Shown piece after piece: positions 1 to 64,000 of a stretch of DNA of 64,000 bases. The stretch's first letter is position 1. The number at the start of each line of letters is the position of its first letter. Origin of the DNA: Limosilactobacillus sp. WILCCON 0051 (GTDB taxonomy: Bacteria > Bacillota > Bacilli > Lactobacillales > Lactobacillaceae); contig NZ_CP154878.1 of NCBI RefSeq assembly GCF_039955095.1, positions 1,240,001-1,304,000 of the forward strand. Reading direction: 5' to 3'. The position numbers and the translations under genes were made by a program. The notes beneath the pieces are model-generated. The model did no database searches. It was not told the DNA's origin and was given only the letters and a program-made list of their open reading frames with translations.

Positions 1-148
1 TATCGAAAGCGCGCATGCCGTTGCCTATGCGATGAAGCTTGCGCCTAAGATGAATCCTGACCAGATCATCATCGTCACGCTTTCTGGCCGTGGCGATAAA
101 GACGTTGCTGCAATTGCCCGTTATCGAGGAGAGAAGATCTATGACTAA
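1..148 (+). CDS. trpB: Tryptophan synthase beta chain, C-terminal end (partial)
   Basis: Reading from base 2, the frame is open to the TAA at 146-148 and gives the last 48 residues of a TrpB-like protein. The SGRGDKD segment is the typical C-terminal phosphate-loop region of the PLP-dependent beta subunit, which condenses indole with serine. The stop overlaps the ATG of trpA by 8 bases (ATGACTAA), so the two subunits of the same enzyme are probably translationally coupled. The rest of the gene, and presumably the rest of the trp operon, lies left of the window. Confidence 0.9.
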
Positions 149-917
149 AATTAAAAACGCCTTCGCAAATGGCAAGGCATTCATTCCATTTATTACCTGT
201 GGCGATCCTTCATTGACGATTTCTGAACAATTGGTCTACGCGATGGAGGCTGCTGGCGCCGACTTGATTGAGCTGGGAATTCCATTTTCAGATCCCACCG
301 CGGAAGGCCCCGTTATTCAAGCGGCCAATCTTAGAGCTTTGCATGCCGGCGCGCTTACCGATGCGATCTTTGAAATGGTTGCGCGGATTCGTCAAAAGAC
401 ACAGATCCCCTTGGCTTTTATGACCTATGCCAATGTCGTCTATCACTATGGCACACGCCGCTTTTTGCAAAAAGCCGCGGATCTTGGCGTTGACGGCTTG
501 ATCCTGGCTGACGTTCCTTATGAAGAAAAGGCCGAGTTTGCCGAGGTTGGTCAAGAGTTAGGCGTTGAACTGATCTCAATGATCGCGCCCACCTCACATG
601 ATCGGATAAAAATGATTGCCCAAGACGCGGCCGGTTTTGTCTACTGTGTCTCATCACTAGGAGTTACCGGCGTGCGTAATACCATCACCACTGACATCAA
701 TGCCATGGTTCAGCTGGTTAAGCATGAACAAGAGATTCCCTGCGCAGTTGGCTTTGGGATCAGCACGCCAGCCCAGGCCCGTGAAATGGCTCAGCAGGCT
801 GATGGCGTCATCGTAGGTTCAGCAATTGTCCGCCTGTGCGAAAAATACGGTCAAGACTGCGTTAAGCCAGTTGCTGACTATGTACGGTCAATGAAAGATG
901 CCATTCGCGACCTTTAA
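141..917 (+). CDS. trpA: Tryptophan synthase alpha chain
   Basis: This 258-residue TIM-barrel protein cleaves indole-3-glycerol phosphate to indole, which is channelled to TrpB. FITCGDPS near residue 19, the ELGIPFSDP segment carrying the catalytic Glu, and the later VGFGIST phosphate-binding loop are all present. The length is normal for the family (about 260). The frame stays open upstream to base 90, but the ATG at 141 follows GAGGAGA within trpB at suitable spacing and starts the usual TrpA N-terminus, so it is the chosen start. It is the last gene of the operon and is followed by a terminator. Confidence 0.95.
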
Positions 918-983
918 TGGGCATCTTCCATTGATATTGATAATTTTTACTCGTTTAATATTATGTAAAATACAGAAATTGAA

Positions 984-1026
984 ATAAAAGCCAGGTAGTT
1001 TCTAAGTTGAAGCTCCTGACTTTTTA
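984..1026. terminator. Bidirectional terminator between trpA and the ABC importer
   Basis: AGCCAGG (989-995) pairs with CCTGACT (1015-1021) with one G-U pair. There is a T-run on the right for the plus strand and TTTTATTT on the left for the minus strand. It serves the convergent trp and importer operons. Confidence 0.75.
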
Positions 1027-1031
1027 TGATG

Positions 1032-2561
1032 TTATTTTTTAATCAAATGATGCTCAACCAGATATTCATGGGCAACCTGACTGGCTTTTCGATGCTGAAC
1101 CGTTACTTGATAGTTCATCTCCTGCATGTCTTTTTCAGTAATCTTACCGGCCAGCTTGTTCAGACTTTTAACGGCTTGGGGATGCTTTTTGGCAAATGAG
1201 GCCTTCATCAAAGGTGCTCCTTGGTAAGGCGGGAAGAAATGCTGATCATCTTTAAGCACCTTGAGATGATACTGGCGCACTTGCGGATCCGTCGTATAGC
1301 CATCGACCAGATTTACGCGCCCATCGGCAATTGCCTGATAGCGCAGTGCGGGCTCCATCGTCTTTACCTGATTGAAGTTTAAGCCGTACGCTGATTTGAG
1401 GCCTAGATAGCCGTCTTTTTGATTGGCAAAGTCCGGATCGAAGCCGGCCGTAATCTGATCATTGATTTTAGCCAGATCGCTGAGTTTGGTAAGCTGATGT
1501 TCCTTGGCAAAATCAGCATTGACGGCCAGGTCGTAGCCATTTTGATACTTCATTGGCTTCAGATACGTCAGATCATATTCCTGTTTCAACAGACGCCGCG
1601 CCCGCTGGTAGGTCTTAACCGGATCATGCGGCGTCGATCGTTGGTCATGAACCAGCGATTGTAAAACGGTTCCGGTAAACTCAGGATAGATATCGATCTG
1701 ATCGTTGCGCAGCGCACGGAATAAAAAGCTGGTCCCGCCAAAGTTAGCCTTTAATTCGACCTTGGCATGTGGATCATCGTTTACAATCAAATCTTTGTAC
1801 ATATGAATTAAAATATCGGGTTCGCTCCCCATTTTACCAGCGATTACGATTGGCTCTGATTCGCTTTGAAAGCTGCTCCAGACCCGCCAGCCGCCAAATC
1901 CGACCAGAGCGAGCGCGGCGACGACGATTCCCTGCTTCAGATGTTTCTTAGAAGCACCGACATATTTTAGCAGTGCCGACATCAAAAGCGCCAACAATGC
2001 TGACAGCCCCGCCCCGATGATCAGGTAGGCATTGTTGTTTTGATTGATCCCCAGCATAATGTAGGTCCCCAACCCACCGGCACCAATCAAAGCAGCGAGA
2101 GTTGCCGTTCCGATAATCATGACCAACGAGATGCGAATTCCGGATAAGATCACAGGCAGAGCCATGGGCAATTCCAGTCGCGTCAGCTTTTTCCAGCGCG
2201 AAAGACCAAATGCCGTCGCGGCTTCTTCAAGGTTGGGGTCAACGCTGCGCAGTCCAGAATAGGTGTTTTGATAAATCGGCATGATGCCGTAAACGACCAG
2301 GGCAATCAAAGCTGGAACGCTGCCAATCCCAACCAGCGGAATCAGCAGTCCCAATAGCGCCAGGCTGGGGATCGTCTGCATCACACCAGCCAGCTGCAAA
2401 ACGATCTCGCCGGCATGTCGACTGTTTTTCAGCAATACTGCCAATGGAATCGCGATCAATACGGCAATCACCAGCGCCCAAAACGATAGCGACAGATGCT
2501 CCCACAGCGCCTGTCCAATCTGGCTTTTTTGCGCCACGATCGTATTAAGCAATTCAGTCAT
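1032..2561 (-). CDS. ABC importer permease fused to its substrate-binding domain (EgtU / OpuCB-CC type)
   Basis: The protein has 509 residues. About residues 1-210 form a BPD_transp_1 permease with several membrane segments and the EAA-like loop around EEAATAFGLSRW. About 230-509 is an extracellular OpuAC-type binding domain beginning after SEPIVIAGKMGSEP. Fused permease-binding proteins of this class import quaternary amines such as glycine betaine, choline or carnitine. The same architecture and length also belong to EgtU, the ergothioneine importer described in Streptococcus and Helicobacter, so the substrate is open. It starts 2 nt after the stop of the ATPase gene, forming a two-gene operon. 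Confidence 0.88.
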   Translation of the reverse strand: MTELLNTIVAQKSQIGQALWEHLSLSFWALVIAVLIAIPLAVLLKNSRHAGEIVLQLAGVMQTIPSLALLGLLIPLVGIGSVPALIALVVYGIMPIYQNTYSGLRSVDPNLEEAATAFGLSRWKKLTRLELPMALPVILSGIRISLVMIIGTATLAALIGAGGLGTYIMLGINQNNNAYLIIGAGLSALLALLMSALLKYVGASKKHLKQGIVVAALALVGFGGWRVWSSFQSESEPIVIAGKMGSEPDILIHMYKDLIVNDDPHAKVELKANFGGTSFLFRALRNDQIDIYPEFTGTVLQSLVHDQRSTPHDPVKTYQRARRLLKQEYDLTYLKPMKYQNGYDLAVNADFAKEHQLTKLSDLAKINDQITAGFDPDFANQKDGYLGLKSAYGLNFNQVKTMEPALRYQAIADGRVNLVDGYTTDPQVRQYHLKVLKDDQHFFPPYQGAPLMKASFAKKHPQAVKSLNKLAGKITEKDMQEMNYQVTVQHRKASQVAHEYLVEHHLIKK

Positions 2562-2562
2562 A

Positions 2563-3507
2563 TTACCGATCCTCTCTTTGTCCTAAATAATGCAGCAGAT
2601 CAGTTGTCTGAATTCTGAAATTCTGCCCCTGATATTGAAAATGAAGCCAGCCAGCCGCGTCAGGCGTGAGACTTGCCAGTTGCGCTACCGTGGCGATAAC
2701 GACAGATTGATCAGTGGCTGGCGTTTTTTGTACTAGTTTTGATGATAAGAGTGCAGTCATAGTGCCTAATCTTGGTCGCGCCGTTGCAAAAAAGTCAGCG
2801 ACAAACTGATTAGCCGGCTGTTCCAAAATCTCATTTGGCGTACCAACCTGCTGCAGCTGACCATCATTGATCACGGCAATCCGATCGCCCAACCGCAGTG
2901 CCTCTTGCATGTCATGGGTTACAAAAACAACCGTTGTATTTGACTGATGATGCAGTTTTAACAACAGATCCTGCTGTTGAGCACGCAAAACCGGATCCAG
3001 CGCGCTGAACGATTCATCCATCAAGATCAGCTGCGGCTGGGTAGCCATTGAACGAGCAATCGCCACGCGCTGCTGCTGGCCACCCGAAAGCTCATCTGGA
3101 TGCCGGTCGATAAAGTCACTGGCTGGCAGACCAACCTGATCAAGCAGCTCCATCGAACGCTTGCGCCGATCATTTTTATTGATGCCCTGCTGCTCTAGTT
3201 GAATGGCAATGTTTTCGCCAACCGTTAGATTAGGAAACAGACTGCTGCTCTGCAATACGTATCCCATATGCAGACGCAGCTTGCGCAAGTCATAGTCTTT
3301 GACGCGCTTTGCATTCAAATAGACGTTACCGGTAGTCGGTGCCGTCAGCCGGTTGATCATTCTAAGCAGCGTGGTCTTGCCGCTACCGCTGGGACCAACC
3401 AGGACGAACAATTCGCCATCATTGATCGTCAGCGTGATGTCTTTTAAGATGACGTTTTGACCATATCTCATGCCCACGTTTTCGTATTTAATCAATCTAA
3501 TCACCAT
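2563..3507 (-). CDS. ABC importer ATP-binding subunit (EgtV / OpuCA type)
   Basis: This 314-residue ATPase has Walker A GPSGSGKTT (about 38-46), signature LSGGQQQR (about 143), Walker B LILMDES and the switch His in VFVTHDM. It powers the fused permease-binding protein encoded directly downstream. After the nucleotide-binding domain there is a short C-terminal extension of about 70 residues. It does not carry two obvious CBS domains, unlike many osmoregulated OpuCA proteins, which weakens a simple ionic-strength-gated role. It is divergent from the Rrf2 gene. Confidence 0.9.
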   Translation of the reverse strand: MVIRLIKYENVGMRYGQNVILKDITLTINDGELFVLVGPSGSGKTTLLRMINRLTAPTTGNVYLNAKRVKDYDLRKLRLHMGYVLQSSSLFPNLTVGENIAIQLEQQGINKNDRRKRSMELLDQVGLPASDFIDRHPDELSGGQQQRVAIARSMATQPQLILMDESFSALDPVLRAQQQDLLLKLHHQSNTTVVFVTHDMQEALRLGDRIAVINDGQLQQVGTPNEILEQPANQFVADFFATARPRLGTMTALLSSKLVQKTPATDQSVVIATVAQLASLTPDAAGWLHFQYQGQNFRIQTTDLLHYLGQREDR

Positions 3508-3655
3508 GTTCTCTGTTTGATGTAACCATTAAAGTTTCTTTTTGCATTCTACTCGATCTTCACATCTTTGTAAATTGATATGCTTTAATTTATATAAGAT
3601 AAACAGTTACTTTCAAACGTGCCATTCATTTGCCGTTGCTTTTTTAAGTTGGATC

Positions 3656-3674
3656 AGTTATATTATATATAACT
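3656..3674. promoter_or_regulatory. Palindromic operator upstream of the Rrf2 gene
   Basis: AGTTATAT-TAT-ATATAACT is a perfect 8-bp-arm inverted repeat about 28 bp before the TTG start of the Rrf2-family gene. Rrf2 dimers bind such AT-rich palindromes, so autoregulation is the simplest reading. Binding is inferred. Confidence 0.6.
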
Positions 3675-3701
3675 AATAAAGTTACAACAGGAGATGATTA
3701 T

Positions 3702-4145
3702 TTGAAGGTTTCCACTCGATTCAGTGACAGCATTCATATCTTGGCTTTCATCTGCATCTATCAAGGGAAAATCACGCTTTCCAGTGCCAACATTGCTGGT
3801 TCACTGGAAACGTCGCCAGTGGTGGTCCGTCGTTTAATGACATCCCTCAAGGAGGCTGGGTTCATCAAGACCAAGCATGGCACCCCCGACCCTGAGCTGC
3901 TGGTGGATCCTCAAAAAATCACGCTTTTGGATGTCTACCTGGCAACCGAGGGACAGACACCGCTTTTTACCATTGATCACAATACCAATCCGCAGTGCAT
4001 CGTGGGCGGCAATATTCAATCAACGCTGGAAGACTATTATCGTCACGCCGAAACAGCCGCCAAAGCCAAGCTGCAGCAGATCACGCTGCAAGACGTTATT
4101 GATACGATTTTGGTTAAGCAGGCAGAAAAGGAGAAGCAATCATGA
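3702..4145 (+). CDS. Rrf2-family transcriptional regulator (YwnA-like)
   Basis: This 147-residue protein has the Rrf2 winged-helix N-terminus (TRFSDSIHILAFI, then the ETSPVVVRRLMTSLKEAGFI recognition region). The three-cysteine Fe-S cluster of IscR/NsrR is absent; only one Cys is visible, in NPQCIVGG. It therefore resembles the cofactor-free YwnA/CymR branch. Translation starts at TTG 3702 after AGGAGAT. The stop overlaps the ATG of the next gene as ATGA, and both probably answer to the palindrome upstream. The signal sensed cannot be told from sequence. Confidence 0.88.
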   Translation: MKVSTRFSDSIHILAFICIYQGKITLSSANIAGSLETSPVVVRRLMTSLKEAGFIKTKHGTPDPELLVDPQKITLLDVYLATEGQTPLFTIDHNTNPQCIVGGNIQSTLEDYYRHAETAAKAKLQQITLQDVIDTILVKQAEKEKQS

Positions 4146-5002
4146 AATATACCATTACCGGAGCCACTGGACATCTAGGCCGTAAAGTCGTTGAGCAATT
4201 GAGCCGTTTGGTTGATGTCCAGGATATTCGCCTGGCCGCCCATACGCCTAGCAAGGCCCAGACTTTTTTGGATCAAGGCTATGAAGTCGTTAAAAGCGAT
4301 TATTATGATGTTGAATCAATGACCAAAGCGTTTGCCGATACCGATGTCTTGATCTACATTCCAAGCATCACCTATGACGTCGCCAACCGCGTGCTGGAAT
4401 TTGAAAACTCGCTAAAGGCAATGCAAAAGGCTGACGTAAAAAATCTGGTTGATGTCAGTTTCATTGCCGATCAGCCCAATAATCCTTTCCAGATGGCGGG
4501 ATATTATGCCTACCTGCCCGCTCGGCTCGCTGGCACCAAACTGAACTACGCGGTCGTCAAAAATTCGTTATATGCCGATCCGCTGGTACCGTACCTGCCA
4601 GAGTTAATTGAGCGGCAGAATGTGATCTACCCAGTCGGCGATCAGGCCATGAGTTTTATTACCCGCGATGACAGTGCCGAGGCAATTGCCAATGTTGCCG
4701 TCAAGCCTTACCTGCGTGATCACCGGCAAATCTACCTGCTGACGCAAAAGCAGAATTACAATATGGTTGAACTCAGTCGGATCATGTCTGAGGTGACGGG
4801 CCAGAAGATTGGCTATGCCCCGGTTTCTTTGCAGGAGTTTGCCGACATCTACCGGGCGGAAGGCGATGGCGATGAACTGTCCTCGATGTATCATGCGGCC
4901 GCAATGGGGTTGATGGATGCCGTCACTGATGATTTCCAGCACATTACTGGTCATGAGCCAATGCCAATGGACCAGTTCCTGCGGCAAAACTATCAGCGCT
5001 GA
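4142..5002 (+). CDS. NAD(P)-binding NmrA/SDR-type oxidoreductase
   Basis: This 286-residue protein has an N-terminal Rossmann motif (ITGATGHLGRKVVEQL, residues 4-19) and an atypical SDR fold as in NmrA and quinone reductase QorB. No classical SDR Tyr-x3-Lys pair is obvious at the usual place. It is translated from an ATG overlapping the stop of the Rrf2 regulator. Rrf2 plus NmrA-type reductase pairs are common stress- or quinone-responsive units, but the substrate here is unknown. Confidence 0.85.
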   Translation: MKYTITGATGHLGRKVVEQLSRLVDVQDIRLAAHTPSKAQTFLDQGYEVVKSDYYDVESMTKAFADTDVLIYIPSITYDVANRVLEFENSLKAMQKADVKNLVDVSFIADQPNNPFQMAGYYAYLPARLAGTKLNYAVVKNSLYADPLVPYLPELIERQNVIYPVGDQAMSFITRDDSAEAIANVAVKPYLRDHRQIYLLTQKQNYNMVELSRIMSEVTGQKIGYAPVSLQEFADIYRAEGDGDELSSMYHAAAMGLMDAVTDDFQHITGHEPMPMDQFLRQNYQR

Positions 5003-5052
5003 TTGATAATTTGATTTATTCGGTCATTTTACTGTGTATATGCGTCAGACGA

Positions 5053-5095
5053 AAAAAACACTCAGTCAGTTTCAAAACTGCTGAGTGTTTTTTAT
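5053..5095. terminator. Bidirectional terminator
   Basis: AACACTCAG and CTGAGTGTT, with an inner CAGTTT/AAACTG pair, form a long stem flanked by A-runs on the left and T-runs on the right. It ends the Rrf2-reductase operon (plus) and the DUF985 fragment (minus). Confidence 0.85.
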
Positions 5096-5105
5096 TTCAT
5101 AAGGT

Positions 5106-5590
5106 TCAAGCTGGCAGTTTTTGGTATGCCACCCGTCTGATTACTTCAGCCTGCTTCGGATACTTAGCCAGCAGCTGGTCCTGGGTAAATAGTTCAAAGT
5201 CGTGATAGTCAAAGCCCGGTGCTACAGCACAGCTGACCAGCCCAAACGATGAAGCATCCAAGACCTCAGAACCAAAAATCGTTCCCGCTGGCACTCGGAA
5301 CTGCAGCTGTTCGCCCTGTTCAATATCACGGCCTAAATGTACGGCCTCATAGGTACCATCCGGATAAAAGCAGTGGACAACGATTGATGAGCCATCATGG
5401 AAATACCATAGTTCATCATGAAGCAGCCGATGCAGATGCGATGGCGAGCCCCCGTCCAGAATAAAGTAGATTGAAGTGTACTCATAACGGCTGGCCAGGG
5501 ATGTAGCATCATAATGCGTCTTGGCACTGTGGTAGACCTGACGATACCAACCGCCTTCTGGATGTGGCGTTAAGTTGAGCTTTTTAATTA
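5106..5590 (-). pseudogene. DUF985 (cupin_5) protein, main 3' part, split by an IS605-type element
   Basis: The minus frame reads KKLNLTPHPEGGWYRQVY, a central SPSHLHRLLHDELWYFHDG and a C-terminal VPAGTIFGSEV to GFDYHDFEL. This is the whole conserved DUF985 cupin apart from its first residues. No ATG, GTG or TTG occurs in frame before codon GTG 5294. The missing start lies at 7623-7644 beyond the insertion. Joining 7644-7623 to 5590-5106 gives exactly 507 nt, a 168-residue protein in frame, which is normal for the family. The gene was inactivated by the insertion unless a start inside the element is used. Confidence 0.9.
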
Positions 5591-5614
5591 TGTCTAGCCG
5601 AAAATCCCGTGACT

Positions 5615-6116
5615 TTAGTCGTGGGATGGATAGGCTTCCTTAAGACGTTCTTTTTGAAGCGCATTGTATTTTTGATTATTGATGTAGTTTCCTACGACGT
5701 CTTTGCTCATATTGCCAAGCGTACTCATGTAGTAGCTAGGCGACCATAAATGACCACCCCAATATTGTGATTGTCGAATTTCTGGATGTCGTTTGAGAAA
5801 GAATGTCGTTTGAGAAAGAATGTCGTTTGAGAAAGATGAATGCACTACGTCCCTTTAGTGCTTTGATAGCGCTGGTTGGCGACTTGCTAGGTGGAAAACT
5901 GATCAGTACATGAATATGATCTGGCATTACTTCCATCTTTTCGATTACAATTTCGTTATCTTTTGCAACCATTCGCAATATGTCTTTCATTTCGTCTACC
6001 AGTTCCTTAGTTGAAAAAGTCTGGTGACGATACTTAGTTACCCAGATTAAGTGATAATGAAAATTATAGATATATCGACGAGTATAAACTGCATCTTGAA
6101 TTTTTTCTTTAGTCAT
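5615..6116 (-). pseudogene. tnpA: IS200-type Y1 transposase TnpA, frameshifted
   Basis: ATG 6116 follows GAGGTG. The first part carries the HUH motif in MPDHIHVLI and runs to KGRSAFIFLKRH. The second part, in another frame, carries WGGHLWSPSYY and the catalytic Tyr in VGNYINNQ. The frames part where a 17-bp unit occurs three times (5786-5836). Removing two copies (34 bp) restores a 155-residue TnpA of normal length. HUH and Tyr are thus on different frames and no active enzyme is expected from this copy. Confidence 0.9.
5786..5836. repeat. 17-bp tandem triplication inside tnpA
   Basis: The unit ATGTCGTTTGAGAAAGA occurs at 5786-5802, 5803-5819 and 5820-5836 without mismatch. Two extra copies add 34 bp and break the tnpA frame. 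Confidence 0.95.
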
Positions 6117-6180
6117 TAAGAACACCTCAATCGTTATAGTCATTAGCTGATGATATAATCCAATTAAAGGAGGTGAAAAA

Positions 6181-7437
6181 ATGAAGTCAATGGCCCAGTT
6201 AGAATATCATTATGGATTGAAGGTTCGCATCTATCCGAGTGATTACCAGAAACAAATAATCAAGGTTAACAGCGATGCCAGTCGTTTCGTCTATAATGAG
6301 ATGGTTGCGATAGGTAAAGAGCTCTGGCAATTAAACCGAGTAAAACTGTCGATTGATACGGTTCAAGATCGGATCCAACAGCTAAAGCTTCGTCAAAACG
6401 CTAAGCAGATGTCAAATCATTTCCAGTTTTTAGAAGATGAGCGCATTGACAGTCTTGCTAAGGCTAATGCCATTCAAAACTATCACAAGGCTTGGAACGC
6501 TTTTCGCAAGGTTCATGAAGCCGGTGTGCCAAAATTTCATCGTAAAAGCTATGCCTGGCGATACCAGACCAACTGTCAATATCCAAAACAAAAGACGGCC
6601 CGGCTAGACAACGGTACCGTCTGCTTTGAAGACCGCAAACATATTGTGGTGCCTAAACTAGGACGTTTGCGGATCAAAGGCACTCAACAGCGACTATTGG
6701 ATCGTCAAGGCGAAACACGCATTGGTACGGTGACCATTTCCAAAGATGCTGCCGATCGATTCTTTTTGTCGCTGCAACTAGGTTCAGATACACCGTTTGT
6801 TCCTAAGCTTAGCCGCACTAATCGGCAAATTGGCATTGACCTAAACACAGAAAACTTTCTGACTGCCAGTGATGGTCGAACCATCGCTAACCCACGCTAC
6901 TATCGAACAATCAAGGGAAAATTAGCTAAAGCACAGCGCACTCTTTCACGCCGCCAGCGCCGGGCTAAAAAAGAGCAACGTTCCTTGCGAGAAAGCAAAA
7001 ACTACCAGAAGCAGCGTTTGTTAGTCGCTAAGATCCATGCACGGGTATTTGACCGCCGCCATGATTTTCTCCAACGCACGTCTACAGCACTGATCAAGAA
7101 CCAAGATCTCGTTGTAGCCGAAGAATTGAGGAGTAAGAATCTGTTAAAAAATCATGCCTTGGCAATGAGCATCAGTGATGTTGGCTGGCGGTCTTTCTTG
7201 GGGATGTTGTCATACAAAGCCGACCTTTATGACCGTCAATTTATCACGGTCAGTCCTAAAAACACGACCCAAACCTGTCATGACTGCGGTTTTGTAATGG
7301 GAAGTGACGGGACCGAAAAGCTGACCCTGGCAGATCGTGAATGGATATGTCCAAAGTGCCATGTTCATCATATCCGTGATTACAATGCAGCACTGAATAT
7401 TTTAGAAAAAGGACTCCAGAAACAACAAAAAGCCTAG
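6181..7437 (+). CDS. tnpB: TnpB RNA-guided nuclease of the IS605-type element
   Basis: This 418-residue protein is the Cas12 ancestor family and uses an omega-RNA from the element's right end to cut DNA beside the transposon target motif. RuvC residues are visible as IGIDLNTENF (Asp), VVAEELRSKNL (Glu) and RDYNAALNIL (Asp). The zinc ribbon is CHDCG followed by CPKCH. AAAGGAGGTG directly before ATG 6181 fixes the start. Nothing is truncated and all catalytic residues are present, so this copy is probably functional although its partner TnpA is broken. Confidence 0.93.
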   Translation: MKSMAQLEYHYGLKVRIYPSDYQKQIIKVNSDASRFVYNEMVAIGKELWQLNRVKLSIDTVQDRIQQLKLRQNAKQMSNHFQFLEDERIDSLAKANAIQNYHKAWNAFRKVHEAGVPKFHRKSYAWRYQTNCQYPKQKTARLDNGTVCFEDRKHIVVPKLGRLRIKGTQQRLLDRQGETRIGTVTISKDAADRFFLSLQLGSDTPFVPKLSRTNRQIGIDLNTENFLTASDGRTIANPRYYRTIKGKLAKAQRTLSRRQRRAKKEQRSLRESKNYQKQRLLVAKIHARVFDRRHDFLQRTSTALIKNQDLVVAEELRSKNLLKNHALAMSISDVGWRSFLGMLSYKADLYDRQFITVSPKNTTQTCHDCGFVMGSDGTEKLTLADREWICPKCHVHHIRDYNAALNILEKGLQKQQKA

Positions 7438-7622
7438 TCAAAAAGCTAGGCTCATTCCTATGGCAACCTGGGAATGTAAAAGGCATTGGTAATTAGATGA
7501 TCACTGCTCAAGCAACTGCGGCTGTTTGAGTAAATCGTCCGTATCTATGCAAATTGTGGTTCGGATACTCAATACAGGGGTGTTTGCCCACAAGCCATCG
7601 ACTTTAGCCGATGGTGGTTGAC
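7438..7622 (+). ncRNA. Probable omega-RNA scaffold / right end of the IS element
   Basis: By analogy with studied IS605 elements, the 3' end of tnpB and the right end yield an omega-RNA whose guide is the first about 16-20 bases beyond the element, here starting at 7623 with TATATTCGTC. The right-end hairpin CCATCGACTTTAGCCGATGG lies just inside. No other gene is seen here. RNA boundaries are inferred. Confidence 0.6.
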
Positions 7623-7644
7623 TATATTCGTCTTTAGTCGGCAT
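7623..7644 (-). pseudogene. 5' end of the split DUF985 gene
   Basis: ATG 7644 is preceded by GTGAGGTCGATGCC and gives MPTKDEY plus one base before the element starts. It joins in frame to 5590. Upstream, an extended -10 (TGCTACAAT on the minus strand, 7679-7671) is a likely promoter that now transcribes into the element. Confidence 0.88.
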
Positions 7645-7723
7645 GGCATCGACCTCACTTTTTTCTTTTCATTGTAGCAAAGTTCGGCCTTTTAAGCGGA
7701 CTGATTGCAAAAAATTATTAAGC

Positions 7724-9067
7724 CTATTTTACTGGCGCCTTAAAAAGATCGTTTAGGGCCTCAGACATGGTTGGATGCGTAAAGATCATGTCGCGCAGCG
7801 TTTCGTATGGCAGATCCGCCTTCATCGCCAGCGCAATCAGGTTGATCGTTTCATGGGCCTCAGCAGCATAAAGCGTTGCGCCCAGAATCCGATGCGTATC
7901 GCGCTCAACGATTGCCTTGTAGACTCCCCGCTGATCCTCCAGCACGCGCGCCTTAGGAATGGCCTTGACTGGCAGTTTGAAGACCAGATAGTCCTTACCG
8001 GCAGCCTGGGCCTGGCGCTCGTTGATTCCGACGTTTGCCAGCGGCGGCGTCAAAAACGATGCAGTCGGCACGACATTGCGATCGGCAGTCGTCCGCTTGC
8101 CTTGGCCAAACAGCTGGTCTTTAACGATCCGGAAGTCGTCAAGCGAGATGTAGGTAAACATTGGCCCGCCGTTGACGTCGCCTAAAGCCCAAACATTTGG
8201 CACCGTGGTTCGCAGCCGATCATCAACTTGAATGGCATTGCGCTCGGTCAAGGCAATATCGGTGTTTTCCAGTCCTAGTCCGTCGATGTTGGGACGTCGC
8301 CCGGCAGCTACCAGCACGGCATCAAACTCGGCCTGTTGTTTTTGGCCGTTTTGGCGGTAGGTCAATAAGACTTTTTGGCCATCATCTGCCGCACTGGTTA
8401 ATTCAGCATTCAGCTCAATCTTAATCCCAAGGCTGGCAAGATCATTCGTTACTTCAGCCGCGATGTCTGCGTCTTCGCGGCCCAAAAGCTGAGCATGGTG
8501 GTCAAGGATGGTTACCTCGCTGCCAAAGGAATTAAACATTTCGGCAAATTCCAGCCCGATATAGCCACCGCCAATAATTGCGAGGCGGGCCGGCTTTTTA
8601 GCAAGTTCCATGGCTTCTTTGGAACTGACAATGCGCTCGCTGGGATCCAGCCCCGGAACTTTTGGCCAGACCGGCGTGGCACCAGTGTTGATAAAGATGC
8701 GCTCGGCAGCAGCCTGTCGTACAGTCCCATCAGCCATGGCAACTTTTAGTTCATGATTGCTGACAAAACTGGCCTGACCATTCCAAACCGTTGCCAGCGG
8801 TTCATCAGCAACCATGTGATAGTTCTTGTTCCGCAGCTGCTTGGTCATCGTGCCTCGTTTGGCAACCGCGTCGGTAAACTCAAGGTGACGCTGACCATTG
8901 ATAATCATATTTTTGGATGGCAGACAGCCAACGTTGATGCAGGTACCGCCATACATCTGATCCGATCGCTCAATCAGCAGCACTTCCCCATCATGCTGCG
9001 CCAAAAACTTAGCCAGCGTCTTACCCGCCTTACCAAAGCCAATTACCACATTTTTAAATTTTTCCAT
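7724..9067 (-). CDS. FAD-dependent pyridine nucleotide-disulfide oxidoreductase (RclA / hypothiocyanite-reductase-like)
   Basis: This 447-residue flavoprotein has an N-terminal FAD motif (VVIGFGKAGKTLAKFL), redox-active CINVGC at about 43-48 within GGTCINVGCLPSK, a second GGGYIGLEFAEMF nucleotide-binding motif, and a C-terminal dimer domain with THPTMSEAL. It belongs to the RclA/MerA-like group, whose members in lactic bacteria and streptococci reduce reactive chlorine products or hypothiocyanous acid using NAD(P)H. It is not a lipoamide dehydrogenase of the PDH operon, which is encoded separately. Substrate specificity is inferred. Confidence 0.85.
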   Translation of the reverse strand: MEKFKNVVIGFGKAGKTLAKFLAQHDGEVLLIERSDQMYGGTCINVGCLPSKNMIINGQRHLEFTDAVAKRGTMTKQLRNKNYHMVADEPLATVWNGQASFVSNHELKVAMADGTVRQAAAERIFINTGATPVWPKVPGLDPSERIVSSKEAMELAKKPARLAIIGGGYIGLEFAEMFNSFGSEVTILDHHAQLLGREDADIAAEVTNDLASLGIKIELNAELTSAADDGQKVLLTYRQNGQKQQAEFDAVLVAAGRRPNIDGLGLENTDIALTERNAIQVDDRLRTTVPNVWALGDVNGGPMFTYISLDDFRIVKDQLFGQGKRTTADRNVVPTASFLTPPLANVGINERQAQAAGKDYLVFKLPVKAIPKARVLEDQRGVYKAIVERDTHRILGATLYAAEAHETINLIALAMKADLPYETLRDMIFTHPTMSEALNDLFKAPVK

Positions 9068-9163
9068 TGCCGATCATCCTTTCGCCAATTCAAAATAATT
9101 GATGTTTTACTTACTATAAATAAGCGACTTTCAAAAAGCAATCAATCTGCTCAAAAAAAGCCA

Positions 9164-9216
9164 CAAAAAAATGATGCCATGCCAGACTCTTACCAAAGAG
9201 CGGCTCAGCATCATTT
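9164..9216 (-). terminator. Terminator after the flavodoxin gene
   Basis: AAATGATGC and GCATCATTT form a 9-bp stem with an inner CTCTT/AAGAG hairpin. A run of seven T follows on the minus strand. Confidence 0.85.
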
Positions 9217-9227
9217 CAGAGCAACAA

Positions 9228-9713
9228 TTAATTAAGATTAAGCTGCTTTAACCAGGCATCCATCTGGGCGTCACTGTTTAAAACTGCGCCTGGCAGGACC
9301 TGAACGTCAGCATTGTTTTCCTTGACGGTTCGTTCCAGATAGCTTTGGGCGCGCTCAAAGCCAGAACTGCCGGAAGTTGCAAATCCAGCCAGCTGCTTGC
9401 CATTGAGCGGCAGACGATCAATCAGGTCAGCAATCAAGCGAGGCGGAATTCCCCACCAGATTGGAAAACCGATCAGTACCGTATCATAGTCATTGATCGC
9501 GGGCAGATCGTCTTTAATTGCAACCCGGCTGGCATGCTGATGCTGTTCAATGGACGTGCGCGAGTTAGGATCATGCCAGTCCAGATCAGCGGCTGAATAA
9601 GGCTTTTCAGCATGAATTTCAAACAGATCCGCGCCCAGCTTTGATGCGATTTTTTCCGCGCGCTGCTTGGTCGTATTGGTAGCCGAAAAGTAAAATACAA
9701 TCGTTTTAGCCAA
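9228..9713 (-). CDS. Flavodoxin (cytoplasmic electron carrier)
   Basis: This 161-residue protein has the FMN phosphate loop near its N-terminus (FYFSATNTTKQRAEKIA) and the FMN-stacking segment IGFPIWWGIPP. The family of 150-165-residue flavodoxins fits. The start is TTG 9713, nine bases after AGGAG. Its neighbour is a disulfide reductase, so a redox-stress context is likely. A palindrome at 9744-9758 overlaps the promoter region. Confidence 0.88.
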   Translation of the reverse strand: MAKTIVFYFSATNTTKQRAEKIASKLGADLFEIHAEKPYSAADLDWHDPNSRTSIEQHQHASRVAIKDDLPAINDYDTVLIGFPIWWGIPPRLIADLIDRLPLNGKQLAGFATSGSSGFERAQSYLERTVKENNADVQVLPGAVLNSDAQMDAWLKQLNLN

Positions 9714-9743
9714 AGTGATCAGCTCCTTTTATTTTGCTTACTT

Positions 9744-9758
9744 TTAGTATATTACTAA
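9744..9758. promoter_or_regulatory. Palindrome in the flavodoxin promoter region
   Basis: TTAGTA-TAT-TACTAA is a perfect 6-bp-arm palindrome about 30 bp before the TTG start, overlapping a TATACT -10-like hexamer on the minus strand. MarR/HxlR-type regulators use such sites; the regulator is not known. Confidence 0.5.
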
Positions 9759-9862
9759 GCGTCAAGTCTTTAAAATACTTATTTAGTATGCCGGTATGCG
9801 TTCTTGGCATAGCATTGATAACGCAGGATCGCGCATCAACATATCAACGCTGCTGATTTGAC

Positions 9863-10717
9863 TTATCCGGCATTATTAGCCAGCTGTTTGATTTTATGTC
9901 GACTTTCAATGATCATCCAAACCGCCAGAGCAATAATCAGTACAATGATGCCCAGACCGGTTGCCCAAGTCATCAACCGCGTGTATTGCTGATCATGACT
10001 ATAGGCGGCAAGCATCAGCGTCTGCAGGTTATACAGAGAGATCAGCGCGGTAACCATAACCACGCTTTTATCGGTCTTTAAGAGAATCGCGGCACGGCGG
10101 GTCTTGGCAAAACCACGAAGCACGCTGCCTAAGTTGATAAAGGTATATAGAGCCACGACCAGCAGCACGTTTTGTGAGAAATGCGTCGTTGAGCTTTCTT
10201 GATGCAGGATCAGAATCGTCATGCCGCCCAGAATCGGCGTAAATAAAAGCAGCAGCCAGCCGATCATCAAACATGTCTTTAAACGAGCAGCTGGTGAACT
10301 GCGACGACTGGTTCGAATCTGATGGCTTAAGATCAAGCGAATCAAAAACAAAAGCAGATAGTAGAATGCCTGCGTGATAAACCATGCTGATCGATACATC
10401 ATGCCGATCGAAAACGTATAAAGACAATACAAAGTTGCCACCATCAGCCCCAGATAATTACTGATCAAGGCATTTAGGCGCTGATTTTTAAATAGCTGCT
10501 CCATTAAGGGAACCCGCTTTAAAAACCGCTGCCAGCCTTGATTAATACCATTGATCAGACTAAGCAAAAGCCAGCCCGCCAAGACTCCGGAAATCACCAT
10601 CATGATGACTTGCAGCAGCTGGGGAAGCTTTATCATAAAAATCATTGGCTGCAGCAGCAAAAGAATCAAAAGAACGCCAGCCACAGCCGACCATGATTTG
10701 AGCAAGCATCGTTTCAT
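9863..10717 (-). CDS. Integral membrane protein of unknown function
   Basis: The protein has 284 residues and about seven to eight hydrophobic segments spread over its whole length. It has a basic N-terminus (MKRCLLKSW), a basic central loop (HQIRTSRRSSPAARLK) and the C-terminal tail SRHKIKQLANNAG. An ATG 12 bases upstream sits directly against AGGAG and is too close, so ATG 10717 is preferred. I do not recognise a family. It stands alone between two intergenic regions. Confidence 0.7.
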   Translation of the reverse strand: MKRCLLKSWSAVAGVLLILLLLQPMIFMIKLPQLLQVIMMVISGVLAGWLLLSLINGINQGWQRFLKRVPLMEQLFKNQRLNALISNYLGLMVATLYCLYTFSIGMMYRSAWFITQAFYYLLLFLIRLILSHQIRTSRRSSPAARLKTCLMIGWLLLLFTPILGGMTILILHQESSTTHFSQNVLLVVALYTFINLGSVLRGFAKTRRAAILLKTDKSVVMVTALISLYNLQTLMLAAYSHDQQYTRLMTWATGLGIIVLIIALAVWMIIESRHKIKQLANNAG

Positions 10718-10868
10718 TTTGTTGCTCATCTCCTTGACGCTTGGTTTTAAACGTTAATTATATCAAATTCTGGTGATGATCTACCCAACAAAAATCGTTA
10801 ATCTGTTGATACCATTATTAGCTTGAGACCGTTATAATATTTTGCAACAAACAGCGAGGTGATAAAAA

Positions 10869-11885
10869 ATGAAAGCAGCTCTTTATGAAGGAAAGCACAG
10901 TATTAAGCTGACCACACAACCGATCCCAGAATGCGGACCAAATGATGTCTTGATCAAAAACCTGCGCGCGGGTATCTGCGGCTCAGACGTTGCCGTTTAT
11001 GAACATGGTCTGGCAAGCGGACATAAGATCAAGCTCGATCATCCATTTGGTCACGAAATGATCTCAGTAGTGGCCGCGGTTGGCAAAAACGTTACTGACT
11101 TTAAGGTGGGACAACGCGTCTACCCTTACCCATTATTAGCTAGTGGTGACCCTAGCAATGCTGGCAGTCTGGGAGGCTTTTCCGAATATCTGCTGGTGCC
11201 AAACGCGCATTTGAATCGCGAGCTTTATCTAGTCCCTGATTCAATCAGCAATCGAACCGGTGCCTTAATCGAGCCATTTACGGTCGGTACGCATGCTGCC
11301 TATCAAGCTCATCCTCAACCAGGCGAAAACGCGATCGTATATGGTGCAGGCACAATTGGCATCGCAGCAGCAACCGCTCTGCGTCATGCCGGCTGTCAAA
11401 AGATCATGTTGGTCGATCTAAGCGATTATCGTTTATCAATTGCGCGTCAAATGGGATTTGCGACTTGCAACTCTAGTGAAACCGACTTGGAAGCTGCCTG
11501 CACTGAGTTTTTCGGCTTGGCTCCCAGCTTAAATGGTCAGGTGCCGGCGATTGACATTACGATTGATGCCGTGGGGGCCGCTGAAATCTTTGATCGTTTT
11601 ATGGCTAAGGGCCCGATCGACAGCCGCTACGTCATCGTAGGCGTTGCCAAACAGGCTCGTCAGGTAGATCTGCTGTCTTTGACCTACTCATCACGGGCGA
11701 TTATCGGTTCTGGCGGCTATCGTCCAAAAGACGTTCAGATCGTTTTAGACATTATGCAGCATAACAACGACTTAATCGAAAAGATGGTTACGCACGAGTT
11801 TGCCTGGGAAGACTTGGAAAAGGGTATTCAAACCGCAGCTGATCCCCAGCATGCGCTTAACGTTCAGATCGTTTATCAAGATTAG
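10869..11885 (+). CDS. Medium-chain zinc-type alcohol/polyol dehydrogenase
   Basis: This 338-residue MDR protein has catalytic-zinc positions in GICGSDVAVYEH (Cys near 37) and the following FGHEM, and an NAD(P) motif VYGAGTIGIAAATAL (about 160). The four-cysteine structural zinc loop present in most polyol dehydrogenases is missing. AGCGAGGTG precedes ATG 10869, and TATAAT at 10833-10838 is a plausible -10. It resembles threonine, sorbitol or galactitol-phosphate dehydrogenases. No neighbour suggests the substrate. Confidence 0.85.
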   Translation: MKAALYEGKHSIKLTTQPIPECGPNDVLIKNLRAGICGSDVAVYEHGLASGHKIKLDHPFGHEMISVVAAVGKNVTDFKVGQRVYPYPLLASGDPSNAGSLGGFSEYLLVPNAHLNRELYLVPDSISNRTGALIEPFTVGTHAAYQAHPQPGENAIVYGAGTIGIAAATALRHAGCQKIMLVDLSDYRLSIARQMGFATCNSSETDLEAACTEFFGLAPSLNGQVPAIDITIDAVGAAEIFDRFMAKGPIDSRYVIVGVAKQARQVDLLSLTYSSRAIIGSGGYRPKDVQIVLDIMQHNNDLIEKMVTHEFAWEDLEKGIQTAADPQHALNVQIVYQD

Positions 11886-11945
11886 CGTTTATCAATTGTG
11901 GTTGGTGAAAATCATTACATTTACGGCTAATTCTAATCGTTTGCC

Positions 11946-11989
11946 AAAAAAAGTAAGCAGGTTACTTTAAAGTGCCTACTTACTTTTTG
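11946..11989 (+). terminator. Terminator after the alcohol dehydrogenase gene
   Basis: AAAAAGTAAGCAGG and CCTACTTACTTTTT pair across a short AT-rich loop, ending in a T-run. Confidence 0.85.
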
Positions 11990-12057
11990 TTAACTCCCCT
12001 TTTATAATTAATCTCGTAATAAATTGAATAATTCTGAACAAAGGGGCCTTAACAATC

Positions 12058-13212
12058 ATGAAACAATATCAGTTTTTAACGCCGCTTAAGCTGCCCAACG
12101 GCGTTACCTTGAAAAACCGCGTCGTAATTCCGCCAATGACCGAACAATTGGCGCTTGAAGATGGTACGGTATCATTGAATGAACTGGACTATCTGAATAA
12201 GCGATCAGGGGGCGTGGGCATGTTTATCTCACCAGTTGCCAATGTCAACGAACTTGGCAAGGGTTTTGAGGGTGAACTGTCAGCAGCTGACGATCGCTTT
12301 ATTCCTGGTCTTGCCAAAATGGCAGCCGTTATGAAGCAGGGTAACTCTAAAGCGATTCTGCAGATTTTCAGCGCGGGCCGCAAAACGACTTCCGCGATTC
12401 TGCGGGGAAAACAGCCGGTCAGTGCCAGTGCGGTGCCTGGTCGCCGCGAATTTAATGAAATGCCGCACGCCTTAACTGAAGCTGAGGTTGAACAGACGAT
12501 CGAAGACTTTGCTCAGGCAGTCAGACGAGCTATTTTAGCCGGTTTTGATGGCGTTGAGATTCATGGTGCCAATACCTACCTGATCCAGCAGTTCTTCTCT
12601 CCTCACTCCAATCGCCGTACTGATCAATGGGGCGGCGATGTTATGCAGCGAATGCGGTTTGCTTTAAGCATCATCAAACGCAGCCATGAAATGATTGAGC
12701 AGCTGGGCGCGAAACGGTTTATTCTTGGCTATCGTCTCTCGCCTGAAGAAACGGAAAAACCAGGCATTCGCATTGACGATACGCTGCGATTCGTTGACGT
12801 ATTAGCCGATCAGCCATTAGACTATCTGCACGTCTCCATGGGTAATCTATGGCGGAAATCATTAAACGATCCTGATGAGCAGCGTTTTACGATTTTGCGA
12901 ATCAAGGATCAGCTGCGCGGTCGACTGCCCTTAATTGGCGTTGGTTCTTTGAAGACGCCTGCTGACGTAGAAAAAGCAATGGCAGCTGGTATCGATCTGG
13001 CAGCAATTGGCCGTGAATATCTGGTTGAGCCGCATTGGATCGAAAAAGTTCAGGCCGGTCGAGAAGCTGATATACGCTATGAAGTTGATCCCAATGACGC
13101 TGAAGAACTGGGATTGTACCCGCCACTGATGAATTTTCTAACCAGCGGCATCCCTTTCCCGTTTAAGAGTCGACAGCAAGAAAACGGTAATGACGCGATT
13201 TTCTCTAAATAG
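12058..13212 (+). CDS. Old-yellow-enzyme family NADH:flavin oxidoreductase
   Basis: This 384-residue FMN-dependent TIM barrel opens with LTPLKLPNGVTLKNRVVIPPM and has the family signature GFDGVEIHGANTYLIQQFFS (about 160-180) with SNRRTD and GG following. The C-terminal phosphate-binding VGSLKTPADVEKAM is present. Members reduce activated alkenes such as enones. It lacks the C-terminal Fe-S and flavodoxin-like domains of 2,4-dienoyl-CoA reductase. It has its own terminators on both sides and is monocistronic. Confidence 0.9.
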   Translation: MKQYQFLTPLKLPNGVTLKNRVVIPPMTEQLALEDGTVSLNELDYLNKRSGGVGMFISPVANVNELGKGFEGELSAADDRFIPGLAKMAAVMKQGNSKAILQIFSAGRKTTSAILRGKQPVSASAVPGRREFNEMPHALTEAEVEQTIEDFAQAVRRAILAGFDGVEIHGANTYLIQQFFSPHSNRRTDQWGGDVMQRMRFALSIIKRSHEMIEQLGAKRFILGYRLSPEETEKPGIRIDDTLRFVDVLADQPLDYLHVSMGNLWRKSLNDPDEQRFTILRIKDQLRGRLPLIGVGSLKTPADVEKAMAAGIDLAAIGREYLVEPHWIEKVQAGREADIRYEVDPNDAEELGLYPPLMNFLTSGIPFPFKSRQQENGNDAIFSK

Positions 13213-13225
13213 AATATTTTAATAG

Positions 13226-13265
13226 CAGTGTCAGAAAGCCCTGAAGCTTCCAACACTGTTTTTAT
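13226..13265 (+). terminator. Terminator after the OYE gene
   Basis: CAGTGT and ACACTG close a stem with an inner GAAGC/GCTTC-like pairing, followed by TTTTTATTTT. Confidence 0.75.
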
Positions 13266-13507
13266 TTTCATCATTAGCGACAGCATCTGCAAAAAGAAAG
13301 CGTTAATTGTGCACAAATTAGTTAATCAACCACAATAGATAGTTTTTGAATCGGTAATTACCCATTTCATTTGATTTATTCTTCCTATTGATAATGTGAT
13401 TTAGTTCACTATTAAGTCATTTTTTAACATTTGTTCAAAAATAGTTCAAATATTCTCGCTATACTTTAGTCATAGTCGAAACAGCAATGACAAGGAGGTT
13501 TTAATCT

Positions 13508-13672
13508 ATGTACTCTAACCTATCCAAAGGTCTGATGGCCACTCCGCTAGCAGCCGTTTTACCGCAGACAGGCAATACCGTAAGCATGATTTTTGCCACT
13601 GCCATTGGTATTTTGATGGCGATCCTGGCCATAACGCTGATTGTGGTTGAGATCAAGAAACGTTCCTCCTAA
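13508..13672 (+). CDS. 54-residue LPQTG-motif single-pass membrane peptide
   Basis: ACAAGGAGG stands seven bases before ATG 13508. The peptide has 17 residues, then LPQTG (18-22), about 24 hydrophobic residues, and the tail EIKKRSS. This is exactly a sortase sorting signal, but with almost no exported domain in front and no classical signal peptide. It lies 21 bp before the glycosyltransferase gene and surely shares its transcript (-10-like TATACT near 13460). A role as a small partner of the synthase, like PgaD/IcaD, is a guess. It could also be a sortase substrate. Confidence 0.85.
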   Translation: MYSNLSKGLMATPLAAVLPQTGNTVSMIFATAIGILMAILAITLIVVEIKKRSS

Positions 13673-13693
13673 TGTTTAAAAAGGAGGAACATT

Positions 13694-14935
13694 ATGAAAT
13701 TCAACCTGGCCCTGATTATCGCCATTACGGTGTTTGCACTCAGTATTTTGGCAGTTGGCCGCATCCTGGTTGGCTTGATCGTATCAAATCTGCATCAGAT
13801 CAACAGTCTGAATCGTGAGCAGCTTGATCAAAAATCAGCCCATCATCGCTTCTCGGTCGTGATTCCCGCATTTAACGAGGAAAAATTTATCCGTCGCTGT
13901 GTTGAGTCAGTCTTAAACCAGACTTATTCCAACTACGAGATTATCACGGTTGATGACGGATCAAGTGACCAAACGGGGATGATTCTGGATGAACTGGCCA
14001 GGCAAAATCCCAAGCTGCGCGTAATTCACCAGCCGAATCAAGGCAAGTCGGTGGCAATCAATCATGCTTTAAAAAAATTTGCGACCGGCGATTTGATCAT
14101 GGTGCTTGATGCCGACTCATATCTCGCGCCTGACGCTTTGACCAGCATGGCGCGACGTTTTGACGATCCCCGCCAGCTGGGGGTCAGTGCCAACGTTCGA
14201 ATTACCAGGCCCCATAATCTATTGGAATACGTTCAAAAAGTCGAATACCTGCTTGGTTATCGGCTAAAGGGATCTGAGGAGCTTTTGGGAATTGAATATA
14301 TCATTGGCGGGGTTGGCTCAACTTTTCGCAAGGCAGCCATGCTGGAAGTCGGTGGCTATGACACTGACTCGATCACTGAAGACATTGACTTTACGATGAA
14401 GATGATCGACTACTTCGGCAACAGCAATCGTCAATTCGGCTATGCGGATGACGTTATCGCTTATACTCCGCCAGTCAGCAGGTTTTCTCAGCTGCTCAAA
14501 CAGCGCTATCGGTGGAAACAGGGCCGCTTTAAGGCTTTATTCAAGCATCGTCGCGTAATCTTTAATCGGGATGCTAAATACACCTTTAAGCTCACGTTTT
14601 GGAAACTGCCCAAGGTTTTCTTTGAAGAATTTTTGATGCTGATCGATCCATTGCTGCTGCTTTGGATTTTAGGCATCATCCACTACTTTGCCGACTTTTC
14701 AACGATTTTTGCCATCCTGGGTCTCTATTATCTTTTCGCCATGGCTACCTTTATTCCAGAAGATCTTAAATTCTGGGAACGCATCCGTTTGATGATGGCA
14801 GCGCCGTTTGCCTACCTGATCCTGTATCTAATCAATATCGTTGATTGGATCTCATTGATGCGCTGTCTATTCAATATGAAGCGGATCGCTGGCAATGAAG
14901 ACAAGACTGCTAAATGGCAGCACGTTGATCGCTAA
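13694..14935 (+). CDS. Membrane family 2 glycosyltransferase (PgaC/IcaA/hyaluronan-synthase-like)
   Basis: The protein has 413 residues. There is one N-terminal membrane segment (1-35), then the GT2 domain with SVVIPAFNEE, VDDGSSDQT, the DAD-type LDADSYL and acceptor base TEDIDF. The QRYRW motif (QxxRW of processive synthases) follows, then about three C-terminal membrane segments. It probably polymerises a beta-linked N-acetylhexosamine or similar surface polysaccharide. There is no PgaB deacetylase next door; the only companion is the LPQTG peptide upstream. AAAGGAGG precedes ATG 13694. Confidence 0.9.
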   Translation: MKFNLALIIAITVFALSILAVGRILVGLIVSNLHQINSLNREQLDQKSAHHRFSVVIPAFNEEKFIRRCVESVLNQTYSNYEIITVDDGSSDQTGMILDELARQNPKLRVIHQPNQGKSVAINHALKKFATGDLIMVLDADSYLAPDALTSMARRFDDPRQLGVSANVRITRPHNLLEYVQKVEYLLGYRLKGSEELLGIEYIIGGVGSTFRKAAMLEVGGYDTDSITEDIDFTMKMIDYFGNSNRQFGYADDVIAYTPPVSRFSQLLKQRYRWKQGRFKALFKHRRVIFNRDAKYTFKLTFWKLPKVFFEEFLMLIDPLLLLWILGIIHYFADFSTIFAILGLYYLFAMATFIPEDLKFWERIRLMMAAPFAYLILYLINIVDWISLMRCLFNMKRIAGNEDKTAKWQHVDR

Positions 14936-14936
14936 A

Positions 14937-14981
14937 CAAAAGCCACAAGTTCTGAATTCAATCAGTGCTTGTGGCTTTTTT
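14937..14981. terminator. Bidirectional terminator
   Basis: AAAAGCCACAAG and CTTGTGGCTTTTTT make a 12-bp stem between the convergent glycosyltransferase and P-type ATPase genes. Confidence 0.9.
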
Positions 14982-14985
14982 ACAT

Positions 14986-17631
14986 TTAATGTTTTTGACG
15001 ACGCTGTACTGCTTTAACGATTTCAACGATCAGTACCATCAAGACGCCAGCTCCAATCACAATGCCCCACTGAGCCGCATTCAGCTCGGTAGTATGAAAG
15101 ACTGGATTCAGTGATGGGATGAAGATCGTGCCCGCCAAAAGAATTGCCGAACTTAAAACTGCCCAGTTAAAGTAGCGATTCTTAAATTCGTCAGCTTTAA
15201 AGATCGTTCCCTGCAGCGATTTGCAGTTGCAGGCATGCAGCAGCTGAATCAGGCCTAGGGTAATGTAGGCCATGGTCAATGCATCGGCATGAATCAGCGC
15301 GGATCCTTGATGAACCGGGTAGAGAATACCCAAAGCGTAAACGCCCAGCGTCAAGAGCCCTTCCAGGATGCCTTGGTAGATGATGTTGAAACCGACGCCA
15401 TGGGCCAAAAAGCTGCCTTGATTACCCCGTGGCCGATGTTTCATAACATCACCTTCAGCTGGCTCGACTCCTAGTGCAATCGCTGGAAAGGTATCAGTAA
15501 CCAGGTTGATCCACAAAATCTGAACCGGTGCTAAAATTGACCAGTTCATCATCGTCATGATTAAAAGCGTCAAGACTTCGCCAAGGTTGGCCGAAAGCAG
15601 GTATTGAATGGCTTTTTGAATATTGGCAAAAACCTTGCGTCCTTCTTTGACCGCGGCAATAATCGTAGCGAAGTTGTCATCAGCCAAGACCACATCAGCT
15701 GCGTTCTTAGAAACCTCAGTCCCGGTAATACCCATCCCAACGCCAATGTCAGCCGTCTTAAGCGCTGGTGCGTCATTAACCCCGTCACCAGTCATGGCAA
15801 CGACTTTATCATGTGCCTGCCAAGCCTTGACGATCCGGACTTTATGTTCAGGGGCAACCCGTGCGTAAACCGAGTATTGGGCGACTTGATCCTTCAACTC
15901 CTGATCACTGAGTTCATTCAACTCTTGACCGGTAATCGCGCCGTTTTCATCACCTGGCTCGATGATTCCCAATCGTTCAGCAATCGCCCGTGCCGTTGTT
16001 TTATGATCACCAGTAATCATCAGTGGACGAATACCGGCTTCCTTAGCTTCTTGAATTGCCGCTTTGACTTCAGGGCGTGGCGGATCAATCATCCCTGACA
16101 GTCCAATAAAGATCAGCGACTGCTCAACTGCAGCCGGGTCGTCACTTTGACTCTCAGCATCTGTCAGCGGCCGATATGCATAGCCAAGCACTCGCAATGC
16201 CTGTTTGGCTAATTGGTGATTGATTTTAAGAATCTGCTCACGATCAGCGGCCGTCATCTCACGTACCTGCTCACCGTCAAGGATGCGATCGGCACGCGTT
16301 AGCAGTTCGTCAACCGCCCCTTTCAGATACAAGGTCGGCAGCTTGTCATTGACGGCGACCGACATCAGCTTACGTTCTGAATCAAATGGCCATGAGTTAA
16401 GCCGGGGATAACGATTCCTAAATTCGTCAATATCCAGTCCTTTATCAATATAAAACTGCCACAGCGCCGTTTCGGTCGGATCGCCCAACAGTTCTTTTTG
16501 ACTGCCCCGCTCAGCATCATTAGCCAGGATCATCGCCTTGGTCAATGGTGAATCAGCATCAATCTTAAAATCATTCGCGGCCGTAACCTGACCATTCAGC
16601 ATCAGCTGTTCGATCGTCATCTGATTTTTAGTCAGCGTCCCCGTTTTATCAGACGCAATAATTTCAGTGGCCCCTAGTGTTTCAACGGCCTGCAGCTTAC
16701 GAATCAGAGCGTGGCGCTTAGCCATGGCTTGGGTTCCTAAAGCCAGCGTAATCGTAACAATTGCCGGCAGCCCTTCCGGAATTGCGGCAACCGCCAGTGA
16801 GATGGCAGTCAGCAGCATATCCAGTGGCGTTTCGCGCTTGGTCAGCATTCCCAGTGCAAAAATAATGACGGCGATTGCCAACACCAGAACACTGAGAATC
16901 TTACTGAGATGAGTAATATTGCGCTGCAGCGGCGTGACGGTCTGTTCGGCACTGTTCAGCATCTGAGCAATCTTGCCAACCTCGGTATCCTTGCCAGTCG
17001 CGACTACTACTGCCTCTGCCGTACCAGCCGTCATACTGGTATTCATAAAGCCCATGTTATGCTGATCGCCTAAGGCAGCCGATTCAGCATCGATTACAGC
17101 TTCATCCTTGGTTACGGCAACCGATTCACCAGTCAGAGCTGCTTCCTCGACTTTAACGTTTTGCGTCTTTAAAAAGCGCACATCAGCTGGAATAACGTCT
17201 CCAGCCTCTAAAAGAATCACGTCGCCAACTACCAGTTCCTTGCTGGAAAGCTGAGCAATCTGACCATCTCTTCTGACGCGCGTGGTTGGCGTACTCATTT
17301 TTTGCAGCGCATCAATTGCATTCTCGGCCTTGGTCTCTTGAAAGACGCCAAATGCGGCATTTAAAATCACGACCAGCAAAATGATGATGGCATCTGACAA
17401 TTCACCAGCAAATGCCGCTACCACTGCTGCTGCCATTAGAATCAAAATCATCAGGTCTTTAAACTGGGCAATGATTCTTTGCCAAAGCGTGATCTTTTTT
17501 CCTTGGGGCAGCTCATTAGGACCATTTTTCTGCAACCGTTCCATGGCTTCGGTCGTCAGCAGTCCTTGTGGCGTTGCGTGAAGTCGTTCTAAAACCTGCA
17601 AGGTGGTTTGACGATAAAATTGTTCTTTCAT
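14986..17631 (-). CDS. P-type cation ATPase, Ca2+-transporting type
   Basis: This 881-residue P2A ATPase pumps a divalent cation out across the membrane. It carries the phosphorylation site SDKTGTLT, TGES in the actuator domain, PEGLPA in M4, NLVTDTFPA in M6 (ion-site Asn/Asp) and GVNDAPALK. These are typical of bacterial SERCA/PMCA-like calcium pumps. The frame is open to 17760, but ATG 17631 (MKEQFYRQ) after GAGAGGGG begins the normal N-terminus and is chosen. It is monocistronic. Confidence 0.92.
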   Translation of the reverse strand: MKEQFYRQTTLQVLERLHATPQGLLTTEAMERLQKNGPNELPQGKKITLWQRIIAQFKDLMILILMAAAVVAAFAGELSDAIIILLVVILNAAFGVFQETKAENAIDALQKMSTPTTRVRRDGQIAQLSSKELVVGDVILLEAGDVIPADVRFLKTQNVKVEEAALTGESVAVTKDEAVIDAESAALGDQHNMGFMNTSMTAGTAEAVVVATGKDTEVGKIAQMLNSAEQTVTPLQRNITHLSKILSVLVLAIAVIIFALGMLTKRETPLDMLLTAISLAVAAIPEGLPAIVTITLALGTQAMAKRHALIRKLQAVETLGATEIIASDKTGTLTKNQMTIEQLMLNGQVTAANDFKIDADSPLTKAMILANDAERGSQKELLGDPTETALWQFYIDKGLDIDEFRNRYPRLNSWPFDSERKLMSVAVNDKLPTLYLKGAVDELLTRADRILDGEQVREMTAADREQILKINHQLAKQALRVLGYAYRPLTDAESQSDDPAAVEQSLIFIGLSGMIDPPRPEVKAAIQEAKEAGIRPLMITGDHKTTARAIAERLGIIEPGDENGAITGQELNELSDQELKDQVAQYSVYARVAPEHKVRIVKAWQAHDKVVAMTGDGVNDAPALKTADIGVGMGITGTEVSKNAADVVLADDNFATIIAAVKEGRKVFANIQKAIQYLLSANLGEVLTLLIMTMMNWSILAPVQILWINLVTDTFPAIALGVEPAEGDVMKHRPRGNQGSFLAHGVGFNIIYQGILEGLLTLGVYALGILYPVHQGSALIHADALTMAYITLGLIQLLHACNCKSLQGTIFKADEFKNRYFNWAVLSSAILLAGTIFIPSLNPVFHTTELNAAQWGIVIGAGVLMVLIVEIVKAVQRRQKH

Positions 17632-17853
17632 AGACGTTAAACCCCTCTCCGTATTTAATAATCCCTTTCTACAACAACTATTACAACATAAGCATAACAT
17701 TGATACTGCAGAGATGATAGGGATTACAGGCAGGATTCTGCTAAAATCATTCAACGACAAGTTATAAGATAGGTTGTCAAAGTCTGATCAGCCAATTACA
17801 ATGATTCAGAAAGTCAAATTATGAATCAATTATAAAGAAACGAGGCGCTTGCC

Positions 17854-18264
17854 GTGACCAAACCTAAAATTGCGTTTATCTGTACGCATAACTCTTGCCG
17901 CAGTCAGATTGCCGAGGCATTGGGCAAAAAGCTCGCTGGTGATGTTTTTGAAAGCTATTCGGCGGGGACCGCGATCAAAAATCAGATCAATCCTGATGCC
18001 GTTCGCTTAATAAAAAAAATCTATGGCATTGATATGGAAGCATCAGGACAATATAACAAGACGCTTGATGCATTGCCGCCAGTTGACGGTATCGTTACCA
18101 TGGGCTGCGGCGTGAAATGTCCCTATCTGCCGGCTAAATGGCGGGTTGATTGGGGGCTAAACGATCCAACCGGCCAAGCCGATGATGAGTTTATTAAAGT
18201 TATCAAGCAGATTGAAAAAAATATTTTGGCGCTCAAGGATCAGATCAAGCAATCGCTGCGTTAA
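17854..18264 (+). CDS. Arsenate reductase-like low-molecular-weight phosphatase (thioredoxin-coupled ArsC type)
   Basis: The protein has 136 residues. The P-loop CTHNSCRSQ (Cys 10, the CX5R signature) and the redox pair in MGCGVKCP match the three-cysteine mechanism of Bacillus/Staphylococcus ArsC. The DP loop is NDPTG. The start is GTG 17854 after CGAGGCG. No arsB, acr3 or arsR is next to it, so a phosphatase role is not excluded. Confidence 0.88.
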   Translation: MTKPKIAFICTHNSCRSQIAEALGKKLAGDVFESYSAGTAIKNQINPDAVRLIKKIYGIDMEASGQYNKTLDALPPVDGIVTMGCGVKCPYLPAKWRVDWGLNDPTGQADDEFIKVIKQIEKNILALKDQIKQSLR

Positions 18265-18292
18265 TTTTTTCAGCAAAATAAATCATTCAATC

Positions 18293-18335
18293 GTCCCATC
18301 CAGGCATTTGTTTATGCTTAGATGGGACTTTTTTG
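18293..18335 (+). terminator. Terminator after the ArsC-like gene
   Basis: GTCCCATC and GATGGGAC, with inner GGCAT/ATGCT, are followed by six T. Confidence 0.88.
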
Positions 18336-18524
18336 AATGTTACCCAGTATTTTTACTGATTCAAAATCAATAGTCGCAAGCGCTGCCATTAACAACTTTT
18401 AGCTGGTCATCGGCACGGGACGCTTAATTATCAGCGTTAATGACTTAAGACTATTAACTTATGCCTTTTAATGCGTTAAGCTATGCCCAATCTTAAAAAT
18501 CAATTTGAAAGCGAGGTTTTTTAC

Positions 18525-19844
18525 ATGCAAGCAACGATTCAAACAACGGTGAAACGAAGCGAACGCAAAATTGCCAGCAACATTTTAAAGGGTTCTTTGG
18601 GCAACATGATTGAATGGTTTGACTGGTATGTCTATGCCTCGTTTGCCATTTATTTTTCCGGCGCCTTTTTCCCGGCTCATAATCAAACAGCCGAGCTTTT
18701 GGCTACTGCAGGCGTCTTTGCCATTGGCTTTTTCATGCGGCCGCTGGGATCATTCGTGATGGGCCGTTTTGCTGATCGAAAAGGTCGTCGCGCCGCATTG
18801 ACGCTTTCGGTTTCGATCATGGCAGCCGGCTCATTGATTATTGCGTTGGTCCCAACCTATGCGCAGATCGGTATCTGGTCACCGATCATCTTGATTGCAA
18901 CTCGACTGGTACAAGGCCTTTCATTAGGTGGCGAATATGGAACCTCGGCAACCTACATGTCAGAAATGGCATCCCCAAATCGGCGCGGTTTTTACTCATC
19001 CTTCCAATATGTCACGCTGATTGGCGGTCAATTAAGTGCACTGCTGGTACAGATTATTCTGCAGGCCATCTATACCAGCCAACAACTATATGCCTTTGGC
19101 TGGCGGATTCCATTTGCCATTGGCGCGGCTGGTGCGATGGTCGTATTATGGCTGCGGCTTTCAATGGAAGAATCCGATCAGTTCAAGAACAGCAACCGCA
19201 ACAATCGCCAAGCTGGGACACTGCGTCTTTTAGCCCACTATCCAAAACAGGTCCTGACGGTTGTCGGGATGACGCTTGGCGGCACGATCAGCTTCTATAC
19301 CTACACTACGTATCTGCAGCAGTTTATGATCAACACGACCGGTCTTTCTAAAAAAACGGCAGCCATGATCAACTTTGTGGCGTTGCTGGTGATGGTTGTG
19401 CTGCAGCCGCTATTTGGGCATCTGTCGGATCGAATCGGCCGTAAGCCACTGCTGATTTTCTTTGGGATTGGCGGTACGCTGTGCACGGTTCCACTATTCA
19501 CGCTGATGGCTGGCGCATCAACTGCTTTGGAAGCACTACTATTAATGATTGTAGGCATTGTTATCGTTTCCGGCTACACTTCAATCAATGCCATTGTTAA
19601 GGCTGAGCTTTTCCCATCTGAAATTCGGGCATTGGGCGTAGGGATGCCTTATGGTCTGACCGTGGCCCTGTTTGGCGGTACCGTAAACTACATTGCTTTA
19701 TGGCTGCGTTCGATTCACCTCGAATCTGCCTTCTTCTGGTATGTATCCGGTGCAGTATTTATTTCGCTGCTGGTCTACGCGTTCGTACTTAAGCCAGGAT
19801 CCTTGATTGATGAGGAAATGACTGAATCCACGACTACTGACTAA
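18525..19844 (+). CDS. MFS transporter, metabolite:H+ symporter (MHS/ProP-like) family
   Basis: This 439-residue carrier has 12 predicted membrane segments. The MHS-family opening GNMIEWFDWYVYAS, the A-loop GRFADRKGRRAAL and the later GHLSDRIGRKPLL identify the family of ProP, KgtP and ShiA. The substrate (betaine, proline, dicarboxylate or shikimate) cannot be assigned. An in-frame ATG at 18483 lacks a ribosome site; ATG 18525 follows AGCGAGG and is preferred. Confidence 0.88.
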   Translation: MQATIQTTVKRSERKIASNILKGSLGNMIEWFDWYVYASFAIYFSGAFFPAHNQTAELLATAGVFAIGFFMRPLGSFVMGRFADRKGRRAALTLSVSIMAAGSLIIALVPTYAQIGIWSPIILIATRLVQGLSLGGEYGTSATYMSEMASPNRRGFYSSFQYVTLIGGQLSALLVQIILQAIYTSQQLYAFGWRIPFAIGAAGAMVVLWLRLSMEESDQFKNSNRNNRQAGTLRLLAHYPKQVLTVVGMTLGGTISFYTYTTYLQQFMINTTGLSKKTAAMINFVALLVMVVLQPLFGHLSDRIGRKPLLIFFGIGGTLCTVPLFTLMAGASTALEALLLMIVGIVIVSGYTSINAIVKAELFPSEIRALGVGMPYGLTVALFGGTVNYIALWLRSIHLESAFFWYVSGAVFISLLVYAFVLKPGSLIDEEMTESTTTD

Positions 19845-19923
19845 ACGATTGCTTTTGATAAGCATAGGTAAGCAGGCGGTCATTTCAAGATTGAGATTGC
19901 CAGGTTTCTGGCTGACCATAATT

Positions 19924-19957
19924 AAAAGAGATCAACGAAGTAATTGATCTCTTTTTT
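19924..19957. terminator. Bidirectional terminator
   Basis: AAAAGAGATCAA and TTGATCTCTTTT form a 12-bp stem between the convergent MFS and HTH genes. Confidence 0.88.
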
Positions 19958-19973
19958 ATTTTGCCCAGTTCAG

Positions 19974-20426
19974 CTATTCTTTTTCCGGTTTAAACGACAG
20001 CTTGATCTTGCCATTAAGAGTATTGCTAAGCTTTTGCAGATCAACCAGGCTGACGGTTTGCGCCTTGGCTTCCTCCAATGCATTAAGCTCGGCTAACGGA
20101 ACGCCAGCCGCATGACTAAGGGTTTCTCGCGTCCAGCCTTTATCTTGACGCAGTTTGATGATACGATAAGCCAGTTTGGCAGCCGGATCTAATTTAACGG
20201 CTTCTTCCAGCGGCTTTTGGTGTGCAGCAGCATAGATCAGATTCGTCATCTTCTTTTTGGTCAGCCCACCCTTAACATGACGGGCAAAGAAATCAAGGTT
20301 GTCTTGACCGATTTTTTCACCCAGGTCATTAGTGAGTTTATGCATTGCCTGATAAGAATCATAAGAATTGTCTTTCAGCTCTTCAAAACGGGCTTCCAAT
20401 CGTTTGCGGATGTCTTTTTTCTTCAT
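19974..20426 (-). CDS. XRE-type helix-turn-helix protein
   Basis: The protein has 150 residues. The N-terminal half is a charged helical region (KKKDIRKRLEARFEELK onward). The C-terminal half has an XRE helix-turn-helix with RQDKGWTRETLSHAAGVPLAELNALE at about 95-120. It lacks an obvious toxin partner, although antitoxin-like architecture (HTH at the C-terminus) is possible. An upstream TTG (20450) is in frame, but ATG 20426 after AGAGGGGG is preferred. The target is unknown. Confidence 0.8.
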   Translation of the reverse strand: MKKKDIRKRLEARFEELKDNSYDSYQAMHKLTNDLGEKIGQDNLDFFARHVKGGLTKKKMTNLIYAAAHQKPLEEAVKLDPAAKLAYRIIKLRQDKGWTRETLSHAAGVPLAELNALEEAKAQTVSLVDLQKLSNTLNGKIKLSFKPEKE

Positions 20427-20507
20427 GTTAGGTTTCCCCCTCTGAATCAATTAAACTACAGGATATCACTTTATCAAGTTTTTGTAAGCGGTTTATTAAA
20501 ATTGTTT

Positions 20508-20538
20508 TTAAAAATCCCATGCCCACTGACATGAGATT
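20508..20538 (-). terminator. Terminator of the tRNA-like transcription unit
   Basis: On the minus strand AATCTCATG pairs with CATGGGATT (9 pairs, one G-U), followed by TTTTT. It lies downstream of the tRNA-like segment and upstream of the HTH gene. Confidence 0.65.
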
Positions 20539-20590
20539 CCTTAACCACTGAGGGCTAGCAGCCCCTGCCAAACAATTGTGCTTGGCAATC

Positions 20591-20659
20591 GCGGAGGTGA
20601 GGAATCGAACCCCACAGCTTGGAGCATTGCAAATAACAGCGTTTAGACCGGCACTCCGC
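20591..20659 (-). ncRNA. Decayed tRNA-like sequence within a probable non-coding transcript
   Basis: On the minus strand GCGGAG pairs with CTCCGC at the two ends, and the 3' part has a T-arm (TGGGG-TTCGATT-CCTCA). The 5' part keeps a class-II-like D-arm remnant (GTGCCGG, TCTAAACGC), but the canonical anticodon stem cannot be formed and the length is only 69 nt. It is not a functional tRNA by eye. Downstream hairpins (TGCCAA/TTTGGCA, GGGCT/AGCCC) and a terminator follow. It could be a pseudo-tRNA or a tRNA-derived regulatory RNA. Confidence 0.55.
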
Positions 20660-20738
20660 AAATTTGTAAATTTCTAAATTATCGTCGTTGCATTTATGTT
20701 TGGCGAAATCAGCAAAATTCACAAAATCTTCAAAAATT

Positions 20739-20767
20739 ATCTTAACGCATCAGTATGATTTTGTCAA
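20739..20767 (-). promoter_or_regulatory. Sigma-A promoter upstream of the tRNA-like segment
   Basis: A perfect -35 TTGACA (20767-20762), a 17-bp spacer and -10 TAAGAT (20744-20739) on the minus strand predict a start near 20732. There is no open reading frame with a ribosome site before the terminator at 20508-20538. Confidence 0.65.
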
Positions 20768-20865
20768 ACAGATGTTCGTAAAATAAAAATTCCCCACTTC
20801 ATTTTGGAAGCAGGGAATTGGTCTTGCCAATACGATTTGACAAACGCTCCAAACTATCAGCTGAC

Positions 20866-21384
20866 TTAGCTCGCTGATACCGGCAGATTCAAAAAGCTGA
20901 TAATCTCTTCAGCAATGGCAGCTGGACTCAAGCCATCCGTTTTAATGGTCAGATCGGCACAGGCATTGTAGTTGACCTGGCGCTGGGCCTGCATGTCGGC
21001 AATGCCCTTTTCGTCCAGCGACTGTGCCAGCGGCCGACCATTGTCACCGCCAATTCGCCGCAGCGTTTCAGTCGCACTGGCTTTCAAAAGCACTACCGGC
21101 GTTGGCGAGTCTTTAAGCATGGACAGATTGTCAGGGCGCATCGGCGTGCCACCACCAGTTGCCAAGATTCCCTGGTCAGATTTCAGAATATCAGCCAAGG
21201 TATCATGTTCCAGCTGACGGAAGTATGGCTCGCCGTTTTGGGCAAAGATGTCCGGAATCGGCATGCCCGCACGCCGAACGATTTCAACGTCCAAATCAGT
21301 AACTGGTGTGTTCAGCATCTCACCCAGCAGCCGACTGACGGTAGTTTTGCCGCTTCCCATAAATCCTATCAAAATCAGTTCCAT
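20866..21384 (-). CDS. aroK: Shikimate kinase
   Basis: This 172-residue P-loop kinase phosphorylates shikimate at O3. Walker A GFMGSGKTT is at residues 7-15. DLD near residue 33 (Mg2+/shikimate), the ATGGG loop and the lid-region RPLA follow. It is the last gene of the aromatic operon, 11 bp after tyrA. Confidence 0.93.
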   Translation of the reverse strand: MELILIGFMGSGKTTVSRLLGEMLNTPVTDLDVEIVRRAGMPIPDIFAQNGEPYFRQLEHDTLADILKSDQGILATGGGTPMRPDNLSMLKDSPTPVVLLKASATETLRRIGGDNGRPLAQSLDEKGIADMQAQRQVNYNACADLTIKTDGLSPAAIAEEIISFLNLPVSAS

Positions 21385-21395
21385 TTTGCTTCCTC

Positions 21396-22244
21396 CTAAT
21401 GATCGAGTTCTTCTCGGTCGGCCTTGGCTTTTGAAAATACGGCAAAAAGTTTTTCTTGATCATCGGCGGCAATTACCTGCCGCAGTGACTGCAGCTCGTT
21501 TAGATATTCGTCAAGCTGTTGAACGATCAGCTCACGGTTGTTGTGCATGATCGCGCTCCACATGGTCGGATCTGACTTGGCAATTCTGGTCGTTGACTTA
21601 AAGCCACCCGCCGCCAGCTTTAAAAGCTCGCGATGATCCTTAAAAGTAGCCGCCGATTGAGTCATCAGAGCAGTCGCAATCACGTGGGGAACATGACTGA
21701 GCTGCGCGACGATCTTGTCGTGCTGACGAGCATGAATTAAGTACCAATTGACGTTCAGACCGCTTAAAAGATCTTTAAGTTCGCTAACTCCCTTTGAGCC
21801 GCTGGTTGGAACCAAAAAGTAGTAGGCGTCTTTGAAAAGATCGACTCGACCAGCTTGAATGCCTGATTCATGTGAACCGGCCATTGGGTGCCCCCCGATA
21901 AAGATATCGCCGCGCTCAATCAGCGGTTGGGCAGCATCAATAATCGTCTGCTTGGTACTGCCGACATCGGTAATGATCACTCCTGGCTTTAGTTCCAACT
22001 GAGCCAGATCATGCAGGTCTTTTACGATTGCTGAGACTGGCCCGGCAAGGATGATAAAGTCGGCTTGATCCGCTTGGTATAGATTGGTTCCCGCGTCGTC
22101 AATCAGCCCCTGTTCAATGGCAAAATCCAGTGTGGCCGTTGAAATATCGCTGCCCACAATGCGATATTGGGGATGCTTTTGCCGAATCGCGCGAATCAGA
22201 GTACTGCCAATCAGCCCCAATCCTTTGACAAACACCGTCGTCAT
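21396..22244 (-). CDS. tyrA: Prephenate dehydrogenase
   Basis: This 282-residue NAD-dependent enzyme makes 4-hydroxyphenylpyruvate for tyrosine. The Rossmann motif GLGLIGSTL is at the N-terminus, and GGHPMAGSHESGI holds the conserved catalytic His. There is no fused mutase or ACT domain, consistent with the separate chorismate mutase in the operon. Its ATG overlaps the aroA stop by 4 bp. Confidence 0.93.
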   Translation of the reverse strand: MTTVFVKGLGLIGSTLIRAIRQKHPQYRIVGSDISTATLDFAIEQGLIDDAGTNLYQADQADFIILAGPVSAIVKDLHDLAQLELKPGVIITDVGSTKQTIIDAAQPLIERGDIFIGGHPMAGSHESGIQAGRVDLFKDAYYFLVPTSGSKGVSELKDLLSGLNVNWYLIHARQHDKIVAQLSHVPHVIATALMTQSAATFKDHRELLKLAAGGFKSTTRIAKSDPTMWSAIMHNNRELIVQQLDEYLNELQSLRQVIAADDQEKLFAVFSKAKADREELDH

Positions 22245-23542
22245 GCCAGGTCGCCTCCCAAAAGCCGTTCTAGATCCTGGAAGAATCCGGGGTAAGACAC
22301 GCTGACTGCATCGGCATTAGCAAGCTGCAGCGGTCGATCCGCTTTGAGAGCCGCAATTGCATCCATCATACCGATGCGATGATCGCCATAGCTGTCCAGC
22401 TGATCATTATTGATTGCCCACTGACTTCTTCCCTTGATGATCATGCCATCCGTCAGTTCTTCGACTTCAACGCCCAGTTTGCGCAGTTCGGCAACTACGG
22501 TTTGAATTCGATCCGTTTCTTTTACCCGCAGCTCCTCGGCCCCACGAATCGAGCTGGTTCCCGCGGCACAGGCTGCCAGCAGCGCCACTAGCGGCAACTC
22601 ATCGATCACGGCCGGAATGTCTTCAGCTTCAATCTGAATCGGCTTGAGCTGACTGGTCGCAATCGTAATATTGCCCAATGGTTCGCCATCGGTTGGCAGT
22701 GCTTCAATCTGCAGATCCGCGCCCATTTTCTGCAATACGGTAATGATGCCGGTTCGTGTAGGATTAAGGTTGACGCGTTCCAGTCTGATTCTGGAGTTCG
22801 CAACGATTGCTCCTGCCGTCAAGAAAAAGGCTGCCGATGAGATGTCACCAGGCACCTCAATCGTTTGCCCCGTCAATTCCGGTTTCGGTATGACGCGAAT
22901 CGTTTTTTGATCTGCCGCGGTTTGAATATTGGCACCAAACTGATTCAGCATGATCTCAGTGTGATTTCTGGTTGGCAGCTTCTCGATGATGGTTGATGGC
23001 GTATCGGCCTGCAGTGCAGCAAAGATCAGCGCGCTTTTGACCTGGGCACTGGCTACCTGCATTTGATAATGAGTGCCATGCAGCTTTTGCCCGTGGATTG
23101 TTGCCGGCAGCGTCCCATTATCAGTCAGCTCAATTCGCGCCCCTAAATGACTCAGGGGTTCACTGACCCGCTTCATCGGACGTTTCTGCAGCGAGGCATC
23201 CCCAAAGAGTCGGGTCTCAAAGTCACGGCCCGCCAAGATCCCCATCAGCAGCCGGGTAGTCGTTCCTGAGTTGCCCATATCAAGTGGTTGAGCAGGCTCT
23301 TTAAGCGCGTCGATTCCGTTGCCGTAGATAATGACGGTTTCGCCATCCCGCTCACTTTTGACCCCCATGGCATTAAAAGCCGCCAAAGTTGACAGACAGT
23401 CGTCACCAGCCAAAAAATGATGAATCACCGTTTTGCCCTTACTGATTGAACCAAGCATGACTGCCCGATGCGAGATGCTCTTATCACCAGGAACCGTCAA
23501 TGATCCGTGCAGTCCATGGGGTGCCGTGACTAGTTTTTTCAT
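22241..23542 (-). CDS. aroA: 3-phosphoshikimate 1-carboxyvinyltransferase (EPSP synthase)
   Basis: The protein has 433 residues. The PGDKSISHRA (18-27) and GNSGTTTRLL motifs for shikimate-3-phosphate and PEP are intact, as is the C-terminal KETDRI region with LYGDHR-type YGDHRIGM. It sits between aroC and tyrA with 12-bp and -4-bp spacing. Confidence 0.95.
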   Translation of the reverse strand: MKKLVTAPHGLHGSLTVPGDKSISHRAVMLGSISKGKTVIHHFLAGDDCLSTLAAFNAMGVKSERDGETVIIYGNGIDALKEPAQPLDMGNSGTTTRLLMGILAGRDFETRLFGDASLQKRPMKRVSEPLSHLGARIELTDNGTLPATIHGQKLHGTHYQMQVASAQVKSALIFAALQADTPSTIIEKLPTRNHTEIMLNQFGANIQTAADQKTIRVIPKPELTGQTIEVPGDISSAAFFLTAGAIVANSRIRLERVNLNPTRTGIITVLQKMGADLQIEALPTDGEPLGNITIATSQLKPIQIEAEDIPAVIDELPLVALLAACAAGTSSIRGAEELRVKETDRIQTVVAELRKLGVEVEELTDGMIIKGRSQWAINNDQLDSYGDHRIGMMDAIAALKADRPLQLANADAVSVSYPGFFQDLERLLGGDLA

Positions 23543-23554
23543 GACGTTTCCTCC

Positions 23555-24721
23555 TTAGTATTCGCGCATTTCCTGACGCCAGGCTGCGACTTCTTCTTGC
23601 AGGCGTTCCAGGCTGGAAGCTTCAAACGCATCCGTAATTGCCTTGGCCAGTTCGATGGCAACGACATTTTCAACCACCAAAGATGCTGGCACGATCGCGG
23701 TTGTATCAGAGCGTTCGACATTGGCTTTAACTGGCTCATGACTGGTGACGTCAACGGTCTGCAGCGGCTTGTATAAGGTTGGAATTGGTTTCATCGCCGC
23801 GTTGATGATAATTGGCATCCCGTTGGTCATCCCGCCTTCAAAACCGCCAAGATGATTGCTCAGGCGTGAGTAGCCGGTTTCTTGATCCCAGCTGATCTCA
23901 TCCATCACTTGACTGCCAAGCCGCACCGCGTTTTCAAATCCATCACCGATTGAAACTCCCTTCATGGCATTGACGCCCATTACGGCTGCGGCTAGTTTGC
24001 CATCTAATTTGGTATCCCAGCTGACATGACTCCCCAGACCAGCTGGTACGTTTTCGGCAACGACGCGGATCACCCCGCCCAGCGTATCGCCATTGCGCTT
24101 GGTTTGATCAATCAATTGATGAATTGCCTCGACTTTGGAATTGTCGATAATCCGCAGATCGTTTTGGGCAATCAGCATCTGGATCGCCTTGACATTGGCT
24201 GGTTGGTTGCCGCGCGCATCAATAAAGCCCACCTGCTGTACGTAACCAACGATTGAAATATCCAATGCGGCCAGCAGCTGCTCGCAGATATTGCCGACTG
24301 CAACCCGCATGGCCGTCTCTCGTGCTGATGATCGCTCCAAAACGTTGCGCAGATCACGATGTCTGTACTTCATTCCGCCAACCAGATCGGCATGTCCAGG
24401 ACGCGGATGGTTAACCTTGCGTACGGTATTTTCCGGTGTGGCTGGCGATGTTGGATTCATGATCTCTGACCAATGCGCATGATCGCGATTTTTGACTGTC
24501 AATGCGATTGGTGAGCCCAGCGTTACGCCATGACGAACGCCACCGACGATCTCAACCGTGTCATGTTCGATTTTTTGGCGGTTGCCGCGTCCATAGCCTC
24601 CTTGGCGAGCGGCCAGCGCTTGGTTGATCTGATCAACATCCAAGTGCAGGCCAGCGGGGATTCCTTCTAAAATTCCCGTCAGCTGTGGTCCATGCGATTC
24701 ACCGGCAGTCAAGTAGTTCAT
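23555..24721 (-). CDS. aroC: Chorismate synthase
   Basis: The protein has 388 residues. The AroC signatures GESHGPQL (7-14) and the HPRPGHADL and RSSARETA segments are present. It needs reduced FMN to form chorismate from EPSP. It is preceded 52 bp upstream by chorismate mutase. Confidence 0.95.
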   Translation of the reverse strand: MNYLTAGESHGPQLTGILEGIPAGLHLDVDQINQALAARQGGYGRGNRQKIEHDTVEIVGGVRHGVTLGSPIALTVKNRDHAHWSEIMNPTSPATPENTVRKVNHPRPGHADLVGGMKYRHRDLRNVLERSSARETAMRVAVGNICEQLLAALDISIVGYVQQVGFIDARGNQPANVKAIQMLIAQNDLRIIDNSKVEAIHQLIDQTKRNGDTLGGVIRVVAENVPAGLGSHVSWDTKLDGKLAAAVMGVNAMKGVSIGDGFENAVRLGSQVMDEISWDQETGYSRLSNHLGGFEGGMTNGMPIIINAAMKPIPTLYKPLQTVDVTSHEPVKANVERSDTTAIVPASLVVENVVAIELAKAITDAFEASSLERLQEEVAAWRQEMREY

Positions 24722-24773
24722 AAATGTTCCTCTTTTCTAATTTTCCTGTTCCGTATTCAATAGTTCAAACTCA

Positions 24774-25034
24774 TTACTCCAGCTTTTTGGCCTCATCCAT
24801 GATAGTTTGGAAAATCGCCTGAATAGCTGGTTTTAAGGACGGATCCGTGACCTGTCCTCTAAGGCGATTCAAAACCGCCTGTTCGCGTGCCTCGTCTTTT
24901 ACCGGCAGATTGGCAGCCTGCTTGACCATGCCCACCTCTTTGACAATGGCAAAACGCTGCTCAAGCAACTGCAGCATTTTTTCATCGATGTCATTGATCT
25001 GATCACGCAGAGCGTTTAATTGCGGAGTCTCCAT
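24774..25034 (-). CDS. aroQ: Chorismate mutase, AroQ class
   Basis: This 86-residue all-helical mutase converts chorismate to prephenate. The first helix carries LRDQINDIDEKMLQLLEQR with the conserved Arg, followed by the Lys of VGMVKQ and the C-terminal Glu region. It is a stand-alone domain, 3 bp downstream of the MFS gene. Confidence 0.9.
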   Translation of the reverse strand: METPQLNALRDQINDIDEKMLQLLEQRFAIVKEVGMVKQAANLPVKDEAREQAVLNRLRGQVTDPSLKPAIQAIFQTIMDEAKKLE

Positions 25035-25037
25035 CTG

Positions 25038-26231
25038 TTATCCTTTCTTTTCAGCAAGCAGTACGATGACAGCTACCAGGATCCCGATTCCTGCCATCAC
25101 CAGATCACCAGCCATAACTGCGGCCATACTGATGTCGGAAAGCATCCCGGTAATGATTGGTACCGTAAACGAGGCAATGCTGCCGAAGAAGTAGAAGACG
25201 CCAGTAATCATGCCGCGGTGCGTTGGGTAAAGCTTCATGAAGATCGTCAGGCCGGTCTGCATGATTCCGCTGGCCGCGCTGAAACCGAATGCGAACGAGG
25301 CAATCTGCATCATAAGGAGCTGTCCGCTTTGCATGATCACCAACAGGGCTGCTAGGGCAATTGCGTTTACGATCAGCAGCAGGCGCGATTCCTTAACGTT
25401 GCGTCCCAATAAGGCAAACAGTACCAAAACCCCAGTGATTGAGCCGATACTGTAAAGCGAAAGCAAGAAATGGGCCGCGCTATCTGACATGTGCATCGTC
25501 TGCTGAGCAAACATCGTGATCCATTGCGTAAACCAGATCATCAGAGCCATTGAAGAGTAGCCGTACACAACCAGCGCGCCAGTCATGACTTTTTTGGCAA
25601 CTCCTTTGATCTCAGATTCCTGCTCATTAACGGCACTGCCATCAGCTTGATTGGCAGCTGGGAACTTAAGCGGCAGAATCAGACAGAAGTTGATTGCCAG
25701 CAAAATGACCATTGCCATGAAGCTCCAGCCAAACCACATTCCTTGACCAGCCAGAATCGTAACCAGAATTGGCAGAATGAATTCGCCAACGGAAACGAAG
25801 GCCTTGATCAGAATCGTGTAGGCTCCGTTGCCGCCATTCATTTCAACAAAAGTCGTGTAAGTACCGGCATCAAGCGATGAATTGGCGACCCCCGCCAGGA
25901 TGGCAAAGAAGTAGGCAATCCAGATGTTTTTCGCCATTGGCATGCCAAGCGCAAATACCGCGTAGCAGAACATCCCTAATTCAACGAAAAACTTGCGGCT
26001 GATCTTGTCCGACAAAAAGCCGGTAATCAGGTATGAGATCAAGCGGCCAATCCCGATCCCCGAAATTACGAAGGAAACGATTTTGATGGGTTGATTCCAG
26101 GCCGTTCCTAGACTGTTCATGTTTTGCGCCAAAATAATCAATCCCATTCCGTGTACCAGGTAGTTGAGGTACAGGCTGACGGAAAGACGTCTTTTAGCAG
26201 TTGTATCGATCTGATTTTTTGCAATCTCCAT
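25038..26231 (-). CDS. MFS transporter heading the aromatic operon
   Basis: This 397-residue carrier has about 12 membrane segments, an A-loop-like LSDKISRKFF and a central hydrophilic loop around residues 195-215. As first gene after an aromatic attenuator, and joined to the shikimate-pathway genes, it probably moves an aromatic precursor or product (shikimate, quinate or an aromatic amino acid). That is inference from position only. Confidence 0.85.
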   Translation of the reverse strand: MEIAKNQIDTTAKRRLSVSLYLNYLVHGMGLIILAQNMNSLGTAWNQPIKIVSFVISGIGIGRLISYLITGFLSDKISRKFFVELGMFCYAVFALGMPMAKNIWIAYFFAILAGVANSSLDAGTYTTFVEMNGGNGAYTILIKAFVSVGEFILPILVTILAGQGMWFGWSFMAMVILLAINFCLILPLKFPAANQADGSAVNEQESEIKGVAKKVMTGALVVYGYSSMALMIWFTQWITMFAQQTMHMSDSAAHFLLSLYSIGSITGVLVLFALLGRNVKESRLLLIVNAIALAALLVIMQSGQLLMMQIASFAFGFSAASGIMQTGLTIFMKLYPTHRGMITGVFYFFGSIASFTVPIITGMLSDISMAAVMAGDLVMAGIGILVAVIVLLAEKKG

Positions 26232-26256
26232 AAATAATCCCCCTTAGTCAGGTACT

Positions 26257-26305
26257 AAAAAAAGTCAGCCAGTTTTGAGACGTCTGCCTCATCAATCCAG
26301 CTGAC
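26257..26305 (-). terminator. Attenuator terminator before the aromatic operon
   Basis: GTCAGC (26305-26300) pairs with GCTGAC (26269-26264). An inner TGAGG...CTCA adds pairing, and seven T follow at 26263-26257. It stands only 26 bp before the first gene, so readthrough must be regulated. Confidence 0.85.
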
Positions 26306-26372
26306 CTTCTGCACAATACTTTTTATGAAGGGATGTACTTAAGGTTGGTTATTTAAAGAAGAAGTAAGCTTC

Positions 26373-26462
26373 GTCTTTGCTGGATTTAGAGTTGCCCGGC
26401 AAAGACGCGCCAAAATGCGACTCTGCTCAAGCGCTGAACGTCTCGCGTTCGCGCTTGAGCAG
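26373..26462 (-). promoter_or_regulatory. Leader RNA hairpins between the aromatic leader peptide and the terminator
   Basis: Stem A is CTGCTCAAGCGC/GCGCTTGAGCAG (12 bp, 26462-26451 with 26434-26423), extended past a bulge by CGAAC/GTTCG-type pairing. Stem B is GTCTTTGC/GCAAAGAC (26406-26399 with 26380-26373). Both lie directly after the leader peptide and are candidates for pause, protector and antiterminator functions. Confidence 0.65.
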
Positions 26463-26470
26463 CACGAACG

Positions 26471-26536
26471 CTATCCGAAAGCATAATAAGCAAAGCCGAA
26501 ATAAAACGCTGGTCGATTTTGGCATTGAAGTTTCAT
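26471..26536 (-). CDS. Phe/Tyr-rich leader peptide of the aromatic operon (21 residues)
   Basis: GAAAGGAGAA precedes ATG 26536. The peptide begins MKLQCQNRPA and continues FYFGFAYYAFG, with seven Phe or Tyr among residues 11-20, then TAG. It lies about 27 nt after the predicted transcription start and is followed by large hairpins and an operon-proximal terminator. This is the layout of ribosome-mediated attenuation as in enterobacterial pheA. Stalling at these codons under Phe/Tyr shortage would be expected to favour antitermination. Confidence 0.82.
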   Translation of the reverse strand: MKLQCQNRPAFYFGFAYYAFG

Positions 26537-26569
26537 GATAACTTCTCCTTTCAATAATTTGTTGCTAAT

Positions 26570-26598
26570 ATTAAAACACTCTAATCTTATCTCGTCAA
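26570..26598 (-). promoter_or_regulatory. Promoter of the aromatic operon
   Basis: -35 TTGACG (26598-26593), a 17-bp spacer and -10 TTTAAT (26575-26570) predict a start near 26563. An inverted repeat TCAACCT / AGGTTGA (26595-26601 and 26615-26621) overlaps the -35 and may be an operator. Confidence 0.65.
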
Positions 26599-26688
26599 CC
26601 TCTAATCATAAAAAAGGTTGATTATTTTTGATCTCTTGATATTTTAGTCTTTTTAAACAAATAAACAGTGGCAAATTCTCATTTTCGA

Positions 26689-27552
26689 CTAATCAATTAC
26701 CTGAACGCCTTCCGTATCAGGTTCAATTTCCAATAATGGATCACTAAGTCCGGCCTGTAAAAGCAGCTGCTTAAACCGCGGAATCCCCTGTTTATCGATA
26801 ATCGTCATGACGGTCGGACCCGCGCCGCTTAAATAGGTCGCCAGCGCACCGGCTTCATGACCGATTTCGCGAATCTTGGCCAGTTCCGGTACGAGCTTGG
26901 CACGCGGCTGTTCGTGAAACTCGTCAGCCTCCATCAGTTCACCAACCAGATCATAGCGATTGGCAAACAGGCCGGCTACCAAAACGTTGGCAATCGCGCT
27001 GCCATGCGTTGCCTGTTTTAATGTCAGGCTGGCTGGCAGGGCCGCTCTGGCATCAGCAGTCTTTAGATTATATGACGGCACATAGGCAGCCAGCGCGTAA
27101 GGAAGCAATGGCGCCTGAATAGCATCGAAATGACCGTTAACGTTGGTACCAATCACCAGGCCGCCTAAGATTGCCGGTGCGACGTTATCGGGATGGCCCT
27201 CGATCTCGCAGGCAATCGCTACTTTTTCATCATTGCTCAACTGCAGCTTGCCCAAGACATTGGCCAGTTCAATCCCAGCAACAATGGCACTGGAACTGCT
27301 GCCCAGACCATGAGCTACTGGAATGGCCGACTGCATTTTCAAATGATGCGGCGGCAGGTCGGCTTTGATTTTTAATGCCGTATCGATGATCATATTGGAC
27401 TGGTCATGCGGCAGATCGTCAAAGTCGTGATCGATAACCCATTCGTCGCTGGGTTCAAGTACGTCCAGCGTAAGGTAAAGCGAAACAGCCATCCCAATTG
27501 AATCAAATCCCGGTCCCAGATTGGCACTGGAAGCTGGTACCTTGATCTGCAT
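26689..27552 (-). CDS. thrB: Homoserine kinase
   Basis: This 287-residue GHMP kinase phosphorylates homoserine. The first motif PASSANLGPGFDSIG is at about 5-19, the ATP loop is PVAHGLGSSSSAIVAG (about 85), and motif 3 is LSGAGPTV. ATG 27558 is too close to AGGGGGA, so ATG 27552 seven bases further is chosen. It is 11 bp after hom. Confidence 0.94.
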   Translation of the reverse strand: MQIKVPASSANLGPGFDSIGMAVSLYLTLDVLEPSDEWVIDHDFDDLPHDQSNMIIDTALKIKADLPPHHLKMQSAIPVAHGLGSSSSAIVAGIELANVLGKLQLSNDEKVAIACEIEGHPDNVAPAILGGLVIGTNVNGHFDAIQAPLLPYALAAYVPSYNLKTADARAALPASLTLKQATHGSAIANVLVAGLFANRYDLVGELMEADEFHEQPRAKLVPELAKIREIGHEAGALATYLSGAGPTVMTIIDKQGIPRFKQLLLQAGLSDPLLEIEPDTEGVQVID

Positions 27553-27563
27553 AATCATTCCCC

Positions 27564-28847
27564 CTAGTTTTCCAAAACCTTGTAAGCCGCATTAAGCTTA
27601 ATCGAGTCGGCCTGCTGCAGTTGTTTTTTGAGCTCCGCCAATTGACTTTGTGACAGCTCGTGCGTGATTACGGCTACATGAGCAATGCCTTCATCCTTGA
27701 TTGGTGCCTGCACGATTTGACTGAAACTGGCTTTGATATCAGCCATGATCCTGGTAAATTTAAGCATCTGTCCAGAAACGTCCGGCATCGTCAATGAAAG
27801 ATAGTAAGGGTAGCGCACGTTGTCGGGATCAGCTGGCACGTATTCGCTTTGATAGGTATTAAACGCGTGGCCGCTGGTACCCATGATCAGATTCTTAACC
27901 TCTGAAGTAATGTCGCTCAAGACACTGTTGGCAGTTGGCAGACCACCGGCACCTGGCCCATAAAACAGCGTGTCCCCAACGGCCTTGCCAGTAACCATAA
28001 CGGCATTGAATTCATTGTTGATCGTTGCCAGTGGATGATCTTCTGGAACCAGGGTCGGCGCTACATCAACGAACACGCCGCCATTGATGACCTTGGCTGA
28101 GCCGACCAGCTTGATAACGTAGCCTAGTGACTCGGCTTGGCTGACGTCATAGGCATTCAGAGTATCGATTCCTTCCGTTTTGAAATCATCAATCCTAAGC
28201 TGTGCTCCAAAGGCAAAATAGCTCAGAATGATCATTTTGTAAGCCGCGTCCTTACCCGTTACGTCGTTGGTTGGATCGGCCTCGGCAAAGCCCAGCTCCT
28301 GTGCTTTTTTCAGTGCTTCTTCATAGGTCCAGTGCTTTTGATTCATCTGAGTCAGGATATAGTTGGTCGTACCATTAACGATTCCTTTGACCTCAAGAAT
28401 ATTGTCAGCCGCAAAACTATTGACGATCGTGCGCAGAATCGGGATCCCGCCTGCCACGCTGGCTTCATACATCAGATCACAGTGATTCTCATAAGCCAAC
28501 GCTGCCAGTTCCGGACCATATGATGCAATCAGGTCTTTGTTGGCAGTTACCACGTTTTTATGTGCTTTTAGCAGTCGCTCAATATACTCTTTGGCAGGAT
28601 GAATCCCCCCAATCAGCTCAACGACGATCTGAATTTCTTCATCGTTAAGCACTTCTTCAAATTCAGTCGTCAGCTTGGTAACCGTGGCCGCGTTTTGATG
28701 CTTTTCTGGATGACGAACCACGACCGTCTTGACTGACAGTTCGCGACCAATAATATTGCGAATCTTGTTCTCGTTGTTTTCAATCATTTCCAAAACGCCA
28801 GAGCCGACAGTCCCCAGCCCCAGCATTCCCAGTTTGACAGTTTCCAT
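27564..28847 (-). CDS. hom: Homoserine dehydrogenase
   Basis: The protein has 427 residues. The NAD(P)-binding GLGTVGSGV (about 10) is followed by the catalytic-domain segment KGIVNGTTNYIL and EADPTNDV. A C-terminal ACT domain begins around residue 350 (YPYYLSLTMPDVSGQM) and gives threonine feedback in this family. The frame is open to 28916, but METVKLGM at 28847 after GGAG is the family start. It heads hom-thrB, divergent from thrC. Confidence 0.94.
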   Translation of the reverse strand: METVKLGMLGLGTVGSGVLEMIENNENKIRNIIGRELSVKTVVVRHPEKHQNAATVTKLTTEFEEVLNDEEIQIVVELIGGIHPAKEYIERLLKAHKNVVTANKDLIASYGPELAALAYENHCDLMYEASVAGGIPILRTIVNSFAADNILEVKGIVNGTTNYILTQMNQKHWTYEEALKKAQELGFAEADPTNDVTGKDAAYKMIILSYFAFGAQLRIDDFKTEGIDTLNAYDVSQAESLGYVIKLVGSAKVINGGVFVDVAPTLVPEDHPLATINNEFNAVMVTGKAVGDTLFYGPGAGGLPTANSVLSDITSEVKNLIMGTSGHAFNTYQSEYVPADPDNVRYPYYLSLTMPDVSGQMLKFTRIMADIKASFSQIVQAPIKDEGIAHVAVITHELSQSQLAELKKQLQQADSIKLNAAYKVLEN

Positions 28848-28977
28848 AGCGCTGCTCCATTCTCTGTAGTTTTTAATTAAATTTTCATATTTATGATTGT
28901 AACATGGACTATCCATAGGCTACAATATTTAAAAGAATTCTACCAAACCACTACTGTATTAAGAATGGAGGATCACA

Positions 28978-30471
28978 ATGAACTATCGCAGTACGCGTGG
29001 TAATGTTAAAGATGCATTAAAATCTAGTGACGCCGTTGTTCAAGGACTGGCTCCGGATGGCGGATTGTACGTTCCGGTTGACTTTCCCAAACCAGCGTAC
29101 GATCTGGAAAAATTGATCCAGCTGCCCTATCAGAAACTGGCGCAGACAATCCTGCAATGGTTTTTTAACGATTATCCTGAAGATCAGCTGGCTGATGGCA
29201 CAACCAAGGCCTACGCCAACCAATGGGATAACGATTCAATCGCACCATTAAGCAAACAAAAAGCCGGTTTTAACTATCTGGAGCTATATCATGGCCCGAC
29301 CCTGGCTTTCAAGGATATTGCCCTGCAGATGCTGCCGCAGTTAATGACCAAAGCAATCAAGCTCAATGGCGTTGATCGCGACATCGTAATCCTGACCGCT
29401 ACTTCTGGCGATACCGGTACGGCTTCTATGCGCGGCTTTTCCAATGTTGATGGCACGCAGGTAATCGTCTTTTATCCAGATGGCGGGGTCAGTCCAGTTC
29501 AGCTAAAGCAGATGCTTGGGCAGCCGGGGCAAAACCTTACCGCTGTGGCTGTTAAGGGGAATTTTGATGATGCCCAGACTGAAGTCAAGCATATCTTTAA
29601 CGACCAGGCCTTTAACCAGCGCTTGATTGACAATGGCTACCAGTTCTCCTCCGCCAACTCGATGAACATCGGCCGGCTGATTCCACAGGTTGTCTACTAT
29701 TTCGCCGCTTATGGTCAGCTGGTTGAACAAGGCCGGATCAAGCTTGGCGATGCGATCAACTTCACCGTGCCAACTGGGAACTTTGGCGACATTCTGGCCG
29801 GCTGGTACGCCAAGAAACTGGGACTGCCAATCAAAAAGCTGATCTGCGCCTCAAACGAAAACAACGTCCTGACTGATTTCTTCACTACTGGCAAATATGA
29901 TCGGCGGCGCGATTTTCATCTAACCTCCGCGCCCGCTATGGATATTCTGGTTTCCAGCAATCTGGAACGGCTTTTGTTTGACGTTTATGATGAAGATGCT
30001 GCCAGCGTTAAGGAATTAATGGAACGGCTGCAAAATGATGGCTGGTATCAGATCACTGCTGCCGCCAAAGCCAAGCTGGATTCCGAATTTGCGGCTGGTT
30101 ACGCTACGCAGAGCCAAGTCGCGGGTGAGATTAAATATGTCTATGAAACCAGCGGCTATTTGATTGATCCGCATACCGCCGTGGGATCATTTGTCGCTCG
30201 TCAATATCAAAAGAACAGTGATGATCAGACGCCAATGGTTATCGTTTCAACCGCCAGCCCATATAAATTCCCAGAAACCGTCTATCATGCTTTGACTGGC
30301 CAGGATACTCAACAGCAAGGTCTGCCATCCATCAAACAGCTGCATGATCTGGTCGGTGGCGAATTAACGGCTGGAGTCAAGGAACTGTTTGATCATCAGC
30401 CGCGCAAAGAATCCGTAATCGCACCTGATGAAATGGAAAACTTGATTGCCCAAGTCTTAAAATTGAAATAA
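28978..30471 (+). CDS. thrC: Threonine synthase
   Basis: This 497-residue PLP enzyme is of the long (yeast/E. coli) class. The PLP lysine lies in GPTLAFKDIA, and TATSGDTGTA binds phosphate. It converts O-phosphohomoserine, made by the divergently transcribed hom-thrB, into threonine. GGAGG precedes ATG 28978. Confidence 0.95.
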   Translation: MNYRSTRGNVKDALKSSDAVVQGLAPDGGLYVPVDFPKPAYDLEKLIQLPYQKLAQTILQWFFNDYPEDQLADGTTKAYANQWDNDSIAPLSKQKAGFNYLELYHGPTLAFKDIALQMLPQLMTKAIKLNGVDRDIVILTATSGDTGTASMRGFSNVDGTQVIVFYPDGGVSPVQLKQMLGQPGQNLTAVAVKGNFDDAQTEVKHIFNDQAFNQRLIDNGYQFSSANSMNIGRLIPQVVYYFAAYGQLVEQGRIKLGDAINFTVPTGNFGDILAGWYAKKLGLPIKKLICASNENNVLTDFFTTGKYDRRRDFHLTSAPAMDILVSSNLERLLFDVYDEDAASVKELMERLQNDGWYQITAAAKAKLDSEFAAGYATQSQVAGEIKYVYETSGYLIDPHTAVGSFVARQYQKNSDDQTPMVIVSTASPYKFPETVYHALTGQDTQQQGLPSIKQLHDLVGGELTAGVKELFDHQPRKESVIAPDEMENLIAQVLKLK

Positions 30472-30477
30472 ACGTTT

Positions 30478-30513
30478 GCCCTGATTGGAGTTGCCTTCAA
30501 TTGGGGCTTTTTA
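30478..30513 (+). terminator. thrC terminator
   Basis: GCCCTGATTGGAG pairs with CTTCAATTGGGGC along 13 positions with G-U pairs, followed by TTTTTAT. Confidence 0.85.
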
Positions 30514-30651
30514 TTGCTGTAATCTATAACACCATCAAAGCTATGTCGCTGGGCGGTTTATCAATTAAGCCTCCTCAATTGTCCAATTAGATTGTTCGAT
30601 TGCGGGCGTTATGCAAGATATACTGCATATCAACACATGAAGAAAAAGTCA

Positions 30652-30919
30652 TTACCTACTTTTCGCAAAAATCAATGTATAAGTAGGTAAAAAGCAATGT
30701 ATATCGAGTTAGGGATCCCCAACATTACCTACGATCGATCGAAAATTCAATAATAGTAGGTAATTCACAAAGTCGGTCTGACCCAATCACCCTCAAAATA
30801 TTCATCTTTACCTACGATTTCGGAAAAAGGCATCATAAGTAGGTAAAGTTATGTGAGCCGAAATATACACTCACCCTCATTTACCTACTCTTAGCTAAAA
30901 AACCGTGCCAAGTAGGTAA
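30652..30919. repeat. Helically phased array of eight TTACCTAC octamers in alternating orientation
   Basis: Forward TTACCTAC starts at 30652, 30725, 30808 and 30881. Reverse GTAGGTAA starts at 30683, 30756, 30839 and 30912. Intervals are 31, 42, 31, 52, 31, 42 and 31 bp, that is about 3, 4, 3, 5, 3, 4 and 3 helical turns, and the whole set has a dyad at 30785.5. Each pair is a 39-bp unit with a 23-bp interior of unlike sequence sharing only an A-run. It lies in a 794-bp stretch (30472-31265) without any gene; apart from the thrC terminator I see nothing else there. Confidence 0.9.
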
Positions 30920-31265
30920 TCTATCCCTCGAATGCCGTTCAAGGATTGCTTTTCTTCACAAGGTTATCGTTCACCACGTTTCTAATCAGCGTCAATATCG
31001 CTAAACTTTAGTCGTCGATATGAATCTTGATTAATTGATGACTGCTGCGTTTTTGATAGTGTGCGGCAATAATTAATTGACAACGAATAGGGATTGGATT
31101 ATTTGGTTGATTTTCTATAAGTTGTTAGTTAAGGTAAATTTATACTGTTATGTAAGGGGTAGCTAAACCAGGATCACTGCTCTTGCCGATTCTACTGCCT
31201 TGCAATATTAAAAGCGCCACCAAGCCCAATTGCTTAGTGACGCTTAACCTAATGATTGATTGGTT

Positions 31266-31784
31266 TTATTTTTCCGATTTAGCCAGCTTGGCAATCGCCT
31301 GAACCGTTTGACGATCTTTAGCCGTACCGTAAAACTCAGCTTCTCGTCTGGCATTGAGCTGCTTGACCAGTTCTCTGATTTCATGGTTTTGAGCCAGCTT
31401 GCGCGTTGGCAGCGGAATAAATGCATTGGCGGCAATAATGGCCATCACTACCCCAATGATCCGGGCGCCATAAAAAGAAACGTTCAAAAACAGAATCGTT
31501 ACCGCGGCCACGGCGAACAGTACCGTGTTGAAGTATAGCGGCCAGTGCGGATTGTGCCGCTGCTTTTGGCCCAGATTAAAATGCAGATCGTATTTTTCAC
31601 AGGCCAGCTTGGCATAGGAATTCAGCTTATTCCAATAAAATGCCAGACCAACCAGCGCGAGCATCCCTAACAGATTCAGCAGATTTGCGCCGACTACACC
31701 GCGAAGCCCCCAAAAGATCAGACCAGTAGCTAAAGTTGCGGCATACCCAGCCATGAAAGGATGGCGGACAGAAAATTTTTGCAT
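31266..31784 (-). CDS. Small multi-pass membrane protein of unknown function
   Basis: The protein has 172 residues. Two hydrophobic segments (about 15-50) are followed by a basic loop, then two more (about 85-125), and a cytoplasmic charged tail (LVKQLNARREAEFYGTAKDR). ATG 31784 follows GGGAGG; an upstream in-frame start lacks a ribosome site. I do not recognise the family. It lies between the phased repeat array and the T-box. Confidence 0.75.
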   Translation of the reverse strand: MQKFSVRHPFMAGYAATLATGLIFWGLRGVVGANLLNLLGMLALVGLAFYWNKLNSYAKLACEKYDLHFNLGQKQRHNPHWPLYFNTVLFAVAAVTILFLNVSFYGARIIGVVMAIIAANAFIPLPTRKLAQNHEIRELVKQLNARREAEFYGTAKDRQTVQAIAKLAKSEK

Positions 31785-31957
31785 TTTAGTGCCTCCCAGA
31801 TTTTGATTGACTTTATTATAAAGCCCTTTCAATATTTGAGCAAGCGTTTGCACAAAAACAACATCATTTTTGCCCTGCTTAAATTAATTTACTGGGACCG
31901 CTTGACAAATTAACGATCTGTTTCTAAAATGAGCTTATATTTAAATAATGAAAAGTT

Positions 31958-32182
31958 AGTGAGAATAGTAGCCGCTTTTTCTAATCTTAGCGAGCGTGGT
32001 CTGGTGCAAGCACGCATTGGCAGACACGGCGAAATGAACTCATTGTTAAATGGAACGGGTGCAAGCTACGTCCCCGGCTGATTACCGTTATCAATCATGG
32101 AGGTCATTGTTATGCAATGGCAAACCAAGGTGGTACAGCGAACACAAACGCCCTTGAGCAGCCGGCTCAGGGGCGTTTTTTT
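31958..32182 (+). promoter_or_regulatory. T-box riboswitch, probably tRNA-Met specific
   Basis: The T-box sequence AACCAAGGTGGTACAGCG is at 32123-32140, with TGGT to pair with an ACCA tRNA end. The specifier region shows AGTA (31967-31970) next to GCCG, and opposite it CGGC-GAA-ATG-A (32027-32037). The codon after GAA is ATG at 32034-32036. The outer stem is AGTGAG/CTCATT. The terminator stem ACGCCC..GAGC/GCTC..GGGCGT with seven T ends at 32182, 20 nt before the coding start. Leu (CTC at 32039) is the less likely reading because those bases form the stem. Confidence 0.85.
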
Positions 32183-32201
32183 AATGAAAGGATGAAAGAA
32201 T

Positions 32202-33281
32202 ATGCGAATCAACGCGGAAGATGAACGCAGCTATCTACAAAACGTTTTTGACAAATTGGGCTTTCAAAAAGAGGATGGCGCCTTGATTGCTGATACGCTG
32301 GTTGATGCTGACCTGCGTGGAATCTCCTCACATGGGATCCAAAGACTATACTGGTATCGCAGCATGATCAACGACGGCATCATCGTACCCCAAAATCATG
32401 CCAAGGTTTTAAAAGAGCTGCCTGGCGCCGTTTTAGTCGATGCCAACCAAAACATGGGTCATCTGGCAGCCAGCCTGGCAATGGATAAAGTAATTGAAAA
32501 GGCTAAGCAGATTGGGGTCGGCATCGGGGTCGTTCGCAACTCCAACCACTTCGGTATTGCCGGCTACTACGTTCGCAAGGCACTGGCTGCGGGGCTGTCT
32601 GGGATTGCCCTGACCAACACGCGGCCGCTGGTAGTACCAACCAATGCCACGGAAGCGTTTCTGGGATCAAATGCCTTTGCGTTTGGCTTCCCGGCCTCAC
32701 CACATCCTTTCATTTTTGACGGGGCTACTTCCGTGGTTGCTGGCGGCAAGATTCAGCTGGCGGACAAAAAAGGCATTGAGCTGCCCGGTGACTGGGTCGT
32801 TGACAAGAATCGTCAAGTCGTCAAGGATCCAAAAGAAGCAGAAAGCATCCTGGCAACCGCGGCCTTTGAAGAAGAACAAAAAGGCGGCGGCCTCTTGACG
32901 CTGGGCGGCAGTGAGATCAACTCCAACTACAAGGGCATGGGCAACTCGATTGTCGTTGAGATTCTGACCGGTATTTTGGCACAGGGATCCATTTCGGCCG
33001 ACACCAACACGGGCAAGCACGACTTTAGTCAGTTCGTCTTTGCTTTTGATCCAGCGTTCTTCGGTGATGTCGAAACGCTTAAAGCCAACGCAACCAGCAT
33101 GTTCGATCGAATTCGCCACCTTAATCACGTTCCCGGCAAGACGATCTGGGTTCCAGGTGATCGCGAATACAAGAACCTGGCTGAAAATCAAAAGCATGGC
33201 GTTGACATTGATGCCAAGACGATTGAACAGATGCAGGAAATCGCCGCTGACTTACAGATTGAGATGCCCGCTGAAGTTTAG
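32202..33281 (+). CDS. Ldh2/MDH2-family NAD(P)-dependent 2-hydroxyacid dehydrogenase
   Basis: The 359-residue protein matches the Ldh2 family (malate, sulfolactate and ureidoglycolate dehydrogenases) with DADLRGISSHGIQRL (about 31-45), RNSNHFGIAGYY (about 110) and ALTNTRPLV. This family is unrelated to classical L-LDH. The Met-type T-box makes a role with a methionine-related 2-oxo or 2-hydroxy acid (for example 2-oxo-4-methylthiobutanoate) attractive but unproven. AAAGGATG precedes ATG 32202. Confidence 0.88.
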   Translation: MRINAEDERSYLQNVFDKLGFQKEDGALIADTLVDADLRGISSHGIQRLYWYRSMINDGIIVPQNHAKVLKELPGAVLVDANQNMGHLAASLAMDKVIEKAKQIGVGIGVVRNSNHFGIAGYYVRKALAAGLSGIALTNTRPLVVPTNATEAFLGSNAFAFGFPASPHPFIFDGATSVVAGGKIQLADKKGIELPGDWVVDKNRQVVKDPKEAESILATAAFEEEQKGGGLLTLGGSEINSNYKGMGNSIVVEILTGILAQGSISADTNTGKHDFSQFVFAFDPAFFGDVETLKANATSMFDRIRHLNHVPGKTIWVPGDREYKNLAENQKHGVDIDAKTIEQMQEIAADLQIEMPAEV

Positions 33282-33291
33282 GATAAACAAC

Positions 33292-33325
33292 AAAGCCGCC
33301 ACGGAATTTACCGTGACGGCTTTTA
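33292..33325. terminator. Terminator after the Ldh2-family gene
   Basis: AAAGCCG-CACGG and CCGTG-CGGCTTTT pair around AATTTA. It may also serve the convergent esterase gene. Confidence 0.85.
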
Positions 33326-33381
33326 TGATGCCCTCAAACCGCTATGACCAGTGGCAATAAAATCAGCCGCAGCCATTAAAA

Positions 33382-34500
33382 TCATTTACCGTAACCAAAC
33401 TGGCTTAATTTTTGCATGATTGCCTGCGCTGCAACCATTCCCCCAGCCGCGTTCAAGTGCAGATGATCGCCAAAATCATAAATCTCTTTAAGACCACCAT
33501 CGCTATCAAGCAGCCATGGATCAAGATCAATGACCCACTCAAACCGTCGCAGTTCCTGGTTGATCAAAAGCCGCCGCTGCTGAGCATCAAGCAGCACGTT
33601 TTCTTGTTGTGGAGCCACGTGCGGTGAAAATGGCGGAATCGTTGTCAGAATCAACGGGCACCGCCGATCATCCAAGATTTGCTTTAGTCGACTGACCCCG
33701 GCTAGATATTGACCCGATGTTACCAGCTCATGCGCCGACTGACCGTCAATCAGCGGCAAAACCAGATCGTTGCTGCCAATCAGGGCAATAACTGGATGCG
33801 GACGCGAATCGGTTGACTGGGCGACTCTTTTAATCAGCGACTCACCAAACGTCTGATACAGCGGACCATCTTGCGGAGCATCATGAAGCAGCCGATTACC
33901 CGAGATGCCTGTGTTGACTACCACAGCCTGATTTAAAAGCTGCTTAATCAGTCCAGTTTCAATCATTCCCGTTTCTGCCAGGGAGTCGCCGGTCAGCTCA
34001 ATGATCGGCGTTTTTTTATCCGTCCAAACCTCTAAACAGCTGATGGAAAACCAGCCTTTGCGTGCCTGCCAGTTATGCGGCAAATGCGGCGCGGCGTTCT
34101 TAGTTCCGGCCATGATCGCGTTATAAAACGTTTCGTCATAGACACAGCTGAAATCGGCATAGGTCTGTTTTTGCGACGCCCGCATCCTAAAATAAAGCGG
34201 CTGACCGGCAACGACTTCAAACGGCAGCGCGTCCGTATGCACTGCCCCGTTACCGACAATGGCAATCTGCTTTTGCTGGCCACGAGTAATTGATTTTGCA
34301 TCGCTCATCTTTTCATCATGGCTGACGGTAAGCTCATCAAAAAACAGCGTCGCATCATTAAAACGGTTTTGCAGAATCAAACGCAGACCACTGCCGTCGA
34401 CTTGAGGCGTAATCTTGATCAGCGAAGTGAGTTCCTTCATCTTAAAAGGCAGCGCGCTGAAATCATGGGTCAAGCGGCTGCTGGCGATCTGCCATCCCAT
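33382..34500 (-). CDS. SGNH/GDSL-type hydrolase
   Basis: The protein has 372 residues. About 1-165 is a beta-rich N-terminal domain. The SGNH domain follows with block I ELTGDSLAETG, block II GISGNRLL, block III IGSNDLV and the C-terminal Asp/His in DHLHLNAAG. It is an esterase or deacetylase, probably on a carbohydrate. No signal peptide is visible, so it acts in the cytoplasm. The N-terminal domain is probably a carbohydrate-recognition or jelly-roll domain; this is inferred. Confidence 0.85.
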   Translation of the reverse strand: MGWQIASSRLTHDFSALPFKMKELTSLIKITPQVDGSGLRLILQNRFNDATLFFDELTVSHDEKMSDAKSITRGQQKQIAIVGNGAVHTDALPFEVVAGQPLYFRMRASQKQTYADFSCVYDETFYNAIMAGTKNAAPHLPHNWQARKGWFSISCLEVWTDKKTPIIELTGDSLAETGMIETGLIKQLLNQAVVVNTGISGNRLLHDAPQDGPLYQTFGESLIKRVAQSTDSRPHPVIALIGSNDLVLPLIDGQSAHELVTSGQYLAGVSRLKQILDDRRCPLILTTIPPFSPHVAPQQENVLLDAQQRRLLINQELRRFEWVIDLDPWLLDSDGGLKEIYDFGDHLHLNAAGGMVAAQAIMQKLSQFGYGK

Positions 34501-34530
34501 CTGGCCACCTTCTTTCTAATTTATTGCCAT

Positions 34531-34560
34531 AAAAAAGGCCGACGCTGTAATACGCCGGTC
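34531..34560 (-). terminator. Terminator of the pdh-lplA operon
   Basis: GACCGGCG and CGTCGGCC (one mismatch) form a stem followed on the minus strand by six T, downstream of lplA. Confidence 0.78.
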
Positions 34561-34634
34561 TTTTGCCTGCCGACCAATGACTGCCTGATCATCGCTTTAA
34601 GGCGTTGAAAAGCAGTCGCTGGGTGCTGGAAATT

Positions 34635-35654
34635 TTAATGCTGCTTGGTCAGCAGGTTGATAACAGCCTCGGGATCAATCCCAACAAAGTAGCGTTTCAG
34701 ATCAAGCTTGGCCAGTGCCTGCTGCATGGCATCCTGATCATAAGGCTGCCCGATCAAGGCGTTTTGGACATCGGCTACGTCACCGGTACCAAAGAAATCG
34801 CCATAGATCTTCAAGTCATTGATGCGGCCATCTTCAACCAGGAAACGGGCATCAATGGTTCCGCCATCGAAATGCTGCCGTTTTTTAACTGAGAACTTTG
34901 GTGACTTGCCATATACCCAGTCCCAATTATCGTAGTAGCGTTTTTCCAATTCAGAAATCGCTGCTTCATCTTCAGGCGTCAGCTGATATTCAAACTGCTT
35001 GGCCTTCTCGACCGAATCGACATGCCAGATGCGTTTGATCAATTCATCTCTAAACTGCTGCGTCGTCAGATTTTGAAATTCCGGCTTAAGGTATGGCTTA
35101 ACGTTGGTAACTCGCGCCCGTACCGATTTGATGCCTTTTGACTCGATTTTGTCTTTTGGGACGTGCAATGCAGAAGCAACCGCGCTGGTATCAACGTCAT
35201 ACATCAGCGTCCCGTGTGAAAAGGTCCGGCCGTTGCGCGTGTACATGGCATTGCCAGAAAATTTCTTGCCATCAATTACAATGTCGTTGCGTCCAGTGGT
35301 TTCCGCCCCGGTTGCGCCCATGTCATGCAGTGCATCAACGATTGGCTTGACCAGGTCCTTAAAGTCGCCGAATCGAATCTCATCGGCAGGAACGACAAAA
35401 CTAAAGCACATGTTGCCCAGATCCTGATACATCGCGCCGCCACCCGACAGACGCCGCGTAATCGTAATATCATGTTCACGACAGTACTCGGCATTGATTT
35501 CTTCCATCGTGTTTTGATTGCGTCCCACGATAATGCAAGGCTTTTCGATATAAAACAGCATAAATGGCAGCTTCATTTTGTCGCTGTTCATCAGATACTG
35601 CTCAGTTGCCAGATTGCGACGGATATCCTCACTAGGCATTGCTAAATATTGCAT
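34635..35654 (-). CDS. lplA: Lipoate-protein ligase
   Basis: The 339-residue protein attaches free lipoate to the E2 subunit of the pyruvate dehydrogenase encoded upstream. RRLSGGGAMYQDLGN (about 70) is the lipoyl-AMP loop, KFSGNAMYTRNGR contains the catalytic Lys, and there is a C-terminal accessory domain. It is the last gene of the pdh operon, 27 bp after lpd. Scavenging lipoate fits the usual lipoate auxotrophy of lactobacilli. Confidence 0.93.
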   Translation of the reverse strand: MQYLAMPSEDIRRNLATEQYLMNSDKMKLPFMLFYIEKPCIIVGRNQNTMEEINAEYCREHDITITRRLSGGGAMYQDLGNMCFSFVVPADEIRFGDFKDLVKPIVDALHDMGATGAETTGRNDIVIDGKKFSGNAMYTRNGRTFSHGTLMYDVDTSAVASALHVPKDKIESKGIKSVRARVTNVKPYLKPEFQNLTTQQFRDELIKRIWHVDSVEKAKQFEYQLTPEDEAAISELEKRYYDNWDWVYGKSPKFSVKKRQHFDGGTIDARFLVEDGRINDLKIYGDFFGTGDVADVQNALIGQPYDQDAMQQALAKLDLKRYFVGIDPEAVINLLTKQH

Positions 35655-35681
35655 TCGACACCACTGTTCCCTTCATCCAAT

Positions 35682-37085
35682 TTAAATATTGGTTGGCATT
35701 CCAAGGCCGACATCAGCAGCATCCATCAATGTTTCTGAAAGAGTTGGGTGCGGATGAATCGTCAATGCAATGTCATCAATCTCATTTCCTGATTCGATTG
35801 CCAAAGTCAGCTCACTGATCAGATCTGAAGCATCCGGCCCCACGATCTGAGCACCGACCATGACATGCGTGTCCTTCATAAATACCAGCCGGACAAAGCC
35901 TTCCGTTGCCTTCATGGATACGGCCCGACCATTAGCCATGAATGGGAACTTGGCAGTCTTGACGTCCAATCCCTTTTCTTTTGCCTCAGATTCAGTCAGC
36001 CCAGTCGTGGCAATCTCATTGTCAAGATAGCAGACAGCCGGCATTGCGTGGTAGTCGACGGTTGTTGGCTTGCCAGAGATTGCTTCGGCAGCGACCTTGC
36101 CTTCATAGCTGGCCTTGTGTGCTAACGCGGCACCAGCAACGATATCGCCAATCGCAAAGATGTTCTTGACGCTGGTTCGTCCTTGCGCGTCAACCTCGAT
36201 TAAGCCGCGTTTGTCAAGCTTGATGCCGGCTTGTTCAAGGCCCATGTCTTTAGTGTTGGGACGCCGGCCGACGGAAACGACGACATAATCGGCAGCCACC
36301 GTATGTTCTTGGTCGCCAACGGCATAGGTAACCTTTACGCCATCTTCGGTTTGTTCAGCCTGCTTAGCCATGGCACTGGTAATCACGTCAATTCCCTTAG
36401 CCTTAAAGTCTTTAAGTGCAACCTTGACCAGATCGGGTTCATAGTTGCCCAGAATCGACTTGGTACCTTCCAGAATCGTAACGTGTGCTCCAAAGTTGGC
36501 ATAGGCATTGGCTAATTCGCTGCCAATGTAGCCTCCGCCAATAATGACCAATTCCTTTGGCACTTCCTTTAAAGCCAGCGCGCCGGTTGAATCCAGAACG
36601 CGACCTTCAAACTTAAAGCCTGGAATTTCAATTGGATGACTGCCCATTGCCAAGATCAGATGCTTAAACGTGTAGGTCTGACCATGCTGATCATTGATAA
36701 CGCGCAGGCTGTGGTCGTTTTTGAGATAAGCCGTTCCCTTGATCAATTCAATCTTGTGCTCTTTGAACAGGAAACCAACCCCATTGGTCATGCGCTTTAC
36801 GACGCTGTTCTTAAATGCCTGAACCTTTTCAAAATCAAGCTTGGCATCGCTGACTTCAACGCCTTGATCAGCTGAGTTCTTGGCCGTTTGATAGTTATGG
36901 CCAACCTGAATCAAAGCCTTTGATGGAATACAGCCGACATTTAAGCAAACACCGCCAAGATAGGTACTTTCCACTACGGCAACCTTTTGTCCCATTTCGG
37001 CAGCGTGAACGGCAGCAACATAGCCGCCAGGGCCCGCGCCAACTACGATGGTATCCAAATCAATTGCAAAATCACCAACAACCAT
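35682..37085 (-). CDS. pdhD: Dihydrolipoyl dehydrogenase (E3)
   Basis: The protein has 467 residues. The FAD motif VVGAGPGGYVAAVHA, redox disulfide CLNVGC in GGVCLNVGCIPSK, NAD motif IIGGGYIGSELANAY and C-terminal HPHPTLSE catalytic His-Glu pair are present. It reoxidises the dihydrolipoyl arm of PdhC with NAD+. It starts 6 bp after the pdhC stop. Confidence 0.95.
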   Translation of the reverse strand: MVVGDFAIDLDTIVVGAGPGGYVAAVHAAEMGQKVAVVESTYLGGVCLNVGCIPSKALIQVGHNYQTAKNSADQGVEVSDAKLDFEKVQAFKNSVVKRMTNGVGFLFKEHKIELIKGTAYLKNDHSLRVINDQHGQTYTFKHLILAMGSHPIEIPGFKFEGRVLDSTGALALKEVPKELVIIGGGYIGSELANAYANFGAHVTILEGTKSILGNYEPDLVKVALKDFKAKGIDVITSAMAKQAEQTEDGVKVTYAVGDQEHTVAADYVVVSVGRRPNTKDMGLEQAGIKLDKRGLIEVDAQGRTSVKNIFAIGDIVAGAALAHKASYEGKVAAEAISGKPTTVDYHAMPAVCYLDNEIATTGLTESEAKEKGLDVKTAKFPFMANGRAVSMKATEGFVRLVFMKDTHVMVGAQIVGPDASDLISELTLAIESGNEIDDIALTIHPHPTLSETLMDAADVGLGMPTNI

Positions 37086-37091
37086 GCCTGA

Positions 37092-38423
37092 TCACCCTTC
37101 CATCAATAACAGTTCTGGATCACTCAACAATTCCTTGAGCCGGTTCATTGCCCGCTGTGCCGTACCACCGTCAATTACCCGGTGATCGCAGGCCAGCGAC
37201 AGTTTCAAGACCTTGGCAACCTTGATTTCGTGATCAACAACGACTGGTTCTTCAACAATGCGTCCCATACCCAGGATGGCTACTTCCGGCCAGTTGATGA
37301 TTGGCGTAAAGAAGCCGCCGCCAATTGAGCCGATATTGGTGATCGACATGCCAGTGTGGCTCATATCATCACCAGAAAGCTTGCCTTCCTTAGCCTTTTC
37401 GGTATTGGCGCTGATTTGACGCGCGATGTCAAACAGACTCATGGAATCAGCATGCTTAACGTTTGGTACGAACAGACCGCGATCCGTGTCCGTAGCAATA
37501 CCGACGTTGATGTAGTCACGGTAGACGATCTTTTGGTCAGCCATGTCCACCATTGAGTTAAAGATTGGGTATTCCTTCATGATTACGGCCAGTGCCTTGG
37601 TCAGGTAGGCCATAAACGTCAGGTGAACGCCATGCTCTTTAGCCAGTTCCTTGTACTTCTTGCGGTGATCCCAAAGCTTGTCAACCACTACGTCATCAAA
37701 GACATGAATCATTGGAATCTGCTGTACGGAGCGGATCATGGCCTTAGCCGTTGCCTTGCGAACTGGCGTCATCTTTTCATCGTGCAGTGGCCATTCAGCG
37801 GAACCCTTTGGCAGTGCTGGCTGTTCAATAGCAACCGCACCTGCCGTTTGAGGCGTTTCCGGTTCAGCAGCAGCTGGGGCAGCCTTGGCACCGCCAGCCA
37901 AGAAGGCGTCAACGTCAGTCTTTAGAATCTGGCCATGACGACCGGTACCGGCAATCTGAGCCAAATCGGCACCTTTTTCGCGTGCATAGCGACGTACGGC
38001 TGGCATTGCCAGTACTGGCAGGGAGTGGTCGGCAGCACTAGGAGCAGCCGCTGGAGCAGAAGCGGCTGGCGCTGATGCTGGGGCAACTGAAGCAGTGCTT
38101 GGTGCTGGGGCGGCACTTGGCTCAGGAGCAGCACTGGCATCGCTTTCTGCTTCGGCACCGGCATCAACATTACCTTGACCATCAGCAACCTCAAATTCGA
38201 TCAGTACTTGGCCAACCGTAACATCGTCGCCCTTTTCAAAATTGATCTTGGTTACCTTGCCATCGACTGGTGATGGAATTTCAGAGGTTGACTTGTCGTT
38301 TTCGATTTCAACCATATCGGCGTCTTTTTGAATGGTGTCGCCAACCTTAACGTGCCATTCGCCAATCGTGCCTTCTGCCATCCCTTCACCAAGTTCTGGC
38401 ATTTTGAATTCATATTTGCTCAT
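37092..38423 (-). CDS. pdhC: Pyruvate dehydrogenase E2, dihydrolipoyl acetyltransferase
   Basis: The protein has 443 residues. It has one lipoyl domain (1-80, lipoyl Lys in [10 protein letters not shown]), an Ala/Pro-rich swinging linker (about 85-130), the peripheral subunit-binding domain (about 140-175) and the catalytic domain with HRVIDGG near the end. Only a single lipoyl domain is present. Confidence 0.95.
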
Positions 38424-38441
38424 TGATCTTCCACCTCGCGA

Positions 38442-39419
38442 TTAAAAGTTGACGGTTTCCTTAACCTTGTCAACGATATCTTGCTTGTTAGGCAGCCATA
38501 CTTCTTCGGCATCACTGAATGGATATGGCGTGTCCGGAGCAGCTACCCGCGCAATTGGTGCATCCAGGTACAAAATGCCTTTTTCACCGATCAGCGAGGC
38601 CAACTGACCACCAACGCCGGCTTGCTTTTGAGCTTCTTGAACCAGTACGACGCGGCCCGTCTTCTTAACGGATTCCAGGATCGTATCTTCATCAAGCGGT
38701 GCCAGCGTACGCAGGTCAACGACTTCAGCATTGATGCCTTCCTTGGCCAGTTCATCAGCAGCTGCCAGACTTTCTTGAACCATGTAGCCATACGTGATGA
38801 TGGATACGTCAGTGCCCTCGCGCTTGACGGCTGCCTTGTCCAATGGAACAGTGTAGGCTTCATCAGGCACTTCTTCTTTGATCGAGCGGTAAAGCTTCAT
38901 GTGTTCACAGAAGAAGACCGGATCATCAGAGCGGATTGCCGAGATCAAAAGTCCCTTGGCGTCATAAGGACCACTTGGCGCAACCACGCGCAGCCCAGGA
39001 ACCTGAGTCAGCAGGCCTTCAAAGCTGTCTGAGTGCAGTTCTGGCGTGTGTACCCCACCACCAAATGGAGCCCGCACCGTGATTGGGAACTTGCGCGTGC
39101 CACCCATCCGGAAGCGGTAGCGCGCCATCTGACCAGCCAGCTCATCAAAGGCTTCGTAGATAAAGCCCATAAACTGCAGTTCTGGTACGGGACGGAAGCC
39201 TTCCAGCGCCATCCCGTTAGCCAGCCCGATAATGCCGGATTCAGCCAGCGGCGTGTCGAATACGCGATCGTTGCCATATTTTTCCTGCAGACCATCAGTT
39301 GCCCGGAAGACACCACCGTTTTTACCAACGTCTTCACCAAAGATCATTACCTTGTCATCATGAGCAAGCTCTTCATCCATGGCAGCCGTGATTGCCTTGA
39401 TCATTGTCATCTTAGCCAT
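38442..39419 (-). CDS. pdhB: Pyruvate dehydrogenase E1 beta subunit
   Basis: This 325-residue transketolase-like protein has [15 protein letters not shown], the TPP-contacting [12 protein letters not shown] segment and the C-terminal [10 protein letters not shown]. It starts 2 bp after pdhA and forms the alpha2beta2 E1 with it. Confidence 0.95.
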
Positions 39420-39421
39420 GA

Positions 39422-40513
39422 TTACTTAGCCTCCTTTGCTTGGTAAGCATCCAGCTCTTTTTGAATTGCTGGCGGCGTAACCACATACTCGTTTTGCATC
39501 AGTTCGGTAACGGTCTGCGTTGGCTGTGATTCAACTTCCTGCATTGCGTCATCGACTTCCTTGTTGGCTGCTTCAACGCAGGCCTTTTCCTGGTCTTCAT
39601 CCCAAAGGCCCTTGCTCTCTAAGAACTTGCGCATCCGAATCAGTGGATCCTTCTTCAGCCAGATATCTTCTTCATCTTCGGAACGGTAACGACGTGGCAC
39701 GTCACCAGCCGTCGTGTGCGGTCCATAACGGTAGCACAGCGTTTCGATCAGGACGGGACCATTGCCGGCCGTGATCCAGTCACGAGCCTGCTTGGCAACG
39801 CTGTAGACAGCCAAGGCATCCATCCCATCAACCTGCAGTCCAGGAATCCCGCTGGCAACAGCCTTTTGAGCCAAGGTTGGCGCTGCCGTCTGAGCCTTTC
39901 TTGGAACCGAGATTGCGTACAGGTTGTTTTGTACGAAGAACAGGGCCGGTGCTTTAAAGGCACTGGCAAAGTTGACCCCTTCATAAAAGTCACCCTGTGA
40001 GGTACCGCCATCACCAGTGTAGGTGTAGGCAACGTTCTTGGCACCCTTCTTCTTCAGACCAAGTGCCACGCCGGCCGTCTGGGCATATTGGGCACCGATG
40101 ATGATCTGAGGCGGAACGGCATTTAATTCCTCAGGGTACTTGTTGCCGTTAACGTGGCCCTTGCTCCACAAGAATCCCTTCCACATTGGCAGACCGTGCT
40201 TAACCAGCTGTGGCACGTCACGGTAGCCGCCGAGCAGAAAGTCATCCTTGCTCATTGCGAAGTTGGAACCCATTTGACTGGCTTCCTCACCGGCAGTCGG
40301 GGCAAAGAATCCCAACCGGCCCTGCCGACAAAGCTTCATGGTACGGTCACCCAATACTCGCGACCAAACCATCTGCTTAAACAGTTCAACCAACTCTTCA
40401 TCACTCAGGTCAGGCATCAAATCGGGGTTGACGACTTTGCCATCTTCGTCCAGAACTTGAAGCGGCTTGATTTCGGGGTTATGTTTCAGCTCCTCAAAAT
40501 CCAACTTTTTCAT
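39422..40513 (-). CDS. pdhA: Pyruvate dehydrogenase E1 alpha subunit
   Basis: The protein has 363 residues. The thiamine-diphosphate motif [17 protein letters not shown]...QNN (about 168-200) and the [10 protein letters not shown] phosphorylation-loop region are present. AAGGAGGTTG precedes ATG 40513. It heads pdhABCD-lplA; a cre-like box lies 27 bp upstream. Confidence 0.95.
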
Positions 40514-40539
40514 CTAGAACAACCTCCTTTAATAAACAA

Positions 40540-40552
40540 TGAAACGCTTACA
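40540..40552. promoter_or_regulatory. cre-like site upstream of pdhA
   Basis: TGAAACGCTTACA resembles the CcpA consensus TGWAANCGNTNWCA but lacks one central base. It sits between a TATAAA-like -10 and the ribosome site on the minus strand. CcpA control of pdh is plausible, though the site is imperfect. Confidence 0.4.
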
Positions 40553-40596
40553 CTTATAGTTTTATAACATTTTTTTGAAAAATCAAGTCTTTTTTC

Positions 40597-40644
40597 GAAA
40601 AAACGAGGAAAACATCATCTTTTTAAGAAAACGTTTTCCTCGTT
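40597..40644 (-). terminator. ldh terminator
   Basis: AACGAGGAAAAC and GTTTTCCTCGTT form a perfect 12-bp stem followed by six T on the minus strand. Confidence 0.92.
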
Positions 40645-40658
40645 GATTTTGTGAAATA

Positions 40659-41666
<1,008 letters not shown>

Positions 41667-42401
41667 TTATTTCATGAACAGGTTGACGTAGATTGGAACC
41701 AGAATGTCCATTGCCAACGAAACGATAACTACGGCAACCGAAGCCATTGCCCCTTCAATTGAACCTAATTGCAGCGCCTTGGCAGAACCAACCGTGTGGC
41801 CAGCAGAACCCAGACCCAGACCAGTACCAACCTTGGAAATCTTCTTCAAGCGGAAGATCTTGATCAAGAAGTTGGCCAGGGCGTAGATGATGACGGCGTT
41901 TAAAATACATGCCATGGCAGTAACGGCAGGGTCACCGCCAACCCCCTTGGCAATTGGCATGGCAACAGCAGTCGTTGCGGCTTGTGGCAGCATGGCAGCC
42001 GTGGAAACTCGCGACAGACCAAACAGCTTGGAAACCAGTTGAATCCCAAACAAGGAGATAAAGCCACCGACAAACAGCGTCAAAACAATATCAAGCCAGT
42101 ACTTCTTGAAAATATCATTTCGACGATACAGCGGAATGGCAAACGCAACCGTAGCCGGGTTTAAGAACCAGAAGATGATGTTTCCGCCCGGCAGGTAGTA
42201 CTTAGTGTAGACGGCTGCCGTCGTAGATCCGATGCCCTTAGCCCAGATTGCCAGAACCGCAATTCCAAAGACCATTCCGACCAAAAGCGGCGTAAACAAG
42301 AAGAACCCATGACTGATCTTAAACAGCCACATCCCTAAAAGATAACCAGCCAGTGAGATTAAGATACCGGTATAAGGCAATACCATTGATTGACTAAACA
42401 T
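41667..42401 (-). CDS. lrgB: LrgB-family membrane protein (pyruvate transporter subunit PftB-like)
   Basis: This 244-residue LrgB/CidB protein has about seven membrane segments and the conserved GVGGDPAVTAMACILNA and GLGSAGHTVGSAKA stretches. LrgAB was first linked to autolysis. In Bacillus (PftAB) and Streptococcus mutans it moves pyruvate under LytST control. The ldh and pdh neighbours favour the pyruvate role. Confidence 0.9.
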   Translation of the reverse strand: MFSQSMVLPYTGILISLAGYLLGMWLFKISHGFFLFTPLLVGMVFGIAVLAIWAKGIGSTTAAVYTKYYLPGGNIIFWFLNPATVAFAIPLYRRNDIFKKYWLDIVLTLFVGGFISLFGIQLVSKLFGLSRVSTAAMLPQAATTAVAMPIAKGVGGDPAVTAMACILNAVIIYALANFLIKIFRLKKISKVGTGLGLGSAGHTVGSAKALQLGSIEGAMASVAVVIVSLAMDILVPIYVNLFMK

Positions 42402-42430
42402 TTTTAATCCTCCCTTTTCTCGTACACGGC

Positions 42431-42907
42431 TTAGTGAGCCATATGCTGCGTGCCCGCGTGACTTGCATTTGAGCTTGACGCTGTGTTTGACTGCTTATGT
42501 GCCAAGCGTTCATGCAGCTTAACAAAGAAGTTGCCCACGTAAGCAATTACGACCAGCAGGATAATCGTGGAGATGATGATGACGCAGATATCCTGAAGAC
42601 CTTCACGCTTCATCAGTCCCAGACTGCCACAGAGCTGAACGCCAGATGGCACGAATAGAAAGGCAATCATACTGATCATAAAGTCGCCAAACTTTTCAAC
42701 CTGCTCCAGTTTAACGATGTGAGCTGCCAACAGAATGTAGAGCAGCACCATCCCAATCAGTGGCGTTGGTACTACGAAACTAGCTGGGAACAAATCTGAA
42801 ATCAGCTGTGAGACAAACAGAATAGCGGCAAAAATGCCCATTTGTACCAGAATTGGCGCTGCCTTTTTTTCTTCCTTGGCTGACGCTTGTTTTTCCTTCT
42901 TATCCAT
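42431..42907 (-). CDS. lrgA: LrgA-family holin-like membrane protein (PftA-like)
   Basis: The protein has 158 residues with four membrane segments. The core runs from ILFVSQLISDLFPASFVVP to MIAFLFVPSGVQ, as in LrgA/CidA. An unusual Lys/Glu-rich cytoplasmic N-terminus (residues 2-17) and a Ser/His-rich tail flank it. It is the first gene of lrgA-lrgB-ldh, with LytTR-like boxes upstream. Confidence 0.9.
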   Translation of the reverse strand: MDKKEKQASAKEEKKAAPILVQMGIFAAILFVSQLISDLFPASFVVPTPLIGMVLLYILLAAHIVKLEQVEKFGDFMISMIAFLFVPSGVQLCGSLGLMKREGLQDICVIIISTIILLVVIAYVGNFFVKLHERLAHKQSNTASSSNASHAGTQHMAH

Positions 42908-42956
42908 GTTGTTTTCCCTTCCCTCAAATCAATCCGAAAATATCATAAAAAATAAT

Positions 42957-43025
42957 TGCAGTTAATCTTATTTAAGATGGCCATCTTTGATATCGATTAC
43001 ACAATGTATTGTAGTTAATCTTATT
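42957..43025. promoter_or_regulatory. Paired LytTR-type boxes and a palindrome upstream of lrgA
   Basis: TGCAGTTAATCTTATT (42957-42972) and TGTAGTTAATCTTATT (43010-43025) differ at one base and are 53 bp apart, five helical turns. Between them lies the perfect palindrome AAGATGGCCATCTT (42974-42987). The nearer copy abuts the -35 region of a TATGAT promoter for lrgA. CAGTTAAT matches the loose LytTR-family box. LytR is encoded immediately upstream. Confidence 0.65.
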
Positions 43026-43118
43026 GATTTTGTGTTAGTTTTCACATTGATTGACAGAATTTGACGATGAAATGCCTTTACCGGCTGCTGAGATGCCCTG
43101 AGGATTCTTTTTTGACAA

Positions 43119-43158
43119 AATAAAAAGCACTGAATGCATTATCTTAACATTCAATGCT
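43119..43158 (-). terminator. lytSR terminator
   Basis: AGCATTGAATG and CATTCAGTGCT (one G-U) are followed by TTTTTATTTT on the minus strand. Confidence 0.85.
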
Positions 43159-43182
43159 TGTGCAAATATTAGACAATTCGAG

Positions 43183-43920
43183 CTACTGCAGTCCGATTGC
43201 CTTCTTGGTTTTAGCCACATATGACCTGCTGACTGGAATTTTGCTGCCGTCTTTTAACGTTAGCTCGTAGGTATGATTAAAACTGGGCTGCATTTCGTCA
43301 ATCTCGTCCAGATTAACAATAAATCCCCGATGAATCCGCAAAAAATGCTTTGGATCCAAGAGCTGAGCAATACTGGTTAGCGTCTGCCGACTGATCAAGA
43401 GCTTATCGTTTCTGAGATGCAGATGCGTGTAGCCGCCTTGGGTCTCAATATACATCACATCGCGTTTTTGAATCACCATCGTCTTGTCATCAATCGTAAT
43501 CGACAGCCGCGGATTCTGCCAGGCAGTCTGTTCAGCAACGTCTTCTGACTGTTCCGCATTGCCCAAAAGCTTGGCGACTCTGGCAACGGCTTCGTTGATT
43601 CGATCCGGGTCAAACGGCTTTAAAACATAGTCAACGGCCGCTTCATTAAACGCATCGATTGCGTAGTTGTCATAAGCCGTGGCAAAAACGATTGCTGGTG
43701 GCTGAGGCAGCTTTTTCCAACGTCTGGCCAGTGCCATACCGTTGCCATCATCTAGTTTGATGTCCAAAAAGACCAGATCGGGATGCGTGGCATTGACTTT
43801 TTGATCAGCCGTCATCACCCCATCGGCCTCATCAATCTGATTGACCAGCGTGTTTTTCTCCAATAGATAGTGCAGTTCATTTCTGGCCAGCGGTTCATCA
43901 TCAACAATCAGTACTTTCAT
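43183..43920 (-). CDS. lytR: LytTR-family response regulator
   Basis: The protein has 245 residues. An N-terminal receiver domain has acidic DDEP, phosphoacceptor Asp in VFLDIKLDDG and Lys in VLKPFD. A C-terminal LytTR DNA-binding domain (about 145-245) has RDVMYIETQGGYTHLHL and the HRGFIVNLDEI motif. The ATG shares one base with the lytS stop. It probably activates lrgA-lrgB-ldh through the repeats at 42957-43025. Confidence 0.93.
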   Translation of the reverse strand: MKVLIVDDEPLARNELHYLLEKNTLVNQIDEADGVMTADQKVNATHPDLVFLDIKLDDGNGMALARRWKKLPQPPAIVFATAYDNYAIDAFNEAAVDYVLKPFDPDRINEAVARVAKLLGNAEQSEDVAEQTAWQNPRLSITIDDKTMVIQKRDVMYIETQGGYTHLHLRNDKLLISRQTLTSIAQLLDPKHFLRIHRGFIVNLDEIDEMQPSFNHTYELTLKDGSKIPVSRSYVAKTKKAIGLQ

Positions 43921-45695
43921 TATATAGATGCCCCTTCCGTATTTAGATCCTGTTTAGTTTGTGCATAAGGTATCAAAAGCGAGATTGAAGTCCCCGTCTT
44001 GCCGGTTACGATCTGCATCTTGGCACTGTCGCCATAAAGACCTTTCAAACGCGCATTCAGATTCTGCATGGCCGTACCGCTCCCTTGCTCTGAATCAATT
44101 TTTTCCTTGCCAAGCTTGCCTATGACTGCCGGATCGATTCCCTCGCCATTGTCGGCTACTCTTATTTCCAGATACTTACCGGATTTGGTAATCCAGATAT
44201 TAATGATGTTGCCGGTCTTGCGATTGCCAAATGCATGATGAATGGCGTTTTCTACCAAGACCTGAATGGCAAATGGCGGAACCAGCACCTGATCATCAAC
44301 GCTGCTGTAGAACTCAACGTCATATTTGTCGGGAAAGCGCGTCTGTTCTAGATTCAGATAGGCCTTAACGTGGGCTTCCTCTTGTTTGAGCGGAATCTTG
44401 GATTGATTGGCACCCAACAGATTAGAACGGAAAAACGTACTGAGCTCACGCAGCAGAAACCGCGCCTTTTCACTGTCAAAACGCGAGATGGCAATAATCG
44501 TATTGATCGAATTAAAGAAAAAGTGGGGACTGATCTGGGCCTGCAGCGACTTAAGCTCCGCATCTCTAAGCAGTCCTGCCTGGCGTTCTTTTTCGCCCAA
44601 TACGATCTGCGTGGCTAAAATCTCACCCAGTCCCTCGCCGGTTTGAATCTCAACGGGGGTCAGCTGCCAGTTTTCCTTAAAATACAGCGTCAAAACGCCT
44701 AGTACTCGGCTGCCCAACGTTAAGGGAATCGCCATCCCTGCCTGCAAGGGGCAATGATCGTTATGACAGCCAATCTGTCCAGTGTTATAGGCCAGCTGTG
44801 TCTGCCGATTCTGCAGCGCCTGTTTAGCAAAACGCGGCACATCAGCTTTTGGCATGTCATGATAATGATGGTCGCTGCCAGCTCCGGCAAAGGCCAGCGT
44901 TTTTTCAGTATTGCCAATGCCAACCGCGTCAAAATCAGTATACTCCAAGATCAGATCAGTAACCTGACGCGCCGATTCTGACTGCAGACCATGGCGAAAT
45001 GCCGGCAGCGTCCTGACTGCCAGTTTCATTACCGAACGAGTCTGAACGGCGCGCGTATCAACTTCCTGGCGAAAATATAAAGACAGAATCATCAGGAAAA
45101 AAGCCGTCCCAATCGAACTGATCACAATCATCGGCAGCGCGATAAAGTGGGCCAGTTTTAAATGCGTCGGACTAAAGAAAACGACAAAGATCATCTGAAT
45201 CGATTCCATCACCAAACTGACCAAAAAGCCCTGCCATGGCGGCATGACGACAAAATGACGGCGATTTTTGTGGTACAGCATCCCAGACAAAATCCCGATC
45301 AAAGTCGAGCTGACAATGTAAAACCAGGCATCCGCGGCCCAGCTTTCCTGCATCATTCGGTGAGTTCCGGCAACCAGACCCGTCAGTCCGCCAACACCAG
45401 GTCCGCCAACGATCCCGGCTACCGTTACGGCCAGAATGCGGACGTTAGCCACTGAATAGCCAGGAGTGACGTGCCATAAAATGGTTTCGCGCATAATATG
45501 ATTATCAGGATCGATCTCAATCCCCAATAAATTAGAAATGATTGCAAAGGCTGAAAAAATCAGCGCCAATTTAAATAGATTGGCCGGCGTGGCATCTAAA
45601 AGCAGCCGCCGAAACGGCCGGATATTGACCAGAATAAAGGCCAGCAGGATAATCAGTCCCACTCGTTCTGCAATCAAAAAAGCCAGTTCTCCCAT
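43920..45695 (-). CDS. lytS: LytS-type sensor histidine kinase
   Basis: The protein has 591 residues. Six or so N-terminal membrane helices form the 5TMR_LYT sensor with GGPGVGGLTGLVAGTHR (about 95). A GAF domain is at about 235-365, containing a CHNDHCPL stretch. The kinase follows with the His box ISPHFFFNSINTI and ATPase motifs VENAIHHAFG and VADNGEGI. In Bacillus and streptococci LytS(T) responds to extracellular pyruvate, directly or indirectly. Confidence 0.93.
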   Translation of the reverse strand: MGELAFLIAERVGLIILLAFILVNIRPFRRLLLDATPANLFKLALIFSAFAIISNLLGIEIDPDNHIMRETILWHVTPGYSVANVRILAVTVAGIVGGPGVGGLTGLVAGTHRMMQESWAADAWFYIVSSTLIGILSGMLYHKNRRHFVVMPPWQGFLVSLVMESIQMIFVVFFSPTHLKLAHFIALPMIVISSIGTAFFLMILSLYFRQEVDTRAVQTRSVMKLAVRTLPAFRHGLQSESARQVTDLILEYTDFDAVGIGNTEKTLAFAGAGSDHHYHDMPKADVPRFAKQALQNRQTQLAYNTGQIGCHNDHCPLQAGMAIPLTLGSRVLGVLTLYFKENWQLTPVEIQTGEGLGEILATQIVLGEKERQAGLLRDAELKSLQAQISPHFFFNSINTIIAISRFDSEKARFLLRELSTFFRSNLLGANQSKIPLKQEEAHVKAYLNLEQTRFPDKYDVEFYSSVDDQVLVPPFAIQVLVENAIHHAFGNRKTGNIINIWITKSGKYLEIRVADNGEGIDPAVIGKLGKEKIDSEQGSGTAMQNLNARLKGLYGDSAKMQIVTGKTGTSISLLIPYAQTKQDLNTEGASI

Positions 45696-45854
45696 AAGTT
45701 CACTCCTTAATCTTGCTCATCCAGTAACTTAATATACCACAATCTCTTAAATGTTTAGTGAGATGCTTAACAAGATTTTGATTTTAAGCCACTTATTCTA
45801 TCCATATCCAAATAAAAAACATGGTCTGGATAACTCCGGATCATGTTTTAGCGG

Positions 45855-46640
45855 CTATTTGGTAATGTCAGCACCAAAGTACTTTTGGGATAGCTTTTGG
45901 AGCGTGCTATCCTTTTGCAGTTCCTGTAGTGCCTGGTTGTATTGTTTTTGCAGCGCCGATGAGTTCTTGTTAAACATTGCTGCAACCTTGACCGGCTTGG
46001 CTTCGCTGGAAACGTCAATCATCTTGAGTCCCTTGGTGCTGTGCTTTTTAGCATAGACGTACCAAGCCTCGCGACTATTGATCATCCCTTCGACCCGGCC
46101 TTGCTTGATCATATCCAGTCCACTGGCAAAGTCGCTGTCGTCAACCGTAATCCCGCCATACTTTTTAACCAGCGTAGCGTTGTTGGTCCCCACACCCGCG
46201 GCAAACTTGTGGCCTTTGATAGACTTAAGCGTTTTAAGCGAGCTGTTTTCTTTAACGATCATGACAAAGTGCGATGAAATGTAGGGATCAGAGAAAAGGT
46301 ACTTCTTTTCGCGTTCAGGCGTTTGCGCAATGTTGTTCATGACCACGTCAAACTTCTTGGCGCCTAATCCGGCAATCAAAGAGTCCCATTTGGTTGGCAC
46401 GAACTTGGCCTTTAAGCCCATCTTTTTAGCAACGGCTTTGCCCAGCTCAACTTCAAATCCCTGCAGCTTGCCGTCTTTACGATATGAGAACGGTGCGTAG
46501 GTACCTTCCAGACCAATCGTCAGCGTATCAGGCGTTTTCAACTCGGACTTGACCGAGTCGGCATGGCTGATCGTCGTGCCAATCGCAGTTCCCAATGCCA
46601 GTGCAGCTGTCATTAAGGCAATCTTCTTAAAAATCTTCAT
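45855..46640 (-). CDS. Cystine-binding protein of ABC importer (BspA/MapA/TcyA-like)
   Basis: The protein has 261 residues. A signal peptide (about 1-27, ending SHADS) has no lipobox Cys. The family-3 solute-binding fold opens with TIGLEGTYAPFSYR and GFEVELGKAVAKK, with DVVMNNIAQTPERE later. The mature protein is rich in Lys. The same combination defines BspA of L. fermentum and MapA/CnBP of L. reuteri, non-lipidated basic proteins that take up cystine and also bind mucus or collagen. Adhesion here is by analogy only. Confidence 0.88.
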   Translation of the reverse strand: MKIFKKIALMTAALALGTAIGTTISHADSVKSELKTPDTLTIGLEGTYAPFSYRKDGKLQGFEVELGKAVAKKMGLKAKFVPTKWDSLIAGLGAKKFDVVMNNIAQTPEREKKYLFSDPYISSHFVMIVKENSSLKTLKSIKGHKFAAGVGTNNATLVKKYGGITVDDSDFASGLDMIKQGRVEGMINSREAWYVYAKKHSTKGLKMIDVSSEAKPVKVAAMFNKNSSALQKQYNQALQELQKDSTLQKLSQKYFGADITK

Positions 46641-46664
46641 GTTGTTTTCCCCTTGTTTTTCCTT

Positions 46665-47417
46665 TTAGGCTTCCAGTTCTTCCATTGTCATGGCCGCAAT
46701 AAAATGGCGAATCCGCTCATCAGGATTATCCGGTGCAAAAAAAGCTGCCGGATCGCCATCATATTTGATCGTGCCATCCTCGACAAAAACGATCTTATCG
46801 GCAACGCGTCTAGCAAAGACCATGTTGTGCGTTACGATAATCAATGATTGATTTTCCTGAGCCAGTTTAAGCAGCACGCGCAAGACCTCTAATTCCAGTT
46901 CCGGGTCAAGTGCTGAAGTTGGCTCATCCAATAACACGTATTCCGGTTTCATGGCCAGCGCACGGGCAATTGCCACTCGTTGCGCCTGCCCGCCAGAAAG
47001 CTGTGCGGGATGGGCACCAGCCAAATCACCCAGTCCGACCTTGCTTAATATTTCCAGTGCTTCTTGATTGGCAGTTTCTTTAGACTGCTTGAGCACGCGG
47101 ATGGGACCTTCCGTAACGTTTTGCCGAACCGTCAGATGTGGAAACAGGTTGTAGTCTTGAAAAACCATGCCTGTTTTCTGCCGCAGCATCAGTTTCTGCT
47201 TGCGACTGACGCTCTTTTCAAAGTTCAAATGCAGCTCATCGAAATCATAGGTGCCGCGATCAGGCTGCTCTAACAGATTCAGCGAGCGCAGGATCGTTGA
47301 CTTGCCCGATCCAGAAGGGCCAACCAAAACCGTCGTCTGCCCAGCCGGAAACTCCAGACTGACATCTTTTAAAACGTGCTTTTTGCCAAACCATTTGTTA
47401 ATCTTAGCGAGTTTCAT
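46665..47417 (-). CDS. tcyC: Cystine ABC importer ATP-binding protein
   Basis: The protein has 250 residues. Walker A GPSGSGKST (33-41), signature LSGGQAQRVAIARAL, Walker B VLLDEPTSALD and switch His IIVTHNM follow the polar amino-acid (HisP/GlnQ) type. It lies between the permease and binding-protein genes, with 9-bp and 24-bp gaps. Confidence 0.92.
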   Translation of the reverse strand: MKLAKINKWFGKKHVLKDVSLEFPAGQTTVLVGPSGSGKSTILRSLNLLEQPDRGTYDFDELHLNFEKSVSRKQKLMLRQKTGMVFQDYNLFPHLTVRQNVTEGPIRVLKQSKETANQEALEILSKVGLGDLAGAHPAQLSGGQAQRVAIARALAMKPEYVLLDEPTSALDPELELEVLRVLLKLAQENQSLIIVTHNMVFARRVADKIVFVEDGTIKYDGDPAAFFAPDNPDERIRHFIAAMTMEELEA

Positions 47418-47426
47418 TAAAACCTC

Positions 47427-48122
47427 CTATTGAACAGGTGCGGTCTTGGCCAGTGATTTTTCCAGCCAGGCCTGCAGACGCGATAAAACGGTCGTAAACA
47501 GGGCATAGATCAAAGCCACGATAATGTACATCAAAAGCGGCTCGTAGTTTTCAGCCGTGATCTGCTGAGCTACCGAAAACATTTCTGCAATCGTAATAGA
47601 AGCTGCCAATGAGGTATCCTTGACCAGACTGATAAATGAGTTGGCCAGCGGCGGCAGCGCGACTCGCAATGCCTGGGGCAAAATGATGCGCCAAAGTACC
47701 TGCAGTCTGGTCATGCCAATTGCTTCAGCCGCCTCCCATTGACCTTTGGGAACGGAAGCAATCGCCGCCCGAATCGTTTCTGAGGCATAAGCACCAGTAT
47801 TGAGCGAGAAAGTAATCACCCCAGCGGTAAACGGCTTGAGCTGCACGCCGTCAGGAAAGACTCCTGGTATAACCAAATGCGGCAGGCCAAAAAAGACAAT
47901 GAACAGCTGAACCAATAATGGCGTTGAACGAAACAGCCAGACATAAAAGACTGCGATTCCCTTTAAGATTCGAAATGCGCCCTTTTGTCTGGACAAACGA
48001 ATCAGCGCCACGAAAAGCGCGATCAGCAGTCCCCAGAAAAAAGATACCAGGGCTAATGGAATCGTGTATTTAAACCCGGCCGCCAACAGTTCTGGCAGCG
48101 AGCTTTGAATCGTATGCCACAT
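47427..48122 (-). CDS. tcyB: Cystine ABC importer permease
   Basis: The protein has 231 residues with about five membrane segments. The EAA motif is EAAEAIGMTRLQVLWRIILP (about 130-150) of the HisM type. It is the first structural gene, 48 bp after the attenuator terminator. The Cys-rich leader peptide and the BspA-like binding protein support cystine as substrate. Confidence 0.9.
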   Translation of the reverse strand: MWHTIQSSLPELLAAGFKYTIPLALVSFFWGLLIALFVALIRLSRQKGAFRILKGIAVFYVWLFRSTPLLVQLFIVFFGLPHLVIPGVFPDGVQLKPFTAGVITFSLNTGAYASETIRAAIASVPKGQWEAAEAIGMTRLQVLWRIILPQALRVALPPLANSFISLVKDTSLAASITIAEMFSVAQQITAENYEPLLMYIIVALIYALFTTVLSRLQAWLEKSLAKTAPVQ

Positions 48123-48168
48123 CTTATCCCTCCTAAGTTAAATGTTTCAAATGATTTTCAAATGTAAT

Positions 48169-48203
48169 AAAAAAGGCGCAGTCGGGATTGACCAGGCTGC
48201 GCT
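48169..48203 (-). terminator. Attenuator terminator before the cystine importer
   Basis: GCGCAG (48202-48197) and CTGCGC (48181-48176) form a stem around CCTGGTCAATCCCGA, followed by six T at 48174-48169. It lies between the leader peptide and tcyB with no gene upstream to terminate other than the leader. Confidence 0.85.
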
Positions 48204-48223
48204 TCATACTGATCCGGCCGTTT

Positions 48224-48316
48224 TCAGCCAACCAGCTGAGCAACGGCAATAAGCGGACAGCTAAAGCGCGGTCCGCTGCAACATGAATGGTTGGTTAATG
48301 GATTGAAGTTTGCCAT
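48224..48316 (-). CDS. Cys-rich leader peptide of the cystine importer operon (30 residues)
   Basis: AAAGGAGAAATCAGCA precedes ATG 48316. The peptide begins MANFNPLTNH, then SCCSGPRFSCP, with three Cys of which two are adjacent, and ends at TGA 48226-48224. Directly after the TGTTGC codons AGCGGAC pairs with GTCCGCT (7 bp). The GCGCTT between those arms can instead pair with AAGCGC, which overlaps the 5' arm of the terminator. A ribosome stalled at Cys codons would cover AGCGGAC and free GCGCTT to antiterminate: a textbook attenuator. Confidence 0.82.
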   Translation of the reverse strand: MANFNPLTNHSCCSGPRFSCPLIAVAQLVG

Positions 48317-48350
48317 TGCTGATTTCTCCTTTGAAAAAGTTAGTAACTGT

Positions 48351-48379
48351 ATGATAACTTACAAAAAATAAGCTGTCAA
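48351..48379 (-). promoter_or_regulatory. Promoter of the cystine importer operon
   Basis: A perfect -35 TTGACA (48379-48374), a 17-bp spacer and -10 TATCAT (48356-48351) give a start near 48344, about 28 nt before the leader-peptide ATG. Confidence 0.8.
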
Positions 48380-48426
48380 CAAAAAATTCCTAAAGCTCAT
48401 CCAAAACTTTAGGAATCAACGTTTTA

Positions 48427-48726
48427 TTACCAGGCAAAACTAGTCAGGCATGTTGCAAAGCTGAAAAAGATCCCAGGGAAGTTGGCCCAAAAAACCGGCC
48501 AGTCCCGATCTTCTTTAAAGTAAGCATAGATGCTCCACAGCGTACAGTTGATGCCGGCGACAAATGGCTGTACCGGTGAGCCATACTGACCATGCAGATT
48601 ATTAATGATCTGAGCAATATAGGAAATGTACATGAGAATGGCGATTACGCTGGCAAAACGTCCCAGCCAGCTGATGAATTTTTCGCTGGTAAAGGAATGT
48701 GCTGAATGTGAATGTGGATTAGTCAT
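48427..48726 (-). CDS. SemiSWEET (PQ-loop) sugar transporter
   Basis: The protein has 99 residues with three membrane segments. The single PQ-loop/MtN3 repeat contains PFVAGINCTLWSIYAYFKEDRD, typical of bacterial SemiSWEETs, which act as homodimers for facilitated sugar movement. A His/Ser-rich start (MTNPHSHSAHS) is odd. ATG 48726 after AAGAAGGAA is chosen over an in-frame upstream start at 48828. Confidence 0.85.
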   Translation of the reverse strand: MTNPHSHSAHSFTSEKFISWLGRFASVIAILMYISYIAQIINNLHGQYGSPVQPFVAGINCTLWSIYAYFKEDRDWPVFWANFPGIFFSFATCLTSFAW

Positions 48727-48957
48727 GAATAAGTTCCTTCTTTCCGATCGATATCGGCTTAAATCAGTCAACATCTTGCAAAATCCCAAACTCAATCGTA
48801 AACGTTTACAACTTGTTAACGGTTTCATCTTAACACCATTGAACTTAATGTCAACCGGTTGTCAGAAAACTGCATCCAGACCAATTTATTGATAAACGTT
48901 TAGCTTCACGACTGACTGAATGCTTCATTAATCTGCACCGCTGACTTAAATTTTTCA

Positions 48958-49001
48958 AAAAAAAATAAAACTGAGACCGGCTTTAGCCAATCCCAGTTTC
49001 A
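48958..49001 (-). terminator. Terminator of the nucleoside hydrolase gene
   Basis: AAACTG and CAGTTT close a stem with inner GGCT/AGCC, followed on the minus strand by TTATTTTTTTT. Confidence 0.82.
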
Positions 49002-49008
49002 TTAACAA

Positions 49009-49947
49009 TTAATCAAAGCTATGCAGTGCTTCCATAATCAGCTCAATAAAACGCTGCCGATTGATTCCCAGCATGACCTCGGTATTCTGCGGCTTGCCGG
49101 TCAGCTCATAGTAGTCGCAGACCGTTTCGCCACGCGTCAGCTCACCGGTCGTTTCAACATCGACGTTCATTTTTTCGGTTTGGAACATCTCTGGTTCAAT
49201 CAGCCAGGCAATCGTGCAAGGATCATGCAGCGGTGCTCCTTGAAAGCCCCACTTTGGATTTTCATGATAACGCTCAAAAAAGCTCAGCAGGCCATAAAAT
49301 GCCTGGCCAACTGGATTTTTGATCTGCCGCAGGGCCTCAATTTCCGGTTTCAAGATCTGCGCTTGATGCGTAACGTTTAATGGTGCCATTACCAATGGAA
49401 TCCCGAAATTCATGACGATCTTAGCCGCCTCGGGATCAACGAAGATGTTGAATTCCACGCTGGGCTGCCAGTTGCCAAGTCCCATGGCCCCTCCCATGTA
49501 GACGATTTGATCAATTTTTGCCTTGGCTAGTTCTGGGTAAACCCGCAAAAACAGCGCCGCGTTGGTCATTGGTCCAGTAACTACCAGTGTCACCGGCGTT
49601 GCACTCTCTTTAAGCGTTTTGGCAATCAATTCGATCGCAGTCAGCTCAACCGGCTGGAAATCTGGCTCCGGCAGCGGATAGCCGTCCAGACCGCTTTCAC
49701 CATGCACCTCACCGGCTGTTTCCAATGGCTTGACCAAAGGAGTCCGGTTCCCGCCAGCAACTGGAATATCCTCTCTGCCCAACAGCTTAAGCATCCGCAT
49801 GGCGTTGTTGAGTGTCTTGTCTGGCGTTTGATTGCCAGCTGAAGTCGTAACGGCCAGCAGCTCTATTTTAGGCGAGGCCACCGCCAACGTCATTGCCAAA
49901 GCATCGTCATGACCAGGATCACAATCGAGGATAATTTTTTTCGTCAT
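49009..49947 (-). CDS. Inosine-uridine type nucleoside hydrolase
   Basis: The protein has 312 residues. The Ca2+-binding N-terminal motif DCDPGHDDA (8-16) and the later LVVTGPMTN and NIFVDPEAA segments identify the IUNH family, which cleaves ribonucleosides to base and ribose. The active-site His near HDPCTIAW is present. It is monocistronic, with a cre-like box upstream. Confidence 0.93.
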
Positions 49948-49970
49948 AAATTTTCCTGCCTTTCCATTTG

Positions 49971-49984
49971 ATAAAGCGTTTTCA
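49971..49984. promoter_or_regulatory. cre-like site upstream of the nucleoside hydrolase
   Basis: ATAAAGCGTTTTCA matches 12 of 14 positions of the CcpA consensus, and with the two preceding bases (TG) reads TGATAAAGCGTTTTCA. Catabolite repression of a nucleoside salvage gene would be usual. Confidence 0.5.
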
Positions 49985-50230
49985 ATTGTAAAACTAGTAT
50001 AACATTTTACCTAGTGACTTCAAATCCCCGAATTTAATTTTTAAAATTTGCTTTGAAAAGCGCAGAAACCTTGATCTATCAGTAGTTTTTCGTAATTCAG
50101 ATTCCCATCAAAATATAATAATTTTTTCGTGGTAAAAGGCTTGATTTTTAGATCGATTCAGCTAAAATACTATCTCGTGAGTAATCGAAAAAAGCATCTT
50201 CGCTTTAATAAATTTTAGGAGGCATGAAAC

Positions 50231-50494
50231 GTGACTTTGCGCAGCTTTTTCAAATATCACCACAATCAAAAAATGATCGAACGCCTGGCAGTTGAACTGT
50301 CGGAAGTAATCGAGCGGCGGCATTTGGATTCCGTACAAAGCGCAATCGTCTACGTTCAAGATCATGCTTTCTTTCCTAACGACCGCGACTATCAAATTAA
50401 GCTGCATATTGACGACTGCATGGCAATGGACATCCTGCCGCTGGTTGAAAAAGAAACGACTACGGTTTGCCAAAGTCTGGCCAAGGCACGCTGA
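50231..50494 (+). CDS. Small protein of unknown function (87 residues)
   Basis: The start is GTG 50231, nine bases after AGGAGG; the nearer ATG at 50224 is in another frame and too close. The sequence is mixed, with a helical N-terminal half (MIERLAVELSEVIERRHL) and a C-terminal half with IKLHIDDCMAMDILPLVE. There are no membrane segments. I do not recognise it. It has its own strong terminator and lies beside the candidate defence operon. Confidence 0.75.
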   Translation: MTLRSFFKYHHNQKMIERLAVELSEVIERRHLDSVQSAIVYVQDHAFFPNDRDYQIKLHIDDCMAMDILPLVEKETTTVCQSLAKAR

Positions 50495-50499
50495 TCAAA

Positions 50500-50540
50500 A
50501 ACCCGTTACTAAGTATTTTGCTTAGCAACGGGTTTTATTT
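50500..50540. terminator. Terminator after the 87-residue protein gene
   Basis: AACCCGTTACTAAG and CTTAGCAACGGGTT form a 14-bp stem with one mismatch, then TTATTTG. Confidence 0.85.
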
Positions 50541-50674
50541 GTTGGTATTCATATGACTGGCAGCTGTTTTAGAATCAGCCAAGTCGTTTTTTGTCTGCTC
50601 TTAATCTGGATTTCCTGCTGCTACTAGTTAGACATTTTGATGCAGCTTAAATCCAGTCAAACCAACGTTAAAGT

Positions 50675-51451
50675 TTAGATTATGATTTGACGACTCTTGA
50701 CTGGCAAGGTATGCGGGTTGGCAGTGAAGTAATCGATAAAATCCATTGTTTCCTGCTTGACCTGGGTACGCGTCATGATGTCCAATACCTTAACGCCGCC
50801 GATCATGTTAAAGTGCTTATTGATATAAGTATAGGTCTCTTTAACGTTTTTTACCTTGTCGCGTCGGGTGTAGATGCCTTCCACGATTCCCAGCGCGATA
50901 TCTTGATTGTTCGTCAGCTTGCTGGCAAAGAAACTAATTGCCTTACCAGACAGGTCCAGCTCGCAAAAGAAACGAATCAGCCAGTAAGGATCCGTATCCG
51001 CATTCTGCTCATCATACAAGCGCTTGCCTACCCACCAGTATTTTGATAATCGCTGTCTCAACTGAGCGCGAATGGTGCTGCCATAAAAGAAAAGATAGTT
51101 TTTGATATGCTGATCAAAATTTTGATGGTTGGCTACCTGTTTGAGACTGGCCAATAAATAATCAAGATAGACTGTGTTAAGCATCGTAAACCACATCTCT
51201 TCCTGGGTGGCCTGCACCGGCGTCAGCCAATTTAGCGCACTGTAGACGGCAATCGTATTATGGACCTCATCGCCTGGTTTCAGCAGCTGGTATTCAAACT
51301 CATGATTGATCTCGTATACCTCATCGTTTTCAAAAAGTTTTTGGATTGCTGCTCGATCCAGATTGCGATAGAGATCCAGGTATTTTTCATCGAAATCACG
51401 TTTAAAAGCTTCCAAAAATTCATTCGTACACGTCCGCAGCTTAGTCTTCAT
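50675..51451 (-). CDS. DUF6339-like protein, third gene of the GHKL operon
   Basis: The 258-residue protein is mostly helical and soluble and resembles DUF6339 proteins as I remember them. A conserved-looking core is EEMWFTMLNTVYLDYLL, then YGSTIRAQLRQRLSKYWWVGKRLYD with DPYWLIRFF. No nuclease or NTPase motif is visible. It overlaps the previous gene by 11 bp, so translation is coupled. In its family context it would be an effector or adaptor of the GHKL ATPase module; its function is unknown. Confidence 0.75.
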   Translation of the reverse strand: MKTKLRTCTNEFLEAFKRDFDEKYLDLYRNLDRAAIQKLFENDEVYEINHEFEYQLLKPGDEVHNTIAVYSALNWLTPVQATQEEMWFTMLNTVYLDYLLASLKQVANHQNFDQHIKNYLFFYGSTIRAQLRQRLSKYWWVGKRLYDEQNADTDPYWLIRFFCELDLSGKAISFFASKLTNNQDIALGIVEGIYTRRDKVKNVKETYTYINKHFNMIGGVKVLDIMTRTQVKQETMDFIDYFTANPHTLPVKSRQIII

Positions 51452-52304
51452 CCGTCGTCAACCTTTCTATTTCGTCAAACGCACGATCCAGTGGCATTTC
51501 CAGTAGAATCTGCGCTACTTTCAGCGATAGGCTGGGGTCTTTATACAGATCCTCAACTTCAAAATCATTAGCCTGCATCTTTTTTTCAATCACCTGATAC
51601 CAGCGTTTGTCAGACAATTCTTCAGCTCCCGGCTGGGCCATAAAATTCAGCAACTGCAGCAGGGCCGGCATAATCACGATACTCAGTGAGGTGTTGGGAA
51701 GGTCCTGATCCCGAACATACTGCTGATAGATCTTTTCTGGCAGATAGATATAAACGACATCCCCATCATTGTTGACTTTCATTTCTTTGTCCTTATGCGA
51801 GGTTACCTTCATGATTGAAGAAATGTTTTGGAAACTGTCGATATCGGATACGTCCAGGTTGATCGTAAATGATACTGCCAATGGGTCCCCTGGCTCCAAA
51901 TCAGGAAAAACGTAGCCCGGCCCGTACAGATCAGGATTTACGCTGGCATTGCGTAAGCCGATGATTGTATCCTTAGCCAATAAAAAGCCAGTAATTTCTA
52001 CTTTTTGACGCAAGTAGCGCGGATCAATCTCGAATGCAATCTGTGTTTTGCCTGGTTCAACCGGGATCAGCCGCCGAAAAGCCGCACGCGAATTTTCAAT
52101 GTGCAGATAAAAACCAGCCTTATCCAGTTCAATCTGCTCGTTCAGCACCTGATCATGCAGCTCAAAATCAGCATACAAGACCGCATTTTTAAATGGCGTC
52201 GCATCCTCAAGGCGGTAATGCACGACAAAGCTTGAATCTGCCTGGTAATCCGGGTCGTTAATCGACAGAACTGGGTAAGGATAGATGCTATTCACAATGC
52301 GCAT
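51441..52304 (-). CDS. Unknown beta-rich protein, second gene of the GHKL operon
   Basis: The protein has 287 residues. About 1-150 look like beta-sandwich strands (HYRLEDATPFKNAVLYADFEL onward). About 160-287 are alpha/beta with a helical end (AQILLEMPLDRAFDEIERL). No motif is recognised. It overlaps the ATPase gene by 17 bp and the third gene by 11 bp; such overlaps indicate stoichiometric complex partners. This function is inferred from operon structure only. Confidence 0.75.
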   Translation of the reverse strand: MRIVNSIYPYPVLSINDPDYQADSSFVVHYRLEDATPFKNAVLYADFELHDQVLNEQIELDKAGFYLHIENSRAAFRRLIPVEPGKTQIAFEIDPRYLRQKVEITGFLLAKDTIIGLRNASVNPDLYGPGYVFPDLEPGDPLAVSFTINLDVSDIDSFQNISSIMKVTSHKDKEMKVNNDGDVVYIYLPEKIYQQYVRDQDLPNTSLSIVIMPALLQLLNFMAQPGAEELSDKRWYQVIEKKMQANDFEVEDLYKDPSLSLKVAQILLEMPLDRAFDEIERLTTDED

Positions 52305-54249
52305 AGACTTCCACCTCCAGTTTCAAGCGCGAGTTCCGATTCAAAATCATTTCAATCCGATGCCACTGTCCTTTTGCCAGCTGGTCAAGATAGACACTGT
52401 TAAAGCTAGTTCCCAGCGGCGTGCCATCCAAGGAAGCGGCTTTTACATGTACGATGTCTTTATTGCCTGAGTCGCCCACCACATTGATTCCGATTCGTAC
52501 CTGGTCAAGCGGCTGGCCGGGATTGATCAACAGATTATAGCGGCCTTGATGATAGTCGGCTTCAATACAGCGATAGGTAACGTTACCGATCAGCTGCCGT
52601 TTTACATTGATTTTAGCGTACTGATCACTACCTTTATCAGGAGCATGGCTGCCGGGCTGATCACCAAACGAGGCATTGTTTGAACCGCCAATGCCGCCAC
52701 CTTCGCCACCATCATATCCCGAGCCGCTGGTCTCACCATCCTGAACGCCAGTCGTGCCAAATTCATCCAGATCATCGCTAAGCTCGGTCTCACTGGCCCG
52801 CACTGGACTTTGATCGCTGGTCTGCGGCTGGGCCTCTAGTTTGACTTTAGGACGATTGCTGCCTTTTTGTTTCAGCTGCGCCTTGGCACCTTTAAAAGCA
52901 TTTAGATCATCCGGCAAAAAGCTGCTGACGCCAAACGCATCAACCTGTTCTTCAATCTTTTGCTCGTATTGGTTTTTAATCGTGGTACTGATAAAACGAC
53001 GGATACTTCTTAAAAACTCACCCATTTTCTTTGGATCCGCGGCTCGCTTTTCAGACCATTTGTCGTGATTGGGATTTTCCAGTTCCTTCAGCAGCTGATT
53101 GATTTTTTCACCATTGGCCCAGAAAATACCCGAAAATTGAAGCGTGGAACTGATTCGATTCTGTTCATAGATTTTCATCCCCACTTCACGCGTCATTAAG
53201 ACTCGACGATTATTAGCCTGTGAGCAGTTTGAAGTCAGCAAGATTGCATCGCCATCCGGTACCCCGTAGTTGGTCAATCCTTGAAGCGAAAACTCGCAGT
53301 GGTCGGGATCTTCCAAAACGTTGAGATAGCAAAAGGCATCTCGATATTTCTTAGCCAGTCGTTTATCTTTTTGCAGGTCATCTAAAATCATCTTGGCAGC
53401 TGGGTAATCAATCGTTTCACCATCTACTTCAACCACCAGTCGATTCTTATAAAGTGAGAATAAGAAGTTGTCAACGATCGAACGCTTGATCTGCGTCTGC
53501 CAATCACTCAACAGACTGCGGTTAAAGCCAAGAACATAGATGTCCGTACCAGTTTCTTGGCGAGGATGTTTTTGATCAAACGGTAGATCGGTATCAAAAG
53601 GCTGTTTGCCACACACGCCAAAATAACCGGTACCCTGAGTAATATTTTGTTTGGCCTCTCGCAGCTTATAGGAAACGAATTTCATCACGCAGATTGAACG
53701 ATGCCCGTCAGCTGCCAGCGAGTTATAGCCAACCATTCGCAGATCACTGACTGCAAACGGCGCTCCTTTGCCGATTCCAAATGAGCCGGCTGAAGAATCG
53801 TCTTTTTTGATTGACGACCCCGCCTGCTCAATCAGCGACTGCCAGTTTTTATTCAAAAGCCCAGTCGTTTGGTAGTCACTGATTTTTAATACCGGAATCG
53901 TTGGCCGGCTCAGCGTTTCTGCCATCCGTTTAAGCATCTGCTGCGTCTTTTTCTCATGAGACCATTCTTTTTGCGCGGCTGGCAGGATATCGTCACGCAG
54001 TTGATTGACGTTTGGCAGCTGTTCAGTAGGCAGGTCAAAATATTGAAATGCGACTTTTACTGGCTCCCGGCTGGCTGCTGCATCAAGCGAATTTTGACAT
54101 ATCTCGCGAGCCAGTGAATCCAATGGCTGGTCGCGAAACATTTCCAAAGACGCGTTGGATCCTGATTCCATCTGCAGATCTTGACCATATGGAAAGTACC
54201 ATTGATCAGGATTCATTTTTGGTTGATTATGACTAGAAAATAATCCCAT
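52288..54249 (-). CDS. GHKL (HSP90/MutL-type) ATPase, first gene of a candidate defence operon
   Basis: The protein has 653 residues. The N-box is REICQNSLDAA (about 45), the G1 box is LKISDYQTTGL (about 120) and the G2 box is SAGSFGIGKGAPFA (about 155), together a complete Bergerat fold. A middle helical region is followed by an acidic, Gly-rich linker (about 505-545) and a separate beta-rich C-terminal domain of about 110 residues. ATG 54249 has GGGGGA at seven bases; ATG 54255 is too close. Such ATPases occur in several bacterial defence systems, but I cannot match this three-gene set to a named one. Confidence 0.85.
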   Translation of the reverse strand: MGLFSSHNQPKMNPDQWYFPYGQDLQMESGSNASLEMFRDQPLDSLAREICQNSLDAAASREPVKVAFQYFDLPTEQLPNVNQLRDDILPAAQKEWSHEKKTQQMLKRMAETLSRPTIPVLKISDYQTTGLLNKNWQSLIEQAGSSIKKDDSSAGSFGIGKGAPFAVSDLRMVGYNSLAADGHRSICVMKFVSYKLREAKQNITQGTGYFGVCGKQPFDTDLPFDQKHPRQETGTDIYVLGFNRSLLSDWQTQIKRSIVDNFLFSLYKNRLVVEVDGETIDYPAAKMILDDLQKDKRLAKKYRDAFCYLNVLEDPDHCEFSLQGLTNYGVPDGDAILLTSNCSQANNRRVLMTREVGMKIYEQNRISSTLQFSGIFWANGEKINQLLKELENPNHDKWSEKRAADPKKMGEFLRSIRRFISTTIKNQYEQKIEEQVDAFGVSSFLPDDLNAFKGAKAQLKQKGSNRPKVKLEAQPQTSDQSPVRASETELSDDLDEFGTTGVQDGETSGSGYDGGEGGGIGGSNNASFGDQPGSHAPDKGSDQYAKINVKRQLIGNVTYRCIEADYHQGRYNLLINPGQPLDQVRIGINVVGDSGNKDIVHVKAASLDGTPLGTSFNSVYLDQLAKGQWHRIEMILNRNSRLKLEVEVYAHCE

Positions 54250-54312
54250 GCTCATTCCCCCAATTCTTTTATTGCAACTGATTTAGCCAGACTGTTTTCA
54301 CATTGCCATTAA

Positions 54313-54321
54313 TGCTATAAT
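54313..54321 (+). promoter_or_regulatory. Extended -10 promoter facing away from the GHKL operon
   Basis: TGCTATAAT is a perfect extended -10 (TGnTATAAT) on the plus strand; the -35 region is weak, as allowed for this class. A start near 54328 follows. Confidence 0.6.
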
Positions 54322-54327
54322 CAAGGC

Positions 54328-54441
54328 GTCAATAAGCTTTATCATTAAATTTTCTTGTTGACTGATTCTAACGGCAACGCTTAAACCAGCTGCTGCAAGG
54401 ATCATTTTTTCGAGGCGTCTCAGCGATGAGGTGCCTTTTTA
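54328..54441 (+). ncRNA. Predicted about 114-nt RNA between the GHKL operon and the Mrr gene
   Basis: It runs from the predicted start to a terminator whose 10-bp stem AGGCGTCTCA/TGAGGTGCCT is capped by a GCGA tetraloop (54413-54436) and followed by five T. No ATG occurs before the terminator, so it is probably non-coding. The terminator overlaps the last bases of the convergent mrr gene. The terminator has a T-run only on the plus strand and no plus-strand gene precedes it, which argues that an RNA is made here. Confidence 0.55.
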
Positions 54442-55284
54442 TTTGAACTGATAATAGTAGTCGTCAAGTACATACGTCTTAACCGGCTTAATATGCAGCT
54501 GGTATTTTTCGACCAATTCTGCCAGCTGCTGACCATCGATCAAGGTAACCGTATTGCTGCCTTGATAAGCCTTGAACTCGGCCTGAGCGGTAAAATGACT
54601 GGTAGTGATAAAGATGCCATAATCCGCGTTAAAGCTTGCCATTACGCCTTTAAACTTGTCAATTTCCGGTTCCGAAACCGGCTGCTTGCCATAGCGTTTG
54701 CATTGGATGGCAACCCGGCTGGTACGAAAATCATCCGCCATAAAATAACCGAACCCATCAATGCCATGATCGCCAGTCAGTTTAATGCCGCGCTCTTTAT
54801 CCAATCGGACGCCCATCTTGGAAATCAGCAGCCGCGAAAAACTTTCAAACTTGGCTGGACTAAACTGCATCAAACACTTAAGCAGATCCGCTTTCCAATC
54901 CGCGTTTTGCAGATCCTGTGCCTCAGAAGCCCGCGTAAGTGTCATCTGTTTAGGCTGCTGATGAGAATGCCGCTTTGAATCATGCTTGGTCTCATAGTCA
55001 GCCAGATCTTGCCGTCTACCCAGATCCGTTGTGACGATATCCTCACCGGCTCGGGGCTGCTCAATATAGCCAAACTCATACAGATCTTGAATTGCGGCGG
55101 TAAAATCCTCCATAAATGGCGTATGACGATTCTCATCCTTGCCTGCATAAACATCCTCATAGCGCAGCCCGTCATACTGATTTTCAGCAATCGTTTTGCG
55201 AATCATCTCGCGACTGGCTGAACCGCCCAGATCCTGCAGTGCCATTAAGATTGCTTTGTCTACAAATCTTTTCTGATACTTCAA
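54439..55284 (-). CDS. Mrr-type restriction endonuclease (type IV-like)
   Basis: The protein has 281 residues. About 1-100 is an Mrr_N-like winged helix (FVDKAILMALQDLGG...). About 135-270 is the Mrr_cat PD-(D/E)XK nuclease with GDHGIDGFG (Asp) and AIQCKRY (QxK). Mrr enzymes cut modified foreign DNA. The start is TTG 55284 after GGGCGG; no ATG fits. It lies 190 bp upstream of the GHKL operon on the same strand and may belong to the same defence island, but has its own intergenic region. Confidence 0.87.
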   Translation of the reverse strand: MKYQKRFVDKAILMALQDLGGSASREMIRKTIAENQYDGLRYEDVYAGKDENRHTPFMEDFTAAIQDLYEFGYIEQPRAGEDIVTTDLGRRQDLADYETKHDSKRHSHQQPKQMTLTRASEAQDLQNADWKADLLKCLMQFSPAKFESFSRLLISKMGVRLDKERGIKLTGDHGIDGFGYFMADDFRTSRVAIQCKRYGKQPVSEPEIDKFKGVMASFNADYGIFITTSHFTAQAEFKAYQGSNTVTLIDGQQLAELVEKYQLHIKPVKTYVLDDYYYQFK

Positions 55285-55526
55285 ACCGATCCGCCCTTTT
55301 ACTCAAAATAAATATACATATACCAATTTTAACTGAATTCAGCCGGGCTTGACATAGCTGACGGCAAATATCTTGGATAAAATCTATTTAAATTGACGTT
55401 CAAACGCTAACTCGCCTTTCAATCCAACAATTTCAAACTTAATTGACCGTTTTTCCATCTGATTTAGACCATTATTCGCCAAAAACTGCTATCATAAAAA
55501 ATAAGATCATCTATCGGAGGCAGATC

Positions 55527-55868
55527 ATGACGGAAAACTATATTCGCGACTACATGCGCCTGGCCTATCAAGAAGCCGTCAACGTACAGCGGCTGTTCGT
55601 TGATGCCATGAAGTCAACCGGCGTCAAGGAACGGCTCTGGGCTCATCTGGATGCTTTTCAGCGCAACGTCAATACGATGAATGAATTTATGTACCATACC
55701 AGTGAGGTTGAAAATGCCGCACAATATGTCAAATTTTTAGAGCAAGCCAAAGAATTTCGTCAATTAGTCGATGAAAAAGTGAAAAAACATACCTATACCA
55801 GAGCCGATCGTGATAACATCTATGATGCGGTGATGGCGTTAGACAGTGCCATGCCGCTAGTACTTTAA
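55527..55868 (+). CDS. Small helical protein of unknown function (113 residues)
   Basis: ATG 55527 follows ATCGGAGG; the frame is open to 55443 without a ribosome site. The protein is soluble, almost wholly helical and charged (YVKFLEQAKEFRQLVDEKVKKHTY). No motif is recognised. It lies between the Mrr gene and an IS110 element and has a terminator downstream. Confidence 0.75.
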   Translation: MTENYIRDYMRLAYQEAVNVQRLFVDAMKSTGVKERLWAHLDAFQRNVNTMNEFMYHTSEVENAAQYVKFLEQAKEFRQLVDEKVKKHTYTRADRDNIYDAVMALDSAMPLVL

Positions 55869-55891
55869 ATTCATGTCTCAATCAGCTTAAT

Positions 55892-55926
55892 CGCCGTTGT
55901 TCCCCAAAAGCAGCGGCGGTTTTTTC
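55892..55926 (+). terminator. Terminator after the 113-residue protein gene
   Basis: CGCCGTTG and CAGCGGCG pair around CCCCAAAA, followed by six T. Confidence 0.8.
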
Positions 55927-56099
55927 TACTCTAAGTCAAGTGTTATCAACGATTTTAGGCAATTTTATTTTAAAATAAGGACTTGATCGGGAAATGACTC
56001 CCGAAGGATCAAGTCAAATATCTGATTTAGGGCATGATAAATACAGCCACCTTCTGTAATTTCAAAAAGAGGCTGTTATAATATCTATTGGATCAATTT

Positions 56100-57323
56100 T
56101 TATGACAAAAGTCTTTGGTTATGTTTGGCTACGTCATAGCTATATAATTGATCATTCTTAATTAAAGCGAAGATCGTCCGTAATAATTTATGGATCGATG
56201 CGATAGCGGCCTTCTTGTGACTTGCAGTCTCAGAAGACCGTTTTCGTTTCTCGTAATAATCCGCAATATGACAAGGGTTTCCCGCTTTCTTAGCCGACTG
56301 AATTTGGTTTATGGCCAAGTACAGCACCTTTCTGCCAATAGCTGTCCCGCGCTTTGAAATTGACAGGTGGGCCGCAAGGTTGCCAGATTCATAAATCTGA
56401 GGGTCAACGCCAACGAAGGCATTTAATTGGTTAGGGTTTTTAAAGCGTCTGATATCTCCGAGCTCACTAATAATTCTCAAGGCAGTATTTTCGGCGATGC
56501 CAGGAATGCTTTTAAGGATCTCCAGATCCCGCTTGGGAGCGAGCTTGGTCATCTCCTTTAAAGCAGTCTGGCACTCTTCTTCAGCGCTTAGGATGTTGTT
56601 AATGGCCATTTCAAGGCCACGAACATAAGCACTGCTCTTTTTGACAGCTGGGCATGCGAGCTTAGCCAGCCGGATAAGCCTCTGTGCCAGATCATTGGCA
56701 CGTTTTTCACCAATACCAGATAAGCTCTTTAAGAAGTCGATGATATCGGCTTCTTTTGTTTCTAATACGATATCAGGGTGCGGGAATCTGAGAACAATAC
56801 TCCAGTAGTTTTTTCCTCTCGGATTAGCCATTAGGTGCTCAATCTCTGGGAAAGTGAGCTGAATGGCTTTGTGCAGTCTATTCTTGTTGGTTATCAGATC
56901 GTGCGAAGCCTGCTCGTAGATGCGGTTGTTGGCCATCAATTCTTGATATTCTTCGCTTTGAACATAGGCCAGCCGTTGTGGGTGCTCAGACTGCAGCTTG
57001 GCAAGGCACAAGGCATCAAGCTTATCGGTCTTGTTCTGGTGCAGGTCATCCTTTGTCTTTCTTTTGGCTTCCAGCGGATTCATCATGACATAGCGTAATT
57101 CGTGCATGTCCAAAAACGCCTGAAGTCTTCTGGAGTAGACGCCAGTTGCTTCAAAAATAATTTGCGGGTTGGTAACCTGTTTAAGATCATCTAGCAGCTG
57201 ATTGAAGCCTACCATATCGTTGGAGATGGCATAGTCATTAACTTTTTGGCCATTGACCATAATGCATACGTTAGACTTCCGGCTGCTAACATCAATACCG
57301 AAAACAGTTTTCAATAAATCCAT
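56100..57323 (-). CDS. IS110-family transposase (bridge-RNA-guided recombinase)
   Basis: The 407-residue protein has an N-terminal RuvC-like DEDD domain (FGIDVSSRKSNVCI, Glu in IIFEATGVYS, then DKLDALCLA) and a C-terminal Transposase_20 domain with LKSIPGIAENTALRI and the Ser-containing GNLAAHLSISKRG. This is the classical IS110/IS1111 layout. ATG 57323 after CGGAGG is preferred over the in-frame start at 57374. The copy looks intact. The exact ends are not resolvable because the family lacks inverted repeats. Confidence 0.92.
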   Translation of the reverse strand: MDLLKTVFGIDVSSRKSNVCIMVNGQKVNDYAISNDMVGFNQLLDDLKQVTNPQIIFEATGVYSRRLQAFLDMHELRYVMMNPLEAKRKTKDDLHQNKTDKLDALCLAKLQSEHPQRLAYVQSEEYQELMANNRIYEQASHDLITNKNRLHKAIQLTFPEIEHLMANPRGKNYWSIVLRFPHPDIVLETKEADIIDFLKSLSGIGEKRANDLAQRLIRLAKLACPAVKKSSAYVRGLEMAINNILSAEEECQTALKEMTKLAPKRDLEILKSIPGIAENTALRIISELGDIRRFKNPNQLNAFVGVDPQIYESGNLAAHLSISKRGTAIGRKVLYLAINQIQSAKKAGNPCHIADYYEKRKRSSETASHKKAAIASIHKLLRTIFALIKNDQLYSYDVAKHNQRLLS

Positions 57324-57346
57324 AAGAATAAACCTCCGCTTTACTT

Positions 57347-57506
57347 GGAGATGAGCTGCCTTCACCCAATTCAATCAGATCTAATTTTCTCAACCGGACT
57401 TTAACAGCCAACATACTTAGACGAGATTCTCAATTGAATGGTGAAGCTGCCAGTTTTGTTTACGACATCATGTGTCCAAGAGCTCCACGGCATTGGCTTC
57501 ATCTCC
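57347..57506 (-). ncRNA. Probable bridge RNA in the left non-coding end of the IS110 element
   Basis: Upstream of the recombinase, GGAGATGA (57506-57499 on minus) pairs with TCATCTCC (57354-57347), enclosing a second stem between GCTTCACC-TTCAA (57447-57433) and TTGAA-GGTGAAG (57373-57360). This leaves two internal loops, the form of IS110 bridge RNAs that specify target and donor DNA. RNA ends and loop assignments are inferred. Confidence 0.6.
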
Positions 57507-57518
57507 ACTTTACATAGT

Positions 57519-57567
57519 AAAAGAAAAAGTGTTGAACGACTACTCCGTCGAGTAATCATCCAACACT
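57519..57567 (-). terminator. Strong minus-strand terminator hairpin right of the IS110 element
   Basis: AGTGTTG and CAACACT close an about 18-bp near-perfect hairpin (inner GATTACTC/GAGTAGTC) followed on the minus strand by TTTTTCTTTT. No minus-strand gene lies upstream. Confidence 0.75.
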
Positions 57568-57590
57568 AGATTAGTATGTTTTGTTTGGAT

Positions 57591-57622
57591 AAAATAAAAA
57601 GCCTCGCCATTGACAGCGAGAC
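57591..57622 (-). terminator. Second orphan minus-strand terminator
   Basis: GTCTCGC pairs with GCGAGGC (one G-U), followed by TTTTTATTTT on the minus strand. The 180 bp to its right hold no gene that I can see on the minus strand. Confidence 0.7.
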
Positions 57623-57805
57623 CTGCAGTTTAGAGAGAACCTGAATGGATTGTGAGACCGCTAAAAGCTTTCTCAACATTAATTAGTCTAACGAGGCATT
57701 GTAAAGATTCATTCGGTTTTTGGGTATTATTTTTGTAAAGTTTCTAATTTGCTTTTAGACAGATCCTGATTAGATGAGCGCCGCACCAACAGCGTAAACC
57801 GCAAA

Positions 57806-57834
57806 TTGACTTTTAAGGCGATTTTCTTTAAGAT
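57806..57834 (+). promoter_or_regulatory. Promoter of the 2-hydroxyacid dehydrogenase gene
   Basis: -35 TTGACT, a 17-bp spacer and -10 TAAGAT give a start near 57841. Confidence 0.7.
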
Positions 57835-57908
57835 TTACGCAAACACGGCTGCATTTAGCCGCTGATATTTGATTTTAACCACCTTAACCAAGAAAAGAGT
57901 GAGAGAGA

Positions 57909-58853
57909 ATGAAAGTTGCCGTACCAAGCATTATGTCGCAGGCTGGCAAGGATTATCTGACCAGCCGCGGTTTTGAACTGATCGAGACCAAAAGCCAAAG
58001 CGCCGCTGCCCTGGTTAAGGAAGCCGCGGAAGCAGATGGCATTATTTTGATGACGGAACCATTTCCCAACACCTTAGCCGATCTGCTGCCCAAATTAAAA
58101 GTCATTGCCCGCCATGGCGTCGGCTACGACAATATCGATTCTGAATTCTGGGCTAAACGAGGCGTTTGGGTAACCATCGCTAAAAACGCCAATGCCTCAA
58201 CGGTTGCGGAATCAACTCTGACAGCCATGATGGCAATCTCTAAAAATCTGGTTCCCACCACTGAGCACCTGCGCCAGGGTGACTGGGGATGGACGTTTGC
58301 TCATCAGGGGTTTGATCTGGCCGGCAAAACGCTGGGAATTGTCGGCTATGGTCGCATCGGCCGCATGATTGCCAAAAAAGCCAGCGCCCTTGACATGAGA
58401 ATCATCGCCTACACGCCATCCAACCGTTCAGACGGCAATGCCGAAATGGTTGATCGCGACACGGTCTTTAAGGAGGCTGACATCATTTCGCTCAACATGC
58501 TGGTTACGCCAGAAACTACCAGAAGCGTTGGCCAGCGTGAGTTTGACATGATGAAAGATTCGGCCGTCCTGCTTAACTTTGGTCGGGCCGCTCTGGTTGA
58601 CCAAGCAGCAATGCAGGCCGCGCTTAAAACCGGTTCGATTGCTGCCGCTGCGGTCGATGTCTTTGATCAAGAACCGCTGCCCAAAGACGATCCCTGGTTC
58701 AGCACGCCCAATGTCTTGCTGACGCCGCATTGTGCCGGCAACACCAAAGAATGTATGGATCGAATGGCCGTTGATGCCGCCAGCGAGGTCGTGCGCGTTT
58801 TGAATGGCGAAAAACCGCTGTGGAGCGTCAATCAGCCATTAGGCATTGATTAA
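57909..58853 (+). CDS. D-isomer-specific 2-hydroxyacid dehydrogenase (phosphoglycerate-dehydrogenase-like)
   Basis: The protein has 314 residues. The NAD motif GIVGYGRIGRMIAKKA (about 148) and the catalytic Arg in NFGRAALVD, Glu in FDQEPLP and His in LTPHCAGNT are all present. There is no ACT domain, so it is not a regulated serine-pathway SerA. It reduces a 2-oxo acid to the D-hydroxy acid; the substrate is unknown. GTGAGAGAG precedes ATG 57909. It converges on an amidohydrolase gene. Confidence 0.88.
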   Translation: MKVAVPSIMSQAGKDYLTSRGFELIETKSQSAAALVKEAAEADGIILMTEPFPNTLADLLPKLKVIARHGVGYDNIDSEFWAKRGVWVTIAKNANASTVAESTLTAMMAISKNLVPTTEHLRQGDWGWTFAHQGFDLAGKTLGIVGYGRIGRMIAKKASALDMRIIAYTPSNRSDGNAEMVDRDTVFKEADIISLNMLVTPETTRSVGQREFDMMKDSAVLLNFGRAALVDQAAMQAALKTGSIAAAAVDVFDQEPLPKDDPWFSTPNVLLTPHCAGNTKECMDRMAVDAASEVVRVLNGEKPLWSVNQPLGID

Positions 58854-58909
58854 ATGAATCATAGTCAAGAATCAATAATCTGTCTATTATCTATAACCAA
58901 AAAGAAACG

Positions 58910-58945
58910 CGCTATCGGCTAAACAGCTTGACAGCGCGTTTTATT
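58910..58945. terminator. Bidirectional terminator
   Basis: AAACGCGCT and AGCGCGTTT pair, with T-rich sequence to the right and A-rich to the left, between convergent genes. Confidence 0.82.
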
Positions 58946-59934
58946 TAGCGTGATTTTTTGAATTGAGCAACGACTGGATCTTCAGCGGCTTGGGCAGCAG
59001 CAACGTTGGCGGCCTTAAAGTAGACCCGATTGGCATTATTGTACATAACATCAGCCAGCTCGGCATCATTGAACAGATCAGTCTGCTCCAACCAGACAGC
59101 CAGCTGATGATAGGTATTAAACGTTGCCGACCATGGTGAGTCAGTCCCCCAGATCAAGCGCTTTGATCCAACGATCTGCTTGGCCAGCGCGACCGTTTTT
59201 TGACAGCGCGGATAAGGAAAGTCAGCCGGCTTTTCCCCATCGATATCTTGGATTGCTGAAATGTCCAGATAGATGTTTTTAAGCGGTGCAAACTGCCGCA
59301 AAACGTTTGCCAAGCGCTCCAGATGATCAGCGTTGGGAAATGACAGATGACAAACGACAAAATCCATTTTGGGATAGCGCTTGGCCAGATTAACGATGGC
59401 TTCGGGCTGATAGCTGGTCTGGGTATCGTCACCATAATCAACGGTTACGACAAATCCCGGATAGTCAGCCAGATAATGCATAATCTGCCCAACATGAACG
59501 TCATCATCCAAGCGGAACGGTTTATGAAAGCCATGCAGGCCGCCTGCTTGGCTGATCTCAAACTTAATGGCCCGAAAGCCCAGTTCTTCAACGTGCCGTT
59601 TAACGATTGCCATCGCCCGCTCAGCGAATGGATCCACGGCAAACGCGCCGATAAAGCGATCAGGATATCGTTTGATGACTTGATAAGTGTAATAGTTTTG
59701 ATAGCCGTTCAGTGTTCCTTGCAGTAAAACGGCCTTTTCGATATTTTCAGCCGCCATGATGGGAAGATATTTTTCCACGCGAAAATCATCGTCGCCCCAT
59801 CCCGCTGGCAGCAGGTGAATAATCTCACCATCGTCCCAGATCGCATAGCCATTGCCCAATGGACTCAAGCGCCCTTGTCCTTTAGAGCCGGCCATCGCCC
59901 GAATCAAGTGAATATGTCCTTCAATTTTTTTCAA
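58945..59934 (-). CDS. Amidohydrolase family protein (amidohydrolase_2-like)
   Basis: The protein has 329 residues. The metal-binding HxH occurs near the N-terminus (GHIHL), a central FVVCHLSFPNADHLE provides another His, and WGTDSPWS near residue 270 gives the catalytic Asp. This TIM-barrel group contains decarboxylases and lactonases. The substrate is unknown. Confidence 0.85.
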   Translation of the reverse strand: MKKIEGHIHLIRAMAGSKGQGRLSPLGNGYAIWDDGEIIHLLPAGWGDDDFRVEKYLPIMAAENIEKAVLLQGTLNGYQNYYTYQVIKRYPDRFIGAFAVDPFAERAMAIVKRHVEELGFRAIKFEISQAGGLHGFHKPFRLDDDVHVGQIMHYLADYPGFVVTVDYGDDTQTSYQPEAIVNLAKRYPKMDFVVCHLSFPNADHLERLANVLRQFAPLKNIYLDISAIQDIDGEKPADFPYPRCQKTVALAKQIVGSKRLIWGTDSPWSATFNTYHQLAVWLEQTDLFNDAELADVMYNNANRVYFKAANVAAAQAAEDPVVAQFKKSR

Positions 59935-60066
59935 AGCAATCCTCTCCTATTCAGAGTGTCTAACGTCGCCTACCCAATTGCAGCCGTGATAAGCATGGTT
60001 CGCTGCTAACAACACGGACTGACAGCTCCCGAATTTAAGAGCGACGTTATTGGCAAAGCGGCCGTT

Positions 60067-61857
60067 TTAAAACGCTCCGCCGCCTGAACCACCGCCAAAG
60101 CCACCGGAACTGCCGGCTGAAAAGCCACCCGAGCCGCCAGTTGATGATGATGAGTTGCCGGTATCCAATGCTTTTTCAAAAGTGCTTTCAAACATGCCCG
60201 TCCAAGGATCACTGGCAAAAATCCATGGATACGTAATTAAAAGCGTATCATTAAGCTCAGCTTCATCAAACGAAAGCCTTAATTCACGAATAACTTTTTT
60301 GGCCAGTCCAAACGCCGTCGCATATGGCAAAATCTGTTCCCATAAAACAATGTCGCCAACTTCTTTGAGCTTGAAGTCGCCAATATCTTTGAGCATGAGA
60401 ATAAAGCAGTCTAAATCATATTTCATTTTTTGCCCCTTTGGCGTATATGGCAGGAGCTGGCGGTAATATATAATTCCCCAGCCAAAGCCGCCTGCAAATA
60501 TCAGCCCTACGATCATTTTGAAAATCCAGCCAGCGACGATAAAAATCATCCCAAAAATCAGCAAAAGCTCGGCGATCAGCCAAAAGATGCCAATCTGCTT
60601 GAACAGGTCCGCGTCGGCATCATAGTAGCCGGTTTTTCTGGCACTTTCCAGACTGGCTTGCGACCATTGATCAAAGGCTTTCGCGATCTTTTTAGCGTGC
60701 TTGCGCTGCTTGCTCCATTTTTTCAGCTGCTGGATCGTAAAGCTTTGGCCGTCCCCGCAATCGCTAAACATAATCTTAAGCAGCTGATTTTCGGCAATAA
60801 CGGCCGGTTTTTTGACGGTAAATCGATAGTCGTCGTTTTCAGTCTTGCTGATTGCAATCTTATATTCACCTGCCAGCTGCATCAGATAGCCGCTGAGTAC
60901 GCGCGCGTCAGGCTGTTGATTTTTATCGATCACGTAGGCCTGTTCAACTGGATATGGCGGAATCTCAAAAGAATGAACCAGTGGCGGCTGCTTGGATCGC
61001 TGGGGATGTTTTTTAATCAGCCACCAGCCATAAGCTAAGATACTGATGCCGCAAATGGTACTATAGCCGATTTTGAAAAGCTGTCGCCGTCTTTTTTCCC
61101 GGGCGCGCTTGGCATTGGCCGCTTTTGCCAGCTGCTGCTCCTGCTTTAGCTTAGCAGCCAGGACCTTTTTGGCGACTCGGTTATCGTTTTGCGGTACGAC
61201 GGCATTGGCAAACAGCAGGTGGCTTTCAACAAACTGATTGGCCGGCACGCGGTCGACCGTCATCTTAACCTGACCCTGCCGCTTCTTGACTGACGTTTTG
61301 CCGTTTAATGGACCATGCGTAAAGGCTTTAAGCGAGTCAACGTTTTTAGCCGGCAGCTGAATGGTGATTGAAACGTCATGCAGTGCTTCATCCCAGCCCG
61401 TCCCAATAATCTTCCAATTCAACTCGGCCGTATCCTGATAACTGGTAATCACGCCATGCAGCCGGTAGTGATAGATAAAGGTTGCTTCCGCGTCGCTGAT
61501 TTGATGATAGACCTTGAGTTTGAGCCAGTCTGCGCTCTGCGTGGCCTTAACGGTATTATTCTGACCGGATTGGCTGAGCGCCAGGTTAGTCAGCTTACCG
61601 TTCTGCTCCACGGCTGCCGAGATCTGATCAGCCTTGCCGATGCCTTGCAGGTCTTGATTATAATAAACGCCATGAAAATCACCGTCAAAATCATAAGTAA
61701 TCCTTTGCGTCAGATCCGCATCGCCGTTTTTTAACACGTCAACGTTCACTTGGTAATGCTTGATGGTAAAGTCGCCATCCGCATGACCCACGACTGGCTC
61801 CAGCATGATCAGCATCAAAGCCAAAAATCCTAGCAGCCAGGCATTCTGCTTTTTCAT
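60067..61857 (-). CDS. DUF2207 membrane protein
   Basis: The protein has 596 residues. A signal peptide (about 1-27) is followed by an extracellular DUF2207 domain (to about 215) and a membrane segment near 255-275. A cytoplasmic winged-helix-like region follows, then two more membrane helices near 430-470 and a Gly/Ser-rich C-terminal tail ending GGGSGGGAF. This is a widespread Firmicutes architecture of unknown role. ATG 61857 is preferred to an in-frame start at 61899. Confidence 0.87.
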   Translation of the reverse strand: MKKQNAWLLGFLALMLIMLEPVVGHADGDFTIKHYQVNVDVLKNGDADLTQRITYDFDGDFHGVYYNQDLQGIGKADQISAAVEQNGKLTNLALSQSGQNNTVKATQSADWLKLKVYHQISDAEATFIYHYRLHGVITSYQDTAELNWKIIGTGWDEALHDVSITIQLPAKNVDSLKAFTHGPLNGKTSVKKRQGQVKMTVDRVPANQFVESHLLFANAVVPQNDNRVAKKVLAAKLKQEQQLAKAANAKRAREKRRRQLFKIGYSTICGISILAYGWWLIKKHPQRSKQPPLVHSFEIPPYPVEQAYVIDKNQQPDARVLSGYLMQLAGEYKIAISKTENDDYRFTVKKPAVIAENQLLKIMFSDCGDGQSFTIQQLKKWSKQRKHAKKIAKAFDQWSQASLESARKTGYYDADADLFKQIGIFWLIAELLLIFGMIFIVAGWIFKMIVGLIFAGGFGWGIIYYRQLLPYTPKGQKMKYDLDCFILMLKDIGDFKLKEVGDIVLWEQILPYATAFGLAKKVIRELRLSFDEAELNDTLLITYPWIFASDPWTGMFESTFEKALDTGNSSSSTGGSGGFSAGSSGGFGGGSGGGAF

Positions 61858-62021
61858 TCGCCTGCCCCCGTTTCTTAATATTTTCTTTAATTTTACCAAA
61901 TCCGCGCTTTTTAAAATAGCCTACTATAAAAAACTGCTATCAACGTCCTTACTATCGAGCATCAGATAGGAATAAATATTTTGATACAATTCCCCATAAC
62001 TGTCTATTTATTCAGATTTCT

Positions 62022-62035
62022 TGAAACCGCTTGCG
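62022..62035. promoter_or_regulatory. cre-like site in the mgtA promoter region
   Basis: TGAAACCGCTTGCG fits the CcpA consensus at 13 of 14 positions and overlaps a TTGAAA -35-like hexamer; TAAAAT lies 19 bp further. I see no M-box-sized leader between here and the start. Confidence 0.45.
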
Positions 62036-62101
62036 AAAAACGCGCTAAAATAAAGGCAAAATCAGATGAAAGCGATCTTTATCAGTAAGGAGGCTTTAAT
62101 A

Positions 62102-64000
62102 ATGAGCAGGCAAAAAAATCATGCTGACGCCGCCTCCGATCAAGTCGCGGCGCAAAAGGCTCGGCAAAAACGCGTTGACTATGCAGCAACGCATTCGCCA
62201 GCCGAGCTTTTCAAACATTTCAACACCAGTCAACAAGGCCTAAATGATTCGCAGGTAGCGCAAAGCCGCAAGCTGTTCGGAGCCAACCACGTGCAGCAGC
62301 AGCACCAGCCGTCAATTGGCAAGCGTCTGATCAGCGCTTTTGTTAATCCATTCACGGCAATTCTATTGATTTTGGCAATCGTGTCCACGTTTACCGATAT
62401 GATTTTTCCCTACTTTTCCTTATTTGGCAGCCGGCCAGAAAACTTCACCTGTGCCACGGTCGTCATTATCGTTACGATGATCATGCTTTCCGGCTTGCTG
62501 CGCTTTGTTCAGGAATACCGCAGCGGCAACGCAACGGCCAAGCTGCTGGCAATGATCAAGACGACCTGTACCGTTACGCGCAATGGTCAGGAAAAAGACA
62601 TTGATCTCAATGACGTCGTGGTCGGCGATATCGTTCATCTTTCAGCCGGCAATATGATTCCCGCCGATCTGAGAATCCTGGAAAACACCGACTTGTTCGT
62701 CAATCGTTCCGAGCTGACTGGGGAAAGCCGTCCCGTTGAAAAAAGCGCGGCTGATGAGACGTCCAAAGATCAGATTACTGATTACGAAAATATCGCGCTG
62801 ATGGGCAGCAACGTCATCTCAGGCAGCGGGCTGGGACTGGTCATTGAAGTCGGCTCAGACACAATGTTTGGCTCAATGGCCGGGGCCGTCGCCAAAGAAA
62901 AGGTCACCACCAACTTTACCAAGGGCGTCAATTCCGTCAGCTGGGTTTTGATCCGCTTCATGATGGTCATGGTGCCATTGGTATTCTTGATCAATGGTCT
63001 GACCAAGCACGACTGGCTGGAGGCTTTCTTGTTTGGGATCTCAACGGCGGTTGGGCTGACGCCAGAAATGCTGCCGATGATCGTTACTACTTGTCTGGCC
63101 AAGGGTGCCATCGCGATGAGCCGCAAAAAAACGATCGTCAAAAATCTTAATTCGATTCAAGACTTTGGGGCCGCTGACATTCTTTGTACTGATAAGACTG
63201 GCACGCTGACTCAGGACAAGATCGTCTTGGACTGTTATTGGAATATTGATGGTCAAGCCGATGATCGTGTTTTAAGACATGCCTTTTTAAACAGCTATTT
63301 TCAAACTGGTTATAAAAACGTGATGGATAAGGCTATCATTGCCAAAGCCGAGGACACCGAGTCGCATCCCGAACTGCAGGATCTTGAAAACGACTACGTT
63401 AAGATCGACGAAATTCCATTTGACTTTAAGCGGCGGCGACTCAGTATCGTCGTCAAGGATCCAAACGGCAAGCGGCAGATGGTAACCAAGGGCGCGGTTG
63501 AAGAAATGCTTAGCGTCTGCAGCTATGCCGAAACCAAAACCGGTGTCCAGCCGCTCAATGACGCCTTGCAAAAACAAGTTAAGGCCACGGTTGATCGTTT
63601 AAACGACAAAGGCTTTCGAGTTCTGATTCTGGCACAGAAAACCGATCCGGCGCCAATTGACGTTTTAAGCGCCAAAGATGAAAAAGACATGGTTTTAATG
63701 GGCTACCTGGCGTTTCTGGATCCGCCAAAAGAATCAACGGGGCGCGCGCTAAAAGCCTTATTGGAGCATGGCGTCACCACCAAGATTCTGACTGGCGACA
63801 ACGACAAGGTTACGGCCACCGTCTGTCAAGAAGTCGGTATGTCGGTCACCCACCTGCTTTTGGGTGAAGAGATAGTCAAGATGTCAGATCAAGAACTAGC
63901 CGCGCAGGTCGAACAAACGCAGATCTTTGCCAAACTGACTCCCGATCAGAAGGCCCGCATCGTCTCTGCCCTGCGCGCTAAAGGCCATACCGTTGCCTAC
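62102..64000 (+). CDS. mgtA: Magnesium-translocating P-type ATPase (partial, 633 codons, cut by window end)
   Basis: AAGGAGG precedes ATG 62102 and the frame is open to the last base. It has the P3B ATPase features LTGESRPVEK (actuator), STAVGLTPEMLPMIVTT (the MgtA-type M4) and phosphorylation site CTDKTGTLT. The family imports Mg2+ using ATP and has about 890-900 residues, so about 260 are missing at the right. The N-terminus is rich in Gln, Ala and Lys. No MgtC gene is in view. Confidence 0.93.
   Translation, partial: MSRQKNHADAASDQVAAQKARQKRVDYAATHSPAELFKHFNTSQQGLNDSQVAQSRKLFGANHVQQQHQPSIGKRLISAFVNPFTAILLILAIVSTFTDMIFPYFSLFGSRPENFTCATVVIIVTMIMLSGLLRFVQEYRSGNATAKLLAMIKTTCTVTRNGQEKDIDLNDVVVGDIVHLSAGNMIPADLRILENTDLFVNRSELTGESRPVEKSAADETSKDQITDYENIALMGSNVISGSGLGLVIEVGSDTMFGSMAGAVAKEKVTTNFTKGVNSVSWVLIRFMMVMVPLVFLINGLTKHDWLEAFLFGISTAVGLTPEMLPMIVTTCLAKGAIAMSRKKTIVKNLNSIQDFGAADILCTDKTGTLTQDKIVLDCYWNIDGQADDRVLRHAFLNSYFQTGYKNVMDKAIIAKAEDTESHPELQDLENDYVKIDEIPFDFKRRRLSIVVKDPNGKRQMVTKGAVEEMLSVCSYAETKTGVQPLNDALQKQVKATVDRLNDKGFRVLILAQKTDPAPIDVLSAKDEKDMVLMGYLAFLDPPKESTGRALKALLEHGVTTKILTGDNDKVTATVCQEVGMSVTHLLLGEEIVKMSDQELAAQVEQTQIFAKLTPDQKARIVSALRAKGHTVAY

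Follow-up and report, generated by a model that had tools for sequence, protein, structure and literature searches.

A phased octamer array of Limosilactobacillus sp. WILCCON 0051 is one of many dispersed copies and is probably linked to an undescribed nuclease family

The closest described counterparts of the repeats considered here are the REP/REPIN-RAYT systems, in which, according to two papers (PMC8049555, PMC3733652), a dedicated chromosomal gene is flanked by its own repeats and gene-less copies lie dispersed in extragenic DNA. The same papers describe REPINs as inverted pairs of a short conserved word, and the repeats as less numerous in genomes that lack the gene; Firmicutes, Lactobacillus and Clostridium go unmentioned in PMC3733652. 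The arrays described below share these traits, namely a gene flanked by repeats with many copies elsewhere (32 of 69 gene loci, and a lactobacillus, G106), inverted pairs of a short word, and fewer repeats where the gene was not found. The open-licence literature yielded nothing on repeats in L. mucosae, on a link between nucleases and repeats, or on PDC-S68, a candidate defence protein discussed below. One paper (PMC2267715) reportedly treats stem-loop families.

The window is a stretch of 64,000 nucleotides from the chromosome of Limosilactobacillus sp. WILCCON 0051. An initial annotation had described eight octamers (TTACCTAC/GTAGGTAA) alternating in orientation near its middle, and the sequence bears this out, with sites on the plus strand at 30652, 30725, 30808 and 30881, sites on the minus strand at 30683, 30756, 30839 and 30912, and recomputed intervals between octamer starts of 31, 42, 31, 52, 31, 42 and 31 bp. 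Together they form four TTACCTAC-N23-GTAGGTAA units read on the plus strand (30652..30690, 30725..30763, 30808..30846 and 30881..30919), all four with the 23-bp interior that had been claimed. The octamers occur nine times in the window, against a mean of 0.41 and a maximum of 3 in 100 shuffles. The units belong to a longer element on the plus strand (30609..30961), delimited by matching the consensus of 46 copies by eye to the window sequence; its ends are the limits conserved among copies, and thus candidate rather than proven insertion ends. On the left stands an inverted repeat, TTATGCA...TGCATA (30609..30629, plus strand), a copy of the consensus TTATGCAAAAAATCCTGCATAA, and on the right a conserved motif, GATT..TTTTCTTCACAA (30944..30961, plus strand), both common to the copies in the consensus.

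The array occupies the spacer between two convergent ORFs from the ORF list: a 497-aa gene on the left (28978..30471, plus strand), which we take to be threonine synthase (thrC), and a 195-aa ORF on the right (31266..31853, minus strand). Terminator-like hairpins after both genes, at 30478..30507 (plus strand) and 31212..31245 (minus strand), bracket it. Inverted 8-mers are able to pair in RNA, and the repeats could in principle act as transcribed stem-loops formed by octamer pairing; this is hardly credible, however, given that convergent genes enclose the array with their terminator-like hairpins, that Rfam returned nothing at gathering threshold for window positions 26000-36000, and that a phase of about 10.5 bp is a property of duplex DNA. 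No tRNA was found in window positions 29000-33000. Further to the right, a leader at 31929-32200, upstream of a gene at 32202, combines a GGTGGTAC-like core with a terminator; it resembles a T-box leader, but has no Rfam match at gathering threshold.

Far from being unique, the window array belongs to a dispersed family with at least 47 members in the chromosome, a count obtained from the surroundings of listed unit positions, with a few late arrays possibly missed. The genome (2.36 Mb, one contig) contains 148 exact TTACCTAC-N23-GTAGGTAA units, mostly in eight-site arrays, and none of a reversed-pattern control, which excludes the random scatter of octamers that the annotation had named as fatal to its claim. 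The mirror symmetry it described is real in the window array and does not hold as a general rule, as only 3 of 39 complete arrays are mirror-symmetric; the commonest layout, 31-42-31-52-31-31-31, is directional (24 of the 39), and the window's exact intervals are found in two. Phasing on one helical face does generalise: across arrays genome-wide, the mean vector length reaches 0.80-0.81 at periods of 10.25-10.5 bp, whereas none of the nine other periods tried from 9.5 to 12 gives more than 0.30, and linkers between copies mostly differ by about one helical turn (31/42, 42/52, 52/62). Identity between copies is 94-100% in the octamer columns and 57-65% in the interiors. Intact octamers number 278 of 312 in the 39 arrays with eight recognisable sites, and 317 of 368 in 46 arrays, five of them split by an IS. 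Conserved sites, fixed helical phase and drifting interiors thus support the earlier suggestion of a DNA-protein complex. A search for insertion ends through empty sites gave two candidates, with rearranged flanks and no clear target duplication.

The unit is rare among relatives, being present in 3 of 50 genomes of the genus (148 units in WILCCON 0051, 28 in L. mucosae DSM 13345 and one in Lactobacillus sp. MRS-253-APC-2B) and in 3 of 396 genomes of Lactobacillaceae. A unit scan of named genomes returned 67 stretches. With 257 billion bases over 4^16, we estimate that chance alone could account for some tens of the single matches, and we therefore give weight to repeated sites rather than to the number of matches. 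Most loci in Lachnospiraceae, Oscillospiraceae/Ruminococcaceae and Treponema carry further octamers in alternation, mostly 31-33 bp apart, some of these loci having linkers of 42 or 52 bp as in the window genome and others two units separated by about 150 bp. In unrelated hosts, eight loci are single matches. Searches for the array gave no match in plasmids and two short weak matches in phages, and viral contigs showed no three-site pattern.

The annotation had proposed asking whether unit count and spacing are kept near one gene family, and this comparison revealed a nuclease. Clustering, without prior assumption, of the ORFs at 75 array loci, of which 36 lie in the window genome and 39 in other hosts, yielded one uncharacterised protein family that spanned six host groups and adjoined arrays in each. 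The window genome has one gene of this family (G000 C1:1994689-1995498, 269 aa); an array built on the same octamer lies 3' of it, at a distance of 161 bp from the gene's end. The protein has no Pfam or NCBIfam match over cut-off and no sequence relative in the PDB. Its predicted model comprises an N-terminal coiled-coil/three-strand region and a C-terminal PD-(D/E)XK-like nuclease in which the core strands and helices are present, and the best matches of the nuclease part are TnsA and I-Bth0305I, at 7 and 12% identity. E160, D191 and E206 are invariant in 87 sequences, as expected of the acidic residues of a PD-(D/E)XK site; the position two residues past the second acid, where the catalytic lysine would stand, is never K in these sequences, and H207 and K158, both invariant, could serve as stand-ins. 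In PADLOC, the protein matches PDC-S68 (E 1.2e-23) and HEAT_CxxC_PDDEXK (E 7.6e-6). Relatives number 1345 at E<=0.001, and the few names given among the 120 relatives listed are all hypothetical protein. Five plasmid records match the nuclease end only, covering no more than 52% of the protein; a match over 89% of its length came from an unannotated faecal phage record of 4.2 kb. A phage or plasmid origin of the array was dropped, given no plasmid match to the array, weak phage matches, no three-site pattern in viral contigs, and plasmid matches to the protein that cover the nuclease end only. An AP2-like fold for the N-terminal sheet, of the kind found in integrase arm-binding domains, was likewise set aside as a guess; Foldseek and VIA gave generic coiled-coil matches.

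A centromere, loading or replication-control site, as the annotation had proposed, is disfavoured by at least 47 intergenic copies in one chromosome and by 47 of 50 genomes of the genus without the unit; so is any single special locus, the likely partner being a nuclease with relatives that sit beside arrays built on different motifs. Chromosome-organisation sites of the parS/Noc type are bound by a ParB-like protein and placed by reference to the origin or terminus. In a wider form of the idea, the arrays would be nucleoid or division-placement sites kept for the benefit of the host, with the nuclease-like protein as a mainly architectural DNA-binding factor. Near-invariant sites in helical phase at tens of places would suit such a role, as would non-random placement (the array-free stretch from 136 to 762 kb measures 626 kb, a gap as large occurring in 1 of 20,000 random placements) and the position of 24 of 46 arrays between convergent genes (20 are tandem and two divergent, counting ORFs of at least 120 aa). 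Even so, we consider host organisation unlikely: beyond the absence of the unit from most of the genus, the gene is found in 2 of 396 Lactobacillaceae genomes, the gap coincides with neither the origin (dnaA at 301) nor the skew switch near 1.2 Mb, and the acidic catalytic residues are invariant.

Gene and arrays are linked well beyond this chromosome. A model of the gene matched 91 times in all, in 18 of the 20 genomes that have multi-site arrays, and had no match in seven genomes with a single unit match (seven of the eight such genomes, L045 being left out); no nuclease gene was found in G435 and G442, two metagenome-assembled genomes with arrays. Single-copy in the window genome, the nuclease reaches 13 matches per genome elsewhere. 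Around the best 68 of the 91 matches and the window genome's own gene, 900 bp on each side were scanned for inverted 7-mers 18-56 bp apart. At least five sites on a flank were present at 32 of these 69 loci (in Lachnospiraceae, Oscillospiraceae, Treponema and the window genome), against a maximum of four in 30 shuffles per flank, and the flank scan found no array at the other 37; some of the 69 are mutually orthologous and thus not all independent, and the calls at L150, L180, L181 and L197 are weaker. Only one of 190 control tiles (900 bp, from the same genomes, without the TACCTAC core) passed, and this tile (L028:4899-5282) is a 12-site array of GCAGTTA/TAACTGC with a spacing of 30/34, from a genome that itself yields four matches to the nuclease.

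The motifs of the arrays at gene loci are diverse, including GTAGGTAA, TGTAGGTC, GTAAGTAA, TACGTA, CACCGCC, TACGGCTA, ACCGTCC, TCGGTAA and AACGTAT. The layout is kept across them, with inverted sites about 30 bp apart and common periods near 52, 62, 74 and 84 bp, apart from irregular exceptions such as L163 and L205. Overall protein similarity did not predict the array motif among the 32 array calls less L150, L180, L181 and L197 (weak or palindromic) and then two near-identical orthologues. Since the genomes of the 69-locus scan were preselected for TTACCTAC arrays, the rest of Lactobacillaceae serves as an independent test. There, the only nuclease-bearing genome besides the window genome is G106, which has two nuclease genes, both with arrays (8 GTAGAACA sites and 16 TACGGGCA sites adjoining). 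G106 carries 41 units of GTAGAACA, spread over 10 contigs, where the window genome has none; the window genome in turn carries 148 units of TTACCTAC, where G106 has none.

Among the 32 array-bearing loci, the array lies 5' of the gene in 25 and 3' in eight, including one with arrays on both sides. The predominance of the 5' side would fit operators through which the nuclease gene is autoregulated, with solo arrays as decoys restraining the enzyme until foreign DNA appears, and the resemblance of the nuclease domain to the C-terminus of PDC-S68 would fit a part in defence. We nevertheless regard this explanation as quite improbable. The window genome's array is 3' of its gene, the PDC-S68 profiles are about 1200 aa long and are matched at the nuclease end only, no family of neighbouring genes accompanies the nuclease at more than 5 of 71 loci, and an operator has no need of dozens of decoys.

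L. mucosae DSM 13345, to which the array flanks are mostly 91-97% identical, in keeping with a Limosilactobacillus host close to this species, offers a view of arrays without a detected nuclease. The gene model had no match in this genome or in strain MRS-253-APC-2B, and a protein search of DSM 13345, a draft assembly in which a gene could be missed, found none. The orthologous gene locus in DSM 13345 holds other DNA, 96.6% identical over 5.5 kb to MRS-253-APC-2B, and to judge from this alignment the region may have been replaced. Intact octamers at 16 shared array sites number 56 in L. mucosae and 112 in the window genome, with fewer in L. mucosae at 15 sites and equality at one; 12 of the sites were picked for an exact L. 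mucosae unit, a bias against a difference, and all 16 were picked from the window genome's arrays, a bias toward one. Orthologue pairs differ at 7 of 424 positions in octamers, 91 of 1452 in interiors and 467 of 7725 in flanks, a biased sample that is not proof of selection, as octamers entered only where intact in the window genome, most L. mucosae loci had been chosen because a unit is intact there, and a single pair entered the count two times. Within the genome, the conservation of octamers could stem from selection at each copying event and not from a present-day function of each copy. Alternatively, the arrays might be inert, MITE-like remains of a lost transposon, one of which the nuclease gene adjoins by chance. 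Their conserved ends, the lack of demonstrated activity and the age of the arrays common to L. mucosae would agree with that, but octamers conserved far above interiors, and a single protein family that in several phyla is linked to arrays differing in motif, make it very unlikely.

The arrays depart from REPIN/RAYT in both enzyme and repeat. There, the enzyme is a Y1/HUH tyrosine transposase (TnpA-REP), whereas here a PD-(D/E)XK-like nuclease is indicated by PADLOC matches of that class, the invariant E-D-E, a model nearest TnsA and I-Bth0305I, and no Pfam match over cut-off. REPINs are short stem-loops tagged GTAG (or CGTC), whereas the arrays consist of 5 to 34 helically phased sites, alternating 7-9-mers about 30 bp apart; the half-sites of a unit stand 23 bp apart, and CACCGCC, TACGGCTA and TCGGTAA lack GTAG. 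Because the HUH transposase and the tagged hairpin, two defining features, were looked for and not found, we rate arrays and nuclease as a kind distinct from REPIN/RAYT, with a mechanism that we infer. TnsA of Tn7 and I-Bth0305I differ from the nuclease in sequence, and the nuclease has an N-terminal domain of its own and multi-copy phased arrays; in contrast to a Tn7-type transposon, with its partner transposase and ATPase genes, no neighbouring gene family recurs beyond the 5 of 71 loci given above. A transposon end was dropped on weighing the rival explanations and these comparisons. PDC-S68 and HEAT_CxxC_PDDEXK share a homologous nuclease end; however, the match covers about 100 residues at the end of profiles of about 1200 and 290 positions, and those models include no arrays. 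CRISPR arrays, too, are regular and combine short constant with variable parts, and CRISPR repeats are mentioned in the L. ruminis genome paper (PMC3231920). In agreement with the annotation, the array does not have the layout of a CRISPR, since its constant words are 8 bp long and alternate in orientation, and its interiors are shared between arrays at the identity given above, unlike unique spacers. DnaA boxes were also considered, oligonucleotides named DnaABox in work on the Thermotoga maritima origin containing the octamer (PMC10316083); they were dropped, as the arrays are dispersed, the interiors lack the rest of the box, and relatives carry unrelated motifs.

In our view, the arrays are best read as sites bound by a dedicated nuclease, which would make them a dispersed population like that of REPIN/RAYT but with another enzyme. 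We put at about 0.6 the probability that the window array is a copy of a dispersed element of about 350 bp with eight half-sites for one dedicated protein, most likely the array-associated nuclease. This builds on what the sequences show, namely the architecture and dispersal of the arrays, their linkage to the gene across several phyla and differing motifs, and the invariant acidic residues; binding, oligomerisation, cleavage and copying would follow as conditional steps. The octamer would be read by the N-terminal coiled-coil/three-strand part, and each dimer would span a pair of inverted octamers some three turns from one another. With spacings close to whole numbers of helical turns, such dimers could sit along the same face of the DNA and join in a single complex. 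Its C-terminal PD-(D/E)XK-like domains might then nick or cut the bound DNA or a target, allowing array sequence to be copied elsewhere or maintained. The full element would be the gene with its array, and arrays elsewhere, including that in the window, would be gene-less copies that depend on the gene and decay where it is lost.

Arrays with many core words beside an undescribed nuclease family in several phyla of gut bacteria point to an unrecognised enzyme-plus-repeat system. More tentatively, at odds that we set slightly below even, these bacteria harbor undescribed chromosomal systems, selfish or domesticated, each combining a stand-alone PD-(D/E)XK nuclease, its own diversified octamer, assembly on a phased array and genome-wide seeding of that array. 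An unnamed protein family is tied here to a DNA target that in many cases can be read beside the gene, and its function is therefore testable at once. Moreover, nature supplies enzyme-site pairs with different motifs, whose geometry suggests cooperative assembly on one face, and a natural experiment in a genome where the gene was not found and the arrays are contracting. Should the enzyme prove to spread its sites, this would be a new mechanism for dispersed repeats in bacteria, an enzymatic route besides HUH and DDE transposases, and several paralogues of different specificity would act side by side in one cell. If the nuclease instead organises or guards the chromosome, it would represent a new use of a restriction-type nuclease.

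Additional variation is visible among the arrays of the window genome. Those at 136030, 832705 and 1995660 have linkers unlike the main type, and perhaps form a second subfamily; the array at 1995660 is the gene-linked one, and that at 832705 is absent from L. mucosae. Furthermore, 6 of the 47 arrays (L093, L095, L105, L106, L113 and L121, at 762, 867, 1394, 1483, 1801 and 2147 kb) carry in their linkers, in both orientations, a two-ORF element of about 1544 bp that we take to be of the IS3 family. The arrays may be an IS target, and a sequence similar to this element abuts an array remnant (L129) in Lactobacillus sp. MRS-253-APC-2B.
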